From positions 62,001 to 126,000 of the forward strand of contig MSTD01000010.1 in assembly GCA_001942045.1 (NCBI GenBank): a stretch of 64,000 bases of DNA, written 5' to 3'. The stretch is from Mycolicibacterium porcinum. Lineage in GTDB: Bacteria > Actinomycetota > Actinomycetes > Mycobacteriales > Mycobacteriaceae. This document shows positions 1-64,000 of the stretch, piece after piece. The notes under the pieces are model-generated. The model worked only from the letters and a program-made list of their open reading frames with translations, was not told where the DNA came from and ran no database searches. The number at the start of each line of letters is the position of its first letter. Positions within the stretch are counted from its first letter, which is position 1. Both the position numbers and the translations under genes were made by a program.

Positions 1-329
1 CGGCTGGCGAGCGCGACGCGGGCCTTGGCATTGGGTACCGCGACCGATCCGGACGCCGTACGGGCCGGCGCCGCGGTGCGTTTGGGCACCACGAGGCTCA
101 CCGGCTTGCCGTCGATCAGGAAACCCGGGCCCATCGGGAAGGCCCGGACTTTGCCGCGGCGGTCTTCGAGCTCGACCCGACCGCCCTCGATCCGTACCAC
201 AGCACCCACGTATCCGCTCTGGGCGTCCTCGACGACCAGGCCCTTTTCCGCCGGCTGCTCCGTGGATCGAGTCAGCTTGGGCTTGTGCGGGTTTCGGGAC
301 AGGATGTCGGAACCGTAGCGATCAGTCAC
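1..329 (-). CDS. DUF3097 family protein, N-terminal part (cut by window edge)
   Basis: The reverse strand reads without a stop from a GTG at 327-329 to the window edge, about 109 codons. The product begins VTDRYGSDILSRNP and continues with GLVVEDAQSGYVGAVVRIEG and a run giving RVELEDRRGKVRAFPMGPG. I recognise this as the start of the actinobacterial DUF3097 family, whose function is unknown. The C-terminal part lies beyond the window. The gene is divergent from the ASCH-like gene, with about 50 bp between the chosen starts. No membrane segment is seen in the visible part. Confidence 0.75.
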   Translation of the reverse strand, partial: MTDRYGSDILSRNPHKPKLTRSTEQPAEKGLVVEDAQSGYVGAVVRIEGGRVELEDRRGKVRAFPMGPGFLIDGKPVSLVVPKRTAAPARTASGSVAVPNAKARVALAS

Positions 330-380
330 GCGGCGATCGTAGAAACGCCGACGACGATCACGGGGTTGCGACATACGATC

Positions 381-977
381 GTGATCGTGCTGTTAGATCG
401 GCGGACTGCCGATGGCATTGCCGACGGGACCATCTCGCTGGTGGTCCGACGCTGGGACCGGCCCCGGGCCAAGCCCGGCGGAACCCAACGCACGCAGGCC
501 GGCACGATTCGGATCGAGTCGGTCACCGAACGTCCGGGTGACTACCGGGTGACCGCCGCGCAGGCCCGGGCTGCCGGCTATCCGGATGCGACGACGGCGC
601 AGGCTCAGCTCGATCGCAGGCCCGCCACGCACACCTACCTCATCGGGGTGTCGTACCTCGGGCCGGACGAACGGCCCGAACTCGCCGCCGACGACGCGCC
701 CACCGATGCCGACGTCGCGGCGATCTCGGCCCGGCTGGCCCGCTGGGACGCGGTCACCGAACCGTGGACGCGTCAGTACCTCGAGCTGATCGCGGCCAAC
801 GAGGCCGTCCGCGCCCCCGATCTGGCAGCGCGCCTCGGCCTTGAGGTGCCCCGGTTCAAGCGCCGCGTGCGCCAACTCAAGGGGCTGGGCCTGACCATCA
901 GCCTCGACGTCGGCTACCGGCTCGCCCCACGCGGGCGCGCCTATCTGGCCGCGAGCGGGCTCAGTCGGGATTCGTGA
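381..977 (+). CDS. ASCH-like domain protein with C-terminal winged-helix-like segment
   Basis: A 198-residue protein of unknown role. The N-terminal half (LLDRRTADGIADGTISLVVR, then GTIRIESV) resembles ASCH/PUA-like beta-barrel domains, which often bind RNA. The C-terminal third, with ARLGLEVPRFKRRVRQLKGL followed by LGYRLAPRGRAYL-like sequence, looks like a small winged helix. The reading frame opens at 285, but that start would overlap the divergent DUF3097 gene, so GTG 381 (or 387) is preferred; no strong ribosome site decides it. The last 17 bases overlap the convergent SMR gene. Domain assignment is by eye. Confidence 0.6.
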   Translation: MIVLLDRRTADGIADGTISLVVRRWDRPRAKPGGTQRTQAGTIRIESVTERPGDYRVTAAQARAAGYPDATTAQAQLDRRPATHTYLIGVSYLGPDERPELAADDAPTDADVAAISARLARWDAVTEPWTRQYLELIAANEAVRAPDLAARLGLEVPRFKRRVRQLKGLGLTISLDVGYRLAPRGRAYLAASGLSRDS

Positions 978-1281
978 ACCGGGCGAGCACGATTCCGCCG
1001 ACGATCATCGACAGGGCCAGCGCGCGCCCCGCGCTCAACGGGTCCCGATGGATCAGCACGCCGAGCGCGATCGCGCCGACCGCACCGATTCCGGTGAAGA
1101 CCGCATACGCGGTGCCGACCGGAAGTCCCCGCATCGCCAGCGACAGCAGATACACCGAGAGCGCCCCGATCGCCACACAGACCACGGTGGGCAGCGGCCG
1201 GGTGAATCCGTCGGTCGGCTTGATGCTCTGCGACCAGGCAATCTCGACCAGTCCGGCCAAACCCAGCAGTAGCCAACTCAT
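961..1281 (-). CDS. Small multidrug resistance (SMR) family transporter
   Basis: A 106-residue membrane protein with four hydrophobic helices. Glu13 in the first helix (GLAGLVEIAWSQSIK) matches the essential glutamate (Glu14) of EmrE-type proton-coupled cation exporters. The GLPVGTAYAVFTGIGAVG stretch is typical of SMR proteins. Subfamily (SugE/Gdx guanidinium exporter versus EmrE drug exporter) cannot be settled by eye. The start ATG overlaps the azoreductase stop in an ATGA, so the two are co-translated. The pair lies opposite a TetR across two operators, suggesting substrate-induced efflux. Confidence 0.88.
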   Translation of the reverse strand: MSWLLLGLAGLVEIAWSQSIKPTDGFTRPLPTVVCVAIGALSVYLLSLAMRGLPVGTAYAVFTGIGAVGAIALGVLIHRDPLSAGRALALSMIVGGIVLARFTNPD

Positions 1282-1931
1282 TTCGCGTACTCCACGGCCA
1301 GCATACGCGCCGCGGACAGCGCAGCGGACAGCGACTTGTCGTGTGCGTCCCGGAACTGAGCCAGCGCGGGATCTACCCGGGCATTGGCCATCTCGGCATT
1401 GATGAACACAGTGTCGGTGACCGCGTAGTGGCCGGCGAAGAAATCCCGCAGAAACCGTTCCTGGTAGTCGAACGCGGCCTTGGGAGCGCCGGGCGAGTAG
1501 GCCCCGCCACGGGCGGTCGTCACCACGAAGCGCCTGGGCGCCAGGGACATTCGCGGAAACGTCACCTGATCGAGCCAGGCTTTGAGTGAGGCCGGGATCG
1601 AGTAGTTGTACATCGGGGTGGCGATCAGGACGATGTCGGCCGCGCGGATCTCTTCCAGCAGCGGTTGCACGACCGCCCACGCGGCCGCGCGTCCCGGGGT
1701 ACCCGCCAACTCTTCGAGCCGGTCCAGATCGGTGCTGCCCGCGGCCAGCACCGCGTCACAGAGCTCCGTCCAGCCCTCATCGATGAACGGCACCGGATCT
1801 CTCGCCACATCGCGGTACAGGTACCGCCCGTCGGGTCGCGCGGCGCGCCAGGCCTGGGCGAACTCCGCACCGATCTGGCGACTGATGGAGCGCGTACGGG
1901 CGCTCGCGTCGACGTGAAGAAGCGTGGTCAT
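1278..1931 (-). CDS. azoR: FMN-dependent NADH-azoreductase (AzoR family)
   Basis: A 217-residue flavodoxin-like enzyme that would reduce quinones or azo compounds with NAD(P)H and FMN. The N-terminal LLHVDASARTRSISRQIG is the phosphate-binding start of this family. PMYNYSIPASLKAWLDQV (about 106-123) is the FMN-contacting signature, and TTARGG (138-143) is the second FMN loop. Length matches E. coli AzoR. It is first gene of a two-gene operon with the SMR transporter. The start ATG lies just downstream of a palindromic operator, so repression by the divergent TetR is likely. The natural inducer is unknown; a quinone or azo-like electrophile is the inference. Confidence 0.88.
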   Translation of the reverse strand: MTTLLHVDASARTRSISRQIGAEFAQAWRAARPDGRYLYRDVARDPVPFIDEGWTELCDAVLAAGSTDLDRLEELAGTPGRAAAWAVVQPLLEEIRAADIVLIATPMYNYSIPASLKAWLDQVTFPRMSLAPRRFVVTTARGGAYSPGAPKAAFDYQERFLRDFFAGHYAVTDTVFINAEMANARVDPALAQFRDAHDKSLSAALSAARMLAVEYAK

Positions 1932-1945
1932 GGCAACCTCCAAAT

Positions 1946-1967
1946 AACTGGACAATTTGTCCGGTTG
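1946..1967. promoter_or_regulatory. TetR operator copy 1 (azoR side)
   Basis: Contains the palindrome GGACAATTTGTCC at 1950-1962. The 22-bp block is an inverted copy of the block at 1979-2000, with 20 of 22 positions identical. It lies 15 bp upstream of the azoR start codon. Binding by the divergent TetR product is inferred from position and symmetry. Confidence 0.75.
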
Positions 1968-1978
1968 AGCATGAGCCA

Positions 1979-2000
1979 CAACCGGACAAATTGTCCACTT
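1979..2000. promoter_or_regulatory. TetR operator copy 2 (tetR side)
   Basis: Contains GGACAAATTGTCC at 1984-1996, the reverse complement of the core of copy 1. It lies 27 bp upstream of the tetR ATG, so it probably serves autoregulation. The centres of the two copies are about 34 bp apart, roughly three helical turns. Confidence 0.75.
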
Positions 2001-2027
2001 ATTCCGGCCATCGGTTACAGTGCAGTG

Positions 2028-2645
2028 ATGGAAATCGGCGCAGACCTCCTTGCGACCGACGAGGCCGGGTCCGAGCGGAACGGCACGGAGCGGGCGGACG
2101 CGGCGCGCAACCGCGCGAAAATCCTTGCCGCAGCGGCCAGTGTGTTCACCACGCGCGATCCCCGGACCGTCACTATGGACCACATCGCCACCGCGGCCGG
2201 GGTCGGACGCGGAACGCTCTACCGGCGCTACCCCAGCACCGCGGCCATCGCCCTGGCCCTGCTCGACGAGCACGAGCGCACCCTGCAACAGCAGCTGATC
2301 TCGGGCGACCCGCCACTGGGGCCCGGCGCGGCTCCGGCCGACCGGCTCGCCGCGTTCTACACCGCGATGGTCACCCTGCTGGACACTCACGCCGACCTGG
2401 CGCTGGGCGCCGAGGCCGGAGGCGCGCGATACACCACCGGCGCATACGGGTTCTGGGCCGCGCACGTGCGCGCGTTACTGACGGAAGCCGATGTCGCCGA
2501 ACCCGATTCACTGGTCGACGTGTTGCTGGCCCCGCTGGCAGCGGAGAATTTCGCCCACCAGCGGGCACGCGGACTCAGCGTCGATCAGATCAGCGGGGCA
2601 CTCTCCCGCCTCGCACACGCGATGCTGGCCCAGGCTAAGCGGTGA
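2028..2645 (+). CDS. TetR family repressor of the azoR-SMR operon
   Basis: A 205-residue regulator. The helix-turn-helix lies at about residues 48-70 (VTMDHIATAAGVGRGTLYRR). The divergent C-terminal ligand domain has GAEAGGARYTTG and resembles mycobacterial TetRs that guard oxidoreductase/efflux pairs. The start ATG follows the second operator; an in-frame reading from further upstream would run across both operators and was rejected. The 3' end overlaps the convergent zinc metallopeptidase gene by 11 bp. Confidence 0.88.
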   Translation: MEIGADLLATDEAGSERNGTERADAARNRAKILAAAASVFTTRDPRTVTMDHIATAAGVGRGTLYRRYPSTAAIALALLDEHERTLQQQLISGDPPLGPGAAPADRLAAFYTAMVTLLDTHADLALGAEAGGARYTTGAYGFWAAHVRALLTEADVAEPDSLVDVLLAPLAAENFAHQRARGLSVDQISGALSRLAHAMLAQAKR

Positions 2646-3660
2646 CCTCTTCGATCACGGTGTGCACGAGCCGCATCTTCTCCAGCACCGCGGGCGGCAA
2701 CACGAACGGGTACAGATCGTCGTGGCCCATCGACCGGTTCACCATGTTCAACGACCACGCCAGCGGCAGCCACATCTCGATGATGGTGTCGAAACCGCTG
2801 GGCCCCAGAATCTTCCGCTCGAACGTCGCTCCGGCCGGGGCGAACCCGAAAGCCGCCGCGGTATCGAGGGTGTCGCGGATGTGCAGATAGTGCGCGAAGG
2901 TCTCGGCCCAATCCTCTGCGGCGTGCATGGTGGCGTAGGACGAGACGAAATCGTCCTCCCAGCCCGCAGGGGGGCCGTTCTGGTAATGCCGGTCCAGCGC
3001 GGCTTTATAGTCGGCGTCCGGGTCCCCGAACAACTCACCGAACCGCACGGAGTACTCCGATGACGGAGCGACCAGGCGATAGAAGTAATAATGCCCGATC
3101 TCATGACGGAAGTGGCCCAACAAGGTTCGGTACGGCTCGGCCATCGCGATGCGCAACTGCTCGCGGTGCACATCGTCGCCCTCGGCGAGATCGAGGGTGA
3201 TGACCCCGTTGTGGTGGCCGGTGAAGACCTTCTCGGATTCACTGGACAGCAGGTCGAACGCCAGGCCGAACTCGGGGTCCTGGTCACGGCCGACGATCGG
3301 CAGTTTCAACTCGTGCAATTCGGCGATCAGCCGGCGCTTGGCCCGCTCCGCCTCGGCGAACGACGCCAGGGCCGCGGTATCAGTATCGGCAGGCCGGGTC
3401 CGGGTCAGTGCGCACGAGGCGCACAGCTGGTCCCCCTGTCCGATCCGGACGAGCCAATTGCATTCGGCCAGATGCAGATTCGCGCACAGCTGATATTGAT
3501 CCTCATCCACGGCACCGGCGTGACCGTTCTGATCGGTGTCGGTGATGACCAGCAACGCCGTGTCGTCGAGTGAGAACCCCAGTGCACTGCCGCACGACAG
3601 GCACAGGGAGTTCTCGAAGGCGAGATGCTGGCCGCAGCTCGGGCAGGTGAAATCACGCAC
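2635..3660 (-). CDS. Zinc-ribbon metallopeptidase-like protein (Rv2568c-type)
   Basis: A 341-residue protein. Its N-terminus carries a zinc ribbon (Cys6, Cys9, Cys20, Cys23) and a second Cys set (59, 67, 80, 83). The core has HEIGHYY, with His186, Glu187 and His190 forming a gluzincin-type HExxH site, and a later AEDWAETFAHYLHI helix. This matches the putative zinc-binding metallopeptidase family found beside transglutaminase and ATP-grasp genes. GTG 3660 is chosen because GAGGAGG sits just upstream and the sequence beyond it overlaps the previous gene. It overlaps the transglutaminase gene by 8 bp and is the last gene of the four-gene operon. The substrate is unknown. Confidence 0.8.
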   Translation of the reverse strand: MRDFTCPSCGQHLAFENSLCLSCGSALGFSLDDTALLVITDTDQNGHAGAVDEDQYQLCANLHLAECNWLVRIGQGDQLCASCALTRTRPADTDTAALASFAEAERAKRRLIAELHELKLPIVGRDQDPEFGLAFDLLSSESEKVFTGHHNGVITLDLAEGDDVHREQLRIAMAEPYRTLLGHFRHEIGHYYFYRLVAPSSEYSVRFGELFGDPDADYKAALDRHYQNGPPAGWEDDFVSSYATMHAAEDWAETFAHYLHIRDTLDTAAAFGFAPAGATFERKILGPSGFDTIIEMWLPLAWSLNMVNRSMGHDDLYPFVLPPAVLEKMRLVHTVIEEVTA

Positions 3661-4570
3661 GCAGGGAACCTCCTCGATCGGGCGAGTACGGCGCCACATC
3701 CACGGACACCTCGATCACGCTACTGTCCGAATCCGTGTAGATGATGCCGCGCAGCGGGGGCACATCGGCGTAGTCGCGGCCGAATCCGGCCACGATGTAG
3801 CGCTCGTCGACCATCTGGTCGTTCGTGGGATCCATTCCCAGCCAGACATTCTGTGGCGTCCACACCGACGTCCAGGCATGGGTCGCATCCACCCCGATCA
3901 TGCGCTCCTTGCCCGGCGGCGGATCGGTGGCCAGATAGCCGGAGACATAGCTGGCGGCCAGGCCGTTGGCTCGCAGGCAGGCGATCGCCAGCCGGGCGAA
4001 GTCCTGACACACCCCCTCACGAGCCGCGAGCACCTCGGCCACCTGGGTAGAAACGGTGGTCGAGCCCGACCGGTAGGTGAAGTCGGCGTAGATCCTCGAC
4101 GTCAGCTCGCGCAGCACCTCGATCAGCGGCCGTCCCGGCACGAAGCTCGGTGCCGCGTACTCCCGCACCGCGTCGGTGATCTCGGGCGGCGAGAGGTCCA
4201 GGGTGAACTCGGCGGCGAGCGCACCGTCGCCGCCGACCGGTCGGGCCAGCTCCCACGGCGCCCGGGCCGAGGCACCGGAATACCATTCGGGCGCAGGCGG
4301 ATCCACCTCCACCACCGAGTGACTGGTGATGCTCAACGTGCGGTGGCGTTCGGTGACATGGAAATACGAGCTGATGTTGCCGTAGACGTCGCGGCTGGTG
4401 GACCGATCGGCCGCGTCCGGGTCGATCACCAGCTCGTGCGACAGGCAGCGCTGCCAGTCCAGATCACGGGGCGTGAGGAACCCGCGGCCGTAGGAGCTCG
4501 TCACGTCGTCGGAGTACCGGTAGATCGTGCGATGCGTGATGTCATAGCACCGGGTGCCGGGTTCGGTCAT
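3653..4570 (-). CDS. Transglutaminase-like cysteine peptidase/transferase
   Basis: A 305-residue protein with an N-terminal bacterial transglutaminase-associated beta domain (YDITHRTIYRYSDDV) and a core with the papain-like triad: Cys188 in REGVCQDFARL, His231 in GVDATHAWTSV and Asp247 in WLGMDPTN. Such proteins (COG1305) cleave or form amide bonds, and no target is known for this branch. The ATG overlaps the stop of the ATP-grasp gene in an ATGA, implying translational coupling. It seems to be the homologue of Rv2569c. Confidence 0.88.
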   Translation of the reverse strand: MTEPGTRCYDITHRTIYRYSDDVTSSYGRGFLTPRDLDWQRCLSHELVIDPDAADRSTSRDVYGNISSYFHVTERHRTLSITSHSVVEVDPPAPEWYSGASARAPWELARPVGGDGALAAEFTLDLSPPEITDAVREYAAPSFVPGRPLIEVLRELTSRIYADFTYRSGSTTVSTQVAEVLAAREGVCQDFARLAIACLRANGLAASYVSGYLATDPPPGKERMIGVDATHAWTSVWTPQNVWLGMDPTNDQMVDERYIVAGFGRDYADVPPLRGIIYTDSDSSVIEVSVDVAPYSPDRGGSLRA

Positions 4571-7257
4571 GGCACCAGCCGCCGTTCGTCGGGGCCCCAC
4601 AGCGGCTGCATGCCACCGGGCAGCGACAGGTGCGCCGCGGTGATGACGCCGGACAGATCCCGCAGACCGGTATGCATCCCGTCCAGCAGGGCGGTCAATT
4701 CAGCCCGGGTCCCGTCCGCGGCAACCTCCTCGAGGTCGGCCGGGTCGATCCGGCGCAACCGGGTGGCCAGTTCGTCGACCAGACGTTCCGAGCGCGACGA
4801 ACCCGACGATCCGGGCAGCGCCTTGAGACCTGAGCGGAGTCGCTCCAGCTGATAGATCAACGACCTCGGGTTCTCCGCATCGAACAACACCAGTTCGGCG
4901 ATCGCCGAGATCCGGATCTGGCCCGGATTACGCCGCCGGTAGATCACCGACGATTCGCAGGCCACCAGGGTCGACTCGGTCACCGCGCGTTCGGCTTCGG
5001 CGCTGCGCATCGTCGTCAGGGTGGCCCGCAGCAGCGCGGTCAACGCCAGGCCGCGCTCGATGCGCTTGCCGAGATCCATCATCGTCCAGCCGATGTCCTG
5101 CACCATCGACTCGGCCGCGACCCCGGACAGAGCCAGCATTCCGGCCAGGGTCTGACTGTGCGCGTTGGCGAGGTAAAGGTCTGCGGCGGTGGACGATTCG
5201 GGCGGTGCGGCCGACGGCCGCAGGACGGCGCGTTCGACCCCGGCCAGCACCATCCAGGTATCGTTCGACATCTGGTCACGCACCGCGCGGGCGGCCAACG
5301 CGAGGCGCTCGACCGATTGGGCGAGCGAGCCCGGCCGGTGCCGGTCCGCCGTCGCCGACCAGAGCGTGGCCGGGGCGATCGCGACCATCTCGTGGTCGTC
5401 GTCGGTATCGCCGGTGTCGGTTCCGGTGATCGCCCCGAGCGCGGCCAGCAACACCGGAACGCACTGGCTCTCTTCCAGATCCGGGCGATAGCGGAACTCG
5501 TGGTAGCGCTCCCTGGTGACGGTGAGCAGGCGGGCCATGCTCTCGGCACGTTCGGCGTAGCGGCCCATCCAGAACAGATCGGAGAGGACACGCGGGGAAC
5601 TGACGGCTCGCGTCGGGCTGGGTATCGCGCCGGGAGCCACCAACTCCACCGACACCACCGGGGCCCGCTCGGCGGTGACCCGTTGCGGGGTACGCACCCA
5701 GACATCCTTGGCCGCAAGGGTGTTCATCCGGTAGGCGGCGTTTCCCGGCGCGACCACATAGCCCAGCCCACCGATCATCGGGGCATACCCGCCGCGCTGG
5801 GCCACGGTGAACAACCGCATGCCGACATCGCCCGCGGACAACCCTTTGGCCCGGTAATCGGTTGGTGCGGTGGAGAACTGAGGAAGCTCCTGCCCCACCC
5901 ACTCCCCCGGCTCGGCGTCGATTCGGGCGGCCAGGTCGTCGCGCTGGGCGGCCGTCAGCGCCGGGCCGACGATCGTCTCACCGCCGCTGACGGGCCGGAT
6001 CAGCAGCGAGGTCAGCTTGGTGAGCAGGTGCGAGCGCTCGATGTCGATGCCGCCCCAGTACATCGGGGCCGTCGACAGCTGCGGGGTCTCGTCCAACAGC
6101 AACTCGGCCAGTTGCGGCAGAAACCGTGCCACGCCGGGACTTTCCATGATGCCGCTGCCCAGCGTGTTGACCACGGTCACCGCGCCACGGCGCAACACCT
6201 CGACCAGGCCCACCACTCCCAGCCGGGAATCGGGACGCAGATCGAGTGGATCCACGTAGTCGGCGTCGACGCGCCGCAACACCACGTCCACCCGCTTGAG
6301 GGTGCCCAGCGAGCGCATCCAGAGCGTGCCGTCGCGCACCACCAGATCGGCACTCTCCACCAAGGGGAAGCCGAGCACCCCGGCCAGGTAGGCCTGGTCG
6401 AAGGCGGTCTCGGAATGGATCCCGGGGCTGAGCACCACCACGACGGGCTCTTGGGCTCCCTCGGGCGCCGCGTCGAGCAACGCCAGGCGCAGCGCCTGCG
6501 CCCACGGCGAGGCCGGTCGCGGGCCGACCCGCTCGTACAGGTCGGGGGCGGCATGGGCGATGACCCGGCGGTCGGCCAGCGCGTAGCCGGCACCCGAGGG
6601 TGCCTGCGTCCAGTCCGCATTCACCGTGAAGGACCCGTCCCCACCGCGGCTGACATCGCAGCCGTGCATGAACAACTGATGACGTCCCGGCACCGCGATA
6701 CCGCGCGCGGCGCGCACGTACCCGGGATGGCCGAACAGCAATCGGGCCGGCAGAACCCCGCTGGTGATCGATCGACGGGCCCCGTACAGGTCGGTGAGGA
6801 CCGCATCGAGCAGCCGAGAACGCTGCACCAAACCCGATTCCAGGGAGTCCCAGTCCTGCGCCGAGATCACCAGCGGCAGCGCATCGAGATGCCACGGCCC
6901 CGGCACGGCGGTGCCGTCGCCGTCGGTCACCACCTCCCCGTGCCGGTCCACCTGGATGTAGGTGATGCCGTCGTTGTCGACGAGACCGCGCACCACGGCG
7001 CGTAACCGGTCCAGGCCGTCGCGGCCACGTTCGCCGACGCCCTCGGCCAGCTCGCGCCAGGCAGGACGGACGTTGCCCGCGGCATCGACCAACTCGTCGT
7101 AACCGGCTCCGGCGCCGGCGTCGCGCACATCGAACAGCGCTCGCTGCGCCCGCGAAGCGCGGTAGGCGGCCAGCAGCCCGTCCACATCGACACCGGTGTT
7201 CACGGCAACACCAGTGGCATGAGCGGACTCCGGTGAGCCGTTCGCACGTAGAACCAT
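4567..7257 (-). CDS. Circularly permuted ATP-grasp protein fused to alpha-E (DUF403) domain
   Basis: An 896-residue fusion. The first about 540 residues form a circularly permuted ATP-grasp ligase (COG2308 type): MYWGGIDIERSHLL, RPVSGGETIVGP and GGLGYVVAPGNAAYRMNT are characteristic. The alpha-helical alpha-E/DUF403 domain begins near residue 560 at LFWMGRYAERAE and runs to the end. ATP-grasp enzymes join a carboxylate to an amine or thiol through an acyl phosphate. This class has been predicted from gene neighbourhoods to make short peptides or tags. It shares a TGATG junction with the upstream DUF2126 gene and an ATGA with the downstream transglutaminase. The counterpart seems to be Rv2567. 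Product and substrates are unknown. Confidence 0.88.
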   Translation of the reverse strand: MVLRANGSPESAHATGVAVNTGVDVDGLLAAYRASRAQRALFDVRDAGAGAGYDELVDAAGNVRPAWRELAEGVGERGRDGLDRLRAVVRGLVDNDGITYIQVDRHGEVVTDGDGTAVPGPWHLDALPLVISAQDWDSLESGLVQRSRLLDAVLTDLYGARRSITSGVLPARLLFGHPGYVRAARGIAVPGRHQLFMHGCDVSRGGDGSFTVNADWTQAPSGAGYALADRRVIAHAAPDLYERVGPRPASPWAQALRLALLDAAPEGAQEPVVVVLSPGIHSETAFDQAYLAGVLGFPLVESADLVVRDGTLWMRSLGTLKRVDVVLRRVDADYVDPLDLRPDSRLGVVGLVEVLRRGAVTVVNTLGSGIMESPGVARFLPQLAELLLDETPQLSTAPMYWGGIDIERSHLLTKLTSLLIRPVSGGETIVGPALTAAQRDDLAARIDAEPGEWVGQELPQFSTAPTDYRAKGLSAGDVGMRLFTVAQRGGYAPMIGGLGYVVAPGNAAYRMNTLAAKDVWVRTPQRVTAERAPVVSVELVAPGAIPSPTRAVSSPRVLSDLFWMGRYAERAESMARLLTVTRERYHEFRYRPDLEESQCVPVLLAALGAITGTDTGDTDDDHEMVAIAPATLWSATADRHRPGSLAQSVERLALAARAVRDQMSNDTWMVLAGVERAVLRPSAAPPESSTAADLYLANAHSQTLAGMLALSGVAAESMVQDIGWTMMDLGKRIERGLALTALLRATLTTMRSAEAERAVTESTLVACESSVIYRRRNPGQIRISAIAELVLFDAENPRSLIYQLERLRSGLKALPGSSGSSRSERLVDELATRLRRIDPADLEEVAADGTRAELTALLDGMHTGLRDLSGVITAAHLSLPGGMQPLWGPDERRLVP

Positions 7258-10200
7258 CAGTTAAGAACGGTACGCACCCGACGAAGATCCAGAATTCCGG
7301 GCGCGCCGAGATCAGTCGATTGCCGCGCCTGCTTCTCCCGAAGGTCCGCCATGTCGATCGTGCCGGGGGTGAACCCCGTCGCCTCGAACCGGCGGCCGCG
7401 CCGTGACTCGGCCTCGACCGCATTGACCGGCGGGGTGTCGTAGGACCGGCCGCCCGGATGGGCCACGTGGTAGGTGCAGCCGCCCTTGGACTGTCCGGTG
7501 GCGCAGTCCACCAGTTCGAACCGCAGCGGCGTGTCCACGGTGATGGTCGGGTGCAGTGCACTGGGCGGCTGCCAGGCGCGGAACCGCACACCGCCGACTT
7601 GAACATCGGGATTGTCGGTGGCCAGCAGCGGGATCGGGTAACCGTTGGCGGTCACGATGTAGCGGTGCCGGTCGGCCCCGACCAGCCGCACCTGGAACCG
7701 CTCCACCGACGAGTCCACGTAGCGGGCGGTGCCGCCACCGGTCGACTCCTCCCCCAACACGTTCCACGGTTCGATCGCACCGCGTAGCTCGATCTCCACC
7801 CCGTCATAAACCGCGGTTCCCACCCGCGGGAACCGGAACTCGGTGAAGGGATCCAGCCAGCTGGTGTCGAAGTTGATGCCGTGCGCCCGCAGGTCGGCCG
7901 CAACCTGCGCGATGTCCTGAATCACGAAGTGCGGCAACAGGTAGCGGCCATGCAGGTTCGCACCGTGACGGATCAGCGGGGCCCGCAACGGCTCCTCCCA
8001 GAATCTGGCGACCAGCGCTCGCACCAGAAGCGACTGCACCATCGCCATCTGGAAGTGCGGCGGCATCTCGAAACCCCGCAACTCCAGCAGCCCCAGGCGC
8101 CCCCGCACGCTGTCCGGGTTGTAGAGCTTGTCGATGCAGAACTCCGCGCGGTGAGTATTGCCGGTGAGGTCGGTGAGCAGATGTCTCAGGGCGCGGTCGA
8201 CCACCCACGCTTGAGCTCCGCCCCCGCTGGTGAGGCGCGCGATCTCGGCGAACGCGATCTCCAGCTCGTACAACGCTTCCGGGCGGCCCTCGTCCACCCG
8301 TGGCGCCTGCGAAGTGGGACCGACGAACCGACCGGCGAACAGATACGACAGCGAGGGGTGACGCTGCCAGTAGGTGAGCAATGACACCAACAGATCGGGC
8401 CGGCGCAGCAGCGGCGAATCGGCCGGTGTGATGCCTCCGAGGGTGATGTGGTTGCCGCCGCCGGTTCCGCCGTGCGTGCCGTCCACATCGAACGACTCGG
8501 TGGACAACCGCACCTGCCTGGCCTGCTCGTAGAGCGTCTCCAGCTGCTGCCGCTGCTCGTCGAAGCTTGCGCTCGGCGCGACGTTGACTTCGATGACGCC
8601 CGGATCCGGGGTGATCGACATCGACGCGATGCGGGCATCCGGCGGCGGCCCGTACCCCTCGATCACCACCGGGGTGTCCAGCTTGGCGGCCGCCGACTCG
8701 ATGCGGGCCACGAGGTCGACGAAATCGTCGAGTTCCTCCGTCGGCGGTAGGTAGATGTAGAGGAACCCGGAACGGATCTCGGCGACCAGCGCGGTGGTGG
8801 GCGCATCGTCGGCAGGATCGATCCCGGCCTCGTCAGGATCGGTGCGGGTCTCCGTACCCACCGACAGCGGGTCGGCGTCATAGGCCGGCCGCGGCGGCTG
8901 CCAGCTGATCGCATCGAGCGGCAGCCGCAGGCCCGCCGGTGAATCTCCCTCGGTCAGCACGATCCGCCCGCGCCGCAGCCGCCAGTCCGCACTGGCCCAG
9001 CCCGAGCCGTCCGCGCGGCGATGCAGCGGTAGCACGTAAGCGGCGGGCTGCTCGACCGAGGCATCAAGGCGGGCCAGCAGGGCGGCCCGGGCATTCGGGG
9101 TGTCGTCGGCCAGGTCGTCATCGGTGGCCACCGGCTCGCCGGCCGGCTGTCGCACGGCGGCCGCCAACCGACTCAGCGGATCCTCGAAGGCCGGACGAAC
9201 CTGGCCGGCAGGCAGCCCGAATTCGGCGGCGATCGCTGCCAGGACACGCCGACCGGCGTCGTCGGCCAAAGAGGGAACATCGCCACCCCAAGGGTCGGCG
9301 AGCAGCGCCGCGTCGGTCCACAACGGCCGGCCGTCGGTACGCCAGAACAGGCCGATCTGCCAGCGCGGCAGAGGTTCTCCCGGATACCACTTGCCCTGGC
9401 TGCGCTGGACGAGCCCGGCCGGGGCCCACACCGCCTTGAGCCGCGCCGCGAGCGCCGAGGCGCGTTCGCGCTTGTGCTCGCCGTCGGCATCGGTGGTCCA
9501 TTCCGGATCGACCTGGTTGTCGATCGAGACGAAGGTCGGCTCACCCCCGACCGTGAGCCGCACATCGCCGTCAGCCAGGCGCTGATCCACCTCGGCACCC
9601 AGCTTCGTGATCGCCGTCCACGCCTCGTCGGTGTACGGCAGCGTCACCCTCGGGTCCTCGTGGATACGGGTGACCACGTTGGAGAACTCCAGCGTGGACT
9701 CGCACGGGCCGGTGGCACCGCTGATCGGGGCGGCCGATTCCGGGTGCGGGGTCGCCGACAGCGGGATGTGCCCCTCGCCGGCGAACAGCCCCGACGTCGG
9801 GTCAAGGCCGATCCAGCCCGCACCCGGGATGTATGCCTCGGCCCAGGCGTGCAGGTCGGTGAAATCCGCGGCGGGACCCGACGGGCCGTCGAGCGCCTCC
9901 ACGTCGGAGGCCAGCTGCACCAGATAGCCCGAGACGAACCGGGCCGCGAGGCCGAGCCGGCGCAGGATCGACACCAACAGCCAGGCCGAGTCGCGGCACG
10001 AGCCGATTCCGGTGCGCAGCGTGACGTCCGGGGTCTGCACACCGGGTTCCATCCGGACCGAGTAGCCGACATCGGCGTTCACGGCCCGGTTGAGCGCCAC
10101 CAGATAATCGATCGTGCGCGTGCCGGGCGGCACGGTGAAATTGCTCACCCACGCCTTCAGGAGGTCTCCAGGCCCGGAGCCTTCACCGTCTTCGTCCACC

Positions 10201-10559
10201 GGGCGCAGATAGGGCTTGAGGTCCTCGAGCAGAGTTGTGGGGTATTCGAAGCCGACCTGCTCGGCGTAGTCCTCGATGAAGAAGTCGAACGGGTTGATCA
10301 CCTTGAGATCGGCGATGAGCCCTACGGTGATGGTCAGGGTGCGCGCCCGATCCGGAAACACCAAGCGGGCCAGGAAGTTTCCGAAGGCGTCCTGCTGCCA
10401 GTTGATGAAGTGGCCGGCCGGCTCGACGGCCAGGGAATATGCCTCGATCGGAGTGCGCGAGTGCGGGGCCGGGCGCAACCGGATGACGTGTGGATGCAGC
10501 TCCACCAACCGGTCGAAGGTGTAGCTGGTGCGGTGCTCCAGCGCCACTTTGATCCCCAT
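7257..10559 (-). CDS. Transglutaminase-like / DUF2126 putative amidoligase fusion
   Basis: About 1100 residues and the first gene of the operon. Residues 1-260 are a transglutaminase-like module with Cys188 (TGIGSCRDSAWLL), His237 (FTDLHAWAEAY) and Asp253 (WIGLDPTSG). The remainder, from about residue 330 (VRLTVGGEPTFVSID) to near the end, is DUF2126, described in Pfam as a putative amidoligase of glutamine-synthetase-like fold. ATG 10559 gives the usual family start MGIKVALEHR. An in-frame TTG at 10577 has a better purine-rich site (GGGGGAG) and cannot be excluded. With the ATP-grasp protein this gives the operon two potential amide-forming domains and two potential amide-cleaving ones. The counterpart seems to be Rv2566. 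Confidence 0.86.
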   Translation of the reverse strand: MGIKVALEHRTSYTFDRLVELHPHVIRLRPAPHSRTPIEAYSLAVEPAGHFINWQQDAFGNFLARLVFPDRARTLTITVGLIADLKVINPFDFFIEDYAEQVGFEYPTTLLEDLKPYLRPVDEDGEGSGPGDLLKAWVSNFTVPPGTRTIDYLVALNRAVNADVGYSVRMEPGVQTPDVTLRTGIGSCRDSAWLLVSILRRLGLAARFVSGYLVQLASDVEALDGPSGPAADFTDLHAWAEAYIPGAGWIGLDPTSGLFAGEGHIPLSATPHPESAAPISGATGPCESTLEFSNVVTRIHEDPRVTLPYTDEAWTAITKLGAEVDQRLADGDVRLTVGGEPTFVSIDNQVDPEWTTDADGEHKRERASALAARLKAVWAPAGLVQRSQGKWYPGEPLPRWQIGLFWRTDGRPLWTDAALLADPWGGDVPSLADDAGRRVLAAIAAEFGLPAGQVRPAFEDPLSRLAAAVRQPAGEPVATDDDLADDTPNARAALLARLDASVEQPAAYVLPLHRRADGSGWASADWRLRRGRIVLTEGDSPAGLRLPLDAISWQPPRPAYDADPLSVGTETRTDPDEAGIDPADDAPTTALVAEIRSGFLYIYLPPTEELDDFVDLVARIESAAAKLDTPVVIEGYGPPPDARIASMSITPDPGVIEVNVAPSASFDEQRQQLETLYEQARQVRLSTESFDVDGTHGGTGGGNHITLGGITPADSPLLRRPDLLVSLLTYWQRHPSLSYLFAGRFVGPTSQAPRVDEGRPEALYELEIAFAEIARLTSGGGAQAWVVDRALRHLLTDLTGNTHRAEFCIDKLYNPDSVRGRLGLLELRGFEMPPHFQMAMVQSLLVRALVARFWEEPLRAPLIRHGANLHGRYLLPHFVIQDIAQVAADLRAHGINFDTSWLDPFTEFRFPRVGTAVYDGVEIELRGAIEPWNVLGEESTGGGTARYVDSSVERFQVRLVGADRHRYIVTANGYPIPLLATDNPDVQVGGVRFRAWQPPSALHPTITVDTPLRFELVDCATGQSKGGCTYHVAHPGGRSYDTPPVNAVEAESRRGRRFEATGFTPGTIDMADLREKQARQSTDLGAPGILDLRRVRTVLN

Positions 10560-10703
10560 CTGCAAATCCCACCACAAGGCGAACTCCCCCGCACTGCGTG
10601 CGACCGGCGGCCCGCGGGGTCGCGCCGGATTCGGCCGGACTCGGTCAGCGCTGGTTGAATTCAGCGGTAATGCAACAGAGGTGAAGGGACGTGACCGCCG
10701 GGG

Positions 10704-11429
10704 ATGTGGAGCACCGTGCTGGTGATGGCCGCCGTGGCGGCAATCGACCCCCTGAGAATCGGGGTGGTTGCCTTCATGCTGTCGCGGTCACGGCCGGTGC
10801 GGTTGCTGCTCCCGTTCTTTCTGTTCGCCTTCACCGCCAACGTCGCGGTGGGTGCGGCGGTCGTGTTCGTGTTCAAGAACGCCACCAGTGACGGCGGAAG
10901 CACGATGTCGCCCGGTCTGGAGATCGGTATCGGCGCGGTGGCGTTGGTGATCGCCGCCCTGTCTGCGACCGGACAGCTCGAGCGCCTGGTCAACCGGGTG
11001 CGGTCCCGCCGGGCCGTGCCGGCCGCGGTGGGCGACGGCATCGACGCACCCGCCGAGGACGCGGTGCCGGGGCTGTCGAAACTGCCGGCCGGAATGCAGT
11101 CCGCGCTACGGGGCGAGGCACCGTGGGCAGCGGCGCTGCTGGGTCTGATCAACGGCTTTCCCACGCCCTACTACCTGGCGGCGATGGCAGCGGCGCTCAC
11201 CTCGGGCGCTGCGCTGGCCGAGCAGATGGCCGCGCTGGTCGCGTTCAACCTCGTGGGTTTCCTGGCGGCGCTGATCCCGATCATCAGCTTCTGGGTTGCG
11301 CCGGAGGCCACCCGGTCGGGCGTGGAACGGTTGTATGCCTGGATGGGGCGCCACCATCGGCTGGTGGTGGCCGTGATCGCCGGCGCGGTCGGAGTGTTCT
11401 TCCTGGCCTCGGGCATCAGCCACTTGTGA
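10704..11429 (+). CDS. GAP/SfLAP family membrane protein
   Basis: A 241-residue integral membrane protein with about six hydrophobic segments and a hydrophilic loop around residues 98-140. The N-terminal VLVMAAVAAIDPLRIGVVAF and the LLGLINGFPTPYYLAAMA segment match the GAP (SfLAP) family. Its mycobacterial members (Sap and Gap) take part in export of sulfolipid-1 and glycopeptidolipids. The cargo here is unknown. The gene is divergent from the amidoligase operon across 144 bp and overlaps the convergent DUF389 gene by 14 bp. The ATG 10704 follows GCCGGGG. Confidence 0.75.
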   Translation: MWSTVLVMAAVAAIDPLRIGVVAFMLSRSRPVRLLLPFFLFAFTANVAVGAAVVFVFKNATSDGGSTMSPGLEIGIGAVALVIAALSATGQLERLVNRVRSRRAVPAAVGDGIDAPAEDAVPGLSKLPAGMQSALRGEAPWAAALLGLINGFPTPYYLAAMAAALTSGAALAEQMAALVAFNLVGFLAALIPIISFWVAPEATRSGVERLYAWMGRHHRLVVAVIAGAVGVFFLASGISHL

Positions 11430-12345
11430 CGGCGCGGCGTACGTTCGTGCGACGGTAGACCGCGAGCGTCAGCACCCCGGCCAGGGTGATACCCAGCAGG
11501 TTGACCAGCAGCTGCAGCACGGAATTGGCCGCGACGGCCCAATCGCCCACCGTGGCGGCGACCACCGCGAATCCGGCGGCGGGGACGGTCGTCACCGAGA
11601 TGAAGACACCCACGAGCGCCGCCGATTTCGACGACACAAGCGACAGCATCCCGGCGGCGCCGGCCAGCAGTGCGACGACGAACGAGAACGGTCCCACCTG
11701 GTAGATGAAGTCGACTTCGGTGAGTTCACTGAATGTGGTCAGCTGCACCCAGCCCAGCGCCTCAAAACCCAGCGTCGCGACCGCGGTGACGACCATGGCC
11801 AGCGGGAAACCAACCAGCAGAGCTGCGCCGGCCCGCCGGGCCAGTGACATTCGACGTTGGACGAGCGCTACGGCAAGCGCCGCCAGCGGGCCGAATTCCG
11901 GAGCCACCACCATCGCGCCGACAACGGTGATGGCCGAATCGGTCACCACACCGATGGCCGCGAGCAGGCAGGCGATGCACAAGAACATCAGGTATGTGAC
12001 GCTGAGGCTCGACTCTTCTCGGGTCCGCGAAACCAGCTCATCCCAGATCACCGCATCGGCGCCGTCACCTCCGGCGACATCCTCCGCGTGGTAGGCCGCG
12101 CTCGACAGCACCGTGTCGAGCGGTTCGAGGGTGATCGCGCCGAAGTGCTGCACATCAAGGGATTTCAGCCGCTGAACGACGTCGTCGGCCGCCTCCCTGG
12201 CGACATCGGCGGTGATCTGGTCGCCGGTGGGATCGACCGCGGCCCCGGGCAGCAGTACGACGTGGGCGACACCGGGTTGTGCCTCTAAGACACGGAGGAT
12301 CGGATCACGCAGATCGGCCGGCGCAATGATGCGTAAATGGAGCAC
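11416..12345 (-). CDS. DUF389 family membrane protein
   Basis: A 309-residue protein. The N-terminal about 95 residues form a soluble ACT-like fold (LRIIAPADLRDPILRVL, GVAHVVLLPGAA), followed by six or so membrane helices from about residue 115. DSAITVVGAMVVAPEFGPL is the hallmark of DUF389, a family without an established function. The start is GTG, and the sequence ahead of it does not extend the family similarity. It is the distal gene behind the SUKH/DUF4253 gene, with 18 bp between them, so it may be co-transcribed with the HxlR regulator. Confidence 0.82.
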   Translation of the reverse strand: MLHLRIIAPADLRDPILRVLEAQPGVAHVVLLPGAAVDPTGDQITADVAREAADDVVQRLKSLDVQHFGAITLEPLDTVLSSAAYHAEDVAGGDGADAVIWDELVSRTREESSLSVTYLMFLCIACLLAAIGVVTDSAITVVGAMVVAPEFGPLAALAVALVQRRMSLARRAGAALLVGFPLAMVVTAVATLGFEALGWVQLTTFSELTEVDFIYQVGPFSFVVALLAGAAGMLSLVSSKSAALVGVFISVTTVPAAGFAVVAATVGDWAVAANSVLQLLVNLLGITLAGVLTLAVYRRTNVRRAVTSG

Positions 12346-12363
12346 GGGCCGAGAGTATCGGGT

Positions 12364-13710
12364 TCAGTCCCACCAGAAGACCCACAGCGGGTGAGCGAGC
12401 ATGCGCGCCAGCGCGTCTAGCGAACCTGCCTCGGTGTTGACGGCGTCGCCGCAGTACAGGTAAGCCTCCAGCGCGGCGGCCAGACCCTCCTGCCCGGTAC
12501 GCGGCGGCCGGTCGACGGCCAGCAGGAGCGACTCGTCGTCGAGGGCGAGCAATTCCGCGCCATAGTGGGCCGACCAGCGGCGCAGGATCGCTGCGTGCTC
12601 GACACCGCGCACATCGGAATTGATCGCGCCGGACCATTGGAGCAGTCCGGGTACCAGCCAATGGGCCGGGGTGGGCACCAACGCCAGTTGTGCGTACTCA
12701 CCGCGAGAGTCGAACTCGGCGAACTGCTCCTGCCAGTCTTCGGAATCCACTGCCGAGAACTGGGCCGGATATCTCGGGATGTCATATTCGGTTGTGCGGT
12801 GGTCGAATTCACCTTGCAACCAGCGGGCACCGTCGAGTTCGATCGCGAGCAGCGGGTTGTCGTCGGCAATGCCGTCCATGCCGATCCGGTGCCAGGCCGC
12901 GTTCGTGAGCAGGACGGGCCAGATACCCGTCGCCGAAAACTGGGAACGAACGGCCAACCATGCCGCGGCGGCAGGTCCGCCCGGCTCGACCGGTACCGAC
13001 CACATCGGCGCCCGGTGGGCCAGGACATCGTCATGACGAACCAGGTCGCCGAGCTGGACGCCGAGCAGGGCCAGTGCGGCCGCCGGGTCGGTGGGAGGCC
13101 GCACGGCAACCGGCGGCGGACCGGCCGGGTCGGGCCGGAAGGGTGGTTGATCAAGCGGGAGAACAGGTTCGGCGGCAACGGGCTCGGGAAGGAACGGCCG
13201 CGCCGCCGACGGTACGGACGGTTCGGCCTCGCTACCGGCGAGCAGCCGAGCCAGGCCGACCAGGTCCGCACTCACTGCGGTCACGGTGTTGTCCTGCACT
13301 GCCCACACCGTCGGGGCCGAGTCGGGCCCCTGCCGGAGGAACGCGACGCCGTAAACCGGAACCACTCTGGGGTGCGCGGCGAGTTTCACGCTGGCGAGCT
13401 TCAGTGCCGCGTCACCACCAGGGTTGTGCCCCCAGTCCACATGCCACAGTCGGCCCTCGCGCACCGCATGCAGCAACTCGCGAACCGGCCGCCCGATGTG
13501 CATCCGCAAGGTCACCTCGTCGGCGTTTCGCCAGTCGGGCCAGCCGGAGCCCACCGGCAACCCGGCGGACAGGAAGTCACGGTGATCCGGGGTGAGCCGC
13601 AGCGAGAACCGGGATTCGAGGGCGTCCAGCTCGACTTCGGTGAGTCCGGGTTCGATGCGCCAGCGGCCGTCCCGGGCCAGGATCTCCAGTGCACGCGCGC
13701 CGACCGTCAT
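12364..13710 (-). CDS. SMI1/KNR4-like plus DUF4253 domain protein
   Basis: A 448-residue soluble protein. The N-terminal about 110 residues (PGLTEVELDALESRFSLRL, then a DFLSAGLPVGSGWPDW-like run) resemble SMI1/KNR4 (SUKH) domains. A Pro-rich linker lies near residues 190-215. The C-terminal about 120 residues, with LALVPTPAHWLVPGLLQW and ending LWVFWWD, resemble DUF4253. SUKH proteins are often immunity proteins against polymorphic toxins, but no toxin is adjacent. The start overlaps the HxlR stop in an ATGA. Function is unknown; the immunity link is speculative. Confidence 0.7.
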   Translation of the reverse strand: MTVGARALEILARDGRWRIEPGLTEVELDALESRFSLRLTPDHRDFLSAGLPVGSGWPDWRNADEVTLRMHIGRPVRELLHAVREGRLWHVDWGHNPGGDAALKLASVKLAAHPRVVPVYGVAFLRQGPDSAPTVWAVQDNTVTAVSADLVGLARLLAGSEAEPSVPSAARPFLPEPVAAEPVLPLDQPPFRPDPAGPPPVAVRPPTDPAAALALLGVQLGDLVRHDDVLAHRAPMWSVPVEPGGPAAAAWLAVRSQFSATGIWPVLLTNAAWHRIGMDGIADDNPLLAIELDGARWLQGEFDHRTTEYDIPRYPAQFSAVDSEDWQEQFAEFDSRGEYAQLALVPTPAHWLVPGLLQWSGAINSDVRGVEHAAILRRWSAHYGAELLALDDESLLLAVDRPPRTGQEGLAAALEAYLYCGDAVNTEAGSLDALARMLAHPLWVFWWD

Positions 13711-14195
13711 GTTGCCGAACGCTCGTATCGGACGACGAGTTCGTCGGCCGGCACCGGGTGTCCTTTCTCACAACGGATTTCGACGCCGGCCACGGCACCG
13801 CAGCCGTCATGCGCGAGCCGCAGCCCGGTGTCGCCGAGATGTTTGCGACCCCACTCGAACATGGCCCACACCACCGGCATGAAGTTGGTTCCGGATTCGG
13901 TGAGTACATATTCGTCGCGCTCGCGCTGACCGGGTTCGCGATACGGCCGCTTTGCCAAGAGCCCGGCCGCGACAAGGTCAGACAGCCGTGCCGAAGTTGC
14001 TGCCTTGGTGATCCCGACCCGGCGGGCGAAGTCGTCGAACCTGGTGGTGCCGTAGAAGGCCTCGCGCATGATGAGCATCGCCGACTTGGTCCCCGCGAAC
14101 GCCATGGTCCTCTCGATCGGGCAATGGCCCACCGCCGACCAGCTGTCCCGGTCGGCGAGCTTGCCCTGCAGCATTCCCACGGAATCAAACCCCAT
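13707..14195 (-). CDS. HxlR family winged-helix transcriptional regulator
   Basis: A 162-residue regulator with the HxlR winged helix: AMLIMREAFYGTTRFDDFAR, ITKAATSARLSDLVAAGLL and the wing REPGQRERDEYVLTESG. The C-terminal extension carries two cysteines in GCGAVAG and IRCEKGH. HxlR proteins often sense electrophiles or redox state through cysteine. ATG 14195 is used; ATG 14174 is an alternative. It is divergent from the thiolase gene, and a perfect inverted repeat lies between them. It heads an operon with the DUF4253 gene. Confidence 0.88.
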   Translation of the reverse strand: MGFDSVGMLQGKLADRDSWSAVGHCPIERTMAFAGTKSAMLIMREAFYGTTRFDDFARRVGITKAATSARLSDLVAAGLLAKRPYREPGQRERDEYVLTESGTNFMPVVWAMFEWGRKHLGDTGLRLAHDGCGAVAGVEIRCEKGHPVPADELVVRYERSAT

Positions 14196-14214
14196 CCCTG
14201 AGTTGTTCTAACTA

Positions 14215-14237
14215 TACCCAGGTGCTGTACCTGGGTA
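14215..14237. promoter_or_regulatory. Perfect inverted repeat, candidate HxlR operator
   Basis: TACCCAGGT (14215-14223), a 5-bp spacer, then ACCTGGGTA (14229-14237). It sits 19 bp upstream of the HxlR start and 39 bp upstream of the thiolase start. The symmetric GTA/TAC layout is typical of HxlR/YodB sites. Binding is inferred. Confidence 0.75.
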
Positions 14238-14276
14238 GCCATCACAATACTCAGCGTGGAGCATCAGGAGGCCAAG

Positions 14277-15461
14277 ATGACCGGATATGCAGACCGGGAC
14301 GCAGTCATCGTCGGAGCGGTCCGGACCCCGATCGGCAAAGGCAAGGCCAACGGCGCACTGCACGGCGTTCTGCCGGCGGATCTGCTGGCCCACAGCCTGC
14401 GGGAGCTGATCACCCGCACCGGCGTCGACCCGGTACTCGTGGACGACGTCATCGCGGGCGCTGTCACGCAGGCAGGCGATCAAGCTGTCAACATCGCGCG
14501 CAACGCCCTGCTGGGCGCGGGCTTCCCCGAAACCGTGCCCGGCACCACCGTCGACCGCCAGTGCGGCAGCAGCCAGCAGGCCGTCAGCTTCGCCGCCCAG
14601 GGTGTCCTGGCCGGCGCCTATGACATCGTGATCGCCGCGGGCGTGGAGTCCATGTCCCGGGTACCGATGGGTTCATCGGTGCTACCGGGCAGTGACCCGT
14701 TCGGCCTCGACATGGCCGCCCGCTACCCGGACGGCCTTGTGCCGCAAGGCATCAGCGCCGAGCTGATCGCGGCGAAGTGGGGCTTCTCGCGGGCACAGCT
14801 CGACGAGTTCTCCGCCGGCAGCCACGAGAAGGCGGCGCGGGCCACCAAGGACGGACTGTTCGACGCCGAACTCGCCCCGATCGCCGGGCTGAGCACCGAC
14901 GAGATCATCCGTCCGGGAACGACTGTCGACACCCTGTCCGGGTTGAAGCCCGCGTTCTACTCCGAGGCCTATGCCGCGCGCTTCCCGCAGATCAACTGGG
15001 AGATCACCCCGGGCAACTCCTCACCGCTGTCCGACGGCAGCGCGGCCGTGATGATCACGAGCGGTGCCACGGCGCGCAAACTCGGGCTCAAGCCGCTGGC
15101 TCGTATCCACACCACCACCGTCGTGGGGTCCGATCCGCTGTACATGCTGACCGGGGTCATCCCGGCCACCGAAAAGGTATTGACGCGTGCGGGTCTGACG
15201 CTGGCGGACATCGACCTGTTCGAGGTCAATGAGGCGTTCGCTCCGGTGGTGCTCGCCTGGGCGGCCGACACAGGTGCCGATCTGGGAAAGACAAATGTCA
15301 ACGGCGGAGCCATCGCGATCGGGCATCCGCTGGGCGCCAGCGGGGCACGCATCATGACCACCCTGGTCAATGCGCTCGAACAGCGCGGCGGGCACTACGG
15401 CCTGCAGACGATGTGTGAGGGCGGCGGCATGGCCAACGCCACCATCATCGAACGACTCTGA
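14277..15461 (+). CDS. Acetyl-CoA acetyltransferase (thiolase)
   Basis: A 394-residue thiolase that would cleave or form acetoacetyl-CoA or longer 3-ketoacyl-CoA. The nucleophile is Cys96 in VDRQCGSSQ, the base His350 in GHPLGASGAR and the second acid/base Cys380 in TMCEGGG. All three are present, and length is normal. ATG 14277 is chosen over an in-frame ATG 21 bases upstream because AGGAGG lies six or seven bases ahead of it. It is transcribed alone and divergent from HxlR, which probably controls it. Chain-length specificity cannot be read from sequence. Confidence 0.92.
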   Translation: MTGYADRDAVIVGAVRTPIGKGKANGALHGVLPADLLAHSLRELITRTGVDPVLVDDVIAGAVTQAGDQAVNIARNALLGAGFPETVPGTTVDRQCGSSQQAVSFAAQGVLAGAYDIVIAAGVESMSRVPMGSSVLPGSDPFGLDMAARYPDGLVPQGISAELIAAKWGFSRAQLDEFSAGSHEKAARATKDGLFDAELAPIAGLSTDEIIRPGTTVDTLSGLKPAFYSEAYAARFPQINWEITPGNSSPLSDGSAAVMITSGATARKLGLKPLARIHTTTVVGSDPLYMLTGVIPATEKVLTRAGLTLADIDLFEVNEAFAPVVLAWAADTGADLGKTNVNGGAIAIGHPLGASGARIMTTLVNALEQRGGHYGLQTMCEGGGMANATIIERL

Positions 15462-15479
15462 CCACACGACGGTTCGAAC

Positions 15480-15526
15480 CTGAGCTTGTGTGCGACATTC
15501 CTCCGAAAGTTCGCACACAAGCTCAG
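15480..15526. terminator. 16-bp perfect hairpin between convergent genes
   Basis: The left arm CTGAGCTTGTGTGCGA (15480-15495) and right arm TCGCACACAAGCTCAG (15511-15526) pair perfectly around a 15-nt loop. It lies between the thiolase stop and the end of the convergent deazaflavin-dependent gene. It could act as a terminator in both directions. There is no T-tract, which is common in mycobacteria. Its length and perfection also suggest a dispersed repeat. Confidence 0.7.
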
Positions 15527-15534
15527 ATTCGGCA

Positions 15535-15984
15535 CTAAGCGCGGATGATCTCGAACAACGGGATCGCCCGCGAGGTGTTGGCCTGATACTCGGCGAATAC
15601 CGGCGCCGCCGCGGCGATCTTCGGGTAGGCCGCGTCGCGCTCGTCAGCCGGCAGTTCCCGGGCAGTCGCGTCATAGGAGTCGGAGCCCACCTCGATGCGC
15701 ACCTTCGGATTGGCTCGCAGATTGTGCACCCAGGCCGGGTCCTTCGGCGCACCCGCATACGACCCCACGATGAGCATCTTGCCGTCGACGGTCAAAAACG
15801 CCAGCGGCGAAAGCCGTGGCTTGCCCGACTTGGCGCCGGTGGTGTGCAGCAACAGCAGGTCGGCGCCCTCGAACTGGCCGCCGACCTTGCCGCCGTTTGC
15901 CCGGAATTCCTCGACCACGTTGCGGTTGAAACCATCGAGGAATTCCGTGTCGGTGTAGAACTTGCCCTTGTCCATCTCGGTCAT
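15535..15984 (-). CDS. Deazaflavin (F420)-dependent nitroreductase family protein (Ddn-like)
   Basis: A 149-residue split-barrel protein. [20 protein letters not shown] is the F420 phosphate-binding stretch of the Ddn family, and [20 protein letters not shown] and [10 protein letters not shown] complete the signature. Such enzymes reduce quinones or nitro compounds with F420H2 in mycobacteria. The start overlaps the aspS stop in an ATGA, so it is translationally coupled to aspS. The natural substrate is unknown. Confidence 0.88.
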
Positions 15985-17756
15985 GACTTCTTGAGCTCTT
16001 CGGGCTTGGCGTCTATTCCCGATTCCTTACGCTGCTGCGGGGTGATCGGCGCGGGCGCATCGGTCAGCGGGTCGACGCCGCCGCCGGACTTCGGGAACGC
16101 GATGACCTCGCGGATCGAGTCCACCCCGGCCAGCAGTGCGGTGATGCGGTCCCAGCCGAAGGCGATGCCGCCGTGCGGCGGGGCGCCGAAGGCGAAGGCG
16201 TCCAACAGGAATCCGAACTTGTCCTGCGCCTCGTCGTGATCGATGCCCATCATCGCGAACACCCGCTCCTGGATGTCGCGTCGGTGGATACGAATCGAGC
16301 CGCCGCCGATCTCGTTGCCGTTGCAGACGATGTCGTACGCGTCGGACAACGCGTTGCCGGGATCGGTGTCGAAGGTGTCCTCCGATTCGGGCTTCGGCGC
16401 GGTGAACGCGTGGTGCACGGCCGTCCAGGCGCCCGAGCCCACCGCCACGTCGCCCGAGGCGGTCGCCACGTCGGCCGGCTCGAACATCGGGAAGTCCACG
16501 ACCCAGGTGAACGCCCAGGCGGCCGGGTCGATCAGGTCCAGACGCTTGGCGATCTCGATGCGGGTGGCGCCCAGCAGCGCCCGTGCCGACCGGGCCGGGC
16601 CCGCCGCGAAGAACACGCAGTCACCCGGCTTGGCGCCGACGTGGGCGGCCAGCCCGTCGCGCTCGGCGTCGGTGAGGTTCTTGGCCACCGGGCCGCCCAG
16701 CGTTCCGTCCTCACCGACCAGAACGTAGGCCAGTCCCTTGTGACCGCGCTGTTTGGCGAACTCCTGCCAGCCGTCGAGGGTGCGACGCGGCTGCGACGCG
16801 CCTCCCTCCATCACGACCGCGCCCACGTACGGGGCCTGGAACACCCGGAACGGGGTGTTCTTGAAGTACTCGGTGCACTCGATGAGCTCGACGCCGAACC
16901 GCAGGTCGGGCTTGTCGGAACCGAAGCGGCGCATCGCGTCGGCGTAGCTGATCCGGGGCAACGGCAGCGGCAGGTCGTAGCCGATCGTCGACCAGACCGC
17001 CCGCAGGACCTGCTCGGCGATCGCCATCACGTCGTCGGCGTCGACGAAGCTGAGCTCCATGTCCAGCTGGGTGAATTCCGGCTGGCGGTCGGCGCGGAAA
17101 TCCTCGTCGCGGTAGCAGCGCGCGATCTGGTAGTAGCGCTCCATGCCCGCGACCATGAGCAGCTGCTTGAACAGCTGGGGGCTCTGCGGCAGCGCGTAGA
17201 ACGAGCCGGGCTGCAGGCGCGCGGGCACCAGGAAGTCGCGGGCACCTTCGGGGGTCGAGCGGGTCAGCGTCGGGGTTTCGATCTCGACGAAGTCATGCTC
17301 GGCCAGGACGCCGCGGGCGGCCGCATTCACCTTGGAGCGCAACCGGATTGCGTTGCCGGGGCCCTCACGGCGCAGGTCCAGGTAGCGGTACTTGAGCCGG
17401 GCTTCCTCGCCCGCGGTCTCGTCGAGCTGGAACGGCAGCGGGGCGCTCTCGGACAGCACGGTCAGCGAGGTGGCGTTCACCTCGATCTTGCCGGTCGGGA
17501 TCTCGGGGTTCTCGTTGCCCTCCGGTCGGACCTCGACCGCACCGGTGACGGCGATGCAGAATTCGGCGCGCAACCGGTGCGCGGCGGCGAGCACATCGCC
17601 TTCGCGGAACACCACCTGCGACACGCCCGACGCGTCACGCAGGTCGATGAAGATGACGCCACCGTGGTCACGGCGACGCGCCACCCATCCCGCCAAGGTG
17701 ACCGTTTGACCGGCATCCGCGGCCCGCAATGAACCGGCGGCATGACTGCGCAGCAC
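15981..17756 (-). CDS. aspS: Aspartyl-tRNA synthetase
   Basis: A 591-residue class II synthetase that charges tRNA-Asp. It has the N-terminal OB anticodon-binding domain ([20 protein letters not shown]), class II motif 2 ([20 protein letters not shown]), the bacterial GAD insertion and motif 3 near the C-terminus ([13 protein letters not shown]). Mycobacterial AspRS is known to be non-discriminating and also makes Asp-tRNA-Asn for GatCAB. GTG 17756 is chosen: GGGAG lies six bases upstream, and the codon where M. tuberculosis AspRS starts is GTT here. The open frame extending to 18185 is antisense to the PanE-like gene. Confidence 0.96.
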
Positions 17757-17784
17757 GAAAACTCCCGAATGTTGAGTCGATAAT

Positions 17785-17809
17785 GACTGGTGGTGACGAG
17801 TGACCAGTC
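17785..17809. promoter_or_regulatory. Inverted repeat in the aspS/PanE-like divergent promoter region
   Basis: GACTGGT (17785-17791) and ACCAGTC (17803-17809) are perfect 7-bp arms separated by 11 bp. The element lies 28 bp upstream of the aspS start and 32 bp upstream of the reductase start. It may be an operator; no regulator is adjacent. No T-box-like leader is seen. Confidence 0.4.
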
Positions 17810-17841
17810 TAGAGAGTCGCTTGCGCCGGTAACTTGGCGAC

Positions 17842-18738
17842 ATGACGTCCCCCATCGCGGTCATCGGTCCGGGCGCCATCGGTTCCACCGTCGCCGCCCT
17901 GTTGCACGCCGCCGGCCGGCCGGTCCTGCTGTGTGGCCGGACCCCGCGCGACGACATCGAGGTCCGGCCCGACGACGGACAACCCATCCGGGTGCCGGGC
18001 CCGGTGCGCACCGACCCGGCGAGCGTCGACGGCCCGCTCGACGTGGTGTTTCTCGCGGTCAAGGACACCCAGAACGCCCAGGCCGCGGCCTGGCTGGACC
18101 GGTTGTGCGACGAGAAGACCGTGGTGTGCGCGCTGCAGAACGGCGTAGAGCAGGTCGAGCGGGTGAGCGAAGTCAGCCGGTACACCGACGAAGCTCACGT
18201 GGTGCCCGCAGCGGTGTGGATCTCATCGGAGACGCAGCCGGACGGCTGGGTGCGGCTGCGCAGCGAGGCCCGGCTGGTGCTGCCCGACACGCCGGCAGCG
18301 GCGACGGTGGCCGACGCGCTGCACGGCACCGCGATCACCGTCGAACGGGATCCCGATTTCCGCAGCGCCGCCTGGCGCAAGCTGCTGGTCAACGCCGTGG
18401 TCGGGTTCATGGTGCTGGCCGACCGGCGCGCGGGCATGTTCCGCCGCGACGATGTGGCCGCACTGGCCCGGCGCTATGTGGCGGAGTGCCTGTCCGTGGC
18501 CCGGGCCGACGGTGCCGATCTGGGTGACGAGGTGGTCGACGAGATCGTCGGCATGCTGGCCGCGGCGCCCGAGGACCTGACCACCTCGATGCTGACCGAC
18601 CACCAGGCCGGCCGACCGCTGGAGTGGGATATCCGCAACGGCGTCATCACCCGCAAGGCGGCCGCGCACGGCCTGCCCACCCCGATCAGCGACGTGGTGG
18701 TCCCGCTGCTGGCGGCGGCCGGCGACGGGCCGGGCTGA
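17842..18738 (+). CDS. 2-dehydropantoate 2-reductase family oxidoreductase (Rv2573-type)
   Basis: A 298-residue NADP-dependent reductase. The N-terminal Rossmann motif is [37 protein letters not shown] and [13 protein letters not shown] (with the likely catalytic Lys) follow the ketopantoate reductase pattern, as does the helical C-terminal domain ending in [19 protein letters not shown]. The family includes PanE of pantothenate synthesis and many paralogues of other specificity, so the panE name is not assigned. It is divergent from aspS, an arrangement also present in M. tuberculosis. Confidence 0.88.
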
Positions 18739-18746
18739 CCCACCAC

Positions 18747-18771
18747 TAGACACTCTGGCCTAGGGTGTCTA
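18747..18771. promoter_or_regulatory. Palindrome abutting the SRPBCC start codon
   Basis: TAGACAC (18747-18753) and GTGTCTA (18765-18771) are perfect arms around an 11-bp centre that itself pairs apart from two G-T positions. It ends three bases before the ATG at 18775. A possible -10 (TAGGGT, 18761-18766) inside it would give a leaderless mRNA, so a protein bound here could block transcription. Confidence 0.5.
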
Positions 18772-18774
18772 CCC

Positions 18775-19278
18775 ATGGCCCGGACCTATGAGTGCGAACG
18801 CGTCGAGTTGGACTTCATCGACCGCGCGCCGTTCCGCTTCGTCAGCACCGTCGACCTCGCCATCACCACGGAGCAGCTGTTCGAGGTGCTGGCCGATGAG
18901 ACCTCCTGGCCACACTGGGCCACCGTCATCACCAACGTGGAATGGACCAGCCCCGAACCTCGTGGCGTGGGCACCACCCGCACGGTCACGATGCGCGGCC
19001 ACATCGTCGGCGACGAGGAATTCCTGGCGTGGGAACCCTTCTCCCACATGGCTTTCCGATTCAACACCAGCACCTCGAACGCGATCTCGGCCTTCGCCGA
19101 GGATTATCGCGTCGTGGAGACGGCCGACGGCTGCCACCTCACCTGGGTGATGGCCATGAAACCGAGCGGGCTGGCCGGGCGGCTCGGGATGACCATGGGC
19201 CAGCCGGTGATGGCGTGGTTGTTCCAGCGGTTCCTGCACAACCTGCGTCGCTATACCGACGAGCGCTACGGCAACTAG
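18775..19278 (+). CDS. SRPBCC family protein (Rv2574-type)
   Basis: A 167-residue protein with a START/Bet v 1-like (SRPBCC) fold: FVSTVDLAITTEQLFEVLAD, HWATVITNVEWTSPEP and a final amphipathic helix WLFQRFLHNLRRYTDERYG. Such folds bind hydrophobic ligands or act as cyclases or lyases; no catalytic residues can be assigned. The product matches in length the conserved Rv2574. It probably forms a leaderless or very short-leader transcript. It overlaps the convergent esterase by 4 bp. Confidence 0.82.
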   Translation: MARTYECERVELDFIDRAPFRFVSTVDLAITTEQLFEVLADETSWPHWATVITNVEWTSPEPRGVGTTRTVTMRGHIVGDEEFLAWEPFSHMAFRFNTSTSNAISAFAEDYRVVETADGCHLTWVMAMKPSGLAGRLGMTMGQPVMAWLFQRFLHNLRRYTDERYGN

Positions 19279-20750
19279 GCCAGCCCCTCCCACACCTGGC
19301 GTCGCACCGAATCGGGATCGGCGACGGTCTCGTCCCGCGTGGAACGGATCACCCGGGTCAAGCGCCGCTCTACGTCGTACTCCGGCCAGTCCGCGACCTC
19401 GGCCCTGGCGAAACCCAGCCAGGTGCGCTGCATCCGCCGACCGACCGACGGCTGCACCCGGCGACCCAGCGGATGCAGCTTGCGCCCCAGATACGAGCTG
19501 TAGCTGTGCTGGATGTGCACGATCTCGCTGCCGTGGGTGGCGCCCAGCCCCAACACCTTCAACGTCCAGGTGGTGTGGTCGAACCGGTACACGTGAGTCG
19601 GCCCGTTCGCACTGTAGGCGTCGGCGAACGCCCAGGTCGGCGCGCCGAACATGACGTCGGAGCCGAAGGCGATCAGGGCGCGGCGGCGCGGGAAATCGGG
19701 ATAAGCGGCCAAGATCCGGTCGCGGTCGTGCGGGGCGCGGCGGCGGAGATAGTCCTCGACACCGGCCAGCGTGGTCGGCAACATCGGCGGTTTGCCCCAG
19801 GCGAACATCGACGCCTCGTGGCTGTTGGTGCCGATGATCAACGGCACCGCGGACACCGCACCCGCCCGCGCCGCCTCAATCGGGTGCAGCGGCAGCAGGT
19901 CGACGCCATGGGTCAGCCCGTAGGCCAACGTCGGTGTCTGCTGCGCACTCTCGAGCTGCAGCTGACCGGCGGCGCGACGCAACTGGCGTTGCGGCAGCAC
20001 CTTCAGCTGCTCGGCCCCGACCCCGAGCAGGTGCATGAAGCGCCGTGACTGACGGGCCCGGTCCTCACGGTCGGCGATCAGCGGCAACGCCGGGCTCTGA
20101 GCGATGGCCCGCGCGAACAACCCGTCGGCCGCTGGACTGGCCAGCAGGGCCAACACCGATGTGGCACCGGCCGATTCACCGAACACCGTCACCTGGTCGG
20201 GATCGCCACCGAATGCGGCGATGTTGTCGCGCACCCACTGCAGCGCGGCGATCTGATCGCGCAGGCACAGGTTGTCGTCGAATCCCTCACCCAGGTCACC
20301 GAGTTCGAACCCGCCGAACACGCCGAGCCGGTAGGTGACGTTGACGACGACCACGTCACCGTTGGCCGCCAGCCGCGAACCGTTGTAGAGCTGCAACTGG
20401 CCGGCGCCGTAGACGAAGGCGCCGCCGGGGATCCACACCATCACGGGCAGCGATCCGCCCGTGTCGGGCGACCACACCGTCACAGTCAGGCAAGCCTCGT
20501 CCCGGACCTTGGGGTCGTCGCGGCCTCCCCCGACGAACGAACGCCCCTGTGGCGGCAAAGGGCCGTGCTCGACGGCGTCGCGGACCCCGGACCAGGGCAC
20601 CACGGGCCGCGGCGCCAGGAACCGCAACGCGCCGACGGGCTGCTGGGCGTACTCGACACCTCGCCATACGCTGACCCCGCCTTCACGGGTGCCGCGTAGC
20701 CGCCCCAGCGAGGTGTGGGCGATGGTCGAATGTTCCGCAACGACGGACAC
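19275..20750 (-). CDS. Type B carboxylesterase/lipase
   Basis: A 491-residue alpha/beta hydrolase of the carboxylesterase type B family. The nucleophile Ser193 lies in VTVFGESAGATS, the acid is probably Glu in NSHEASMFAWG and the base His in GATHGSEIVH. The oxyanion segment reads WIPGGAFVYG, with Pro where most homologues have His (HGGAF). GTG 20750 is preferred because a TTGTCA and a TACGAT seven bases upstream would give a leaderless mRNA. An in-frame GTG at 20792 would add 14 residues. No signal peptide is evident. The substrate is unknown. Confidence 0.85.
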   Translation of the reverse strand: MSVVAEHSTIAHTSLGRLRGTREGGVSVWRGVEYAQQPVGALRFLAPRPVVPWSGVRDAVEHGPLPPQGRSFVGGGRDDPKVRDEACLTVTVWSPDTGGSLPVMVWIPGGAFVYGAGQLQLYNGSRLAANGDVVVVNVTYRLGVFGGFELGDLGEGFDDNLCLRDQIAALQWVRDNIAAFGGDPDQVTVFGESAGATSVLALLASPAADGLFARAIAQSPALPLIADREDRARQSRRFMHLLGVGAEQLKVLPQRQLRRAAGQLQLESAQQTPTLAYGLTHGVDLLPLHPIEAARAGAVSAVPLIIGTNSHEASMFAWGKPPMLPTTLAGVEDYLRRRAPHDRDRILAAYPDFPRRRALIAFGSDVMFGAPTWAFADAYSANGPTHVYRFDHTTWTLKVLGLGATHGSEIVHIQHSYSSYLGRKLHPLGRRVQPSVGRRMQRTWLGFARAEVADWPEYDVERRLTRVIRSTRDETVADPDSVRRQVWEGLA

Positions 20751-20824
20751 GTCTGAATCGTAGTGTGACAAGCTTAACGGGCTGTTGAGCACGCACCTAC
20801 CGGCGAATGCGATGGAGTGACGGG

Positions 20825-21715
20825 ATGACCTTCAACGAGGGTATGCAGATCGACACGAGCACCACTTCCAGTTCCGGTGGTGGCCGCGGTCCCGGCCGCG
20901 GCATCGCGATCGGCGGAGGTCTTGGTGGTCTGTTGATCGTGGTTCTCGCGATGTTCCTCGGCGTGGACCCCGGCACCGTGATGCCTCAACAGCAGCCGAT
21001 GGACACCAGCGGCGCGGGCGGTGAGGGTTTCGACCTGAGCCAGTGCAAGACCGGCGCCGACGCCAACAGCAAGGTCGAGTGCCGCGTGGTCGCCACCGGC
21101 AACTCCGTGGACGGCGTGTGGCAGCAACTGCTCAAGGGATACACCCGTCCGCACGTGCGACTGTTCAAGGGCCAGGTGCAGACCGGCTGCGGTCCGGCCA
21201 CCAGTGACGTCGGGCCGTTCTACTGCCCGGTGGACAAGACGGCCTATTTCGACACCGACTTCTTCCAGGTGCTCGTCGACCAGTTCGGTTCCAGCGGAGG
21301 CCCGCTCGCGCAGGAGTACGTGGTAGCCCACGAGTTCGGTCACCACGTCCAGGACCTGCTCGGTGTTCTCGGCCGGGCCCAGCGGGATCCGGAAGGCGCC
21401 ACCGGAGCCGGCGTGCGCACCGAGCTGCAGGCCGACTGCTACGCCGGGGTGTGGGCGCACTACGCGTCGATCACCCGGCAGGAAGGCACCGACGTGCCGT
21501 TCCTGGAACCGCTGAGCGACAAGGACATCGCCGATGCCCTGTCGGCGGCCTCCTCGGTGGGCGACGATCGCATCCAGAAGCAGGCCACCGGCCGGGTCAA
21601 CCCCGAGGCCTGGACCCACGGCTCCTCCGAGCAGCGGCAGAAGTGGTTCACCATCGGCTATCAGACCGGCGATCCCAACAAGTGCGACACCTTCGCCGCG
21701 AACAACCTTGGCTAG
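20825..21715 (+). CDS. Membrane-anchored neutral zinc metallopeptidase (YpfJ/Rv2575-type)
   Basis: A 296-residue protein with a Gly/Ser-rich cytoplasmic start, one membrane segment at about 29-46 (GGGLGGLLIVVLAMFLGV) and an extracytoplasmic domain. The zinc site is HEFGHH (His169, Glu170, His173), followed by ELQADCYAGVWAHY. This is the putative neutral zinc metallopeptidase family; substrates are unknown. ATG 20825 gives the usual MTFNEG start and has GGAG about nine bases upstream; an upstream in-frame ATG at 20807 is less likely. It is followed by, and overlaps, the DUF885 peptidase-like gene. Confidence 0.88.
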   Translation: MTFNEGMQIDTSTTSSSGGGRGPGRGIAIGGGLGGLLIVVLAMFLGVDPGTVMPQQQPMDTSGAGGEGFDLSQCKTGADANSKVECRVVATGNSVDGVWQQLLKGYTRPHVRLFKGQVQTGCGPATSDVGPFYCPVDKTAYFDTDFFQVLVDQFGSSGGPLAQEYVVAHEFGHHVQDLLGVLGRAQRDPEGATGAGVRTELQADCYAGVWAHYASITRQEGTDVPFLEPLSDKDIADALSAASSVGDDRIQKQATGRVNPEAWTHGSSEQRQKWFTIGYQTGDPNKCDTFAANNLG

Positions 21716-23342
21716 GGCCACCACCGCCGTAGACACGGTGGCCGAGCGCTACCTGGACACTTATGCGCATCTCGACCCGTGCGCCGCAACAGAACTGGGC
21801 ATCACCGGCCACGACGACGAGGTCACCGACTACTCGCCGCAGGGCGTGACGGCGCGCGCCGAGGCGGCCCGTGCCACCTTGGCCGAACTCGACGGGATCG
21901 AGCCGGCCGACGACGTCGACGTGGTCACCGTAGCCGCCCTACGCGAGCGTCTCGGCGCGATCATCGACGTCCACGATGCCGGTCTGGACCTCGGCGAGCT
22001 CAATGTCATCGCATCGCCGCTGCAGACCATGCGCGACGTGTTCGACCTCATGCCCACCGACACCGAGGACGACTGGGCACTGATCGCCGCGAGGTTGGCG
22101 AAGGTGCCCGAACGCGCCGCGGGTTATGCGGACGCGCTGCGCGAAGCGGCCCGCACCGCTCACGCTCCGGCCCTGCGCCAGGTCACCCGCGGGGTCGCCC
22201 AGGCCCGCCAGATCGCGCAGCTGTTCGCCGAGGCGGGTACCGGTGCGGCACCGGGAAACTCGCGGCTTCAGGCGGAGTTGCGGCAGCGCGGCGAGGCCGC
22301 GGCCGATTCCTACCGACAGCTGGGCGATGTGTTGCGGGAGGAGATCGCCCCGCTCGCCCGCCCGTCCGACGCCTGCGGGCGCGAGACCTACGCGCTGATG
22401 TCACGGTTGTTCCTGGGGACCTCCGTCGACCTCGACGAGGCCTACGAATGGGGTTTGGGGTTGCTCGATGCCGTTGTGGCCGAGCAGGAATCGATCGCCC
22501 AGCAGCTGTATCCGGGCGCCACGGTCGCCGAAGCGCTGCGCCGGCTCGACGAGGAGCCGCGTTACGTCATCCACGGCACCGATGCGCTGCAGGCCTGGAT
22601 GCAGCAGCTCTCCGATCGCGCGGTGGAATCCCTGGCCGGCACCCACTTCGACATCGACGGGCCGCTACGCACCCTCGAGTGCCGCATCGCGCCGACCCAA
22701 ACCGGCGGCATCTACTACACCGGCCCGTCCGAGGACTGGTCACGCCCCGGACGCATGTGGTGGTCGGTGCCGCCGGGCGTCGAGCGGTTCCACACCTGGC
22801 AGGAAACCACCACGGTGTTCCACGAAGGCGTGCCCGGGCACCATCTGCAGATCGGTCGGGCGGTCGCCCTGGCCGATCGGCTCAACCGGTGGCGACGGCT
22901 GGGCTGCTGGGTGTCGGGTCACGGTGAGGGCTGGGCGTTGTACGCCGAGCGGTTGATGGCCGAGCTCGGCTGGCTCGACGATGCCGGTGACCGGATGGGA
23001 ATGCTTGACGCGCAACGGTTCCGCGCGGCCCGCGTGGTGATCGACATCGGCGTGCACTGTGGTTTGACCGCACCCGACGGTGAGGTGTGGGACGCCGAGC
23101 GGGCCTGGAACTTCCTGACCTCACATTCGGCCATGGCCGAGGAGAACCTGCGCTTCGAACTGGATCGTTACCTGGGCTGGCCCGGGCAGGCACCGTCGTA
23201 CGCCATCGGACAGCGGATCTGGCATGAGCTCCGTGAGGAGTCGCTGCAGCGCGGTCTGTCGTTGCGGGAATTCCACAGTCGTGCACTCGATCTGGGTGGG
23301 CTGCCGCTCGATGTGTTGAGGTCGGCGTTGTCGGGCAGCTGA
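21708..23342 (+). CDS. DUF885 family protein (putative zinc peptidase)
   Basis: About 544 residues, matching DUF885, a family of M3-like helical proteins with an HExxxHH motif. Here it is TVFHEGVPGHHLQIGRAV, with a downstream GHGEGWALYAERLM that probably supplies the third zinc ligand. TTG 21708 gives an 8-bp overlap with the upstream metallopeptidase gene; GTG 21738 is an alternative ten codons later. Sequence before this belongs to the upstream gene in another frame. The pairing of two metallopeptidases suggests linked peptide breakdown, but this is inference. Confidence 0.85.
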   Translation: MARATTAVDTVAERYLDTYAHLDPCAATELGITGHDDEVTDYSPQGVTARAEAARATLAELDGIEPADDVDVVTVAALRERLGAIIDVHDAGLDLGELNVIASPLQTMRDVFDLMPTDTEDDWALIAARLAKVPERAAGYADALREAARTAHAPALRQVTRGVAQARQIAQLFAEAGTGAAPGNSRLQAELRQRGEAAADSYRQLGDVLREEIAPLARPSDACGRETYALMSRLFLGTSVDLDEAYEWGLGLLDAVVAEQESIAQQLYPGATVAEALRRLDEEPRYVIHGTDALQAWMQQLSDRAVESLAGTHFDIDGPLRTLECRIAPTQTGGIYYTGPSEDWSRPGRMWWSVPPGVERFHTWQETTTVFHEGVPGHHLQIGRAVALADRLNRWRRLGCWVSGHGEGWALYAERLMAELGWLDDAGDRMGMLDAQRFRAARVVIDIGVHCGLTAPDGEVWDAERAWNFLTSHSAMAEENLRFELDRYLGWPGQAPSYAIGQRIWHELREESLQRGLSLREFHSRALDLGGLPLDVLRSALSGS

Positions 23343-23362
23343 CCGGCCGCCACACTGGTGTG

Positions 23363-23890
23363 ATGGAACCCGACCTCGAGCCCGACACCAAGGACTGGAC
23401 CTGGGTACTGTCCCGCGCGTGCCCGGAGTGCGGGTTCGACCCGACGGAGGTACAGCCGCGCGACGTGGCGGGCCTGATCCGCGACGACGCCGCACAGTGG
23501 GTGCCCCGGCTGAACCGACCCGGGGTGGCCGTTCGGACCCGTTCGGACCGCTGGTCGGTCCTGGAGTACGGCTGCCACATCCGTGACGTGCACCGGATCT
23601 TCGAGCACCGGGTGCGATTGATGTTGACCGAGGACGACCCGCGGTTCCCCAACTGGGATCAAGACGCCACCGCGATCGCCGACGACTACGGGTCGCAGGA
23701 TGCGGGAACCGTCGCCACCGAACTGTTCGAGGCGGCGAGCGTCGTCGCCGACACCTACGACCGCGTACCGGCCGACGGCTGGTCACGTCGCGGACTACGC
23801 AGCAACGGCAGCGAGTTCACCGTCGCGACGATCGCGGTCTATCACCTGCAAGACATCGTCCACCACGCGCACGACGTCGCCACCATGTGA
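23363..23890 (+). CDS. DinB-like four-helix protein
   Basis: A 175-residue protein with features of DinB/mycothiol-dependent enzymes: DRWSVLEYGCHIRDVHRIFE (His after a helix start), HRVRLMLTEDDPRFPNWD and a C-terminal VYHLQDIVHHAHDV. The three histidine positions could form a metal site, as in DinB-family thiol transferases. CPECGF near residues 21-26 gives two extra cysteines. The family is broad and the reaction unknown. It lies 20 bp after the DUF885 gene and probably shares its transcript. Confidence 0.72.
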   Translation: MEPDLEPDTKDWTWVLSRACPECGFDPTEVQPRDVAGLIRDDAAQWVPRLNRPGVAVRTRSDRWSVLEYGCHIRDVHRIFEHRVRLMLTEDDPRFPNWDQDATAIADDYGSQDAGTVATELFEAASVVADTYDRVPADGWSRRGLRSNGSEFTVATIAVYHLQDIVHHAHDVATM

Positions 23891-23943
23891 CGCGGTTCAC
23901 ACCCGGTGGGTGTCACGGTTCGGCCGCCGTGCGGTGTCTGAGA

Positions 23944-24855
23944 GTGCGACGACCACGGGCGAAGGGGGACCAACTGAACACGACCGAGGTATTCGCCGAG
24001 CACCGCCCGCTGCTGTTCACGCTGGCGTACGAGATTCTGGGTAGCGCCGCGGACGCCGAAGATGTGGTGCAGGAAAGCTATCTGCGCTGGATCACCGCGG
24101 GCGAGGTCACCCATCCGCACGCCTATCTCGTGCAGATCGTGACGCGGCAAGCCCTCAACGCGCTGCGCAGCAGCAGGCGCCGACGCGAGGACTACGTCGG
24201 CAATTGGCTTCCCGAGCCGATCCAGACCGCATCGGACGTGAGCGAGGACGCCGTCCTCGCCGAATCCGTGTCCATGGCGATGCTACTGGTCCTGGAGACC
24301 CTCAGCCCCGACGAACGCGTGGTGTTCGTCCTGAACGAGGTGTTCGGCTACAGCCATCCCGAGATCGCGCTCGTGGTAGGCAAGTCCGACAGCACGGTGC
24401 GCCAGATCGCCCACCGTGCAAGGGAACACGTGCAGGCCCGGCGGCGGCGTTTCACTCCCGACCGGCAACTGGCCCGTGCCACGGTCACGAAGTTCCTGCG
24501 GGCCGCACACACCGGGGACATCGATGGTCTCGTTGCGGTGATGGCGCCTGAGATCGTGGCAGTGTCCGACGGCGGCGGACAGGTGTCGGCTGCCCGCCGT
24601 CCCGTCGTCGGGCGACGTCGAGTGGCACAGTTCATGGCCGGACTCGCCCGGGGCAGCATGGCCGGTTTCGACATCGCATTCGCGACGTACAACTCGATGC
24701 CGGCCGTCCTGTTCCATCAGGACGGAACACTGGATTCGGTGCTGCTGATCGAGGTGACGGACGGTCTCGTCAGTGCGCTCTACGCGATGCGCAACCCCGA
24801 CAAACTCCGCGATGCCGCGGCACTCCGCACCCTGACCAGACAGCAGGAGGACTGA
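23944..24855 (+). CDS. ECF sigma factor, SigJ-like, with C-terminal NTF2-like domain
   Basis: About 303 residues. Region 2 (LFTLAYEILGSAADAEDVVQ, YLRWITAGE) and region 4 (LSPDERVVFVLNEVFGYSHP, then DSTVRQIAHRAREHV) are clear. The C-terminal about 110 residues (VTKFLRAAHTGDIDGLVAVM, VVGRRRVAQFMAGL) form the SnoaL/NTF2-like domain of SigJ-type (ECF41) factors, which replaces a separate anti-sigma factor. The start is uncertain: GTG 23944 is used, while a CTG at 23974 has GAAGGGGG just upstream and begins LNTTEVFAEH. ECF41 factors usually sit next to an enzyme they control, here perhaps the SRPBCC gene joined by TGATG. Confidence 0.88.
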   Translation: MRRPRAKGDQLNTTEVFAEHRPLLFTLAYEILGSAADAEDVVQESYLRWITAGEVTHPHAYLVQIVTRQALNALRSSRRRREDYVGNWLPEPIQTASDVSEDAVLAESVSMAMLLVLETLSPDERVVFVLNEVFGYSHPEIALVVGKSDSTVRQIAHRAREHVQARRRRFTPDRQLARATVTKFLRAAHTGDIDGLVAVMAPEIVAVSDGGGQVSAARRPVVGRRRVAQFMAGLARGSMAGFDIAFATYNSMPAVLFHQDGTLDSVLLIEVTDGLVSALYAMRNPDKLRDAAALRTLTRQQED

Positions 24856-25301
24856 TGCAGACCGTCACCGTCGAACGCACCATCGCGGCACCGCAGGGCG
24901 AGGTGTTCGACTTCATGAGCAACGCGGCCAATTTCACCCGCTCGCCACTGGTGCTACGCCAGCGGCTGGCCGAACCCGGACGGCAGGCCCCTTACGGACA
25001 AGGCGCGGTCCGGATCCTGTTGTGGGTTATCGGCTGGTTCCGGGAACGCATCACCGCCTACGACGCGCCGCACTCCTTCGACTACACCGTCGAACGCAGC
25101 TTCCCGCCGTCGGAACACCGGCACGGCCGAGTCAGCTTCGCCGCTGTGGAGGACGGAACCCGCGTCACGTGGACCACCACGTTCCGGGTGAAATTCCCAC
25201 TCGTCGGCGAAGCGCTGACCCGGTGGGTCGGCCGGCCGATGCTGACCAGGGTGTTCAACGACGTGCTGGATGCCGCAGCGGCAGATCTGCCAAAACGCTG
25301 A
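24855..25301 (+). CDS. SRPBCC family protein coupled to the sigma factor
   Basis: A 148-residue polyketide-cyclase-like SRPBCC protein: TVERTIAAPQGEVFDFMSNA, YTVERSFPPSEHRHGRVSF and TRVTWTTTFRVKFPLVGE. The ligand is unknown. Its ATG shares one base with the sigma factor stop (TGATG), so the two are made together. ECF41 sigma genes normally have a carboxymuconolactone decarboxylase or oxidoreductase neighbour, so an SRPBCC partner is somewhat unusual. Confidence 0.82.
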   Translation: MQTVTVERTIAAPQGEVFDFMSNAANFTRSPLVLRQRLAEPGRQAPYGQGAVRILLWVIGWFRERITAYDAPHSFDYTVERSFPPSEHRHGRVSFAAVEDGTRVTWTTTFRVKFPLVGEALTRWVGRPMLTRVFNDVLDAAAADLPKR

Positions 25302-25306
25302 CCATA

Positions 25307-25333
25307 TTGAACACATTTCGATAATGTGTCCAA
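25307..25333. promoter_or_regulatory. Palindromic operator directly before TetR-1
   Basis: ACACATT (25311-25317), a 5-bp TCGAT centre, and AATGTGT (25323-25329) are perfect arms. Extending outwards, 10 of 11 positions match (TTGA on the left, CCAA on the right). It ends at the base before the ATG of the TetR gene, so autorepression is likely. The SRPBCC stop lies just upstream. Confidence 0.78.
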
Positions 25334-25924
25334 ATGCGCGATGCGGACCGGGTGGTGTCACCCGCACTGCTCGCTGCCACCGCCGACACGCTGAGACGCT
25401 TGGGGCCAAGACAATTCAGCCTCACCGCGGTCGCAGAACGGGCCGGGGTGTCACGCGGCACCGTGCACAACGCGCTGGGCAGCCGGGACAACGCCATCAG
25501 GATCGCACTCGATCACCTGGCCGGCTCATTCATCGAGACCATCGCCGCAGAGGCCAATCGCCACGACAGCCTGACCGATCAGGTCGCCGCCGCTGCCGCC
25601 GTCATCTGCACGCACCGGCAGAGCTCGGCTTCGGTCCCGCAACGGGGCATCAATGAAAGCGTCGTGGTGCTGCTCCTTCGCAACACCGGTGACGACCTGA
25701 TGCGGCGCTCGATCGAACTGTGGAAGCCCTACGTCAAGGCCGCCCAGCAACGCGGGGAAGTAGGGCCCGGCGTCACCCCGGCCCGGGCCGGCGAATGGAT
25801 CGTGCGCCTGCTGCTGAGCTTCGAACTTCTCCCGCCCATCGGCGTGAACCTCGAGAGTCCGCGTGCGGTGAAACGATTCGTATCCGACCACATCGTGGTC
25901 GGCCTGACCGGAAGGGACCAATGA
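25334..25924 (+). CDS. TetR family regulator of the monooxygenase-SDR operon (TetR-1)
   Basis: A 196-residue regulator. The helix-turn-helix lies at about 32-52 (FSLTAVAERAGVSRGTVHNA) followed by LGSRDNAIRIALDHL. The C-terminal ligand domain (VVVLLLRNTGDDLMRRSIEL) is divergent. The ATG directly follows the operator; no ribosome site fits between, so the mRNA may be leaderless. It overlaps the monooxygenase start in an ATGA, so the regulator and the enzymes form one operon. The ligand is probably a substrate or product of the monooxygenase. Confidence 0.87.
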   Translation: MRDADRVVSPALLAATADTLRRLGPRQFSLTAVAERAGVSRGTVHNALGSRDNAIRIALDHLAGSFIETIAAEANRHDSLTDQVAAAAAVICTHRQSSASVPQRGINESVVVLLLRNTGDDLMRRSIELWKPYVKAAQQRGEVGPGVTPARAGEWIVRLLLSFELLPPIGVNLESPRAVKRFVSDHIVVGLTGRDQ

Positions 25925-27480
25925 CCCAACCAGACTACGAGGTGGCCATCATCGGCGCCGGCCCGGGCGGCATCGCATCGGCACACCTGTTGCGCCAGAA
26001 GGGTATCCGCGACTTCGTCATCATCGAACGCGGCAACGACTTCGGCGGCACCTGGCGCGACAACCACTACCCCGGCCTGGCCGTCGACATCCCCACCCTG
26101 TGGTACCAGCTGTCGTTCGCCCCCAACCCGAACTGGAGCCGGTTCTTCGCGCCCGGGCCGGAAATCCATCGCTACCTACAGGACACTGCCGCGAAACTCG
26201 GACTCTACGAGCATCTGCGCCCCGACTCCGAGGTGATCCGGCAGCAGTGGGACGACGACAACGGCCTGTGGCGACTGGAGATCCGCGACGGCGCACCGGT
26301 GACCGCACGGTTTCTGATCAGTTCGGTGGGCGGATACGTCAACGCCAAGAACACCGTCGACATCGACGGCGTCGAGGACTTCACCGGGACCATCCTGCGG
26401 CCCAACGCCTGGGACGACAGCTACGACACCAAGGGCAAGCGCATCGCGGTCATCGGCACCGGATCCTCCGGTGTCCAGATCACCGCCGCGCTGTCCGGTG
26501 AGGCAGCCAATCTCGATGTGTACCAACGGACCCCGGCCTGGGTGCTGCCCAAGATCGACTTCGACATCTCACCGCGGATGCGCCGGGTGTTCCGGCTGCC
26601 CGGTGTCGTCCCGGCGGTCAACACGGTCGGTCGGCTGGCGATGGACATCTTCATGGTGGCGCCGATCGTCCACGTCTTCTCCCGACTGCCGGACAACTGG
26701 TTGCGTCGCCTGATGCCGCTCTACGACGGCTGGTCCCGGCTGCTGTACCGGCTCCTGCTGCGCGTGGTCGTCAAAGATGCCGCGACCCGTCGAGAGCTGG
26801 TGCCGCGCTACGGAATCCTGGCCAAGCGCCCGGTGATCTCCAGCAGCTTCCTGCCCGCGCTGAACAACCCGAACACCCACCTGATCACCACGCCGATCGA
26901 GCGGATCACCGCGACCGGGATCCGTACGGTAGACGGCGTCGACCATCCGGCTGACCTGCTGGTGCTGGCCACCGGCTACGAGCTGTGGATCGACCCGGAG
27001 ACCTACCGGCCCGACACCGTCGTGGGCGCAAACGGTTTCGACCTCGCGCAGTACTATCAGGCCCACGGCCTGCACAGCTACGCCGGTACCGCCCATCCAC
27101 GGCTGCCGAACCGCTGGGAGATCGTCGGCCCCCTCGGATTCGTCGGTTTCGCCTGGCTGGACTACGTCGAGACCGTCGCCGCACACGCCGTACGGATCAT
27201 CGACGAAACCCGCCACCGCGGCGCACAGATCGCCTCCGTCAGTCAGGACGCGTTCAACCTGTGGAACGCCCGGATGCGCCGGGACGGCCGCGTCGCGCAC
27301 CTCTACTACACCGCGACGTCGGGCCTGAACACCTATTTCGTCAACTCTCAGCACGAAACTCCGTATTACCGGCCGCAGACCATCACCGGTTCCCGGCAGT
27401 TCGCCCGCAACTCCCCGCTGTCCGACTACGAGTTCACCAATGTCCGCGTCACCGCACTACCCGAGGAGCAACCCGCATGA
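25921..27480 (+). CDS. Flavin-containing monooxygenase, Baeyer-Villiger type (variant fingerprint)
   Basis: A 519-residue FAD/NADPH enzyme. The FAD Rossmann motif is IIGAGPGGIASAHLLRQKG (about 10-28) and the NADPH motif is VIGTGSSGVQITAAL (177-191). GGTWRDNHYPGLAVDIPTLW is typical of class B monooxygenases. The Baeyer-Villiger fingerprint FxGxxxHxxxW reads FTGTILRPNAW (154-164): Arg160 replaces the usual His. ATG 25921 begins MTQPDYEVAI; the longer frame to 25720 lies inside TetR-1. Coupling to the SDR by ATGA suggests the dehydrogenase makes the ketone this enzyme oxygenates, though the altered fingerprint leaves the reaction open. Confidence 0.85.
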   Translation: MTQPDYEVAIIGAGPGGIASAHLLRQKGIRDFVIIERGNDFGGTWRDNHYPGLAVDIPTLWYQLSFAPNPNWSRFFAPGPEIHRYLQDTAAKLGLYEHLRPDSEVIRQQWDDDNGLWRLEIRDGAPVTARFLISSVGGYVNAKNTVDIDGVEDFTGTILRPNAWDDSYDTKGKRIAVIGTGSSGVQITAALSGEAANLDVYQRTPAWVLPKIDFDISPRMRRVFRLPGVVPAVNTVGRLAMDIFMVAPIVHVFSRLPDNWLRRLMPLYDGWSRLLYRLLLRVVVKDAATRRELVPRYGILAKRPVISSSFLPALNNPNTHLITTPIERITATGIRTVDGVDHPADLLVLATGYELWIDPETYRPDTVVGANGFDLAQYYQAHGLHSYAGTAHPRLPNRWEIVGPLGFVGFAWLDYVETVAAHAVRIIDETRHRGAQIASVSQDAFNLWNARMRRDGRVAHLYYTATSGLNTYFVNSQHETPYYRPQTITGSRQFARNSPLSDYEFTNVRVTALPEEQPA

Positions 27481-28298
27481 CTGATCTTCCACTGGCCGGG
27501 CGGGTCGCCTACGTCACCGGGGCCGCACGCGGACAGGGTCGCTCGCACTGCGTACGGCTGGCCCGCGCCGGCGCCGACATCGTCGCGCTCGACGCCTGCG
27601 CACCCGTGGCCGAGCACAACGGGTACACCGCCGCCACCGGCGAAGATCTCGCCGAGACCGTGGCGTTGGTCGAGGGCGAGGGCCGCAAGATCCTGGCCCG
27701 TGAGATCGACGTGCGGGACGCCGAGGGCCAGCAGCGGCTCGTCGCCGATGCGATCGAACAGTTCGGCCGGCTCGACATCGTCGTGGCCAACGCCGGCGTG
27801 CTCAATTGGGGCCGGCTGTGGGAGATTCCGGCCCAGCAATGGCAGGACACCATCGACATCAATCTCACCGGGCTGTTCCACACCGTGCAGGCCGTGGTGC
27901 CGGCGATGATCGAAGCGGGCAACGGCGGCTCGATCATCACGATCAGTTCAGCGGCCGGGATCAAGGCGGTGCCCGGCTGTGCGCACTACTGCGCCACCAA
28001 ATTCGGTGTCGTCGGGCTCACCAACTCATTGGCGGTCGAGCTGGGCGAGTTCGGGATCCGGGTCAACTCGGTCCATCCCTATGGCACCGATACCCCGATG
28101 GGCAACGACGTGTCGATGTACAAAGTGCTGCAAGATCATCCGCACTACATCCACAGCTTCTCCCCCGGCGCGCTGCCGACGGATTCACTCATCGCACCGG
28201 ACAACATCTCCGACATCGTGCTGTGGCTGGCCAGCGATGCGTCGGCACTGGTCACCGCCGCCCAGATCCCGGCAGATAAGGGGTATCTGAAGATCTGA
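27477..28298 (+). CDS. Mycofactocin-coupled short-chain dehydrogenase
   Basis: A 273-residue SDR. The nucleotide motif is VTGAARGQGRSHCVRLARAG. VVANAG, Ser158 (TISSAAG), Tyr171 and Lys175 (YCATK) form the active site. The longer segment after the second strand (ALDACAPVAEHNGYTAATGE) is the insertion typical of mycofactocin-dependent SDRs (TIGR03971 type), which hold their NAD tightly and pass electrons to mycofactocin. Such enzymes oxidise alcohols, often terpenoid or cyclic. No mycofactocin synthesis gene is in the window; they are normally elsewhere in mycobacterial genomes. It is the last gene of the TetR-1 operon. Confidence 0.88.
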   Translation: MTDLPLAGRVAYVTGAARGQGRSHCVRLARAGADIVALDACAPVAEHNGYTAATGEDLAETVALVEGEGRKILAREIDVRDAEGQQRLVADAIEQFGRLDIVVANAGVLNWGRLWEIPAQQWQDTIDINLTGLFHTVQAVVPAMIEAGNGGSIITISSAAGIKAVPGCAHYCATKFGVVGLTNSLAVELGEFGIRVNSVHPYGTDTPMGNDVSMYKVLQDHPHYIHSFSPGALPTDSLIAPDNISDIVLWLASDASALVTAAQIPADKGYLKI

Positions 28299-28313
28299 GC
28301 GGCGGCGCCGGCC

Positions 28314-29204
28314 CTACAGACGCGAGTGCTCGGAGATGTTGGTGTCGGTGGTGCGCAGCGGGCGGATCAGCGCATCCTGGCTGAACGAGGCGATGAGCTC
28401 GCCTTCCTCGGTGTGCACCGCGCCGCGCACATACGACATGCCCGAGCCGACCTGGGTGCTCTCGTGGCTGTAGAGCAGCCACCCGTCCCACCGGACCGGT
28501 TCGTGGAAGCTCACCGTGACGGTCATCGGCGCGGTCGAGACGGTGAGATGCGCCTGGGCGGTACCGATGCCCTCATGTGCCCGCATGGTCGTCGAAATAC
28601 CCAGGTGGCCCGTGAAATACGCGACGAGTGCCTTCGCCAGATCGTCGCGGACCGGAACCGGGTCATAGCGCAGCCAGGCATACAGCTCGGGCGGACCGAC
28701 CTCGTCGGGGCTGTTGACGTCGACGACGTCGACCAGCCGCAACTCACGGCCGATCATCGGCATGTGGGAGACGTTCGCATCGGCCGGGCCGGCGACCTCG
28801 GGCCGCGGCAGATGATGACGGATCACGTCGCCGGAGGGCACATCGGTGAACACCGTGATGGTGATGCAGCGCTTGCCGTTCTGCGATGCCGCGATCACGG
28901 CGGTGGCCGTGGAGCGCCCTTCACTGATCACATCGATGTCGAGCTCGACGGGTGGGCCCACCATGACGGCCCGGGCGAACACCGCGTGGACCGAGCGAAC
29001 CGACTTGCCCGGAAAGCGTTTCGCCGCCGCGACGATGGCCGCACCGACGATCTGGGTGCCTTCCACCACCTGGCGCTCGTCGACCCCGGCGATGCCGGTC
29101 TGCACGGTGAAGCGGTTCTCCCCCGCGGGTTCGGCTTCGAACAGGTCGAGCAGCATCTGCAGAGTCCACTGCGTCGGCTCGGCCTCTTGAGGTTCGGCTG
29201 TCAT
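28314..29204 (-). CDS. Acyl-CoA thioesterase II (TesB-like) family protein
   Basis: A 296-residue double-hotdog protein. Repeated hotdog segments are visible: KSVRSVHAVFARAVMVGPPV with SEGRSTATAVIAASQNGKRC, and WLLYSHESTQVGSGMSYVRG with DALIRPL at the end. TesB-like enzymes hydrolyse acyl-CoA to acid and CoA. ATG 29204 is chosen because AAAGGA lies about nine bases upstream; the frame continues a little further. It lies 13 bp behind the LLM gene on the same strand and is convergent with the SDR. Confidence 0.82.
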   Translation of the reverse strand: MTAEPQEAEPTQWTLQMLLDLFEAEPAGENRFTVQTGIAGVDERQVVEGTQIVGAAIVAAAKRFPGKSVRSVHAVFARAVMVGPPVELDIDVISEGRSTATAVIAASQNGKRCITITVFTDVPSGDVIRHHLPRPEVAGPADANVSHMPMIGRELRLVDVVDVNSPDEVGPPELYAWLRYDPVPVRDDLAKALVAYFTGHLGISTTMRAHEGIGTAQAHLTVSTAPMTVTVSFHEPVRWDGWLLYSHESTQVGSGMSYVRGAVHTEEGELIASFSQDALIRPLRTTDTNISEHSRL

Positions 29205-29217
29205 ACTCGTTTTCCTT

Positions 29218-30051
29218 TCACGCATTGATCACGGTCTCGGCGAATTCCGAAATAGTTTGGGGCGCCGCGAAATCGGCGAACCACACGTAGAAGCGTTCGA
29301 CGCCCTGGGCGGACAACCCGGCGAAGTGGGCGGTGAGTTCCGCGGCGTCGCCACACACCAATCCGTTGCCGAGGTGCCCGAACAAGCGCGTGCTGCGTTC
29401 GGTCACCGCCGTCCGGTCGGCGTCACGCGCGACAAAGCCGACCATCTGCTGAAGGGAGGCGCGGGCCCGGCCCACCGTCGGCAACAATGCGGGCAGCCGG
29501 TCCAGCTGATGCGACGGAACGTTCCACCAGTCGGCATGGGCGCGAACCAGTTCCATCATGAGTTTGCCGGTTCCGCCCAGTACCAACGGAATTGGATGGG
29601 CCGGGCGAGGAGTCTGTCCTCGTTCGTCCGCACCCCAGTACTGCTGCAGCAGCTGCAGGTTCTCACCGAGCCTGCGCACCCGCGCGGCCGCGTCACCGGT
29701 CTCGATGCCGAACCGCTCGAATTCCTGCGGCCAGGAACCCGAGCCCAGGCCGAGTTCGAACCTGCCACCGCTGGCCGCGGACAATGTCACCGCCTGCTTG
29801 GCCAGCACCGCCGGGTGCCGGAACGCGTCGCACAGCACCAGGTGCCCGATCCGCAGGCGCTCGGTGCGTGCCGCCACCCAGGTGGCGACAGTCATTGCCT
29901 CCCAGATGCTTTGGTGCGTCGCACCGGGCGCCTCCAAATGGTCGATGAACGCGATGCCGTCGAATCCACACGCTTCGGCCACCCGCGCCCGCTCGACGAT
30001 GTCGTCGACGTCCAGCCGAACCTGGGGCAGGAACAGGAACCACTCACTCAT
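29218..30051 (-). CDS. LLM-class (luciferase-like) flavin-dependent oxidoreductase
   Basis: A 277-residue TIM-barrel protein of the bacterial luciferase superfamily: EACGFDGIAFIDHLEAPGAT, AFRHPAVLAKQAVTLSAASG and RFELGLGSGSWPQEFERFG are typical. Members use F420 or FMN; which one cannot be told by eye, though mycobacteria are rich in F420 forms. It starts an operon with the thioesterase and is divergent from TetR-2. A TetR-2-like half-operator lies in the 92-bp gap. Substrate unknown. Confidence 0.87.
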   Translation of the reverse strand: MSEWFLFLPQVRLDVDDIVERARVAEACGFDGIAFIDHLEAPGATHQSIWEAMTVATWVAARTERLRIGHLVLCDAFRHPAVLAKQAVTLSAASGGRFELGLGSGSWPQEFERFGIETGDAAARVRRLGENLQLLQQYWGADERGQTPRPAHPIPLVLGGTGKLMMELVRAHADWWNVPSHQLDRLPALLPTVGRARASLQQMVGFVARDADRTAVTERSTRLFGHLGNGLVCGDAAELTAHFAGLSAQGVERFYVWFADFAAPQTISEFAETVINA

Positions 30052-30096
30052 CGGTCCAACACAGTAATCACAAGCCGCCTATTGCTTCTACAGAAA

Positions 30097-30113
30097 CGGT
30101 AACGTCATTCTCG
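30097..30113. promoter_or_regulatory. Imperfect TetR-2 operator between LLM gene and TetR-2
   Basis: The 17-mer matches the perfect palindrome at 30845-30861 at 13 of 17 positions, including GGTAACGTCATT without a break. The left half-site is intact and the right one degenerate. It lies 46 bp from the LLM start and 30 bp before TetR-2, so it could control both directions. Confidence 0.65.
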
Positions 30114-30143
30114 CAAGTGCAGCATGACGGAGGTGATGGCGCA

Positions 30144-30782
30144 ATGGCTAGGCCGGCCGAACGAGCGTCCGGCGGCGCACGCGCCGAGGCGCAGGCCGAC
30201 CGCGCCCGCCGGTTCATGAAATCCGCGCTCGCCATCCTGGGCGAAACCGGACGGACCGACTTCACCGTGTTGGAGGTCGTGGAACGCTCCAAGACCTCAT
30301 TGAGGTCGTTCTACCAGCACTTTTCCACCAAAGACGAGTTGCTGCTGGCGCTCATCGACAAGATCATGGCCGAGTCGACGCAGCGGTGGCGATCCGATAC
30401 CGACGGACTGTCCGGACCCGAGGCACTGCGTGTACTCATCGAGCGCATCACCATTCCGGCCTCGTCGAGCACCCAGGACAGCATCAACCGTGGACTGACC
30501 TTCTACAACGACCATCTCGCCGAGTCCCTGCCCCGGGAGTACGCCCGGGTGCTGGCACCGTTGCACGAGCTCATCGGCGACATCCTCCGGCGTGGCGTCG
30601 GTTCGGGAGTCTTCCGGTCCGACATCGACATCCAGAGCACCGCTGCCCTGATCATGCAGTCGGTGCTCGGCGCCATGCGCCTGCGCTCACTCGGCGTCGA
30701 ACTCAACGGTGCGCCCATCGACGGCGAGCACATCTACGAGTTTTGCGTGCGCAGTCTGCTGGCCGCCGAATCTCGACCCTGA
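30144..30782 (+). CDS. TetR family regulator (TetR-2)
   Basis: A 212-residue regulator. The helix-turn-helix is at about 39-60 (DFTVLEVVERSKTSLRSFYQ, then HFSTKDELLLALIDKI). The C-terminal domain resembles TetRs controlling fatty-acyl or steroid-like catabolism in actinobacteria, but the ligand is unknown. ATG 30144 is used, with GGAGG about nine bases upstream; an in-frame start at 30117 is possible. It sits between two copies of an operator-like sequence and two divergent catabolic gene sets. Confidence 0.87.
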   Translation: MARPAERASGGARAEAQADRARRFMKSALAILGETGRTDFTVLEVVERSKTSLRSFYQHFSTKDELLLALIDKIMAESTQRWRSDTDGLSGPEALRVLIERITIPASSSTQDSINRGLTFYNDHLAESLPREYARVLAPLHELIGDILRRGVGSGVFRSDIDIQSTAALIMQSVLGAMRLRSLGVELNGAPIDGEHIYEFCVRSLLAAESRP

Positions 30783-30844
30783 CCTGCAATTTCCCTCAGT
30801 TTTGAGCGATCGCCCGAATGGGCTCGTCCGCGTCAACCATCGCG

Positions 30845-30861
30845 TGGTAACGTCATTACCA
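30845..30861. promoter_or_regulatory. Perfect TetR-2 operator upstream of amidohydrolase
   Basis: TGGTAA, a 5-bp CGTCA centre, then TTACCA: a perfect palindrome 33 bp ahead of the amidohydrolase ATG. Its core recurs at 30098-30109 near the TetR-2 start. It would control the amidohydrolase-ACAD-ACAD operon. Confidence 0.75.
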
Positions 30862-30894
30862 GTTTCGAAAACCAGACTCTTCCAGGAGGCGAAC

Positions 30895-32124
30895 ATGCCC
30901 TCACGCGAGCTTCCCTATCCGGTGTTCGACGCGGACAACCACTTCTATGAGCCCAAAGAAGCGCTCACCCAGTTCCTGCCCGACAACCGCAAAGGCGTCA
31001 TCGACTACATCGATGTACACGGCCGCACCAAGATCGTGGTGCGTAACCAGATCAGCGACTACATCCCGAACCCCACGTTCGAGGTCGTCGCCCGACCGGG
31101 GGCCCAGGAGGAGTACTTCCGGCACGGCAGCGGAGGCAAGAGCTACCGCGAAGTGATGGGCAAGCCGATGAAGGCGATCCCGGCATTCCGCAATCCTGCA
31201 GCGCGCCTTGAGGTTCTGGACAGCCTGGGCCTCGACTACACGATCATGTTCCCGACGCTGGCCAGCCTGGTCGAGGAGCGACTCAAGGACGATCCGGATC
31301 TGATCCTCGACATCATCCATGCCCTCAACGAATGGATGTACGAGACGTGGCAGTTCAACTACGCCGACCGCATCTTCTCCACCCCGGTCATCAATCTCGG
31401 CGTCGTCGACCGCGCACTCGAAGAACTTGAGTGGTGTCTGGAGCGCGGCGCGAAGACGGTGTTGGTCCGCCCGGCGCCGGTGCCGGGCTACCGCGGCACC
31501 CGGTCGCTGGGCTTCGCCGAGTTCGACCCGTTCTGGGACGCCTGCGTGAAAGCCGGTATCCCGGTATGCATGCACGCCTCCGACAGCGGCTACGCGCAGT
31601 ACCTCAACGACTGGGAACCGGCCGACGAGTTCCTGCCGTTCAAGCCGACAGCGTTCCGGATGGTCGCGATGGGCAAGCGGCCGATCGAGGACACCATGGC
31701 CGCGCTGGTCTGTCATGGTGCGCTGACCCGCAATCCGGATCTGCGGATCCTGTCGGTCGAGAACGGTGCCTCGTGGGTGCCGTACCTGTTCTACCAATTC
31801 AAGGACGTCTACTCGAAGATGCCGCAGGAGTTCCCCGAAGATCCGATCGAGGCGTTCAAGCGCGGCGTGTACGTCGCCCCGTTCTGGGAGGACGACTTCA
31901 AGAAGATGGCCGACCTCTGCGGCGTCGACCGCATCATCTTCGGATCCGACTGGCCGCACCCGGAGGGGTTGGCCGATCCGATCAAACTGGTCGACGACCT
32001 CGAGGCCCACGGCCTTGACGAGGACGGTGTCCGAAAGGTCATGGGCGGCAACCTGGTCGACCTCTTCAAGGTCGAGAACAAGAAGGTTTACCGGCCCGAT
32101 GTCCCGGCACTCGTCCTGAACTGA
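30895..32124 (+). CDS. Amidohydrolase 2 (ACMSD-like) family metal-dependent hydrolase/decarboxylase
   Basis: A 409-residue TIM-barrel enzyme. The first metal site reads FDADNHFYEP (Asp14, His16), where classic members have HxH. Further ligands are likely in VCMHASDSGY and ALVCHGAL, and the catalytic Asp in IIFGSDWPHPEG. The family includes ACMSD-type decarboxylases and C-C or amide hydrolases, so the reaction is open. ATG 30895 has AGGAGG at 30884-30889. It heads an operon with two acyl-CoA dehydrogenases behind a TetR-2 operator. A ring-opening or decarboxylating step is a reasonable inference. Confidence 0.86.
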   Translation: MPSRELPYPVFDADNHFYEPKEALTQFLPDNRKGVIDYIDVHGRTKIVVRNQISDYIPNPTFEVVARPGAQEEYFRHGSGGKSYREVMGKPMKAIPAFRNPAARLEVLDSLGLDYTIMFPTLASLVEERLKDDPDLILDIIHALNEWMYETWQFNYADRIFSTPVINLGVVDRALEELEWCLERGAKTVLVRPAPVPGYRGTRSLGFAEFDPFWDACVKAGIPVCMHASDSGYAQYLNDWEPADEFLPFKPTAFRMVAMGKRPIEDTMAALVCHGALTRNPDLRILSVENGASWVPYLFYQFKDVYSKMPQEFPEDPIEAFKRGVYVAPFWEDDFKKMADLCGVDRIIFGSDWPHPEGLADPIKLVDDLEAHGLDEDGVRKVMGGNLVDLFKVENKKVYRPDVPALVLN

Positions 32125-32162
32125 TCTAGTCCTCCTCACACACAAGAAGCTGGGCCGACTCC

Positions 32163-33323
32163 ATGACCGATGTGGCAAATCCCGAACAGATGCTGTTCGC
32201 CTCCACCGCACAGGCCTTCCTGGAAAAAGAAGTGCCGCTGACCCGGGTGCGTCAGCTGCACGCCGAGGGCAACTCATTCGACCCTCAATGGTGGGGCCGG
32301 GCGGCGGAATTGGGGTGGGCCAGCCTTCTGGTGTCCGAGGAACTGGGTGGCGGCAGCACGTCGGGCGATGGCGTCACCGACCTGGCCCTGCTCGCCGAGC
32401 AGGCCGGGCGCACGGTGGCGCCGGGTCCACTGCATCCGGTCAGCATCGTGCTGGCCGGACTGGTCGAAGCACCCACCGGCCACGAGGAACTCATCGAGGC
32501 CCTGGTGTCCGGCCAGACCATCGCGTCCTGGGCGGCCTATGAGCCGAGCCGGCCGTTCGGAGCCCTGCAGTCGGCCACCGGTGTCGGCACCACTGCCACC
32601 CGCACCGGCTCGGGATACCGGATCGACGGCGTGAAGGACCGGGTCGAAGCCGGCGAGCAGAGCGGTGCGGTGCTCGTGGTGGCCGTCTGCGACGGTGAGA
32701 TCAGACAGTTCGTGGTGCCCACCGACGCCGCCGGGGTGACGGTCATCCCGCAGAACTCGGTGGACCTGGTCAAGCGTTACGCCCGAGTGCGATTCGACGG
32801 GGTCGAGGTCGGTGAATCCGCCGCGGTGGGGTCCGCCGCGCAGACACCGGCCATCATCGAACGCCAGCGCCAGGTGGCCCTGTTGTTGCAGTGCGCCGAG
32901 ATCGTCGGAATCCTCGACACGGTTCTGACGATGACCAACCAGTGGCTTACCGACCGGCACAGTTTCGGCCGCCCGTTGGCGTCCTACCAGGCCCTCAAGC
33001 ATCGCGCCGCGGACATGAAGATGTGGTTCGAGGCGGTGCGGGCCACCACCGCAGGGGCCGTCGCCGCGGTGTCCGAACGTTCACCGGACGCGCCGAAGCT
33101 CGTCAGCGTCGCGAAAGCCTATGTGGCCGAACGCGCTCCCGTGATGTTGCAGGATTGCGTGCAGTTGCACGGCGGCATCGGCGTGACCTGGGAGCACGAC
33201 CTGCATCTGTACCTGCGCAGGGTCGCGCTGTACCGGGCGCTCTACGGCTCACCCGAAGACCACCATCGCGCGGTGTACGCACTGAGCCGCAAGACCCACG
33301 CAGCCAAGGAGATCGGGGCATGA
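32163..33323 (+). CDS. Acyl-CoA dehydrogenase, shorter subunit
   Basis: A 386-residue FadE-type flavoprotein. It has the N-terminal helical domain (LGWASLLVSEELGGGSTSGD), a middle beta domain and C-terminal FAD helices (RHSFGRPLASYQALKHRAAD, QLHGGIGVTWEHDLHLYLRR). The Glu in GVTWEHD lies where MCAD-type enzymes carry the catalytic base. It overlaps the next acyl-CoA dehydrogenase gene in an ATGA. Mycobacterial FadE pairs of this kind often form alpha2beta2 heterotetramers with one active site per pair. Confidence 0.88.
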   Translation: MTDVANPEQMLFASTAQAFLEKEVPLTRVRQLHAEGNSFDPQWWGRAAELGWASLLVSEELGGGSTSGDGVTDLALLAEQAGRTVAPGPLHPVSIVLAGLVEAPTGHEELIEALVSGQTIASWAAYEPSRPFGALQSATGVGTTATRTGSGYRIDGVKDRVEAGEQSGAVLVVAVCDGEIRQFVVPTDAAGVTVIPQNSVDLVKRYARVRFDGVEVGESAAVGSAAQTPAIIERQRQVALLLQCAEIVGILDTVLTMTNQWLTDRHSFGRPLASYQALKHRAADMKMWFEAVRATTAGAVAAVSERSPDAPKLVSVAKAYVAERAPVMLQDCVQLHGGIGVTWEHDLHLYLRRVALYRALYGSPEDHHRAVYALSRKTHAAKEIGA

Positions 33324-34585
33324 CCGACACCGTGAGCACCACCGCGACCACCGAGTCAGTCGAAGAGTTCGCCCTGCGCGCCCGGGCTTGGCTGGCCGCC
33401 AACATGCCGCGGATCGATCCGGAGAATCCCCCGTGCTCGGTGCGCGCCGAAGCCGAATCCTGGGAGCGCGCAAAGGAACTGCAGAAGCGACTCTACGAAG
33501 GCGGGTTCGCCGGCATCTGCTTCCCTCGCGAGTACGGCGGCCTAGGCCTCGACTACGCATACCAGAAAGCGTTCAACGACGAGTGCGTCGCCTACGAGAT
33601 GCCGTTGATCCTCAACACCCCGTCGTTCACCATCTGCGGCGCGACGATTCTCGACATGGGCAGCGAGGAACAGAAGCGCGAACGCATCTCGGCCGCGATC
33701 CGCGGCGACGAGGTGCTCTGCCAGTTGCTGTCCGAGCCCAGCGGCGGTTCGGATCTGGCCGGGGTGATCACCCGCGCCGAGCGCAAGGGCGACACCTGGA
33801 TCATCAACGGCGCCAAGACCTGGAGCACCAGTGCGTTCGCCGCCGACTACGGGTTGATGCTGGCCCGCACCGACTGGACCGTGCCCAAACACGAGGGCCT
33901 GACCATGTTCCTGGTGCCGCTGAACGCACCGGGTATCACGATGCGCCGCATCACCGAGGTCAACGGCAACGAGGAGTTCTGCGAGGAGTTCTTCGACAAC
34001 CTGGAGCTTCCCACGGACGCCGTCGTCGGCGAGGTCAACGACGGTTGGACGGTCGCCTCCCGCCAGCTACATCACGAACGTCGCGCTGTCGGTGGCGGAT
34101 CCGAGTTCGCCAGCGGCACCGGGGCCGAGAACGCCAACGAGATGCCGCCGGACCACATCGGGCTGGCCGAGGCCACCGGCCAAGGCGACGACGCGCGCGT
34201 GCAGGACCTGGCCGGCCGCGCCCTGGTGCGCCGCATCGTCAAGAAGCAGCTCATCGACCACGTCGGCAAGGCGATCGGAAACGGTTCGCTGCCACCGAAT
34301 GCGGGCACCTTGATCCGGCTGTTCCACGCCGAAACCACCGAACTCGAAGTGGACACCGCGCTGGCCATCGCGGGTACGGCCGGTGTGATCGACGAGGGCA
34401 CCGAGGACGTCCCCGGACTCCTCGACATCGGTGTGCGGTACCTGTCCCGCCAGACCGGGTCGTTGGGCGGCGGCAGCTCGGAGATGGCGCGCAATGTGAT
34501 CGGCGAGCGGATCCTGGGCTTCCCCCGCGAACACGCGGCCGACCGTGGCGTGCCGTTCAATCAGGTCAAGCGCAACAAGAGCTGA
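33320..34585 (+). CDS. Acyl-CoA dehydrogenase, longer subunit
   Basis: A 421-residue FadE-type protein: GFAGICFPREYGGLGLDYAY, QLLSEPSGGSDLAGVITRAE, WIINGAKTWSTSAFAADYGL and the C-terminal GSLGGGSSEMARNVIGERIL. An extra loop around residues 255-300 (GSEFASGTGAENANEMPPDH) is typical of the larger subunit in FadE pairs. Translational coupling to the shorter acyl-CoA dehydrogenase argues for a heteromer acting on a bulky CoA ester. It is the last gene before a hairpin that overlaps its stop codon. Confidence 0.88.
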   Translation: MTDTVSTTATTESVEEFALRARAWLAANMPRIDPENPPCSVRAEAESWERAKELQKRLYEGGFAGICFPREYGGLGLDYAYQKAFNDECVAYEMPLILNTPSFTICGATILDMGSEEQKRERISAAIRGDEVLCQLLSEPSGGSDLAGVITRAERKGDTWIINGAKTWSTSAFAADYGLMLARTDWTVPKHEGLTMFLVPLNAPGITMRRITEVNGNEEFCEEFFDNLELPTDAVVGEVNDGWTVASRQLHHERRAVGGGSEFASGTGAENANEMPPDHIGLAEATGQGDDARVQDLAGRALVRRIVKKQLIDHVGKAIGNGSLPPNAGTLIRLFHAETTELEVDTALAIAGTAGVIDEGTEDVPGLLDIGVRYLSRQTGSLGGGSSEMARNVIGERILGFPREHAADRGVPFNQVKRNKS

Positions 34586-34603
34586 CCGCCGTTCGACGGT
34601 CAG
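34582..34603. terminator. Hairpin overlapping two convergent stop codons
   Basis: CTGACCG (34582-34588) and CGGTCAG (34597-34603) form a 7-bp stem with an 8-nt loop. The arms contain the stops of the acyl-CoA dehydrogenase and of the convergent radical SAM gene. A bidirectional terminator is the likely role. Confidence 0.55.
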
Positions 34604-35631
34604 AACAACGTCGGCTGCACGACCGCCGGTTCCGCCGCGGTCTCCGGAGCCGCCACCGGCACCATCCGCGCCTGACGTGCCAGCCCATGCCGGGCCACCA
34701 ACGGCGCGACGCGCGCCCGCAACATGTCGCGGTAGTCGGCAGGCAGGTACGCACCGCGTCGATACAGCCGCTGGTAGTCGCCGACCAGGCCGGGATGCGT
34801 ACGCCCCAGCCAATCCATGAACCAGCCGCGGGTGGAACCGCGCAGATGCAGACCGAATACCGTCACCCCGCTCGCACCGGCCGCCGCGATCCGGCCGAGC
34901 AACGTGTCGAGGTGCTCGACGGAATCGGTCAGATGCGGCAGCACCGGGGCAACCATGACATGGCACTCCAGGCCCGCCTCGCGGATCGCCGAGATGAGAC
35001 CGAGGCGCGCTTGCGGCGACGGCGTCCCCGGTTCGACCTCGCGGTGCAGATCGTCGTCGCCGACCGCCAGTGACACCGCGACACTGACCGGCACCCGGTC
35101 GGATGCGTCGGCGATCAGCCCGAGATCGCGGCGCAGCAACGTGCCCTTGGTGAGGATCGAAAACGGCGTGCCGGAGCCCGCCAACGCCTCGATGATTCCG
35201 GGCATCAGCGCATACCGTCCCTCGGCCCGCTGATAGGGATCGGTGTTGGTGCCCAGCGCGACGGTTTCCCGGGTCCAGGACGGCCGACGCAGCTCCCGGC
35301 GCAGCACGTCGGCGACGTTGGTCTTCACCACCACCTGCGTGTCGAAGTCCGACCCGCAATCCAGATCGAGGTACTCGTGGGTGGGCCGGGCGAAGCAATA
35401 GCGGCAGGCGTGACTGCAGCCGCGATAACCGTTGACCGTGAAGCGGAACGGCAGTGCGGACGCCGCCGGCACCTTGTTGAGGGCCGATTTGCACAGCACC
35501 TCGTGGAAGGTCATCCCCTCGAACTGCGGCGAGCGGACGCTGCGCACGAAACCGACCCGCTGCAGACCGGGCAATGCACCGTCGTCGACCCCAACGGCCT
35601 GTCCATCCCAGCGCACCCCCTCATCGAACAT
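34600..35631 (-). CDS. Radical SAM protein of the Rv2578c family
   Basis: A 343-residue radical SAM protein. The iron-sulfur cluster motif is Cys72, Cys76 and Cys79 in GYRGCSHACRYCFARPTHEY. ALGTNTDPYQRAEG and FSILTKGTLLRRDLGLIAD follow the pattern of the spore-photoproduct-lyase-like branch. The sequence is close to what I recall of M. tuberculosis Rv2578c, whose function is unknown. ATG 35631 is used; a GTG five codons later (at VRWDGQ) may be the real start by comparison with Rv2578c. It stands alone, convergent with the acyl-CoA dehydrogenase. Confidence 0.87.
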   Translation of the reverse strand: MFDEGVRWDGQAVGVDDGALPGLQRVGFVRSVRSPQFEGMTFHEVLCKSALNKVPAASALPFRFTVNGYRGCSHACRYCFARPTHEYLDLDCGSDFDTQVVVKTNVADVLRRELRRPSWTRETVALGTNTDPYQRAEGRYALMPGIIEALAGSGTPFSILTKGTLLRRDLGLIADASDRVPVSVAVSLAVGDDDLHREVEPGTPSPQARLGLISAIREAGLECHVMVAPVLPHLTDSVEHLDTLLGRIAAAGASGVTVFGLHLRGSTRGWFMDWLGRTHPGLVGDYQRLYRRGAYLPADYRDMLRARVAPLVARHGLARQARMVPVAAPETAAEPAVVQPTLF

Positions 35632-35753
35632 TTGTTCTATGGTGATGTCAAGGTAATTCCACCCGTGTCGAGGTTCCGATCCGGCTCAGGAACACAGACC
35701 GGTCCGGGCGGGTTCGTAGCAGTGAGACGACTCACGATTGGACCTGCGCCAGA

Positions 35754-36572
35754 ATGACATTCACGCAATCGCAACCCGGCACCGTCGAGTACCACCGGGG
35801 CGGGACGACGCTGAGCCACCGAGTCCGCGCCGGCACGGGCACTCCCCTGGTGCTCACGCCGGGCGTGATGGCCGATGCGGCGACCTGGCAACAGGTGGCC
35901 GACGCCATCGAGCTACCCAATCCCGTGATCACCCTCAACCGCCGCGGCCGGGTCCCCAGTGGCGCCTTGGGCACGGACTATTCGGTGGGCGTCGAGGTCG
36001 CCGACCTCCGGCACGTCATCGACAAGCTCGGCACGGCCCACCTGTTCGGGTGGAGCTACGGTGCGCTCATCGCACTGGAAGCCGCGCTTGGCAACACCCA
36101 CGTCCGGTCGGTGACCGCCTACGAACCGGTCAGCCGCCCGTTCGGCCAGGAAGTGGTCCCGGCACTTCGCCGCGCCATCGCCGCCGGCGACCTCGACCAG
36201 GCCGTCGCTTTAATCAACACCGAGGTCTCGGGATTCTCCGCGAAGCACGTCGCCGACTTGCGCCGCAGCCCGGCGTGGCAGGTCTTGCGGCCTCTCGCCG
36301 CCCCGTTGGCCGACGAGCTGGCCGCGATCAATGCGCACCAACCGGGTTTCGACGGATATCGACACCTCGACATCCCGGTGACGCTCATCCTCGGGGCGCT
36401 GAACGAGAACCGGGCGCCGTACGGCGCTGCGTTTACCCCGTTCGCGGCCGCGCTACCTCAGGCGGATCTGGTCCGACTGGCGGGCCAGGGCCATCTCGCA
36501 CATGCCGAAGCCCCGGCCGATCTGGCGCGGGCCATTACCGGTGCCGTACGCAGGGCCGAGGCTTCCGGATAA
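35754..36572 (+). CDS. Alpha/beta hydrolase
   Basis: A 272-residue alpha/beta hydrolase with nucleophile elbow GWSYGALIALEAA, an N-terminal beta sheet (TPLVLTPGVMADAATWQQVA) and a C-terminal His in LAGQGHLAHAEAP; the acid probably lies near VTLILGALNE. All three triad positions are plausible. The substrate is unknown. It is transcribed alone and is followed after eight bases by a strong hairpin. Confidence 0.85.
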   Translation: MTFTQSQPGTVEYHRGGTTLSHRVRAGTGTPLVLTPGVMADAATWQQVADAIELPNPVITLNRRGRVPSGALGTDYSVGVEVADLRHVIDKLGTAHLFGWSYGALIALEAALGNTHVRSVTAYEPVSRPFGQEVVPALRRAIAAGDLDQAVALINTEVSGFSAKHVADLRRSPAWQVLRPLAAPLADELAAINAHQPGFDGYRHLDIPVTLILGALNENRAPYGAAFTPFAAALPQADLVRLAGQGHLAHAEAPADLARAITGAVRRAEASG

Positions 36573-36579
36573 GACTGGT

Positions 36580-36615
36580 GCGCCGATGCCGCGGTTTCGG
36601 GTACGGCATCGGCGC
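36580..36615 (+). terminator. 12-bp perfect hairpin after the hydrolase gene
   Basis: GCGCCGATGCCG (36580-36591) and CGGCATCGGCGC (36604-36615) form a perfect stem with a 12-nt loop, starting 8 bp after the stop. No U-tract follows. The rest of the 180-bp gap to 36752 shows no further gene or clear signal. Confidence 0.7.
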
Positions 36616-36752
36616 GCGCCGTGGGCGCTTGCCCAGTCAATCGCATTTCGGGCCGGAAGGGGAACCGCCCGTCGTGCACTTACTTATCGAACAACAGTTC
36701 GACTATGCCGTCAAGGCCGATCCCAATCCGTGGGAACCCGCAGGCGGGTCAA

Positions 36753-37187
36753 CTACCACTGACCGAGCTGGCAGCGCGGGCTGTACGGATGATCGTTCTG
36801 GACGGCGATCTGACCGTCGACGGCGATCTCGCAATGCGCATTGGGCTCGGCCCGGCCGCCGTGCGTGGTGCTCGCGACCGTGAAGATGGCCCACTGCGGA
36901 TCGGCGAGCGTGGTCTCGAACACCCACGGCGCGTCCGGACCGACGTTGACCGTCGCCTTCTGCAGGTACTTGTACGCGTCCGCGTTGTAGGCGTCTTTAC
37001 TCGCAGGCTGCGTCGTCAGGTAGTACAGGTCGAACTCGTAGGGTGCGCCAGAGGTGAGCGTGTACTTGACCTTGTGGCCCTGGGCTTCCGGTTCCGCATA
37101 CGACGTTGCGTTGGAGACCGCCATACCCGCAGCCGCCAGAACCAGCGCCGCACCGACCGTGGTTGTCGCTTTTCGCATGTTCCTCAT
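36753..37187 (-). CDS. Small secreted protein of unknown function
   Basis: A 144-residue protein with a signal peptide: basic start MRNMRKATTT, hydrophobic VGAALVLAAAGMAVS and probable cleavage near SYAEPEA. The mature part (VKYTLTSGAPYEFDLYYLTT, then WVFETTLADPQWAIFTVAST) looks like a small beta-sandwich with two Cys (HCEIAVDG and SPRCQLGQW) that may form a disulfide. It loosely recalls MmpS-like secreted domains, but this is not secure. ATG 37187 or 37178 may be the start. It is divergent from the urt operon. Confidence 0.7.
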   Translation of the reverse strand: MRNMRKATTTVGAALVLAAAGMAVSNATSYAEPEAQGHKVKYTLTSGAPYEFDLYYLTTQPASKDAYNADAYKYLQKATVNVGPDAPWVFETTLADPQWAIFTVASTTHGGRAEPNAHCEIAVDGQIAVQNDHPYSPRCQLGQW

Positions 37188-37423
37188 ATCGACGCAGGCT
37201 ACCGCCTTGTTACAGGTGCGACTAATGGGTGTCGAGACGCCTCGCCAACGGCAAACCAACTCGGTCTAGCTTGAGGTTAATTTGTTTGTCACACACAGAC
37301 ATTTCCCAGTAACAGCGGCGCTCTAACGTCCCGATTCGACGCCCGCACAGGGCGTTTAACCTCTTGCACCGCCGCCGACACCGCTCGGTCGAGAAGCGCT
37401 GCAATTCAAGGGAAAGGTCGCCA
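37188..37423. promoter_or_regulatory. Divergent promoter region of secreted-protein gene and urtABCDE
   Basis: A 236-bp gap with an AT-richer patch around 37268-37310. It includes a 6-bp inverted repeat, ACGCCC (37339-37344) and GGGCGT (37350-37355). Urea transport genes in mycobacteria respond to nitrogen limitation through GlnR, but I could not identify a convincing GlnR box by eye. The urtA ribosome site is GGAAAGG just before the start. Confidence 0.4.
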
Positions 37424-38692
37424 ATGCGAGTTCCAGGACGTGCCCCGTTGCGTCGGTCTGCGCTTGCCGCAGGGAGTTTGATCGCAGCCACCAGCCTGCT
37501 CCTCGCCGGCTGCGGCAGCCGGGCGAGCGAAACCGATGCAGCAAACGCCGCTTCCTGCGTGGACACCTCCGGCCCGAAGATCAAAGTCGGGTCGTTGAAC
37601 TCACTGTCAGGCACGATGGCCATTTCCGAGGTGACGGTGCGCGACGCGATCAAGCTCGCGGTCGAGGAGATCAACTCCAAGGGCGGCGTTCTGGGCAAAC
37701 AGATCGAGCTGATCGGCGAGGACGGGGCCTCCGAGCCCACGGTGTTCGCCGAGAAGGCCGAGAAGCTGATCAGCAGCGACTGCGTGGCCGCGGTGTTCGG
37801 CGGCTGGACCTCGTCGAGCCGCAAGGCCATGCTGCCCGTATTCGAGAGCGCCAATGCCCTGCTGTACTACCCCGTGCAGTACGAGGGTCTTGAGTCCAGC
37901 AAGAACATCTTCTACACCGGCGCCACCACCAACCAGCAGATCGTCCCGGCCCTGGACTACCTCAAGGAGAAGGGCGTCAAGTCGCTCTACCTCGTGGGCA
38001 GCGACTACGTGTTCCCGCAGACCGCCAACCGGATCATCAAGGCCTACGCGAAAGAGAACGGCATCGAGATCAAGGGTGAGGATTACACGCCGCTGGGCTC
38101 GACCGACTTCTCCACCATCATCAACAAGGTCCGCAGCGCCGACGCCGACGCCGTGTTCAACACCCTCAACGGCGACTCGAATGTGGCGTTCTTCCGTGAG
38201 TACAAGAATGTCGGCCTGACGCCGCAGGAGATGCCCGTGGTCTCGGTCTCGATCGCCGAGGAAGAGGTCGGCGGGATCGGTGTGCAGAACGTCGCCGGCC
38301 AACTCACCGCCTGGAACTACTACCAGACCATCGACACCCCGGTGAACAACGCCTTCGTCAAGGCCTACAAGGACTTCGTCAAGGATCCCAAGAAGCCCAC
38401 CTCGGATCCGATGGAAGCCGCGTACGTCTCGGTGTACCTGTGGAAGAACACCGTCGAGAAAGCAAAGTCGTTCGACGTCAGCGCCATTCAGGAGAACGCC
38501 GACGGGGTCACCTTCGACGCCCCGGAGGGCAAGGTCACCATCGACGGCGAGAACCACCACATCACCAAGACCGCCCGGATCGGCGAGATCCGGCCCGACG
38601 GCCTGATCTACACCATCTGGGAGTCCAAGGGGCCGATCGATCCGGATCCGTATCTGAAGTCCTACCCATGGGCCGCGGGGCTGTCCGGCTGA
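37424..38692 (+). CDS. urtA: Urea ABC transporter substrate-binding lipoprotein
   Basis: A 422-residue periplasmic-binding protein. The signal peptide ends in lipobox LLLAGC (Cys about 26), so it is lipid-anchored. The mature protein follows Urt[61 protein letters not shown] and [12 protein letters not shown]. The family binds urea or short-chain amides. ATG 37424 is supported by GGAAAGG eight bases upstream. It is the first gene of urtABCDE. No urease genes are in the window. Confidence 0.93.
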
Positions 38693-38726
38693 CGGCGAGC
38701 GAAGCGACGGGGAACTAAGACACAGC

Positions 38727-39611
38727 ATGGACATCCTCATCGGCCAGCTGGCGACGGGATTGAGCCTCGGCTCAATCCTGTTGCTCGCCGCACTCGGCCT
38801 GTCCCTCACCTTCGGCCAGATGGGCGTCATCAACATGGCGCACGGCGAATTCATCATGGCGGGCTGCTACACCGCCTATGTGGTGCAGCAGCTCATCACC
38901 AATGCCGGTGCCTCACTGTTGATCTCCCTTCTGGTCGGGTTCCTCGTCGGCGGCGCCATGGGCGCACTGTTGGAGGTGACCCTGATCCGGCGGATGTACC
39001 ACCGTCCGCTGGACACCCTGTTGGTCACCTTCGGCGTCGGGCTGATCCTGCAACAGGTGGCCCGCGACATCTTCGGCGCTCCCGCGGTCAATGTCGTTGC
39101 CCCGGAATGGCTCTCGGGAGGTGTCGAGATACTCGGCGCCGTGGTGCCCAAGACCCGACTGTTCATCCTGGTGCTCGCCGTGGTGTGCGTGGCGGTGCTC
39201 GCGACGGTACTCAAGACCAGCCCGATGGGGCGGCGCATCCGCGCGGTGGTCCAGAACCGCGATCTGGCTGAGACCAGCGGCATCTCGTCCCGCCGAACCG
39301 ACATCACCACGTTCTTCATCGGGTCCGGGTTGGCCGCGGTGGCCGGTGTGGCACTGACGCTGATCGGCTCCACCAGCCCGACCATCGGCCAGAGCTTCCT
39401 GATCGATGCCTTCCTCGTGGTGGTGGTCGGCGGCCTCGGTCAGATCAAGGGCACCGTGATCGCGGCGCTGGCACTGGGTTTCCTGAACTCGTTCATCGAA
39501 TACAGCACCACAGCGTCGCTGGCCAAGGTGATCGTGTTCGCCATCATCGTGATCTTCCTGCAGGTGCGCCCGCAGGGATTGTTCACGGTTCGGACCAGGA
39601 GTCTCGTATGA
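38727..39611 (+). CDS. urtB: Urea ABC transporter permease UrtB
   Basis: A 294-residue LivH-type permease with about eight membrane helices. FGQMGVINMAHGEFIMAGCY is the family start, and the loop RRIRAVVQNRDLAETSGISS contacts the ATPase. GSTSPTIGQSFLIDAFLVVV is typical of UrtB. It pairs with UrtC as the membrane channel. The gap to urtA is 34 bp, and it overlaps urtC by ATGA. Confidence 0.93.
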   Translation: MDILIGQLATGLSLGSILLLAALGLSLTFGQMGVINMAHGEFIMAGCYTAYVVQQLITNAGASLLISLLVGFLVGGAMGALLEVTLIRRMYHRPLDTLLVTFGVGLILQQVARDIFGAPAVNVVAPEWLSGGVEILGAVVPKTRLFILVLAVVCVAVLATVLKTSPMGRRIRAVVQNRDLAETSGISSRRTDITTFFIGSGLAAVAGVALTLIGSTSPTIGQSFLIDAFLVVVVGGLGQIKGTVIAALALGFLNSFIEYSTTASLAKVIVFAIIVIFLQVRPQGLFTVRTRSLV

Positions 39612-40729
39612 CCATTCTCGGCCGCTGGCAGACCTGGGCCGGATTCGGGATCGCGGCGATCGTGCTGTTCGCCCTGGCACCGGCAGTATTGTCGGACTTC
39701 CGGCTCAGCCTGCTGGGCAAGTTCCTGTGCTTCGCGATCGTGGCGGTGGGCATCGGATTGGCCTGGGGCCGAGGCGGAATGCTCGTGCTCGGACAGGGCG
39801 TGTTCTTCGGCCTCGGCGGCTACATGATGGGCATGCACCTCAAGATCGCCGACGCTCAGCTGCGTGGGCACGACGTGCCCGACTTCATGCAGATCGCCGG
39901 AGTGCGTCACCTGCCCGGCTATTGGGAACCGTTCGCCTCCCCCGCGTTCGCGCTGCTGGCAATCCTGGTGGTGCCGACGGGCATCGCGGCCCTGCTGGGC
40001 TTCGGTGTGTTCAAGCGACGGGTCAAGGGCGCGTACTTCGCGATCCTGTCGCAGGCGCTGGCCGCCGCGCTGGCGATCCTGCTGGTCGGTCAGACCAGCC
40101 TCGGCGGCAGCAACGGGCTGACCAACTTCCGGACGTTCTTCGGCTTCAACCTCAACGATCCGGCCAACAAACGGATGGTGTATTTCCTTGCCGCAGCGAC
40201 GCTGTTGATCGTCGTCGCCGTGGTGCGTCAGCTGATGTACAGCCGCTACGGCGAGTTGCTGGTCGCCGTGCGCGACGGCGAGGAGCGCGTGCGGTTCCTC
40301 GGCTACGACCCGGCCAACATCAAGGTCGTCGCCTATACCCTGGCCGCGCTGTTCGCCAGCATCGCCGGCGCGCTGTTCGTGCCGATCGTCGGGTTCATCG
40401 CGCCGTCGCAGGTCGGCATCGTGCCCTCCATCGCGTTCCTGATCGGCGTCGCGATCGGCGGGCGCACCACACTGCTCGGCCCGGTCCTCGGCGCCATCGG
40501 TGTGGCCTGGGCGCAAACCCTGTTCTCCGAACGCTTTCCGTCCGGGTGGATCTACGCCCAGGGCCTGCTGTTCATCGTGGTCGTCGGCTTCTTCCCGGCC
40601 GGCCTGGCCGGGCTCGGTGTGCTGTGGTCGCGGTGGCGCGGCAATCGGGCCACCGCACCGAGTCCCGAGGAGTCGCAGCCCGAGACGGCTTCGGACACCG
40701 ATACCGAGAAAGTAGGTGCCACGTCGTGA
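39608..40729 (+). CDS. urtC: Urea ABC transporter permease UrtC
   Basis: A 373-residue LivM-type permease. GLAWGRGGMLVLGQGVFFGL, GYMMGMHLKI and the ATPase-contact loop GELLVAVRDGEERVRFLGYD are characteristic. VGTIAP-like sequence near GFIAPSQVGIVPSIAFLIGV follows the UrtC pattern. The C-terminal 25 residues are acidic and hydrophilic. The stop overlaps the GTG of urtD. Confidence 0.93.
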   Translation: MTILGRWQTWAGFGIAAIVLFALAPAVLSDFRLSLLGKFLCFAIVAVGIGLAWGRGGMLVLGQGVFFGLGGYMMGMHLKIADAQLRGHDVPDFMQIAGVRHLPGYWEPFASPAFALLAILVVPTGIAALLGFGVFKRRVKGAYFAILSQALAAALAILLVGQTSLGGSNGLTNFRTFFGFNLNDPANKRMVYFLAAATLLIVVAVVRQLMYSRYGELLVAVRDGEERVRFLGYDPANIKVVAYTLAALFASIAGALFVPIVGFIAPSQVGIVPSIAFLIGVAIGGRTTLLGPVLGAIGVAWAQTLFSERFPSGWIYAQGLLFIVVVGFFPAGLAGLGVLWSRWRGNRATAPSPEESQPETASDTDTEKVGATS

Positions 40730-41541
40730 CCGAAACCGAACAGGCCGCTGCGACGCCCGAACCGGTGGCCGGCGGCAACGCCGGCATGGGTGCCGAGTAT
40801 CTGGAAGTCCGCGGTCTCACAGTCGATTTCGACGGATTCAAGGCGGTCAGCGGCGTCGACCTGACGTTGTTCCAGGGAGATCTGCGCTTCCTCATCGGAC
40901 CGAACGGCGCGGGTAAGACGACGGTCATCGACGCGATCACCGGCCTGGTGGGGGCCACCGGCTCGGTGAACAAGTCCGGTGTGGAGCTCCTCGGCAAGCG
41001 GGTGCATCAGATCGCCCGGCTGGGCGTCGGCCGGACGTTTCAGACCGCGAGTGTGTTCGAACAACTGACCGTGTTGCAGAACCTCGACATCGCCGCTGGG
41101 GCCGGCCGCTCGCCGTGGACCCTACTGCGCCGGCGGCGCAGCGTGCTGCCCGCGATCGAGGAAGCCCTCGAGACCACCGGGCTGGCCGAGCTGGCCGACA
41201 AACCCGCGGGCGTGCTGGCGCACGGCCAGAAGCAGTGGCTGGAGATCGGCATGCTGCTGGTGCAGAACGCCGACGTCCTCTTGCTCGACGAACCGGTGGC
41301 GGGAATGAGCCACGAGGAACGTGAGGAAACCGGAAACCTGTTGCGCCGCATCGGCGGAACTCGAACCGTTGTGGTCGTCGAGCATGACATGGATTTCATG
41401 CGAGCCTTCGCGACCTCGGTGACGGTGCTGGCCCGCGGCCAGGTCATCGCCGAGGGTTCGGTGGCCGAGGTGCAGGCCAACCCCAAGGTCCAAGAGGTCT
41501 ACCTCGGCACTGCCGCGGCCGGCGCGGAAGGAATCGCCTGA
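40726..41541 (+). CDS. urtD: Urea ABC transporter ATPase UrtD
   Basis: A 271-residue ABC ATPase. Walker A is GPNGAGKTT, Walker B is DVLLLDEPVAGM, and the signature is LAHGQKQWLEIGMLL, the His-containing variant usual in UrtD. The H-loop is VVVVEHDMDF. The first 25 residues are an unstructured Ala/Glu-rich extension. GTG 40726 overlaps the urtC stop; the much longer open frame upstream is antisense-like noise inside urtC. One base is shared with urtE (TGATG). Confidence 0.93.
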   Translation: MTETEQAAATPEPVAGGNAGMGAEYLEVRGLTVDFDGFKAVSGVDLTLFQGDLRFLIGPNGAGKTTVIDAITGLVGATGSVNKSGVELLGKRVHQIARLGVGRTFQTASVFEQLTVLQNLDIAAGAGRSPWTLLRRRRSVLPAIEEALETTGLAELADKPAGVLAHGQKQWLEIGMLLVQNADVLLLDEPVAGMSHEEREETGNLLRRIGGTRTVVVVEHDMDFMRAFATSVTVLARGQVIAEGSVAEVQANPKVQEVYLGTAAAGAEGIA

Positions 41542-42233
41542 TGCTCGAACTACTCGATGTCCGAACCGGTTACGGCCGGTCCGAGGTGATCCACGGCGCG
41601 AGCATCGCAGTGCCGTCCGACGGTGTCGCCGCGGTGATGGGACACAACGGCGCGGGCAAGACAACCCTGCTGCGGGCGGCCGTCGGGCTGCTCAAGTGCA
41701 CCGCGGGCAAGGTGCTTTTCGACGGCGAGGACATCACCCGGATGCGCCCGAGTGCGCGGGTATCCCGTGGCCTGGCCTATGTGCCCCAGGGACAGCAGTC
41801 CTTCGGCCAGCTCACCACCGCCGAGAACCTTCAGGTGGTGGCCGACGGACGCAAGAACGGCAAGGCACTGATCGACGAGCAACTGGACCTGTTCCCCGCG
41901 CTCAAAGAGCTACTCAACCGGCGGGCAGGCCTGCTCTCGGGCGGCCAGCGGCAACAGCTGGCGATTGCCCGGGCCTTGATCACGAGCCCCAAGTGCCTCA
42001 TCCTCGACGAGCCCACCGAAGGGATCCAACCGTCGGTGGTGGCCGAGATCGAGGCCGCGATCACCTCGCTGACCGCGCGGGGCGATCTGGGTGTGCTGCT
42101 GGTGGAGCAGCACATCGGGTTCGCGCTGGAATCCGCTCAGCGCTATTACATCCTGGAAGCCGGCCGCATCACCTCGAGCGGCTCCGGCGGCTCGACGTCA
42201 GAAGCCGACGTCCGCGCCGCCATGGCGATCTGA
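41541..42233 (+). CDS. urtE: Urea ABC transporter ATPase UrtE
   Basis: A 230-residue ABC ATPase: Walker A GHNGAGKTTLL, signature LLSGGQRQQLAIARAL, Walker B CLILDEPTEGIQPSVV and H-loop LLVEQHIGFAL. The IQPSVV after Walker B is usual for UrtE. It completes the transporter, energising uptake with UrtD. Confidence 0.94.
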   Translation: MLELLDVRTGYGRSEVIHGASIAVPSDGVAAVMGHNGAGKTTLLRAAVGLLKCTAGKVLFDGEDITRMRPSARVSRGLAYVPQGQQSFGQLTTAENLQVVADGRKNGKALIDEQLDLFPALKELLNRRAGLLSGGQRQQLAIARALITSPKCLILDEPTEGIQPSVVAEIEAAITSLTARGDLGVLLVEQHIGFALESAQRYYILEAGRITSSGSGGSTSEADVRAAMAI

Positions 42234-42263
42234 CGGCACCGCCGTCGCGGCCATCTGATCCCC

Positions 42264-42345
42264 CTGCACCGCGACCGTGCGTGTCTGCGGCCCGACATAC
42301 CGCCGAACGTCGGCATTTTCCGCACGCTCGCGGCACACGACGGGC
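42264..42345 (-). repeat. Intergenic palindromic repeat, copy 1 (inverted relative to copy 2)
   Basis: Read on the minus strand, 42264-42303 matches 42940-42979 at 35 of 40 positions, including GCAGACACGCAC. The flanking part to 42345 contains a matching CGAGCGTGCG arm, so the element is itself palindromic. It lies between urtE and the small membrane-protein gene. It looks like a dispersed mycobacterial intergenic repeat. Confidence 0.65.
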
Positions 42346-42356
42346 ACACTTCGACG

Positions 42357-42905
42357 ATGACCCAACCCGCGCAGTACCGGGTCCTCGCCGATGTCGGCGG
42401 AACGGTGGTGGCCGAGCAGGGCCCACTCGTCGTCGTCATCGACCGGGGCAACGGCCCGCTCGCGACGACCGCCTTCGTCCTCGGCGTACTGGCAGTCGTG
42501 TTCGGCGGCTTCGGCGCGGTCACCCTCGGACTCGCGCTCGGTGGCCGAGGAGGTGGCGTACCCCCGGTGGTGAGCGCGGTGTTCCTCGCCGCCGGGCTGG
42601 TTTTCGGCACCGCGACGGCCGCTGCGGTGGGCCGGATCAAGGCCGACAACAGACGACCGCTGACCGGCTACCGGCCCGTGGCCGTACTCGACAGAGCACG
42701 CGGGGTGCTCGCCGACGCCGACGGCGTAGTGCTGGCCCCGCTGGCCCACGTGCAGTTCGCCCGGCGAATGCAGCTGGGATCCAGCTCGCCCAAGCTCGTC
42801 GCCGTCACACCGAGCGGCGATCGGATCCTGAAGCGGGGCAACCCCTTCAACGGCGGGATCGGCAACCTCGACGCGGTCCTCACCGCGGCACTACATGGAC
42901 GCTGA
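42357..42905 (+). CDS. Small membrane protein of unknown function
   Basis: A 182-residue protein. Two hydrophobic helices lie at about 37-60 (TTAFVLGVLAVVFGGFGAVT) and 70-92 (VVSAVFLAAGLVFGTATAAA). Each end is a small soluble segment; the C-terminal one (GVLADADGVVLAPLAHVQFA, then KLVAVTPSGDRILKRGNP) is rich in beta character. I do not recognise a family. No ribosome site precedes the ATG. The gene lies between two inverted copies of an intergenic repeat, separate from urt and hisS, so it may be an accessory unit. Confidence 0.6.
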   Translation: MTQPAQYRVLADVGGTVVAEQGPLVVVIDRGNGPLATTAFVLGVLAVVFGGFGAVTLGLALGGRGGGVPPVVSAVFLAAGLVFGTATAAAVGRIKADNRRPLTGYRPVAVLDRARGVLADADGVVLAPLAHVQFARRMQLGSSSPKLVAVTPSGDRILKRGNPFNGGIGNLDAVLTAALHGR

Positions 42906-42907
42906 GC

Positions 42908-42979
42908 CCGCGTGAGCGCGCGCGAACTGCTGCCGAAATGCGGCGTGTCGGGCAGCAGACACGCACGCTCGCGGTGCAA
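42908..42979 (+). repeat. Intergenic palindromic repeat, copy 2
   Basis: The 40-bp core at 42940-42979 is the inverted counterpart of copy 1. Inside it, CTGCTGCC (42927-42934) and GGCAGCAG (42951-42958) form a perfect 8-bp stem. It lies between the convergent membrane-protein gene and hisS and could also serve as a terminator. Confidence 0.65.
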
Positions 42980-42987
42980 AGGGTCAG

Positions 42988-44253
42988 CTACCCGGCGAGG
43001 CGGGAAAGCACCTCGGCCACAACCGAATCGGCGGCGACATCCACTTGCTCACCGGTCGCCAGATCCTTGAGCCCGATGGTGCCCGCCTCGATGTCACGAT
43101 CGCCGGCCACGACCGCGTACTTGGCGCCCGAGCGGTCTGCCGCCTTCATCGCGCCCTTGAGCCCGCGGTCGCCGTAGGCCAGATCCACCCGCACCCCACG
43201 GGCCCGCAGCCGCGCGGCCAGCTTCGCCAGCTCCAGCTTGGCGGCGTCGCCCAGCGGCACACCGAACACCTCGACGCCACCGACACCGGTCACCGACTTG
43301 CCCTCGGCCTGCAGGGCCAGCAGCGTGCGGTCGACACCGAGCCCGAACCCGATGCCCGACACGTCCTGTCCACCGAGCTGACGCATCAGGCCGTCGTAGC
43401 GGCCACCGCCGCCGATGCCGGACTGCGCACCCAACCCGTCATGCACGAACTCGAAGGTGGTCTTGGTGTAGTAGTCCAACCCGCGCACCATCCTCGGGTT
43501 GATCACGTACGGCACACCGAGCCCGTCGAGGTGCGCCTGCACCACCTCGAAGTGGGCCTTGGCGCTGTCCGAGAGGTGATCGAGCATCAGCGGCGCGTCG
43601 GCGGTCATCTCACGCACGTGGGGCCGCTTGTCGTCGAGCACCCGCAGCGGGTTGATCTCGGCGCGGCGCCGGGTCTCCTCGTCCAGGTCGAGCTTGAACA
43701 GAAAGGCCTGCAACAGCTCCCGATACGCCGGACGGCAGGTGTCGTCACCTAGCGAGGTGAGCTCCAGGCGGAACCCGTCCAGGCCCAGCGACCGGAACCC
43801 GGCGTCGGCGATCGCGATCACCTCGGCGTCCAGCGCCGGATCGTCGACGCCGATGGCCTCCACCCCGACCTGCTGCAGCTGACGGTAGCGTCCGGCCTGA
43901 GGCCGCTCGTAGCGGAAGAACGGCCCCGAGTAGCAGAGCTTGACCGGCAGCGCGCCCCGGTCCAGCCGGTGCTGGATCACCGCGCGGATCACCCCGGCGG
44001 TGCCCTCGGGCCGCAGGGTCACCGAACGATCGCCCCGGTCGGCGAACGTGTACATCTCCTTGGACACCACATCGGTGGACTCACCCACCCCGCGGGCGAA
44101 CAGCGCGGTGTCCTCGAAGATCGGCAGCTCGATGTCGCCGTACCCGGCGCGCCGCGCCGCGGTCAGCAGGCCGTCCCGGACCGCCACGAACTGCGCCGAC
44201 TCCGGCGGTAGGTAGTCGGGCACGCCCTTGGGCGCCTGGAATGCAGATGTCAC
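42988..44253 (-). CDS. hisS: Histidyl-tRNA synthetase
   Basis: A 421-residue class II synthetase that charges tRNA-His. It starts [20 protein letters not shown]. Motif 2 is [20 protein letters not shown], and the histidine-specific motifs are [13 protein letters not shown] and [14 protein letters not shown]. The C-terminal anticodon domain has the [20 protein letters not shown] stretch. Length is normal. The start overlaps the stop of the upstream MBL gene by ATGA. Confidence 0.96.
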
Positions 44254-44933
44254 AGAGTCAAACCTTCGAGAAACGGGTTGGTGCGGCGTTCGTGCCCGAT
44301 CGTCGTGCGCGGGCCGTGCCCTGGTAATACCACGGTGTCGTCGTCGAGTACCAACAGCTTTGTCACGATCGAGGTGAGCAGGTCACGTCCGCTGCCGCCG
44401 GGCAGGTCGGTGCGGCCCACCGAGGACCGGAACAGCGTATCGCCCGTGAACACCGTGTCGGCGCCGGAGCCCGAGAAGCTGTCCTCCCCCGCGACCCGGA
44501 ACACCACCGAACCCCTCGTGTGCCCCGGCGTGTGGTCGACGGTCACCGACACCCCGCCGAAATCGAGGGTCTGGCCGTCCCGGTCCAGCTCGACCAGCTG
44601 CTTGGGCTCGGAGAAGAGCACGCCGAACGCCACCTGGGCCAGCCGTGGGCCGAATCCCTTGATCGGGTCGGTCAGCATGAACCGGTCCTCGGGGTGGATG
44701 TACACCGGGCAGCCGTAGGTGTCGGCCACCTTCTGCGCCGACCACATGTGATCGACATGACCGTGCGTCAGCAGCACCGCTGCCGGCGTCAGCCGGTTCT
44801 CGTCGAGAATGCGGCGCAGCCGGTCCGTGGCCCGCTGGCCCGGATCGACCACAACCGCGTCGGCCCCTGGCCGCTCAGCCAGCACGTAGCAGTTACACGC
44901 CAGCATCCCGGCCGGAAATCCGGTAATGAACAC
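44250..44933 (-). CDS. MBL-fold hydrolase, glyoxalase II-like (Rv2581c-type)
   Basis: A 227-residue metallo-beta-lactamase-fold protein. The metal motif is THGHVDHMW (His57, His59, Asp61, His62), with further ligands in [23 protein letters not shown] and [12 protein letters not shown]. It would hydrolyse a thioester such as S-lactoylglutathione or, in mycobacteria, a mycothiol thioester; this is inference. GTG 44933 begins [16 protein letters not shown]. The 1034-residue open frame in which it is embedded is antisense to the cyclophilin genes upstream. Confidence 0.88.
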
Positions 44934-45053
44934 GGCCCCAGTTTCCCACGGCCCCGCCACCACCTGCGGTTCCCGCGGGTCGCAGACCTGGAGTCCAGGT
45001 CCGCCTGGCAGACTCGTCACCGATCCCGACCGCTCACAAGGAGGACTGCTGCG

Positions 45054-45929
<876 letters not shown>

Positions 45930-45941
45930 GGCGGGAGCCAT

Positions 45942-46943
45942 TTGACTGTCCCGCCCCCTTACGGCGGTCCCCAGCCGGACCATCCCCACTACGTGCCGGG
46001 TTACCCGGTGGGATATCCGGCTGGTTATCCCCCGTCTGCCCACACCAACGGCATGGCGGTCGCGGCACTGGTGGGCTCGGTCCTGTTCGCACCGCTGGGC
46101 ATCCTGTTCGGACACATCTCGCTGTCGCAGCTCAAACGCAGCGGTGAACAGGGCCGCGGTATCGCGGTCGCTGGCCTGGTCATCGGGTATGTGATGACGG
46201 CTCTGGCGATCGTGGCGGTGGTACTGATCGTGGTGCTCGGCCTGATTGCCGTCAAAGCCGCCGAGGACATGCCGCGCCACGATCGCTACCCGGCCGCCGC
46301 GGGCTCGAGCCGGCAACTGCCCGCGTTCGCGCCGCCGCCGAACCTCGGCGGCAACTGCCAGTACCCGGCCACCCCGGAACCGGCCGCCAGGCCGGCCAAA
46401 CCACCGCGTGCCGGCACAGTGCCGACCGAGCCGGCCACGGTGGAGGCCGGGATCGTCACCGACCGCGGCAGCATCGGACTCAACCTGGCCAACGGCAAGG
46501 CGCCGTGCACGGTGAACAACTTCGCCAGCCTGGCGTTCCAAGGATTCTTCGACGGCACCGAATGCCACCGGCTGACCACCGGAGCCCTCGCGGCGCTGCA
46601 GTGCGGCGACCCGTCGGGCACCGGGACAGGCGGGCCCGGTTACCGATTCCCGAACGAGTACCCGACCAACCAGTACCGGCTCTCCGATCCCGCCGTGAAA
46701 GAACCCGTCGTCTATCCGCGGGGCACGGTGGCGATGGCCAACTCCGGGCCGGGCACCAACGGCAGCCAGTTCTTCCTGGTGTACGAAGACTCCCTGCTCC
46801 CGCCGACGTACACGGTGTTCGGCACCGTGGACAACACCGGCCTGGCCACCCTCGACGCGATCGCCGACGGCGGGGTCGCCGACGGAAGCGACGACGGCAA
46901 GCCCGCCACACCGGTGACCATCAAATCGGCAACCGTGGGCTGA
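45942..46943 (+). CDS. Second cyclophilin-type isomerase with DUF4190-like membrane region
   Basis: A 333-residue paralogue of the preceding gene. The N-terminus is Pro/Gly/Tyr-rich (residues 1-30), followed by two membrane helices resembling DUF4190 (MAVAALVGSVLFAPLGILFG, then GIAVAGLVIGYVMTALAIVA). The cyclophilin domain from about 165 shares ECHRLTTGA, LQCGDPSGTGTGG, EYPTNQY and GSQFFLVYEDS with its neighbour, and keeps the same four cysteines. TTG 45942 is used, with GGGAG eight bases upstream. It lies 12 bp after the first copy, so the pair is an operon from a tandem duplication followed by a change of membrane anchor. Confidence 0.85.
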   Translation: MTVPPPYGGPQPDHPHYVPGYPVGYPAGYPPSAHTNGMAVAALVGSVLFAPLGILFGHISLSQLKRSGEQGRGIAVAGLVIGYVMTALAIVAVVLIVVLGLIAVKAAEDMPRHDRYPAAAGSSRQLPAFAPPPNLGGNCQYPATPEPAARPAKPPRAGTVPTEPATVEAGIVTDRGSIGLNLANGKAPCTVNNFASLAFQGFFDGTECHRLTTGALAALQCGDPSGTGTGGPGYRFPNEYPTNQYRLSDPAVKEPVVYPRGTVAMANSGPGTNGSQFFLVYEDSLLPPTYTVFGTVDNTGLATLDAIADGGVADGSDDGKPATPVTIKSATVG

Positions 46944-46954
46944 GCCGACGGGCG

Positions 46955-49306
46955 TCAGGCCGCCGACGTGACGCGGTACACGTCGTACACGCCCTCCACG
47001 TTGCGCACCACGCTCAGCAGGTGGCCGAGGTGTTTGGGATCGCCCATCTCGAAGGTGAACCGGCTGATCGCCACCCGGTCGTTGGACGTGGTGACCGATG
47101 CCGAGAGGATGTTGACCTTCTCGTCGGCCAGCACCCGCGTCACGTCGGACAGCAGGCGGTGCCGGTCCAGCGCCTCGACCTGGATGGCCACCAGGAATAC
47201 CGACGACGGCGACGGCGCCCAGTTCACCTCGATGATGCGTTCCGACTGTTGTTGCAGCGAAGCCGCATTCGTGCAGTCGGTGCGATGCACGCTGACCCCA
47301 CCGCCGCGGGTCACGAAGCCCATGATGGTGTCGCCGGGCACCGGGGTGCAGCACTTGGCCAGCTTGGTCAGGGTTCCGGGCGCACCCGGCACCGCGACGC
47401 CGGTGTCGTCGGTGCTGCGTTGGCGCACCGGCATGGTCAGCGGAGTGGACCGCTCGGCGAGTTCGTCCTCGGCCGCGTCGTCCCCGCCGAACTGAGCGAG
47501 CAGACGCTGCACGACATGGCGTGCCGAGACGTGCCCCTCACCGACCGCGGTGTACAACGCCGAGACGTCGGTGTAGCGCAACTCGCGGGCCAGCGCGCCC
47601 ATGGTGTCGGCATTGATCAAGCGCTGCAACGGAAGTCCGCCGCGGCGGACCTCGCGCGCGATGGCATCCTTGCCGGACTCCAGCGCCTCCTCGCGGCGTT
47701 CCTTGGCGAACCACTGGCGGATCTTGGCCTTCGCCCGCGGCGACACCACGAAGGTCTGCCAGTCGCGCGAGGGCCCGGCGTTGGGCGCCTTCGAGGTGAA
47801 CACCTCGACGACCTCACCGTTCTCCAGCTTGCGCTCCAGCGCGACGAGCCGGCCGTTGACCCGGGCCCCGATACAGCGGTGGCCGACCTCGGTGTGCACC
47901 GCGTAGGCGAAGTCGACCGGGGTCGATCCGGTCGGCAGGTTGATCACGTCGCCCTTCGGCGTGAAGACGAAGATCTCTTGTACCGCAAGGTCGTAACGCA
48001 ACGACTCGAGGAACTCACCGGGGTCGGCGGCCTCCCGCTGCCAGTCCAGCAGCTGGCGCATCCAGGCCATGTCGTCGATCTCGGTGGCGGCGTGGCTCTG
48101 CGGAACTCCGTTGCGGCCCTTGGCTTCTTTGTAGCGCCAGTGCGCCGCGATGCCGTACTCCGCGGTGCGGTGCATGTCCCTGGTGCGGATCTGCACCTCC
48201 AGCGGCTTGCCCTCGGGGCCGACCACCGTGGTGTGCAGCGACTGGTAGACGCCGTAGCGCGGCTGGGCGATGTAATCCTTGAACCGGCCCGCCATCGGTT
48301 GCCACAGCGAGTGCACGACGCCGACGGCCGCGTAGCAGTCACGGATCTCGTCGCACAGGATCCGCACGCCGACCAGGTCGTGGATGTCGTCGAAGTCGCG
48401 GCCCTTGACGATCATCTTCTGGTAGATCGACCAGTAATGCTTGGGCCTGCCCTCGACCACGGCGTTGATCTTCATCGCGCTCAGCGCCACGCCGATCTCG
48501 GCGCGCACCTTGGCCAGGTAGGTGTCGCGTGACGGCGCCCGGTCGGCGACCAGCCGCACGATCTCCTCGTACTTCTTCGGATGCAGGATCGCGAACGACA
48601 GATCCTCGAGCTCCCACTTGACGGTGGCCATCCCCAGCCGATGAGCAAGGGGGGCAATGACTTCCAGTGTCTCGCGGGCTTTACGGGCCTGCTTCTCGGG
48701 CGGCAGGAAGCGCATGGTGCGCATGTTGTGCAGCCGGTCGGCCACCTTGATCACCAGCACCCGGGGATCGCGGGCCATCGCGATGATCATCTTGCGGATC
48801 GTCTCGCCCTCGGCGGCCGAGCCGAGCACCACTTTGTCCAGCTTGGTGACGCCGTCCACCAAGTGGCCCACCTCGGCGCCGAACTCGGCGGTCAAGGCCT
48901 CCAGGGTGTACCCGGTGTCCTCCACGGTGTCGTGCAGCAGTGCCGCCACCAGCGTCGTGGTGTCCATCCCCAGCTCGGCCAGGATGTTGGCCACCGCCAG
49001 CGGATGGGTGATGTACGGGTCACCGGATTTGCGGAGCTGGTCGGCGTGGCGCTGCTCGGCGACGTCGTAGGCGCGCTGCAACAGCTGCAGATCGGCCTTC
49101 GGATAGATCTCGCGGTGTACCGCGACCAGAGGCTCCAGCACCGGGTTGACCGCACTGCGCTGCGCGGTCATCCGGCGGGCGAGCCGCGCACGTACCCGGC
49201 GTGACGCGCTGGTCTTCGTGGCGTCAGGTCCCGTGACGCCCGGTGACACCGGCGGCGACTGCACCGCCTGGCCCGCAGTCGCGTCCGTACCCGTATCGCC
49301 GGCCAT
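46955..49306 (-). CDS. rel: Bifunctional (p)ppGpp synthetase/hydrolase
   Basis: A 783-residue stringent-response enzyme that makes and degrades (p)ppGpp. The HD hydrolase domain has [20 protein letters not shown]. The synthetase domain has [20 protein letters not shown]; the RFKD form is that of bifunctional Rel rather than RelA. TGS ([20 protein letters not shown]), the Cys-containing zinc-finger domain ([20 protein letters not shown]) and a C-terminal ACT domain follow. ATG 49306 is preceded by GGGAGGTGA. It lies 40 bp downstream of apt, as in M. tuberculosis. Confidence 0.96.
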
Positions 49307-49346
49307 CGTCACCTCCCGGTTTTCGCCCAGAATCCGAGGATATCTC

Positions 49347-49883
49347 TCACACCGTGTGCAGGCTGGTGACCTGTAGCGGTGCCACCACATCTCGGCCACC
49401 AAGGGCCGTCAATTCCAGCACCACCGCGGCACTCAGCACGTTGGCCCCGCTCGCCTCGAGCAGCTGTCGTGCCGCCCCCAGCGTTCCGCCGGTGGCCAGA
49501 ACATCGTCGATGATCACAACGTTGCGCCCGGCGATATCAATTCCGTCGGCCGGGATCTCCAGCGTCGCGCTGCCGTACTCGAGCTGATAGGTGACGCTGT
49601 GCACCGGCGGTGGCAGCTTCCCGCCCTTGCGGACCGCCAGCACACCGACCCCGAGTCGGGTGGCGACCGCGGCCCCCAGCAGGAAGCCCCGGGCGTCCAG
49701 CCCGGCGACCAGATCGGCGTCGGCCGCGGTGGCGGCCAGGGCGTCGGTCACCGCGCTCAGGCCCTGCGCATCGGCCAGCAGCGGGGTCAGATCCTTGAAC
49801 TGCACGCCTGGCTCGGGAAAGTCGGGCACTTCCCGGATCAGTTTCTTGACCAGCTCCGAGATCCTGGCCGGGTCGCCGCTCAC
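49347..49883 (-). CDS. apt: Adenine phosphoribosyltransferase
   Basis: A 178-residue purine-salvage enzyme making AMP from adenine and [24 protein letters not shown] is the family N-terminus, [20 protein letters not shown] the purine loop, and [20 protein letters not shown] the PRPP-binding motif. GTG 49883 overlaps the lipoprotein stop by GTGA, which also decides the start. The apt-rel order, linking purine salvage with the alarmone, is conserved in actinobacteria. Confidence 0.94.
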
Positions 49884-51547
49884 GTGGACAACTTCCAGCG
49901 GTCCATGTTCCACCCGGCGCCCCACCGGGTCGGATTGCTGCTCACGGCGTACATCTTGGTCGATGTCAGCACTGTGCGCTGCTGGCGGTACAGCGGCAGG
50001 GTCGGCATGTCGTTCCACAGGATCGGCGCGCCCTCCCCCGCCAGCCGCGCCAGTTCCTTCGGGTCCGACGACACAGCCTGCGCATCGATGATGCCGTCGA
50101 CCCGCTCGTTGGCGTAACCGGGCAGGTTGTTGCCGTTGCCCGAGTGGAACGCGTACGCGTCGATGGCCGAAGAACCCGAGGAGCCGCTGCCGGCGGCCCC
50201 GCCGGTGCTGGCCAGAAGTCCGTCGAACTCGTTGTTGCGCAATGCCACCGGTCCGGCCGTCGCCGATCCGGCGTCCTGCACGGTGATGCCGGCCGCGGCA
50301 CATGACTTCGCGATCGCACCGACGGTCGCAGCCAGCCGGGCGTTGGGCGTCTGGTACCCGATGCGGACCGTCAGCGGCTTGTTGTTGAGCGCCGCGCGGG
50401 CCGCGTCAGGGTTGGCCACCCCGAATTGCGCGGCCTCGCCCACATTCTCGGCGGCACTGAACGCGTCGTCGGTAACCGGGCTGAGCCGGGAGTTGATGAT
50501 CGGCGTGCCGGCATTGCGGGCGATCACATCCCGCGGGGTGCACAGCGCCACGGCCCGCCGCGCCGGCGTGGCGGCCAACGGCCCGCCCGGCGCGAAGATC
50601 AACTGCTCGATACCGGCTGACGGGGTTTCCATGCTGACGTAGTCGTCGGGCAGGTTGAGCAGGCCCGAGGATCCGGACTCGATGTCGACGACATCGAACG
50701 ATCCCTGGTTGACCCGCTCCTGGATGTCGGCGCCACGCGGCCACACCGCGATCTGGTTGGTGATCGCGGGGGTCCCCCACCACTTGTCGTTGGCGACCAG
50801 GACCACCACGCCGTCCTTGGACACCGAGTCGATCCGGTACGGGCCCGACGACGGGAACCGCTTGAGGTCGAGGTCGGGTTTGAGGTCCCAGATGGTGTTC
50901 CACGCCTTGGCGATCCGGTCGATCGTCGGCTGGTCACCGTTCTGCAGCGCGGTGGCCACCCCGCCGTCGCCGAGGTTGAGTTCGTCGGCGATGACATGCG
51001 AGGGCATCAGCGATGTCGCGGCGAACAGCTGCCCGTAGTCGAGGAATCCGCGGTCCTGGGCGAACGACACCCGGGCCCGCTTCTGGCCGGGGGCACAGTC
51101 CACGGACGCGATGTCGCGGTAACCCGCCCGGCTCGCGGCGTCGAACCCGGGGAACCGCCCGGACTGCGCGCCCCAGGCCAGCACGAGGTCGTCACACGTG
51201 ATGGGCTTGCCGTCGGAGTAGACCGCCTTGTCGCTGATCACGTAATCCAGGATCAGTGGCGCACGGCCCACGACCGACACCGAACCGAAGTCGTTGTCGG
51301 ACACCACCTGGCCCTCGGGGCCGTGGTAGGCGAATCCGGTCAACGCCCGCGCGAAGGCCTGCGGCCCAGCCGACGCGGCCCCGGCCACCGTGTTGGTGTT
51401 ATAGGTGGTCAGGGTGCCGTCGACGGCGTAGTCGATCTTGTCGGCCGAGCTTCCCGAACACGCCGACAGGCCCAACGCGGCGACCACGGACAGCGTCGCC
51501 GCCGTCAGTGCCGTCCGGGCCCGGGCGACGGCCCGCCACTGAACCAT
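49880..51547 (-). CDS. Family 5 solute-binding lipoprotein (Rv2585c-type)
   Basis: A 555-residue peptide-binding-type (SBP_bac_5) lipoprotein. The signal peptide ends LGLSAC, with lipidated Cys about 30. [20 protein letters not shown] and [20 protein letters not shown] are typical of the fold. No permease or ATPase genes of an oligopeptide transporter are nearby, and the neighbour is the Sec export operon. It may act as a surface chaperone or binding protein independent of transport, but this is speculation. Five bases separate it from secF. Confidence 0.88.
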
Positions 51548-51552
51548 GCGGC

Positions 51553-52839
51553 TTACCGCCGGGTGTTCCGCTTGCCCGACGGACGTCCGGTGCGCGCGGC
51601 CGGTCGCGCGCCGGGAGCCGGTTTGGCCGGTGCGGGCTCGGCCGCGACCGTGGCCGACACCGTCTCGGCACCGCTGTCATCGGTGTCCGCATCGGAGGCG
51701 TCGGCCGCGTCCTTGGTGGCCGTCGACGCCTTGGCGCCCTTCTCCCGGCGATTCAGCACGCGCTTGGTGTGCTTACGCACCAGCTCCGTACGTTCGCGCA
51801 ACGACACGAGAAGCGGCGTCGCGAAGTAGATCGACGAGTAGGTACCGACGATGACGCCGACCAGCTGCACCAGGGCCAGATCCATCAGCGTTCCGACGCC
51901 CAGCAGCCACACCGCGACGACCATCAGCGCGATGATCGGCAGCACCGAGATGAGGCTGGTGTTGATCGAGCGCATGAAGGTCTGGTTGACCGCGAGGTTG
52001 GCCTGCTCGGCGAACGTTCGGCGCGTGGTGTGTTCGAAGCCGTGGGTGTTCTCTTCGACCTTGTCGAACACGATCACCGTGTCGTAGAGCGAGAAGCCCA
52101 GAATCGTCAGCAGACCGATGACCGTGGCCGGGGTGACCTCGAAACCGACCAGCGAGTAGACGCCGGCGGTCACGACCAGGTCGAAGACGAGTGTGGCCAT
52201 CGCGGCCATCGCCATGTAGCGCTCGTACCGCCATGCGATGTAGATCGACGCCAGCACGACGAAGACCACCAGCGCGATCAATGCCTTCTGGGTGATCTGC
52301 CCACCCCAGGTCTCGGACACCGCCGAGTCGCTGATCACCTGCTTGCTCGGCTGGCCGTCGGCGCCCTTGGGATGGAACGCGTCGAAGAGCGCGGTCCGCA
52401 GTTTCTCGGTCTCGTCGTTGGTCAGGGTCTCCGAACGGATCTGCACGGTCGCCGAGGCGCCGCTGCCGACCAGCACGACCGATTCGGGCGCCTTGTTCAG
52501 GGTCTTGTTGAAGACGTCCTCGACCTGCTGGACCGAGACGATGCCCTCGGAACCGGCCGAGGGCATCGACACCTTCGTGCCGCCCTCGAAGTCGATGCCG
52601 AAGGTGAACCCTCGCAACACCATGCTGGCGATGCAGACCGCGACGATGATGCCGCTGATCGCGTACCAGAGCTTGCGGCGGCCGATGACCTCGAAGGCCC
52701 CGGTACCGGTGTAGAGCCGGACGAAGAATCCGTGCTTCGGCATTGCCGCAGAAGTGGATTCGATGCCAGGCGCCTCCACTGCGGTGTCCTTGACGTCCTC
52801 GGCGGTCGTGTCGTCGGCGGTGTTCTTAGCTGCTGCCAT
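51553..52839 (-). CDS. secF: Protein translocase subunit SecF
   Basis: A 428-residue RND-type subunit that with SecD pulls exported proteins across the membrane using the proton gradient. FTFGIDFEGGTKVSMP is the first periplasmic motif. Six membrane helices are visible, and ATVIGLLTILGFSLYDTVIV with VFDKVEEN carries the charged residues of the family. The C-terminal about 60 residues are Ala/Pro/basic and cytoplasmic. Four bases separate it from secD. Confidence 0.95.
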   Translation of the reverse strand: MAAAKNTADDTTAEDVKDTAVEAPGIESTSAAMPKHGFFVRLYTGTGAFEVIGRRKLWYAISGIIVAVCIASMVLRGFTFGIDFEGGTKVSMPSAGSEGIVSVQQVEDVFNKTLNKAPESVVLVGSGASATVQIRSETLTNDETEKLRTALFDAFHPKGADGQPSKQVISDSAVSETWGGQITQKALIALVVFVVLASIYIAWRYERYMAMAAMATLVFDLVVTAGVYSLVGFEVTPATVIGLLTILGFSLYDTVIVFDKVEENTHGFEHTTRRTFAEQANLAVNQTFMRSINTSLISVLPIIALMVVAVWLLGVGTLMDLALVQLVGVIVGTYSSIYFATPLLVSLRERTELVRKHTKRVLNRREKGAKASTATKDAADASDADTDDSGAETVSATVAAEPAPAKPAPGARPAARTGRPSGKRNTRR

Positions 52840-52843
52840 GTGC

Positions 52844-54664
52844 TTATCCCCGTCCCGCGGTCGCGTGCGAAGCCTCGCGGCGCTCCCGCGCGATCTGCTG
52901 CACCGCGCCGAGACCGTTGAAGGCCGGTTTTGCCATCGTCGGAGACTTCGAGGCCAGGTACACCAGCGGCCAGGTCACCAGGAACACGACCACGATGTCC
53001 AGGATCGTGGTCAACCCCAAGGTGAACGCGAAGCCCTTGACCTGGCCGATCGCCAGGAAGTACAGCACCGCGGCCGCCAGGAAGGTCACCGCGTTGCCGG
53101 ACACGATCGTCTTGCGGGCGCGGGCCCAGCCTCGGGGTACCGCCGACCGGAAGGACCGGCCCTCACGGATCTCGTCCTTTATTCGTTCGAAGAACACCAC
53201 GAAGGAGTCAGCGGTGGTGCCGATACCGATGATCAGACCCGCGATACCGGCCAGATCCAGCGTGTAGCCGATGTACCTGCCGAGCAGCACCAGGATCGCG
53301 AAAACCATTGCGCCGGCAGCGACCAGCGACAGCGCGACCAGCAGGCCGAGCACCCGGTAGTACAGCAGTGAGTACAGCAGCACCGCGGCCAAACCGACTG
53401 CGCCGGCGATCAGGCCGGCCCGCATCGAGGACAGGCCCAGCGTCGCCGAAACGGTCTCAGCCTCCGAGGATTCGAACGACAGCGGAAGTGAGCCGTACTT
53501 GAGTACGTTCGCCAATTCCTTGGCCGTGTCCGAAGTGAACTGGCCGGTGATCTGGGTGTTCCCGCCGGGGATCGGTTCGCGGATCTCCGGTGCGCTGACT
53601 ACCTGCGAGTCCAGGGTGAACGCCGTCTGCGTGCCGACGTTGGCGGCGGTGAAGTCGGCCCAGGTCTTGGCTCCCCCGCTCTTGAAGGTCACGTCGACGA
53701 CGTACTGGCCCTGCTGCTGGTTCAGCCCGGAGGTGGCGTCGGCGATCTCCTCGCCGCTCATGATCGACTTGCTCAGCAGATAGACCGTCTGGCCGTCCTG
53801 CGAGCAGGTGATCAGCGGCAGGTTCGGGTCGTCGTTGCCGGCGAGCACATCTTCCTCACCGCAGCGCGTGGCCTGATACTGCAGGGCCAGGATCTGGATC
53901 GACGGGTTGGTGCTCTGCCGCAGTTCCTTCTCGTCGGCGATGCGCTGCGCCAGGGCGGCCTTGGCGTCACCCGGCTTGGGCGGCGCCGGAGCCGGGGCCG
54001 GTGCCGGTGCGGGCTCACCCGGGGCGGGAGCCGGCGCGGGCGCACCCGGCGCCGGAGCCGGAGTCGGTTCACCGGGCGTGGGCGCGGGGTCCAGCGGGTA
54101 GGGCCGCGGCTGGGGTACCGGGGCCGGCCCGCCGGCCGGCGGTGCCGCCGGTGCCTCGCCCGCGGGCGGCGCCACCGGGGCCTCGCCCGGCAGACCCGGG
54201 ACGCCACCGGGCGCTGCGGGGGCGCCGGGCGCCGCGGGGGCTCCCGGAGCTCCCGGTGCGCCGGGTTGTTGGCCCTGCGGCTTGGCGGGCATCGCGTGCA
54301 CGACCGGCCGGATGTACAGACGCGCGGTCTGACCCAGGTTGCGCGCCTCGCTGCCGTCGTTGCCGGGAACGGTGATCACCAGGTTGTCCCCGTCGATGAC
54401 GACCTCCGAGCCGGAGACGCCGAGACCGTCGACGCGGGCACTGATGATTTGTTGGGCCTGGTTGAGTGCCTCTCTGGTCGGCGTCGAGCCGTCCGGGGTG
54501 CGCGCGGTCAGCGTCACCCGGGTACCGCCCTGCAGGTCAATGCCGAGTTTGGGCTTGGCCTGCTTGTCGCCGGTGAGGAACACCAGCAGATAAACGCCGA
54601 TCAGAAGGACCAGGAAAAGTGTCAGGTAGCGCGCAGGGTGCACCGGCGCCGTAGACGATGCCAC
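52844..54664 (-). CDS. secD: Protein translocase subunit SecD
   Basis: A 606-residue partner of SecF. The N-terminal helix and [20 protein letters not shown] motif come first, then the first periplasmic domain with [20 protein letters not shown]. Membrane helices follow, including [20 protein letters not shown] and [16 protein letters not shown]. An unusually long Pro/Ala/Gly-rich insert occupies about residues 127-232, inside the periplasmic region. yajC lies 72 bp upstream on the same strand. Confidence 0.95.
53969..54286 (-). repeat. Low-complexity Pro/Ala/Gly coding insert in secD
   Basis: About 106 codons dominated by Pro, Ala and Gly, with recurring [12 protein letters not shown] and APPAGE units. 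It interrupts the periplasmic P1 region of SecD between [11 protein letters not shown] and DAKAALAQR. It is in frame and would be a flexible extracytoplasmic linker. Confidence 0.85.
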
Positions 54665-54736
54665 GTTTCTAGGGTCTCCTCGAGATCAGTTCGTCAGCAC
54701 CGCAAAGGGTACGTGCTTGTCCTGGGTGCTCTGCGG

Positions 54737-55084
54737 TCAGTCTTTCTTGAGGCCGTCGGTGTCGGTGACACCGGTGCTCTCGGTCAGTTCAGTCGCGGCC
54801 GACGGGGTGTCGGCGTCGACATCGGTGTCCTCCTCGATGCGGTCGCGCACCGCGAGCTTCATCCAGGTGGTGACGACGCCGGGGGCGATCTCCAGGTCGA
54901 CGTTGTCGTCGGTGATGCCGGTGATCGTGCCCTGCAGGCCCGAGGTGGTGTGCACGCGATCGCCGATCTGCAGCGAATTGTGCAGGTCGATGGTCGCCTG
55001 CATCGCCTTGCGCTGACGACGCGACGCGAAGAACATAAACGCGCCCATGACGATCAGCAGGGGCAGAAAAATGACGAGATCCAT
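54737..55084 (-). CDS. yajC: Preprotein translocase subunit YajC
   Basis: A 115-residue protein with one N-terminal membrane helix (LVIFLPLLIVMGAFMFFASR) and the YajC cytoplasmic domain (DRVHTTSGLQGTITGITDDN, VDLEIAPGVVTTWMK). It associates with SecDF. The acidic C-terminus (DTDVDADTPSAATE) is variable in mycobacteria. It is the first gene of the yajC-secD-secF-lipoprotein-apt-rel series. Confidence 0.93.
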   Translation of the reverse strand: MDLVIFLPLLIVMGAFMFFASRRQRKAMQATIDLHNSLQIGDRVHTTSGLQGTITGITDDNVDLEIAPGVVTTWMKLAVRDRIEEDTDVDADTPSAATELTESTGVTDTDGLKKD

Positions 55085-55244
55085 GTCAACTATGTCTTTC
55101 GTGTTGTGTCAGATGTCAGGGCGACCGAGGCCACGATACCGCCGCCGACCCGGACCACCCCATTCGCCGCCGACAGGCAGGCGCCGCGACTAGGCTCAGT
55201 ACGCGTTATTTCCGGTGCCGCCCTTCCGTAAAGAGGAGGCAGTG

Positions 55245-56585
55245 TTGAGCCATCCAGAGCAGTCCCGCCTTCTGGCCACCACCATTCCCGGCCCCAAATC
55301 CGAGGCGTTGATCGGCCGGAAATCGGCGGCCGTCGCCCGTGGAGTCGGCAACACCATGCCGGTGTATGCCGCCCGCGCCGGAGGCGGCATCGTCGAGGAC
55401 GTCGACGGTAACCGCCTGATCGACCTGGGCTCGGGCATCGCTGTCACCACGATCGGCAACGCGTCGCCGCGCGTGGTCGAGGCGGTGGCCGCGCAGGCCG
55501 CCGACTTCACCCACACCTGCTTCATGGTGACACCGTACGAGGAGTACGTCGCGGTCTGCGAACACCTCAACCGGCTGACGCCGGTGCGCGGCGAGAAACG
55601 GTCGGCCCTGTTCAATTCCGGTTCCGAGGCGGTCGAGAACTCGGTGAAGATCGCCCGGTCCCACACCCACAAGCAGGCCGTCGTCGCGTTCGACCACGCC
55701 TACCACGGGCGGACCAACCTCACGATGGCCCTGACCGCCAAGTCGATGCCGTACAAGCACGGCTTCGGCCCGTTCGCACCCGAGATCTACCGGGCGCCGT
55801 TGTCGTACCCGTTCCGCGATGCCGAGTTCGGCAAGGAACTGGCGACCGACGGCGCGCTCGCGGCCAAACGGGCCATCGACGTGATGGAGAAGCAGGTCGG
55901 CGCCGACAACCTGGCCGCGGTCATCATCGAACCCATCCAGGGCGAGGGCGGGTTCATCGTGCCGGCCGACGGGTTCCTGCCCGCGTTGTTGGGGTGGTGC
56001 CGCGACAACAACGTGGTGTTCATCGCCGACGAAGTGCAGACCGGATTCGCCCGCACCGGCGCGATGTTCGCGTGTGAGCACGAGGGCATCGATCCCGACC
56101 TGATCGTCACCGCCAAGGGCATCGCCGACGGCTTGCCGTTGTCCGCGGTGACGGGGCGGGCCGAGATCATGGACTCGCCGCACGTCTCCGGACTCGGCGG
56201 CACCTACGGCGGCAATCCGATCGCGTGTGCCGCGGCGCTGGCCACGATCGAGACCATCGAGGCCGACGGTCTGGTCGCCCGCGCCCAGCAGATCGAAGTC
56301 CTGATGAAGGACCGGCTGGGCCGGTTGCAGGCCGAGGACGACCGGATCGGCGACGTCCGCGGCCGGGGCGCGATGATCGCTGTCGAACTGGTCAAGGCCG
56401 GCACCACCACGCCCGACCCGGAGCTGACCAGGGCGCTGTGCGCCGGCGCCCATGCGGCCGGGGTGATCGTGCTGTCCTGCGGCACCTACGGCAACGTGTT
56501 GCGGTTCCTGCCGCCGCTGACGATCAGCGACGAACTGCTCATCGAGGGGCTCGATGTGCTCGAGCTGATCCTGCGCGACCTCTGA
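55245..56585 (+). CDS. gabT: 4-aminobutyrate (GABA) aminotransferase
   Basis: A 446-residue class III PLP aminotransferase converting GABA and 2-oxoglutarate to succinate semialdehyde and glutamate. GGGIVEDVDGNRLIDLGSGI, FNSGSEAVENSVKIAR, PIQGEGGFIVPADG, FIADEVQTGFARTG and the PLP lysine in VTAKGIADGLPLSAV are present. TTG 55245 is chosen because AGGAGG is five bases upstream and MSHPEQSR fits the family start; GTG 55242 is too close to that site. A TAGGCT at 55191-55196 may be its -10. It is divergent from yajC. Confidence 0.92.
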   Translation: MSHPEQSRLLATTIPGPKSEALIGRKSAAVARGVGNTMPVYAARAGGGIVEDVDGNRLIDLGSGIAVTTIGNASPRVVEAVAAQAADFTHTCFMVTPYEEYVAVCEHLNRLTPVRGEKRSALFNSGSEAVENSVKIARSHTHKQAVVAFDHAYHGRTNLTMALTAKSMPYKHGFGPFAPEIYRAPLSYPFRDAEFGKELATDGALAAKRAIDVMEKQVGADNLAAVIIEPIQGEGGFIVPADGFLPALLGWCRDNNVVFIADEVQTGFARTGAMFACEHEGIDPDLIVTAKGIADGLPLSAVTGRAEIMDSPHVSGLGGTYGGNPIACAAALATIETIEADGLVARAQQIEVLMKDRLGRLQAEDDRIGDVRGRGAMIAVELVKAGTTTPDPELTRALCAGAHAAGVIVLSCGTYGNVLRFLPPLTISDELLIEGLDVLELILRDL

Positions 56586-56589
56586 AACG

Positions 56590-57210
56590 CTAATGAGCGT
56601 GGGTGTGGCGCCGGCCGAACATCCCGCCCCAGGTCCGACGCTCAGGCGCGGCCATGGCTTCGGTCGGTTGAGCATCGGCGACGGCGGCGGGTTCGGCCGT
56701 CACGGCGTGTGCCACGGGCCGTTGCGCGTACTCGACGTCACGCACACTGCGCACCGACAACCGGCCCACGGCCATGGCCCCCAGCAACACGATCAGCGCG
56801 CCGAGCCCGGAGAAGTAGGCCAACTCCAGCGTCACGCGTTTGGCGTCGGTCACGGCGATGGGCATGCCGGCGTCGCCGATGCCCAACGGCCCGGCGAGCG
56901 CCCGGCCGATCACGAACCACGCTCCGCCCAAAACGGCCAGCCATGCGCCGAAATGCGCCGTGGCCCGGTTACCCGAACCCAGCAGGAGCAGGCCGCCCAG
57001 CGCCGTCACGGCCCCCGGAAGCACCTCCAACCAGCCTCGCGCCGACGTCCACACCCAGGCTTGATCCGGGGTGAACGCGAAGTCGAAGTACGGCCCGACG
57101 AACGGGATCAGCGCACCCCAGATTCCCAGCAGAACCAGCAAAAGGCCGCTGGCGGCTCCGCGACTGCGGGGCATGCGCAGTCGGCCGCCGCGGGTATCGA
57201 ATTCGGTCAT
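56590..57210 (-). CDS. Four-helix membrane protein of unknown function
   Basis: A 206-residue protein with four hydrophobic helices: GLLLVLLGIWGALIPFVGPY, VLPGAVTALGGLLLLGSG, AWLAVLGGAWFVIGRALAGP and YFSGLGALIVLLGAMAVGRL. The C-terminal about 50 residues are hydrophilic and end in a His-rich GRRHTHAH. The family is seen in mycobacteria, but I know of no function. It is convergent with gabT, with four bases between them. Confidence 0.75.
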   Translation of the reverse strand: MTEFDTRGGRLRMPRSRGAASGLLLVLLGIWGALIPFVGPYFDFAFTPDQAWVWTSARGWLEVLPGAVTALGGLLLLGSGNRATAHFGAWLAVLGGAWFVIGRALAGPLGIGDAGMPIAVTDAKRVTLELAYFSGLGALIVLLGAMAVGRLSVRSVRDVEYAQRPVAHAVTAEPAAVADAQPTEAMAAPERRTWGGMFGRRHTHAH

Positions 57211-57277
57211 GATGCCTCCTTTGACACCCCGGTGGGTACCCCAAACTCGGTGGCAGTAACGCTCCTACCCTGAGGGG

Positions 57278-57913
57278 ATGCGTCTCGTCGAGAACGTCCT
57301 GCGCGAGGAGTTGGCCGGCGCGTGGGAACGGTGGGGGCAGCGGTGCGCCGACCTGACCGCGTCACAGTGGCGGACCACCACCCGCTGTGAGTCCTGGGAT
57401 GTCCAGTCGTTGGTGGCCCACGTGTGCCCGGAGGCCACGACGTTCGACCAACTGGCCGAGGCCAGGATCGACGACGCGGCCGCGGTGACGGACGCCGCTG
57501 AGCTGCTGCGCATCTTCAACCAGCCCGACGGTGTCGCCAACACCACGGCAAGCCAGATCGCCGAACGCGCCGTGCATGAGGCCTCGACGCTGACGCCGCC
57601 GACTGCGGCCGCGCGATTCCTCGACGCAGCCGACCGACTGCGTCGCATGCCCGAGATGGCCCGAGGCGGCGAAACGGTGATCCGCTACCCGATCGTCGGC
57701 AGTGCCACGCTCGCCGTTGTTGCCGAGGTCGCGCTGATGGAGGCCACAGTGCACCTTCTGGACCTGGCCGACGCGGTCGGCGGCGTGGTGCCATCCCCCA
57801 CCGCCTTGGCCGCCACCCGGGACCTGTTGATCGCGGTTCCTGACCCCGCCGCGGCGGTGGAGGCGCTCGCCGGGCGGGCTCCTGCTCGGGCGGTTGTGCC
57901 GGCAATCCGCTGA
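57278..57913 (+). CDS. Mycothiol-dependent maleylpyruvate isomerase family protein
   Basis: A 211-residue protein of the MDMPI/DinB fold. WGQRCADLTASQWRTTTRCE, then SWDVQSLVAHVCPEATTFDQ (first His), and VAEVALMEATVHLLDLADAV (later His) fit the metal-binding N-terminal domain. Members use mycothiol as cofactor for isomerase or transferase reactions; the substrate here is unknown. It stands alone between a membrane-protein gene and the car promoter. Confidence 0.8.
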   Translation: MRLVENVLREELAGAWERWGQRCADLTASQWRTTTRCESWDVQSLVAHVCPEATTFDQLAEARIDDAAAVTDAAELLRIFNQPDGVANTTASQIAERAVHEASTLTPPTAAARFLDAADRLRRMPEMARGGETVIRYPIVGSATLAVVAEVALMEATVHLLDLADAVGGVVPSPTALAATRDLLIAVPDPAAAVEALAGRAPARAVVPAIR

Positions 57914-57998
57914 ACCGGTTATCAGCCTTCCCCGGCCCCCACACCGGAACGACCAGACTCACAGCACATTGACAGCGAGAAAGCTGGTTTTTCGGAAA

Positions 57999-58023
57999 TA
58001 AGTTTAGTTTCACTAACGTAGTA
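57999..58023 (+). promoter_or_regulatory. car-1 promoter element: possible -10 and shared operator motif
   Basis: TAAGTT (57999-58004) is a possible -10. The motif at 58004-58023 consists of TTAGT, TTC, ACTAA and CGTAGTA, with overlapping palindromes (TTAGT/ACTAA and CACTA/TAGTA). It matches the car-2 promoter at 19 of 20 positions. A TTGACA at 57969-57974 is too far upstream to be its -35. Confidence 0.7.
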
Positions 58024-58082
58024 GTTCGGTAGCGCAACGTCGCGCCGGTGATTAATTCAGCTATCTGTAAAGAGGGTTCTTG

Positions 58083-61000
58083 ATGTCGTTTGATACTCGT
58101 GATGAGCAACTGGCGAGCCGCATCGCCGATCTGACCGCCACTGATCCACAGTTCGCCGCCGCGATTCCAAGCGACACCGTCACCGCCGCCGTCGACGTTC
58201 CCGGCCTGCGTCTTCCCGAAATCGTCCAGACCGTCCTGGAGGGCTACTCCGAGCGCCCCGCCCTCGGCGAACGCGCCCTCGAATTCGTCGCCGACCCCGC
58301 CACGGGACGCACGACCGCGCGGCTGCTCCCCCGGTTCGACACCATCAGCTACGGCGAACTCTGGCAACGGGTCCGCGCCCTCGCCGCGGCCCTGCACGCC
58401 TCCGGCGTCACGGCCGGCGACCGCGTCGCGATCCTGGGATTCACCAGCGCCGACTACACCGTGATCGACACGGCGCTCGGCCAGATCGGCGCGGTGTCGG
58501 TGCCCCTGCAGACCAGCTCCTCACCCGAGGCGCTGGCACCGATCGTGGCCGAGACCGAACCGCGGGTGATCGCCGCGAGTGTCGACCACCTCGCCGACGC
58601 CGTCGAGCTGGCGTCGACCGCCCATGCTCCGGCCCGAGTGCTGGTCTTCGACCACCACCCCCAGCTCGACGACTACCGCGACGCCGTGGCAGCGGCCACC
58701 GAGCGACTCGCCGGCACCGCCGTCGCGGTCGAAACCTTGGCCGAACTGCTGGACCGCGGGCGCGAACTGCCGACACCGCCGGCCCCGGAGTCCGACGGCA
58801 CCGATCCGCTCGCCCTGCTGATCTACACCTCGGGCAGCACCGGCGCCCCCAAAGGCGCGATGTACCTGCAGAGTTCGGTCGCCAAGTTCTGGCGGCGCAA
58901 CAGCAAGGCCTGGCTCGGACCGGTGAGCGCGGCGATCAACCTGAGTTTCATGCCGATGAGCCACGTGATGGGCCGCGGCATCCTCTACGCCTCGCTCGCC
59001 GCCGGCGGCACCTGCTACTTCGCCGCCCGCAGCGATCTGTCGACGCTCCTGGAGGACCTCGCGCTGACCCGGCCCACCGAGCTGAATTTCGTTCCGCGCG
59101 TGTGGGAGATGATCCACAGCGAGTACCAGAGCCGGGTCGATCAGCGCCTGGCCGAGTCCGGCCAGGACCGCGAGGCCGTCGAGGCCGAGGTGCTGGCCGA
59201 GGTGCGAGACAAGGTCCTCGGCGGACGCTTCGTCGCGGCGATGACCGGCTCGGCGCCCATCTCGGCAGAACTCAAGGCCTGGACCCAGGACATGCTGGGC
59301 ATCCACCTGCTCGAGGGCTACGGCTCGACCGAGGCCGGGATGGCGCTGTTCGACGGTGTCGTCCAGCGCCCGCCGGTGCTCGACTACAAGCTCGTCGACG
59401 TGCCGGATCTGGGCTACTTCAGCACCGATCAGCCCCATCCGCGCGGCGAGCTGCTGATCAAGACCGAGAACCTGTTCCCCGGCTACTACAAGCGTCCCGA
59501 GGTCACCGCGTCGGTGTTCGACGAGGACGGCTTCTACCGGACCGGCGACGTCGTCGCCGAGGTCGGGCCGGACCAGCTGCGCTACGTCGACCGGCGCAAC
59601 AACGTGCTCAAGCTCGCCCAGGGCGAGTTCGTCACGCTGGCCAAGTTGGAGGCGGTGTTCGGCAACAGCCCACTGGTGCAACAGATCTACGTGTACGGCA
59701 ACAGCGCACAGCCGTATCTGCTGGCCGTCGTGGTGCCGACCGATGCCGGCGTGTCGAAGGAGGCGATCAGCGAATCCCTGCAGGAGGTGGCCAGGGAAGC
59801 CGACCTGCAGTCCTACGAGATCCCACGCGATTTCATCGTGGAGACAACACCTTTCAGCCTGGAGAACGGCCTGCTGACCGGCATCCGCAAGCTGGCGTGG
59901 CCGAAGTTGAAGGCGCACTACGGCGAACGACTGGAGCAGCTGTACACCGATCTGGCCGAGACGCAGGCCGCCGAGCTGCGCGCGCTGCGCACCGGTGCGG
60001 CCGACGCCCCGGTACTGGAGACCGTGAGCCGGGCCGCCGGGGCGCTGCTGGGCGCCGCGGCATCCGACCTTGGACCCGATGCCCACTTCACCGACCTGGG
60101 TGGGGATTCGTTGTCGGCGTTGACTTTCGGCAATCTGCTGCGCGAAATCTTCGATGTCGACGTGCCGGTCGGCGTGATCGTCAGCCCGGCCACCGACCTG
60201 GCCGGCATCGCTGAGTACATCGAAACGCAGCGCAGCGGGTCCAAGCGTCCGACCTACGCCTCGGTGCACGGACGCCATGCCGCCGAGGTCAGTGCCGCGG
60301 ATCTGACCCTGGACAAGTTCCTCGACGCCGAAACTCTGGCCGCCGCGCCGAACCTGCCCAAGGCTCCGGCCGAAGTGCGGACCGTGTTGTTGACCGGCGC
60401 CACCGGCTTCCTGGGCCGCTACCTGGCCCTGGAATGGCTGGAACGCATGGATCTGGTCGACGGCAAGGTGATCGCCCTGGTGCGCGCCAAGTCCGACGAA
60501 GAGGCGCGGGCCCGGCTCGACGCCACCTTCGACAGCGGCGACGCGAAACTGCTGGCGCACTACCAGGATCTGGCAGCCGATCACCTCGAGGTGATCGCCG
60601 GCGACAAGGGCGAGGAGAACCTGGGCCTGGATCAGCAGACCTGGCAGCGGCTGGCCGACGACGTCGACCTGATCGTCGACCCGGCGGCACTGGTCAACCA
60701 CGTGCTGCCCTACAGCGAGCTGTTCGGCCCCAACGCCCTCGGCACCGCCGAGCTGATCAAGATCGCGCTCACCACGAAGATCAAGCCGTACACGTACGTC
60801 TCGACCATCGGCGTGGGCGATCAGATCGAGCCCGGGAAGTTCGTCGAGAACGTCGACGTCCGGGAGATGAGCGCGGTCCGCAAGATCAACGACGGCTACG
60901 CCAACGGCTACGGCAACAGCAAGTGGGCCGGCGAGGTCCTGCTGCGTGAGGCCAATGACCTGTGCGGCATGCCCGTCGCGGTGTTCCGCTGCGACATGAT

Positions 61001-61568
61001 CCTGGCCGACACCACCTACTCGGGCCAGCTCAACCTGCCCGACATGTTCACCCGCATGATGTTCAGTCTGGTGGCCAGTGGCATCGCGCCGAAGTCCTTC
61101 TACGAGCTGGACTCGAACGGCAACCGCCAGCGCTCGCACTACGACGGGCTGCCGGTGGAGTTCATCGCCGAGTCGATCTCGACGCTGGGCGGCCAGTCCG
61201 TGGAGAGCTTCGAGACCTACCACGTGATGAACCCGTACGACGACGGCCTCGGGATGGACGAGTTCACCGACTGGCTCATCGAGGCGGGCTACGCGATCGA
61301 GCGCATCGATGACTACGGGCAGTGGATCCAGCGCTTCGAGAGCACCCTGCGCGCGCTGCCGGACAAGCAGCGTCAGGCCTCGCTGCTGCCGCTGCTGCAC
61401 AACTACCAGCAGCCCGAGCGGCCAATGCTGGGCGCCCTGGCTCCGACGGACCACTTCCGGGCCGCCGTGCAGGACGCCAAGATCGGGCCCGACAAGGACA
61501 TCCCCCATGTCAGCCCGGCAGTGATCGTCAAATACATCACCGACCTGCAGCAACTGGGTCTGCTCTAA
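58083..61568 (+). CDS. car: Carboxylic acid reductase 1 (FadD9-type)
   Basis: A 1161-residue three-domain enzyme reducing carboxylic acids to aldehydes with ATP and NADPH. The adenylation domain (about 1-640) has [25 protein letters not shown] and FYRTGD. The carrier domain has Ser676 in [11 protein letters not shown], which needs a phosphopantetheine arm added by a separate transferase. The reductase domain starts with [17 protein letters not shown] near 770, and Tyr943/Lys947 (YGNSK) form the catalytic pair. ATG 58083 has AGAGGG upstream. It corresponds to Rv2590. A second complete-looking paralogue follows. Confidence 0.95.
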
Positions 61569-61578
61569 CCACCCGCAA

Positions 61579-61610
61579 GCGCCCGTCCCACACCGGAGTG
61601 GGGCGGGCGC
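61579..61610 (+). terminator. Rho-independent-like hairpin after car-1
   Basis: The arms GCGCCCGTCCCAC (61579-61591) and GTGGGGCGGGCGC (61598-61610) pair at 12 of 13 positions around a 6-nt loop, starting 11 bp after the stop. No T-tract follows. It separates car-1 from the car-2 promoter, so the two genes are probably separate transcripts. Confidence 0.75.
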
Positions 61611-61656
61611 CGTCGGGCGTGACGCATCTCGCACCGGAAGCGCTGGCATCTCGAAA

Positions 61657-61681
61657 TATAATTAGTTTTACTAACGTAGTA
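61657..61681 (+). promoter_or_regulatory. car-2 promoter: TATAAT -10 and shared operator motif
   Basis: TATAAT (61657-61662) is a consensus -10. It runs straight into the 20-bp motif at 61662-61681, identical to that of car-1 except for one base (TTT instead of TTC at the first centre). TACTA/TAGTA around ACG is a perfect palindrome here. The motif would cover the transcription start, as expected for a repressor. Confidence 0.75.
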
Positions 61682-61740
61682 ATCAGTAGGCGCGACAAAC
61701 GTGCCGACCATATTGATTTTGATTTGCTCAGGGGACCGAT

Positions 61741-64000
61741 ATGACCACCGAAACACGCGAGGACCGGCTCCAACGCCGCATCGCACACCTCTATGACACC
61801 GACCCACAGTTCGCCGACGCCCGCCCCAGCGACGCCGTCAACGCTGCCGTGGCCCAGCCCGAACTGCGGCTGCCCGCCGTCGTCAAAGGGATCTTCGTCG
61901 GGTACGCCGACCGCCCCGCCCTCGGGCAGCGGGCTGTCGAACTCGTCACCGACGCCGCCGGCCACACCTCGGCCCGGCTGCTCCCCCGTTTCGACACCAT
62001 CACCTACCGGCAGCTCGGAGACCGCGTCCAGGCGGTGACCAACGCCTGGCACAACCACCCGGTGAAGCCCGGCGACCGCGTCGCCATCCTCGGGTTCACC
62101 AGCGTGGACTACACCACCATCGACACCGCCCTCATCGAACTGGGCGCCGTGTCGGTACCGCTGCAGACCAGCGCCCCGGTCACCACTCTGCGGCCCATCG
62201 TCGCCGAGACCGAACCGACCGTGATCGCGGCGAGCATCGACTTCCTCGACGACGCAGTCGAATTGGTGAAGTCCGGACCGGCACCCCACCGCCTCGTGGT
62301 CTTCGACTACCGGCCTCAGGTCGACGCCCAGCGGGAGGCCTTCGAAGCCGCCAAGACCGCACTGGCAGGCACCGGCGTCGTCGTCGAACCGCTGGCCGAC
62401 GTGCTCGACCGCGGACGCTCACTGGCCGACGCCCCGCTCTACACCCCGGGTCAGCCCGACCCGCTGACCATGCTGATCTACACCTCCGGCAGCACCGGCA
62501 CCCCCAAGGGCGCGATGTACCCGGAGAGCAAGGTCGCCAACATGTGGCAGCTGGCCTCGAAGGCCACCTGGGACGAGAACCAGGCCGTCCTGCCCGCGAT
62601 CACCCTCAACTTCATGCCGATGAGCCACGTCATGGGCCGCGGCATCCTGATCGGCACGCTCAGCTCGGGCGGTACCGCGTATTTCGCTGCGCGCAGCGAT
62701 CTTTCGACCTTCCTGGACGATCTCGCGCTGGTGCGGCCCACGCAACTCAGCTTCGTGCCGCGCATCTGGGACATGCTGTTCCAGGAGTACCAGAGCCGGC
62801 TCGACCGCAGTGGCGCACCTGAAGACGAGGTGCTCGCCGAGGTTCGCGAGGACCTGTTGGGCGGGCGGTTCGTCTCCGCGATGACCGGTTCCGCACCGAT
62901 CTCCGCCGAGATGAAGACCTGGGTGGAGCGCCTGCTCGACATGCACCTGCTGGAGGGATACGGCTCGACCGAGGCCGGTTCGGTCTTCGTCGACGGCCAC
63001 ATCCAGCGTCCGCCGGTGATCGACTACAAGCTCGTCGACGTCCCGGATCTGGGCTACTTCCGCACCGATCAGCCCCACCCCCGCGGTGAGCTGCTGGTGA
63101 AGTCCGAGCAGATGTTCCCCGGGTACTACAAGCGTCCCGAGATCACCGCCGAGATGTTCGACGAGGACGGGTACTACCGCACCGGTGACATCGTCGCCGA
63201 ACTCGGACCGGACCAGGTGGAGTACCTCGACCGGCGCAACAACGTGCTGAAGCTGTCACAGGGCGAGTTCGTGACGGTCTCGAAGCTGGAGGCGGTCTTC
63301 GGAGACAGCCCACTGGTGCGGCAGATCTTCATCTACGGCAACAGCGCCCGCTCCTATCTGCTGGCCGTCGTGGTGCCGACCGACCCGGCCGTCTCGAAGC
63401 AGGCGATCAGCGATTCGCTGCAGGACGCGGCGCGGGCCGCCGGCCTTCAGTCCTACGAGGTGCCACGCGATTTCATCGTGGAGACATCACCTTTCACGCT
63501 GGAGAACGGCCTGCTGACCGGTATCCGCAAGCTGGCCCGCCCCAACCTCAAGAACCATTACGGCGAGCGGTTGGAGCAGCTCTATACCGAGCTGGCCGAG
63601 GGCCAGGCCAATGAACTCAGTGAACTGCGCCGCAGCGGTGCCGACGCCCCCGTGCTCGACACTGTCAGCCGGGCCGCCGGGGCGCTACTGGGTGCCGCGG
63701 CATCCGATCTCGCTCCCGATGCCCACTTCACCGATCTGGGTGGAGATTCGTTGTCCGCGTTGACCTTCTCGAATCTGCTGCACGAGATCTTCGATGTGGA
63801 CGTGCCGGTGGGCGTGATCGTCAGCCCGGCCACCGATCTAGCCGGCATCGCCGGCTACATCGAAGGCCAGCGCCACGGGTCCAAGCGCCCGACCTACGCG
63901 TCGGTGCACGGCCGTGACGCGACCGAGGTGCACGCCAGTGATCTGACCCTGGACAAGTTCCTCGACGCGGACACCCTGGCCGCAGCGCCGAACCTGCCCA
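61741..64000 (+). CDS. car: Carboxylic acid reductase 2 (cut by window edge)
   Basis: The first 753 residues of a second carboxylic acid reductase. The adenylation domain has [38 protein letters not shown] and YYRTGD. The carrier Ser670 lies in [14 protein letters not shown]. The sequence ends in the linker ([17 protein letters not shown]) just before the reductase domain, which lies beyond the window. ATG 61741 has GGGGA upstream. It is strongly similar to car-1 throughout and has its own promoter with the same operator motif. Confidence 0.93.

What the first reader, a model, noticed from the sequence alone, without database searches (positions are those of the whole stretch)
2635..10559. 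Four-gene amidoligase/transglutaminase/ATP-grasp operon: a likely undescribed peptide-synthesis system
The four genes overlap or touch at every junction (TGATG, ATGA, 8 bp), so their products are made together. They combine two potential amide-bond makers (DUF2126 amidoligase, circularly permuted ATP-grasp), two Cys-His-Asp transglutaminase domains, an alpha-E helical domain and a zinc-ribbon HExxH peptidase. Comparative genomics has predicted that such sets make a short peptide or attach a tag to proteins. To my knowledge no substrate or product has been shown. All catalytic residues I can assign are intact, so the system should be active.
Basis: partly seen in the sequence, partly recalled or inferred. 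Interest (0 to 1): 0.78.

Follow-up and report, generated by a model that had tools for sequence, protein, structure and literature searches.

The report
Amide-bond operon with a degenerate ligase
A real and widely conserved mycobacterial gene set, predicted since 2008-2009 to build or trim amide-linked peptides, but one of its two supposed bond-making enzymes has lost residues needed to use ATP and its intact relative is encoded elsewhere in related genomes.

Summary
The window is from a Mycolicibacterium near M. porcinum/M. septicum. It is not undescribed: a 2008 paper names the M. tuberculosis counterpart, and the Anbu literature credits the tagging idea to a 2009 paper that I could not read.

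One claim fails. The ATP-grasp half of gene B lacks the Glu/Asn pair (Ala214, Trp216) and the Lys/Gly loop. Across phyla 0 of 82 fused ATP-grasp/alpha-E proteins keep Lys+Glu+Asn+Gly-Gly, against 25 of 26 stand-alone relatives; 7 of 7 more fused proteins agree. The two types split exactly in a tree (support 1.0), yet the fused domain is under purifying selection: an ancient, maintained pseudo-ligase.

The DUF2126 ligase, both transglutaminase domains and the zincin look intact. Every sampled DUF2126 genome also has a stand-alone ATP-grasp (6 of 6; 46 of 46), so the operon probably works with a second locus. In two Proteobacteria related genes respond to nitrogen limitation. Substrate and product remain unknown.

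The parts
7257..10559 (-). gene A, 1100 aa: N-terminal transglutaminase-like unit + DUF2126 ligase
   Evidence: ORF; Pfam; TTG start at 10577 also possible
9690..10559 (-). gene A residues 1-290: transglutaminase-like domain, Cys188-His237-Asp253
7575..9647 (-). gene A residues 305-995: glutamine-synthetase-like (DUF2126) ligase fold
4567..7257 (-). gene B, 896 aa: degenerate circularly permuted ATP-grasp fused to alpha-E
   Evidence: ORF; Pfam; model pLDDT 87
5689..6900 (-). gene B residues 120-523: ATP-grasp domain of glutathione-synthetase type
6610..6618 (-). gene B residues 214-216 (Ala-Asp-Trp) where intact relatives have Glu-Asp-Asn (metal ligands by motif)
   Evidence: alignment of 26 stand-alone and 82 fused proteins; residues read back
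5971..5997 (-). gene B residues 421-429: Arg and shortened loop where intact relatives have Lys and a Gly-Gly-Tyr-Gly loop
4630..5595 (-). gene B residues 555-876: alpha-E helical domain
   Evidence: Pfam PF04168 229 bits; no clear solved-structure match
3653..4570 (-). gene C: stand-alone transglutaminase-like protein, Cys188-His231-Asp247
   Evidence: C and H 78 of 78, D 74 of 78 relatives
2635..3660 (-). gene D: zinc ribbon (8 Cys) + Peptidase_Mx zincin
   Evidence: 8 Cys, H186, E187, H190, E249, E253, H257 in 14 of 14 relatives
3091..3105 (-). HExxH zinc motif of gene D (residues 186-190, HEIGH)

Best explanation
The operon encodes one half of a two-locus system for making and turning over an amide-linked (gamma-glutamyl or isopeptide) conjugate. 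In this operon the glutamine-synthetase-like DUF2126 domain of gene A is the working ATP-dependent ligase (inferred from fold and conserved residues). Its own transglutaminase domain and gene C are Cys-His-Asp enzymes that hydrolyse or transfer amide bonds (triads shown, reaction inferred). Gene D is a zincin that probably trims or removes the conjugate (motif shown, role inferred). Gene B is an ancient pseudo-ATP-grasp: it keeps the glutathione-synthetase-like fold but lacks the metal-ligand pair and phosphate loop, so with its alpha-E domain it most likely binds and presents the substrate or regulates the ligases rather than spending ATP. The intact ATP-grasp comes from an unlinked ATP-grasp/alpha-E/transglutaminase trio (shown in three other mycobacteria and a Nocardia; the window's own genome is not held). 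In two Proteobacteria related genes respond to nitrogen limitation (published), so I favour a role in nitrogen economy; in mycobacteria that is inference. My estimates by step: pseudo-ligase 0.85; need for the second locus 0.75; gene A as an active ligase 0.7; nitrogen role in mycobacteria 0.35.
Against: No substrate, product or complex is known. The residue roles (Glu/Asn as metal ligands, Lys/Gly as phosphate loop) rest on motif and fold likeness to glutathione synthetases and on recall; my profile comparison with glutathionylspermidine synthetases found nothing usable, nor did that of DUF2126 with glutamine synthetase. Co-occurrence does not prove joint function, and most sampled mycobacterial-group genomes have both loci anyway (46 of 50, 47 with a contig piece). 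One proteobacterial genome, G277, showed the fused protein without a stand-alone one. Three genomes have DUF2126 without the fused protein (G164, G192, G204; in G177 and G225 the DUF2126 hit sits at a contig end), so gene B's part is not universal. Against Nocardia (L015) the fused domain's dN/dS is higher, 0.36. Nitrogen: the PP_2685 (Anbu) promoter was nitrogen-agnostic in the same paper's reporter test, and PMC5666114 cites work in which these genes did not change under various conditions and were dispensable (passage). The Yersinia ATP-grasp assay saw phosphate release that neither glutamine nor glutamate stimulated, and no complex of the operon proteins was found (PMC6376114). No nitrogen-regulator site was tested in the window.
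Confidence: 0.5

Rival explanations
1. Amine or amide scavenging: the DUF2126 ligase gamma-glutamylates an amine (as gamma-glutamylmethylamide or gamma-glutamylputrescine synthetases do) and the transglutaminase/zincin units release its nitrogen under starvation.
Against: GmaS does not stand out from ordinary glutamine synthetases (within 2 Z units of the best). No dehydrogenase or deaminase domain in the four genes. Only one locus showed nitrate genes among the four whose neighbours were searched (L031, L032, L069, L071).
Confidence: 0.25
2. Biosynthesis of a small peptide metabolite, with genes A and B as two peptide ligases in sequence.
For: Two ligase folds in one operon; a peptide-synthesis reading is in the literature (passages).
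Against: Gene B lacks the ATP-grasp residue set, as do 82 of 82 sampled relatives. Distribution is broad (DUF2126 in 46 of 150 Pseudomonadota). No export or carrier domain in the four genes.
Confidence: 0.15
3. Gene B is an active but altered ATP-grasp in which the conserved Arg (73 of 82) and other residues replace the usual metal ligands.
For: The new motif (D-R-T-Q-A-P-S-G) is itself conserved, Lys is kept in 53 of 82, and the domain is under purifying selection.
Against: The full residue set is gone in all 82; the window also lacks the Lys (Arg421). A stand-alone paralogue is present in 44 of 45 sampled Pseudomonadota with the fused form.
Confidence: 0.15
4. The genes are mainly extracellular virulence proteases: the M. 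tuberculosis counterpart of gene C was reported as a cell-wall serine protease.
For: PMC11081392 (abstract, section 6 and passages): recombinant protein degraded casein and E-cadherin; AEBSF and PMSF inhibited, E-64 and NEM did not; located on the cell wall; deletion strains were made and infection effects reported.
Against: Gene C is a Cys-His-Asp protein with Cys188 in 78 of 78 relatives, among them Azospirillum and other bacteria that are not pathogens of animals; the paper's main text holds the terms 'active site', 'catalytic', 'operon' and 'transglutaminase' 0 times and 'mutant protein' 0 times, so I saw no active-site mutant. A contaminating protease is a possible cause (inference).
Confidence: 0.05

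Closest known systems
Predicted circularly permuted ATP-grasp / alpha-E / transglutaminase / glutamine-synthetase-like tagging system (Iyer 2009, abstract recalled; Rv2566 named in PMC2588565)
   Same: Same domains and gene neighbourhood; Rv2566-Rv2569c are the M. tuberculosis counterparts (assignment and order recalled; a convergent arrangement is seen in L012-L014)
   Different: The ATP-grasp in this operon lacks catalytic residues; the peptidase beside it is a zincin; no Anbu in the window
Anbu operon (ATP-grasp, alpha-E, transglutaminase, Anbu)
   Same: Shares ATP-grasp, alpha-E and transglutaminase families; nitrogen-limitation response reported in Pseudomonas
   Different: Anbu operon carries a separate ATP-grasp (the Yersinia one releases phosphate from ATP) and separate alpha-E; here DUF2126, fused pseudo-ATP-grasp and zincin. 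Mixed forms exist: DUF2126 beside Anbu and an intact trio in G164 and G204
Eukaryotic-type glutathione synthetase / glutathionylspermidine synthetase (2hgs, 2io7) and 3n6x
   Different: Gene B lacks the Glu/Asn and Lys/Gly-loop residues
Glutamine synthetase and GmaS
   Different: About 8-16% identity, fused to a transglutaminase domain; substrates unknown

Membership tests
DUF2126/CP-ATP-grasp/alpha-E/transglutaminase predicted peptide system | DUF2126, CP_ATPgrasp, Alpha-E and Transglut_core domains in one gene cluster | tested here: met
   Pfam cut-offs exceeded, contiguous genes
DUF2126/CP-ATP-grasp/alpha-E/transglutaminase predicted peptide system | a linked peptidase | tested here: met
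   Peptidase_Mx zincin gene D; within 4 kb of DUF2126 in 6 of 6 actinobacterial DUF2126 genomes. Peptidase activity itself not tested
Anbu operon | Anbu (proteasome-like) gene in the cluster | tested here: not met
   profile of four Anbu-like ORFs (all match PF00227) finds none in the window; rest of the genome not held
functional ATP-grasp ligase (gene B) | ATP-grasp fold | tested here: met
functional ATP-grasp ligase (gene B) | acidic/amide metal ligands (Glu..Asn) and Lys + Gly loop over ATP | tested here: not met
   Ala214, Trp216, Arg421, shortened loop; 0 of 82 fused proteins keep the set. Roles of the residues recalled from relatives
glutamine-synthetase-like ligase (gene A) | glutamine synthetase fold | tested here: met
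glutamine-synthetase-like ligase (gene A) | metal-binding Glu/His residues of the family | tested here: inconclusive
   E340, E657, H704, E826, R828 conserved in all relatives covering them, but profile comparison failed; equivalence is motif-level recall
transglutaminase-like cysteine enzymes (genes A, C) | Cys-His-Asp triad | tested here: met
   gene A 61 of 61; gene C Cys and His 78 of 78, Asp 74 of 78
HExxH metallopeptidase (gene D) | HExxH plus third ligand | tested here: met
   H186-E187-H190 and E249/E253 in 14 of 14; which Glu is the third ligand is inference
pupylation-like protein tagging | small tag-protein gene beside the ligase | tested here: inconclusive
   genes overlap, so no room for a tag gene inside the operon; small ORFs in the upstream gap were not checked for conservation

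The most novel reading that the evidence does not exclude
Mycobacteria run a second, Pup-independent conjugation cycle for nitrogen starvation: an intact ATP-grasp from one locus and the glutamine-synthetase-like DUF2126 ligase from this one build an isopeptide or gamma-glutamyl conjugate, a dedicated pseudo-ATP-grasp/alpha-E protein (an ancient catalytically dead paralogue, kept across phyla) holds the substrate, and the zincin and transglutaminases take the conjugate apart.
Probability: 0.2. Interest if true: 0.85.

Novelty: new member of a known kind. Interest (0 to 1): 0.48.

Why it matters
The fused protein is in 47 of 50 sampled genomes of the mycobacterial group and DUF2126 in 46 of 150 sampled Proteobacteria, yet I found no known product. 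If its ATP-grasp is a conserved pseudo-ligase that always travels with an intact paralogue, experimenters know which protein to assay and which two loci to delete together, and the glutathione synthetase superfamily gains a cross-phylum enzyme/pseudo-enzyme pair. It also puts a question mark on the 'serine protease' label given to one counterpart.

Tried and rejected
Tried without result: Rfam (gathering thresholds) and tRNA scans of the window found nothing. Profile comparison of DUF2126 with glutamine synthetase and of the stand-alone ATP-grasp with glutathionylspermidine synthetase gave no usable alignment; my pattern picked only 7 of 20 and 2 of 4 fetched loci for it. No promoter-like site and no terminator excess. 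The alpha-E domain has no clear match among solved structures (helical-bundle scores under 13; inconclusive). Paper searches for catalytic residues of glutathione synthetase and for GlnR control of these genes found nothing useful; no held paper had two of Rv2409c-Rv2411c.

Rejected: a nitrate-transport link as a general rule. Twelve loci seemed to share an ABC transporter, but of the four loci whose neighbours I identified (10 ORFs) only L071 was nitrate-specific; the rest were generic ABC genes or unmatched. Zincin and Anbu as mutually exclusive alternatives: L112 has both. The idea that DUF2126 always needs the fused protein: 5 of 46 genomes showed none, two of them with DUF2126 at a contig end. 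A suspected fused protein without DUF2126 or a stand-alone partner (G093, long frame) proved to be an intact type without an alpha-E hit.

Full report
What is there. The window carries four minus-strand genes that overlap at each junction: A 7257-10559, B 4567-7257, C 3653-4570, D 2635-3660, with TGATG, ATGA and GTGCGTGA overlaps. Gene D is 97% identical to a Mycolicibacterium porcinum protein and gene A 92-93% to M. septicum ones, so the source is probably a fast-growing Mycolicibacterium; its genome is not held.

Is it known? Yes, as a prediction. PMC2588565 (2008; passage) describes the M. tuberculosis Rv2566 family as a transglutaminase-like domain fused to a carboxylate-amine ligase. The Anbu papers PMC6376114 and PMC5666114 (passages; one section of the first) describe the related ATP-grasp/alpha-E/transglutaminase/Anbu operon and credit the peptide-synthesis or tagging idea to Iyer 2009, which is not held (I recall its abstract). 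The searches that bear on whether a substrate is in print were made, all limited to the open library; their listings, and the passages that I opened, showed none. Two published activities touch the set: phosphate release from ATP by the stand-alone Yersinia ATP-grasp, and a reported serine-protease activity of Rv2569c, the counterpart of gene C.

Relatives. Eighty loci from named genomes and eight plasmid loci were mapped with profiles made here. Of the 80 genome loci, 60 hold a DUF2126 gene, a fused ATP-grasp/alpha-E gene and a transglutaminase gene together (recount); contig ends cut some of the others. They include Actinomycetota, Proteobacteria, Acidobacteria, Verrucomicrobia and Planctomycetes by record title. 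In 25 of the 80 a separate ATP-grasp gene lies in the same stretch, in 23 of them with a separate alpha-E gene. Gene D relatives lie in 8 of the 80: mycobacteria, an actinomycete MAG, Nocardia and Paraburkholderia. Anbu-like genes lie in 4 (PF00227). In three mycobacterial loci (L012-L014) genes C and D are turned round relative to A and B.

Which genes go together. In 119 Actinomycetota genomes DUF2126 occurs in 6. All 6 have the zincin within 4 kb of it and a stand-alone ATP-grasp; 1 of the other 113 has the zincin and 11 have the stand-alone enzyme. In 150 Pseudomonadota DUF2126 occurs in 46: all 46 have the stand-alone ATP-grasp (36 of the other 104 do), 41 have the fused protein (4 of the other 104), and 15 have the zincin against 7 of 104 (Fisher p 2e-16, 1e-26 and 1e-4). 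The zincin is within 4 kb in 5 of those 15; in 8 the two lie on different contigs and cannot be judged. In two genomes without the fused protein (G164, G204) DUF2126 lies beside an Anbu gene and an intact trio, and G192 has the intact trio on another contig: natural versions in which the stand-alone ATP-grasp is the only one. In 50 genomes of the mycobacterial group 48 have the stand-alone type (one as a contig piece) and 47 the fused type; two lack both; 45 of 50 have the zincin. In the mycobacterium G001 the stand-alone gene is part of an ATP-grasp/alpha-E/transglutaminase trio about 1.5 million bases from the fused gene. The window itself has no second ATP-grasp.

When it is used. PMC5491218 (passages) lists a four-gene Burkholderia cenocepacia cluster (separate ATP-grasp, alpha-E, transglutaminase, and a large transglutaminase protein that I take to be DUF2126) at -6.0 to -9.4 in an ntrC mutant. 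PMC8050072 (passages) lists P. putida PP_2685 (proteasome-like, Anbu) and PP_2688 (permuted ATP-grasp) among genes raised on nitrate and reports 3.7-fold induction of the PP_2688 promoter on nitrogen depletion; the PP_2685 promoter was nitrogen-agnostic there. PMC5666114 (passage) cites nitrogen-limited induction in P. putida but also no change under various other conditions. So nitrogen limitation is the best published trigger in Proteobacteria. Nothing here tests it in mycobacteria.

Verdict. The operon is real and conserved but belongs to a known, uncharacterised kind. The useful new point is negative and testable: the operon's ATP-grasp is probably dead, as it is in its relatives across the phyla sampled here, and the live copy is elsewhere. 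I found no mention of this in the listings and passages, but the 2009 paper was out of reach and may contain it.

Noticed in passing
window 10704-11429 (+): Divergent neighbour is a Sap/SfLAP-family membrane protein (PF11139, 179 bits), followed by a DUF389 protein (11416-12345 -).
   Followed up: no
window 961-2645: Left of the operon: a TetR-type regulator (PF00440) converging on gene D with an 11-base overlap, and on the other strand ORFs that look like a small multidrug-resistance-type membrane protein and an azoreductase-like flavoprotein (names from recall, not searched).
   Followed up: no
L012, L013, L014: In M. szulgai, M. colombiense and M. rhizamassiliense genes C and D are inverted relative to A and B, a convergent arrangement, while the window and L015 (Nocardia) keep one co-directional operon; L009 and L010 show the same order as far as their contigs reach.
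   Followed up: partly
genomes G291 and G296: Two mycobacterial-group genomes lack the stand-alone ATP-grasp, the fused one and the zincin, as if the whole system had been lost together.
   Followed up: no
L144 (G164) and L146-L147 (G204): DUF2126 beside Anbu and an intact ATP-grasp/alpha-E/transglutaminase trio, no fused pseudo-ATP-grasp; G204 has a second intact trio. Natural minimal versions for testing what gene B adds.
   Followed up: partly
L112 5394-9771: Zincin, Anbu, stand-alone ATP-grasp and alpha-E genes lie together in one proteobacterial genome (G230).
   Followed up: partly
L071 9926-15469: DUF2126 cluster of a Beijerinckiaceae MAG is followed by nitrate ABC transporter genes and nirB.
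   Followed up: partly
genomes G103, G313, G317, G319: A second, more distant Peptidase_Mx copy (about 275-286 bits) lies away from the operon in these mycobacterial-group genomes.
   Followed up: no
genome G181, C41: The DUF2126 gene of one proteobacterial genome shows a TAG stop inside the matched stretch, an apparent broken copy or sequencing error; left as it is.
   Followed up: no
L139-L142 (G093, G127, G095, G106): Actinobacterial permuted ATP-grasps in long frames (724-958 aa), with no or only a trace alpha-E match, that keep the intact motif: a third subtype not studied here.
   Followed up: partly
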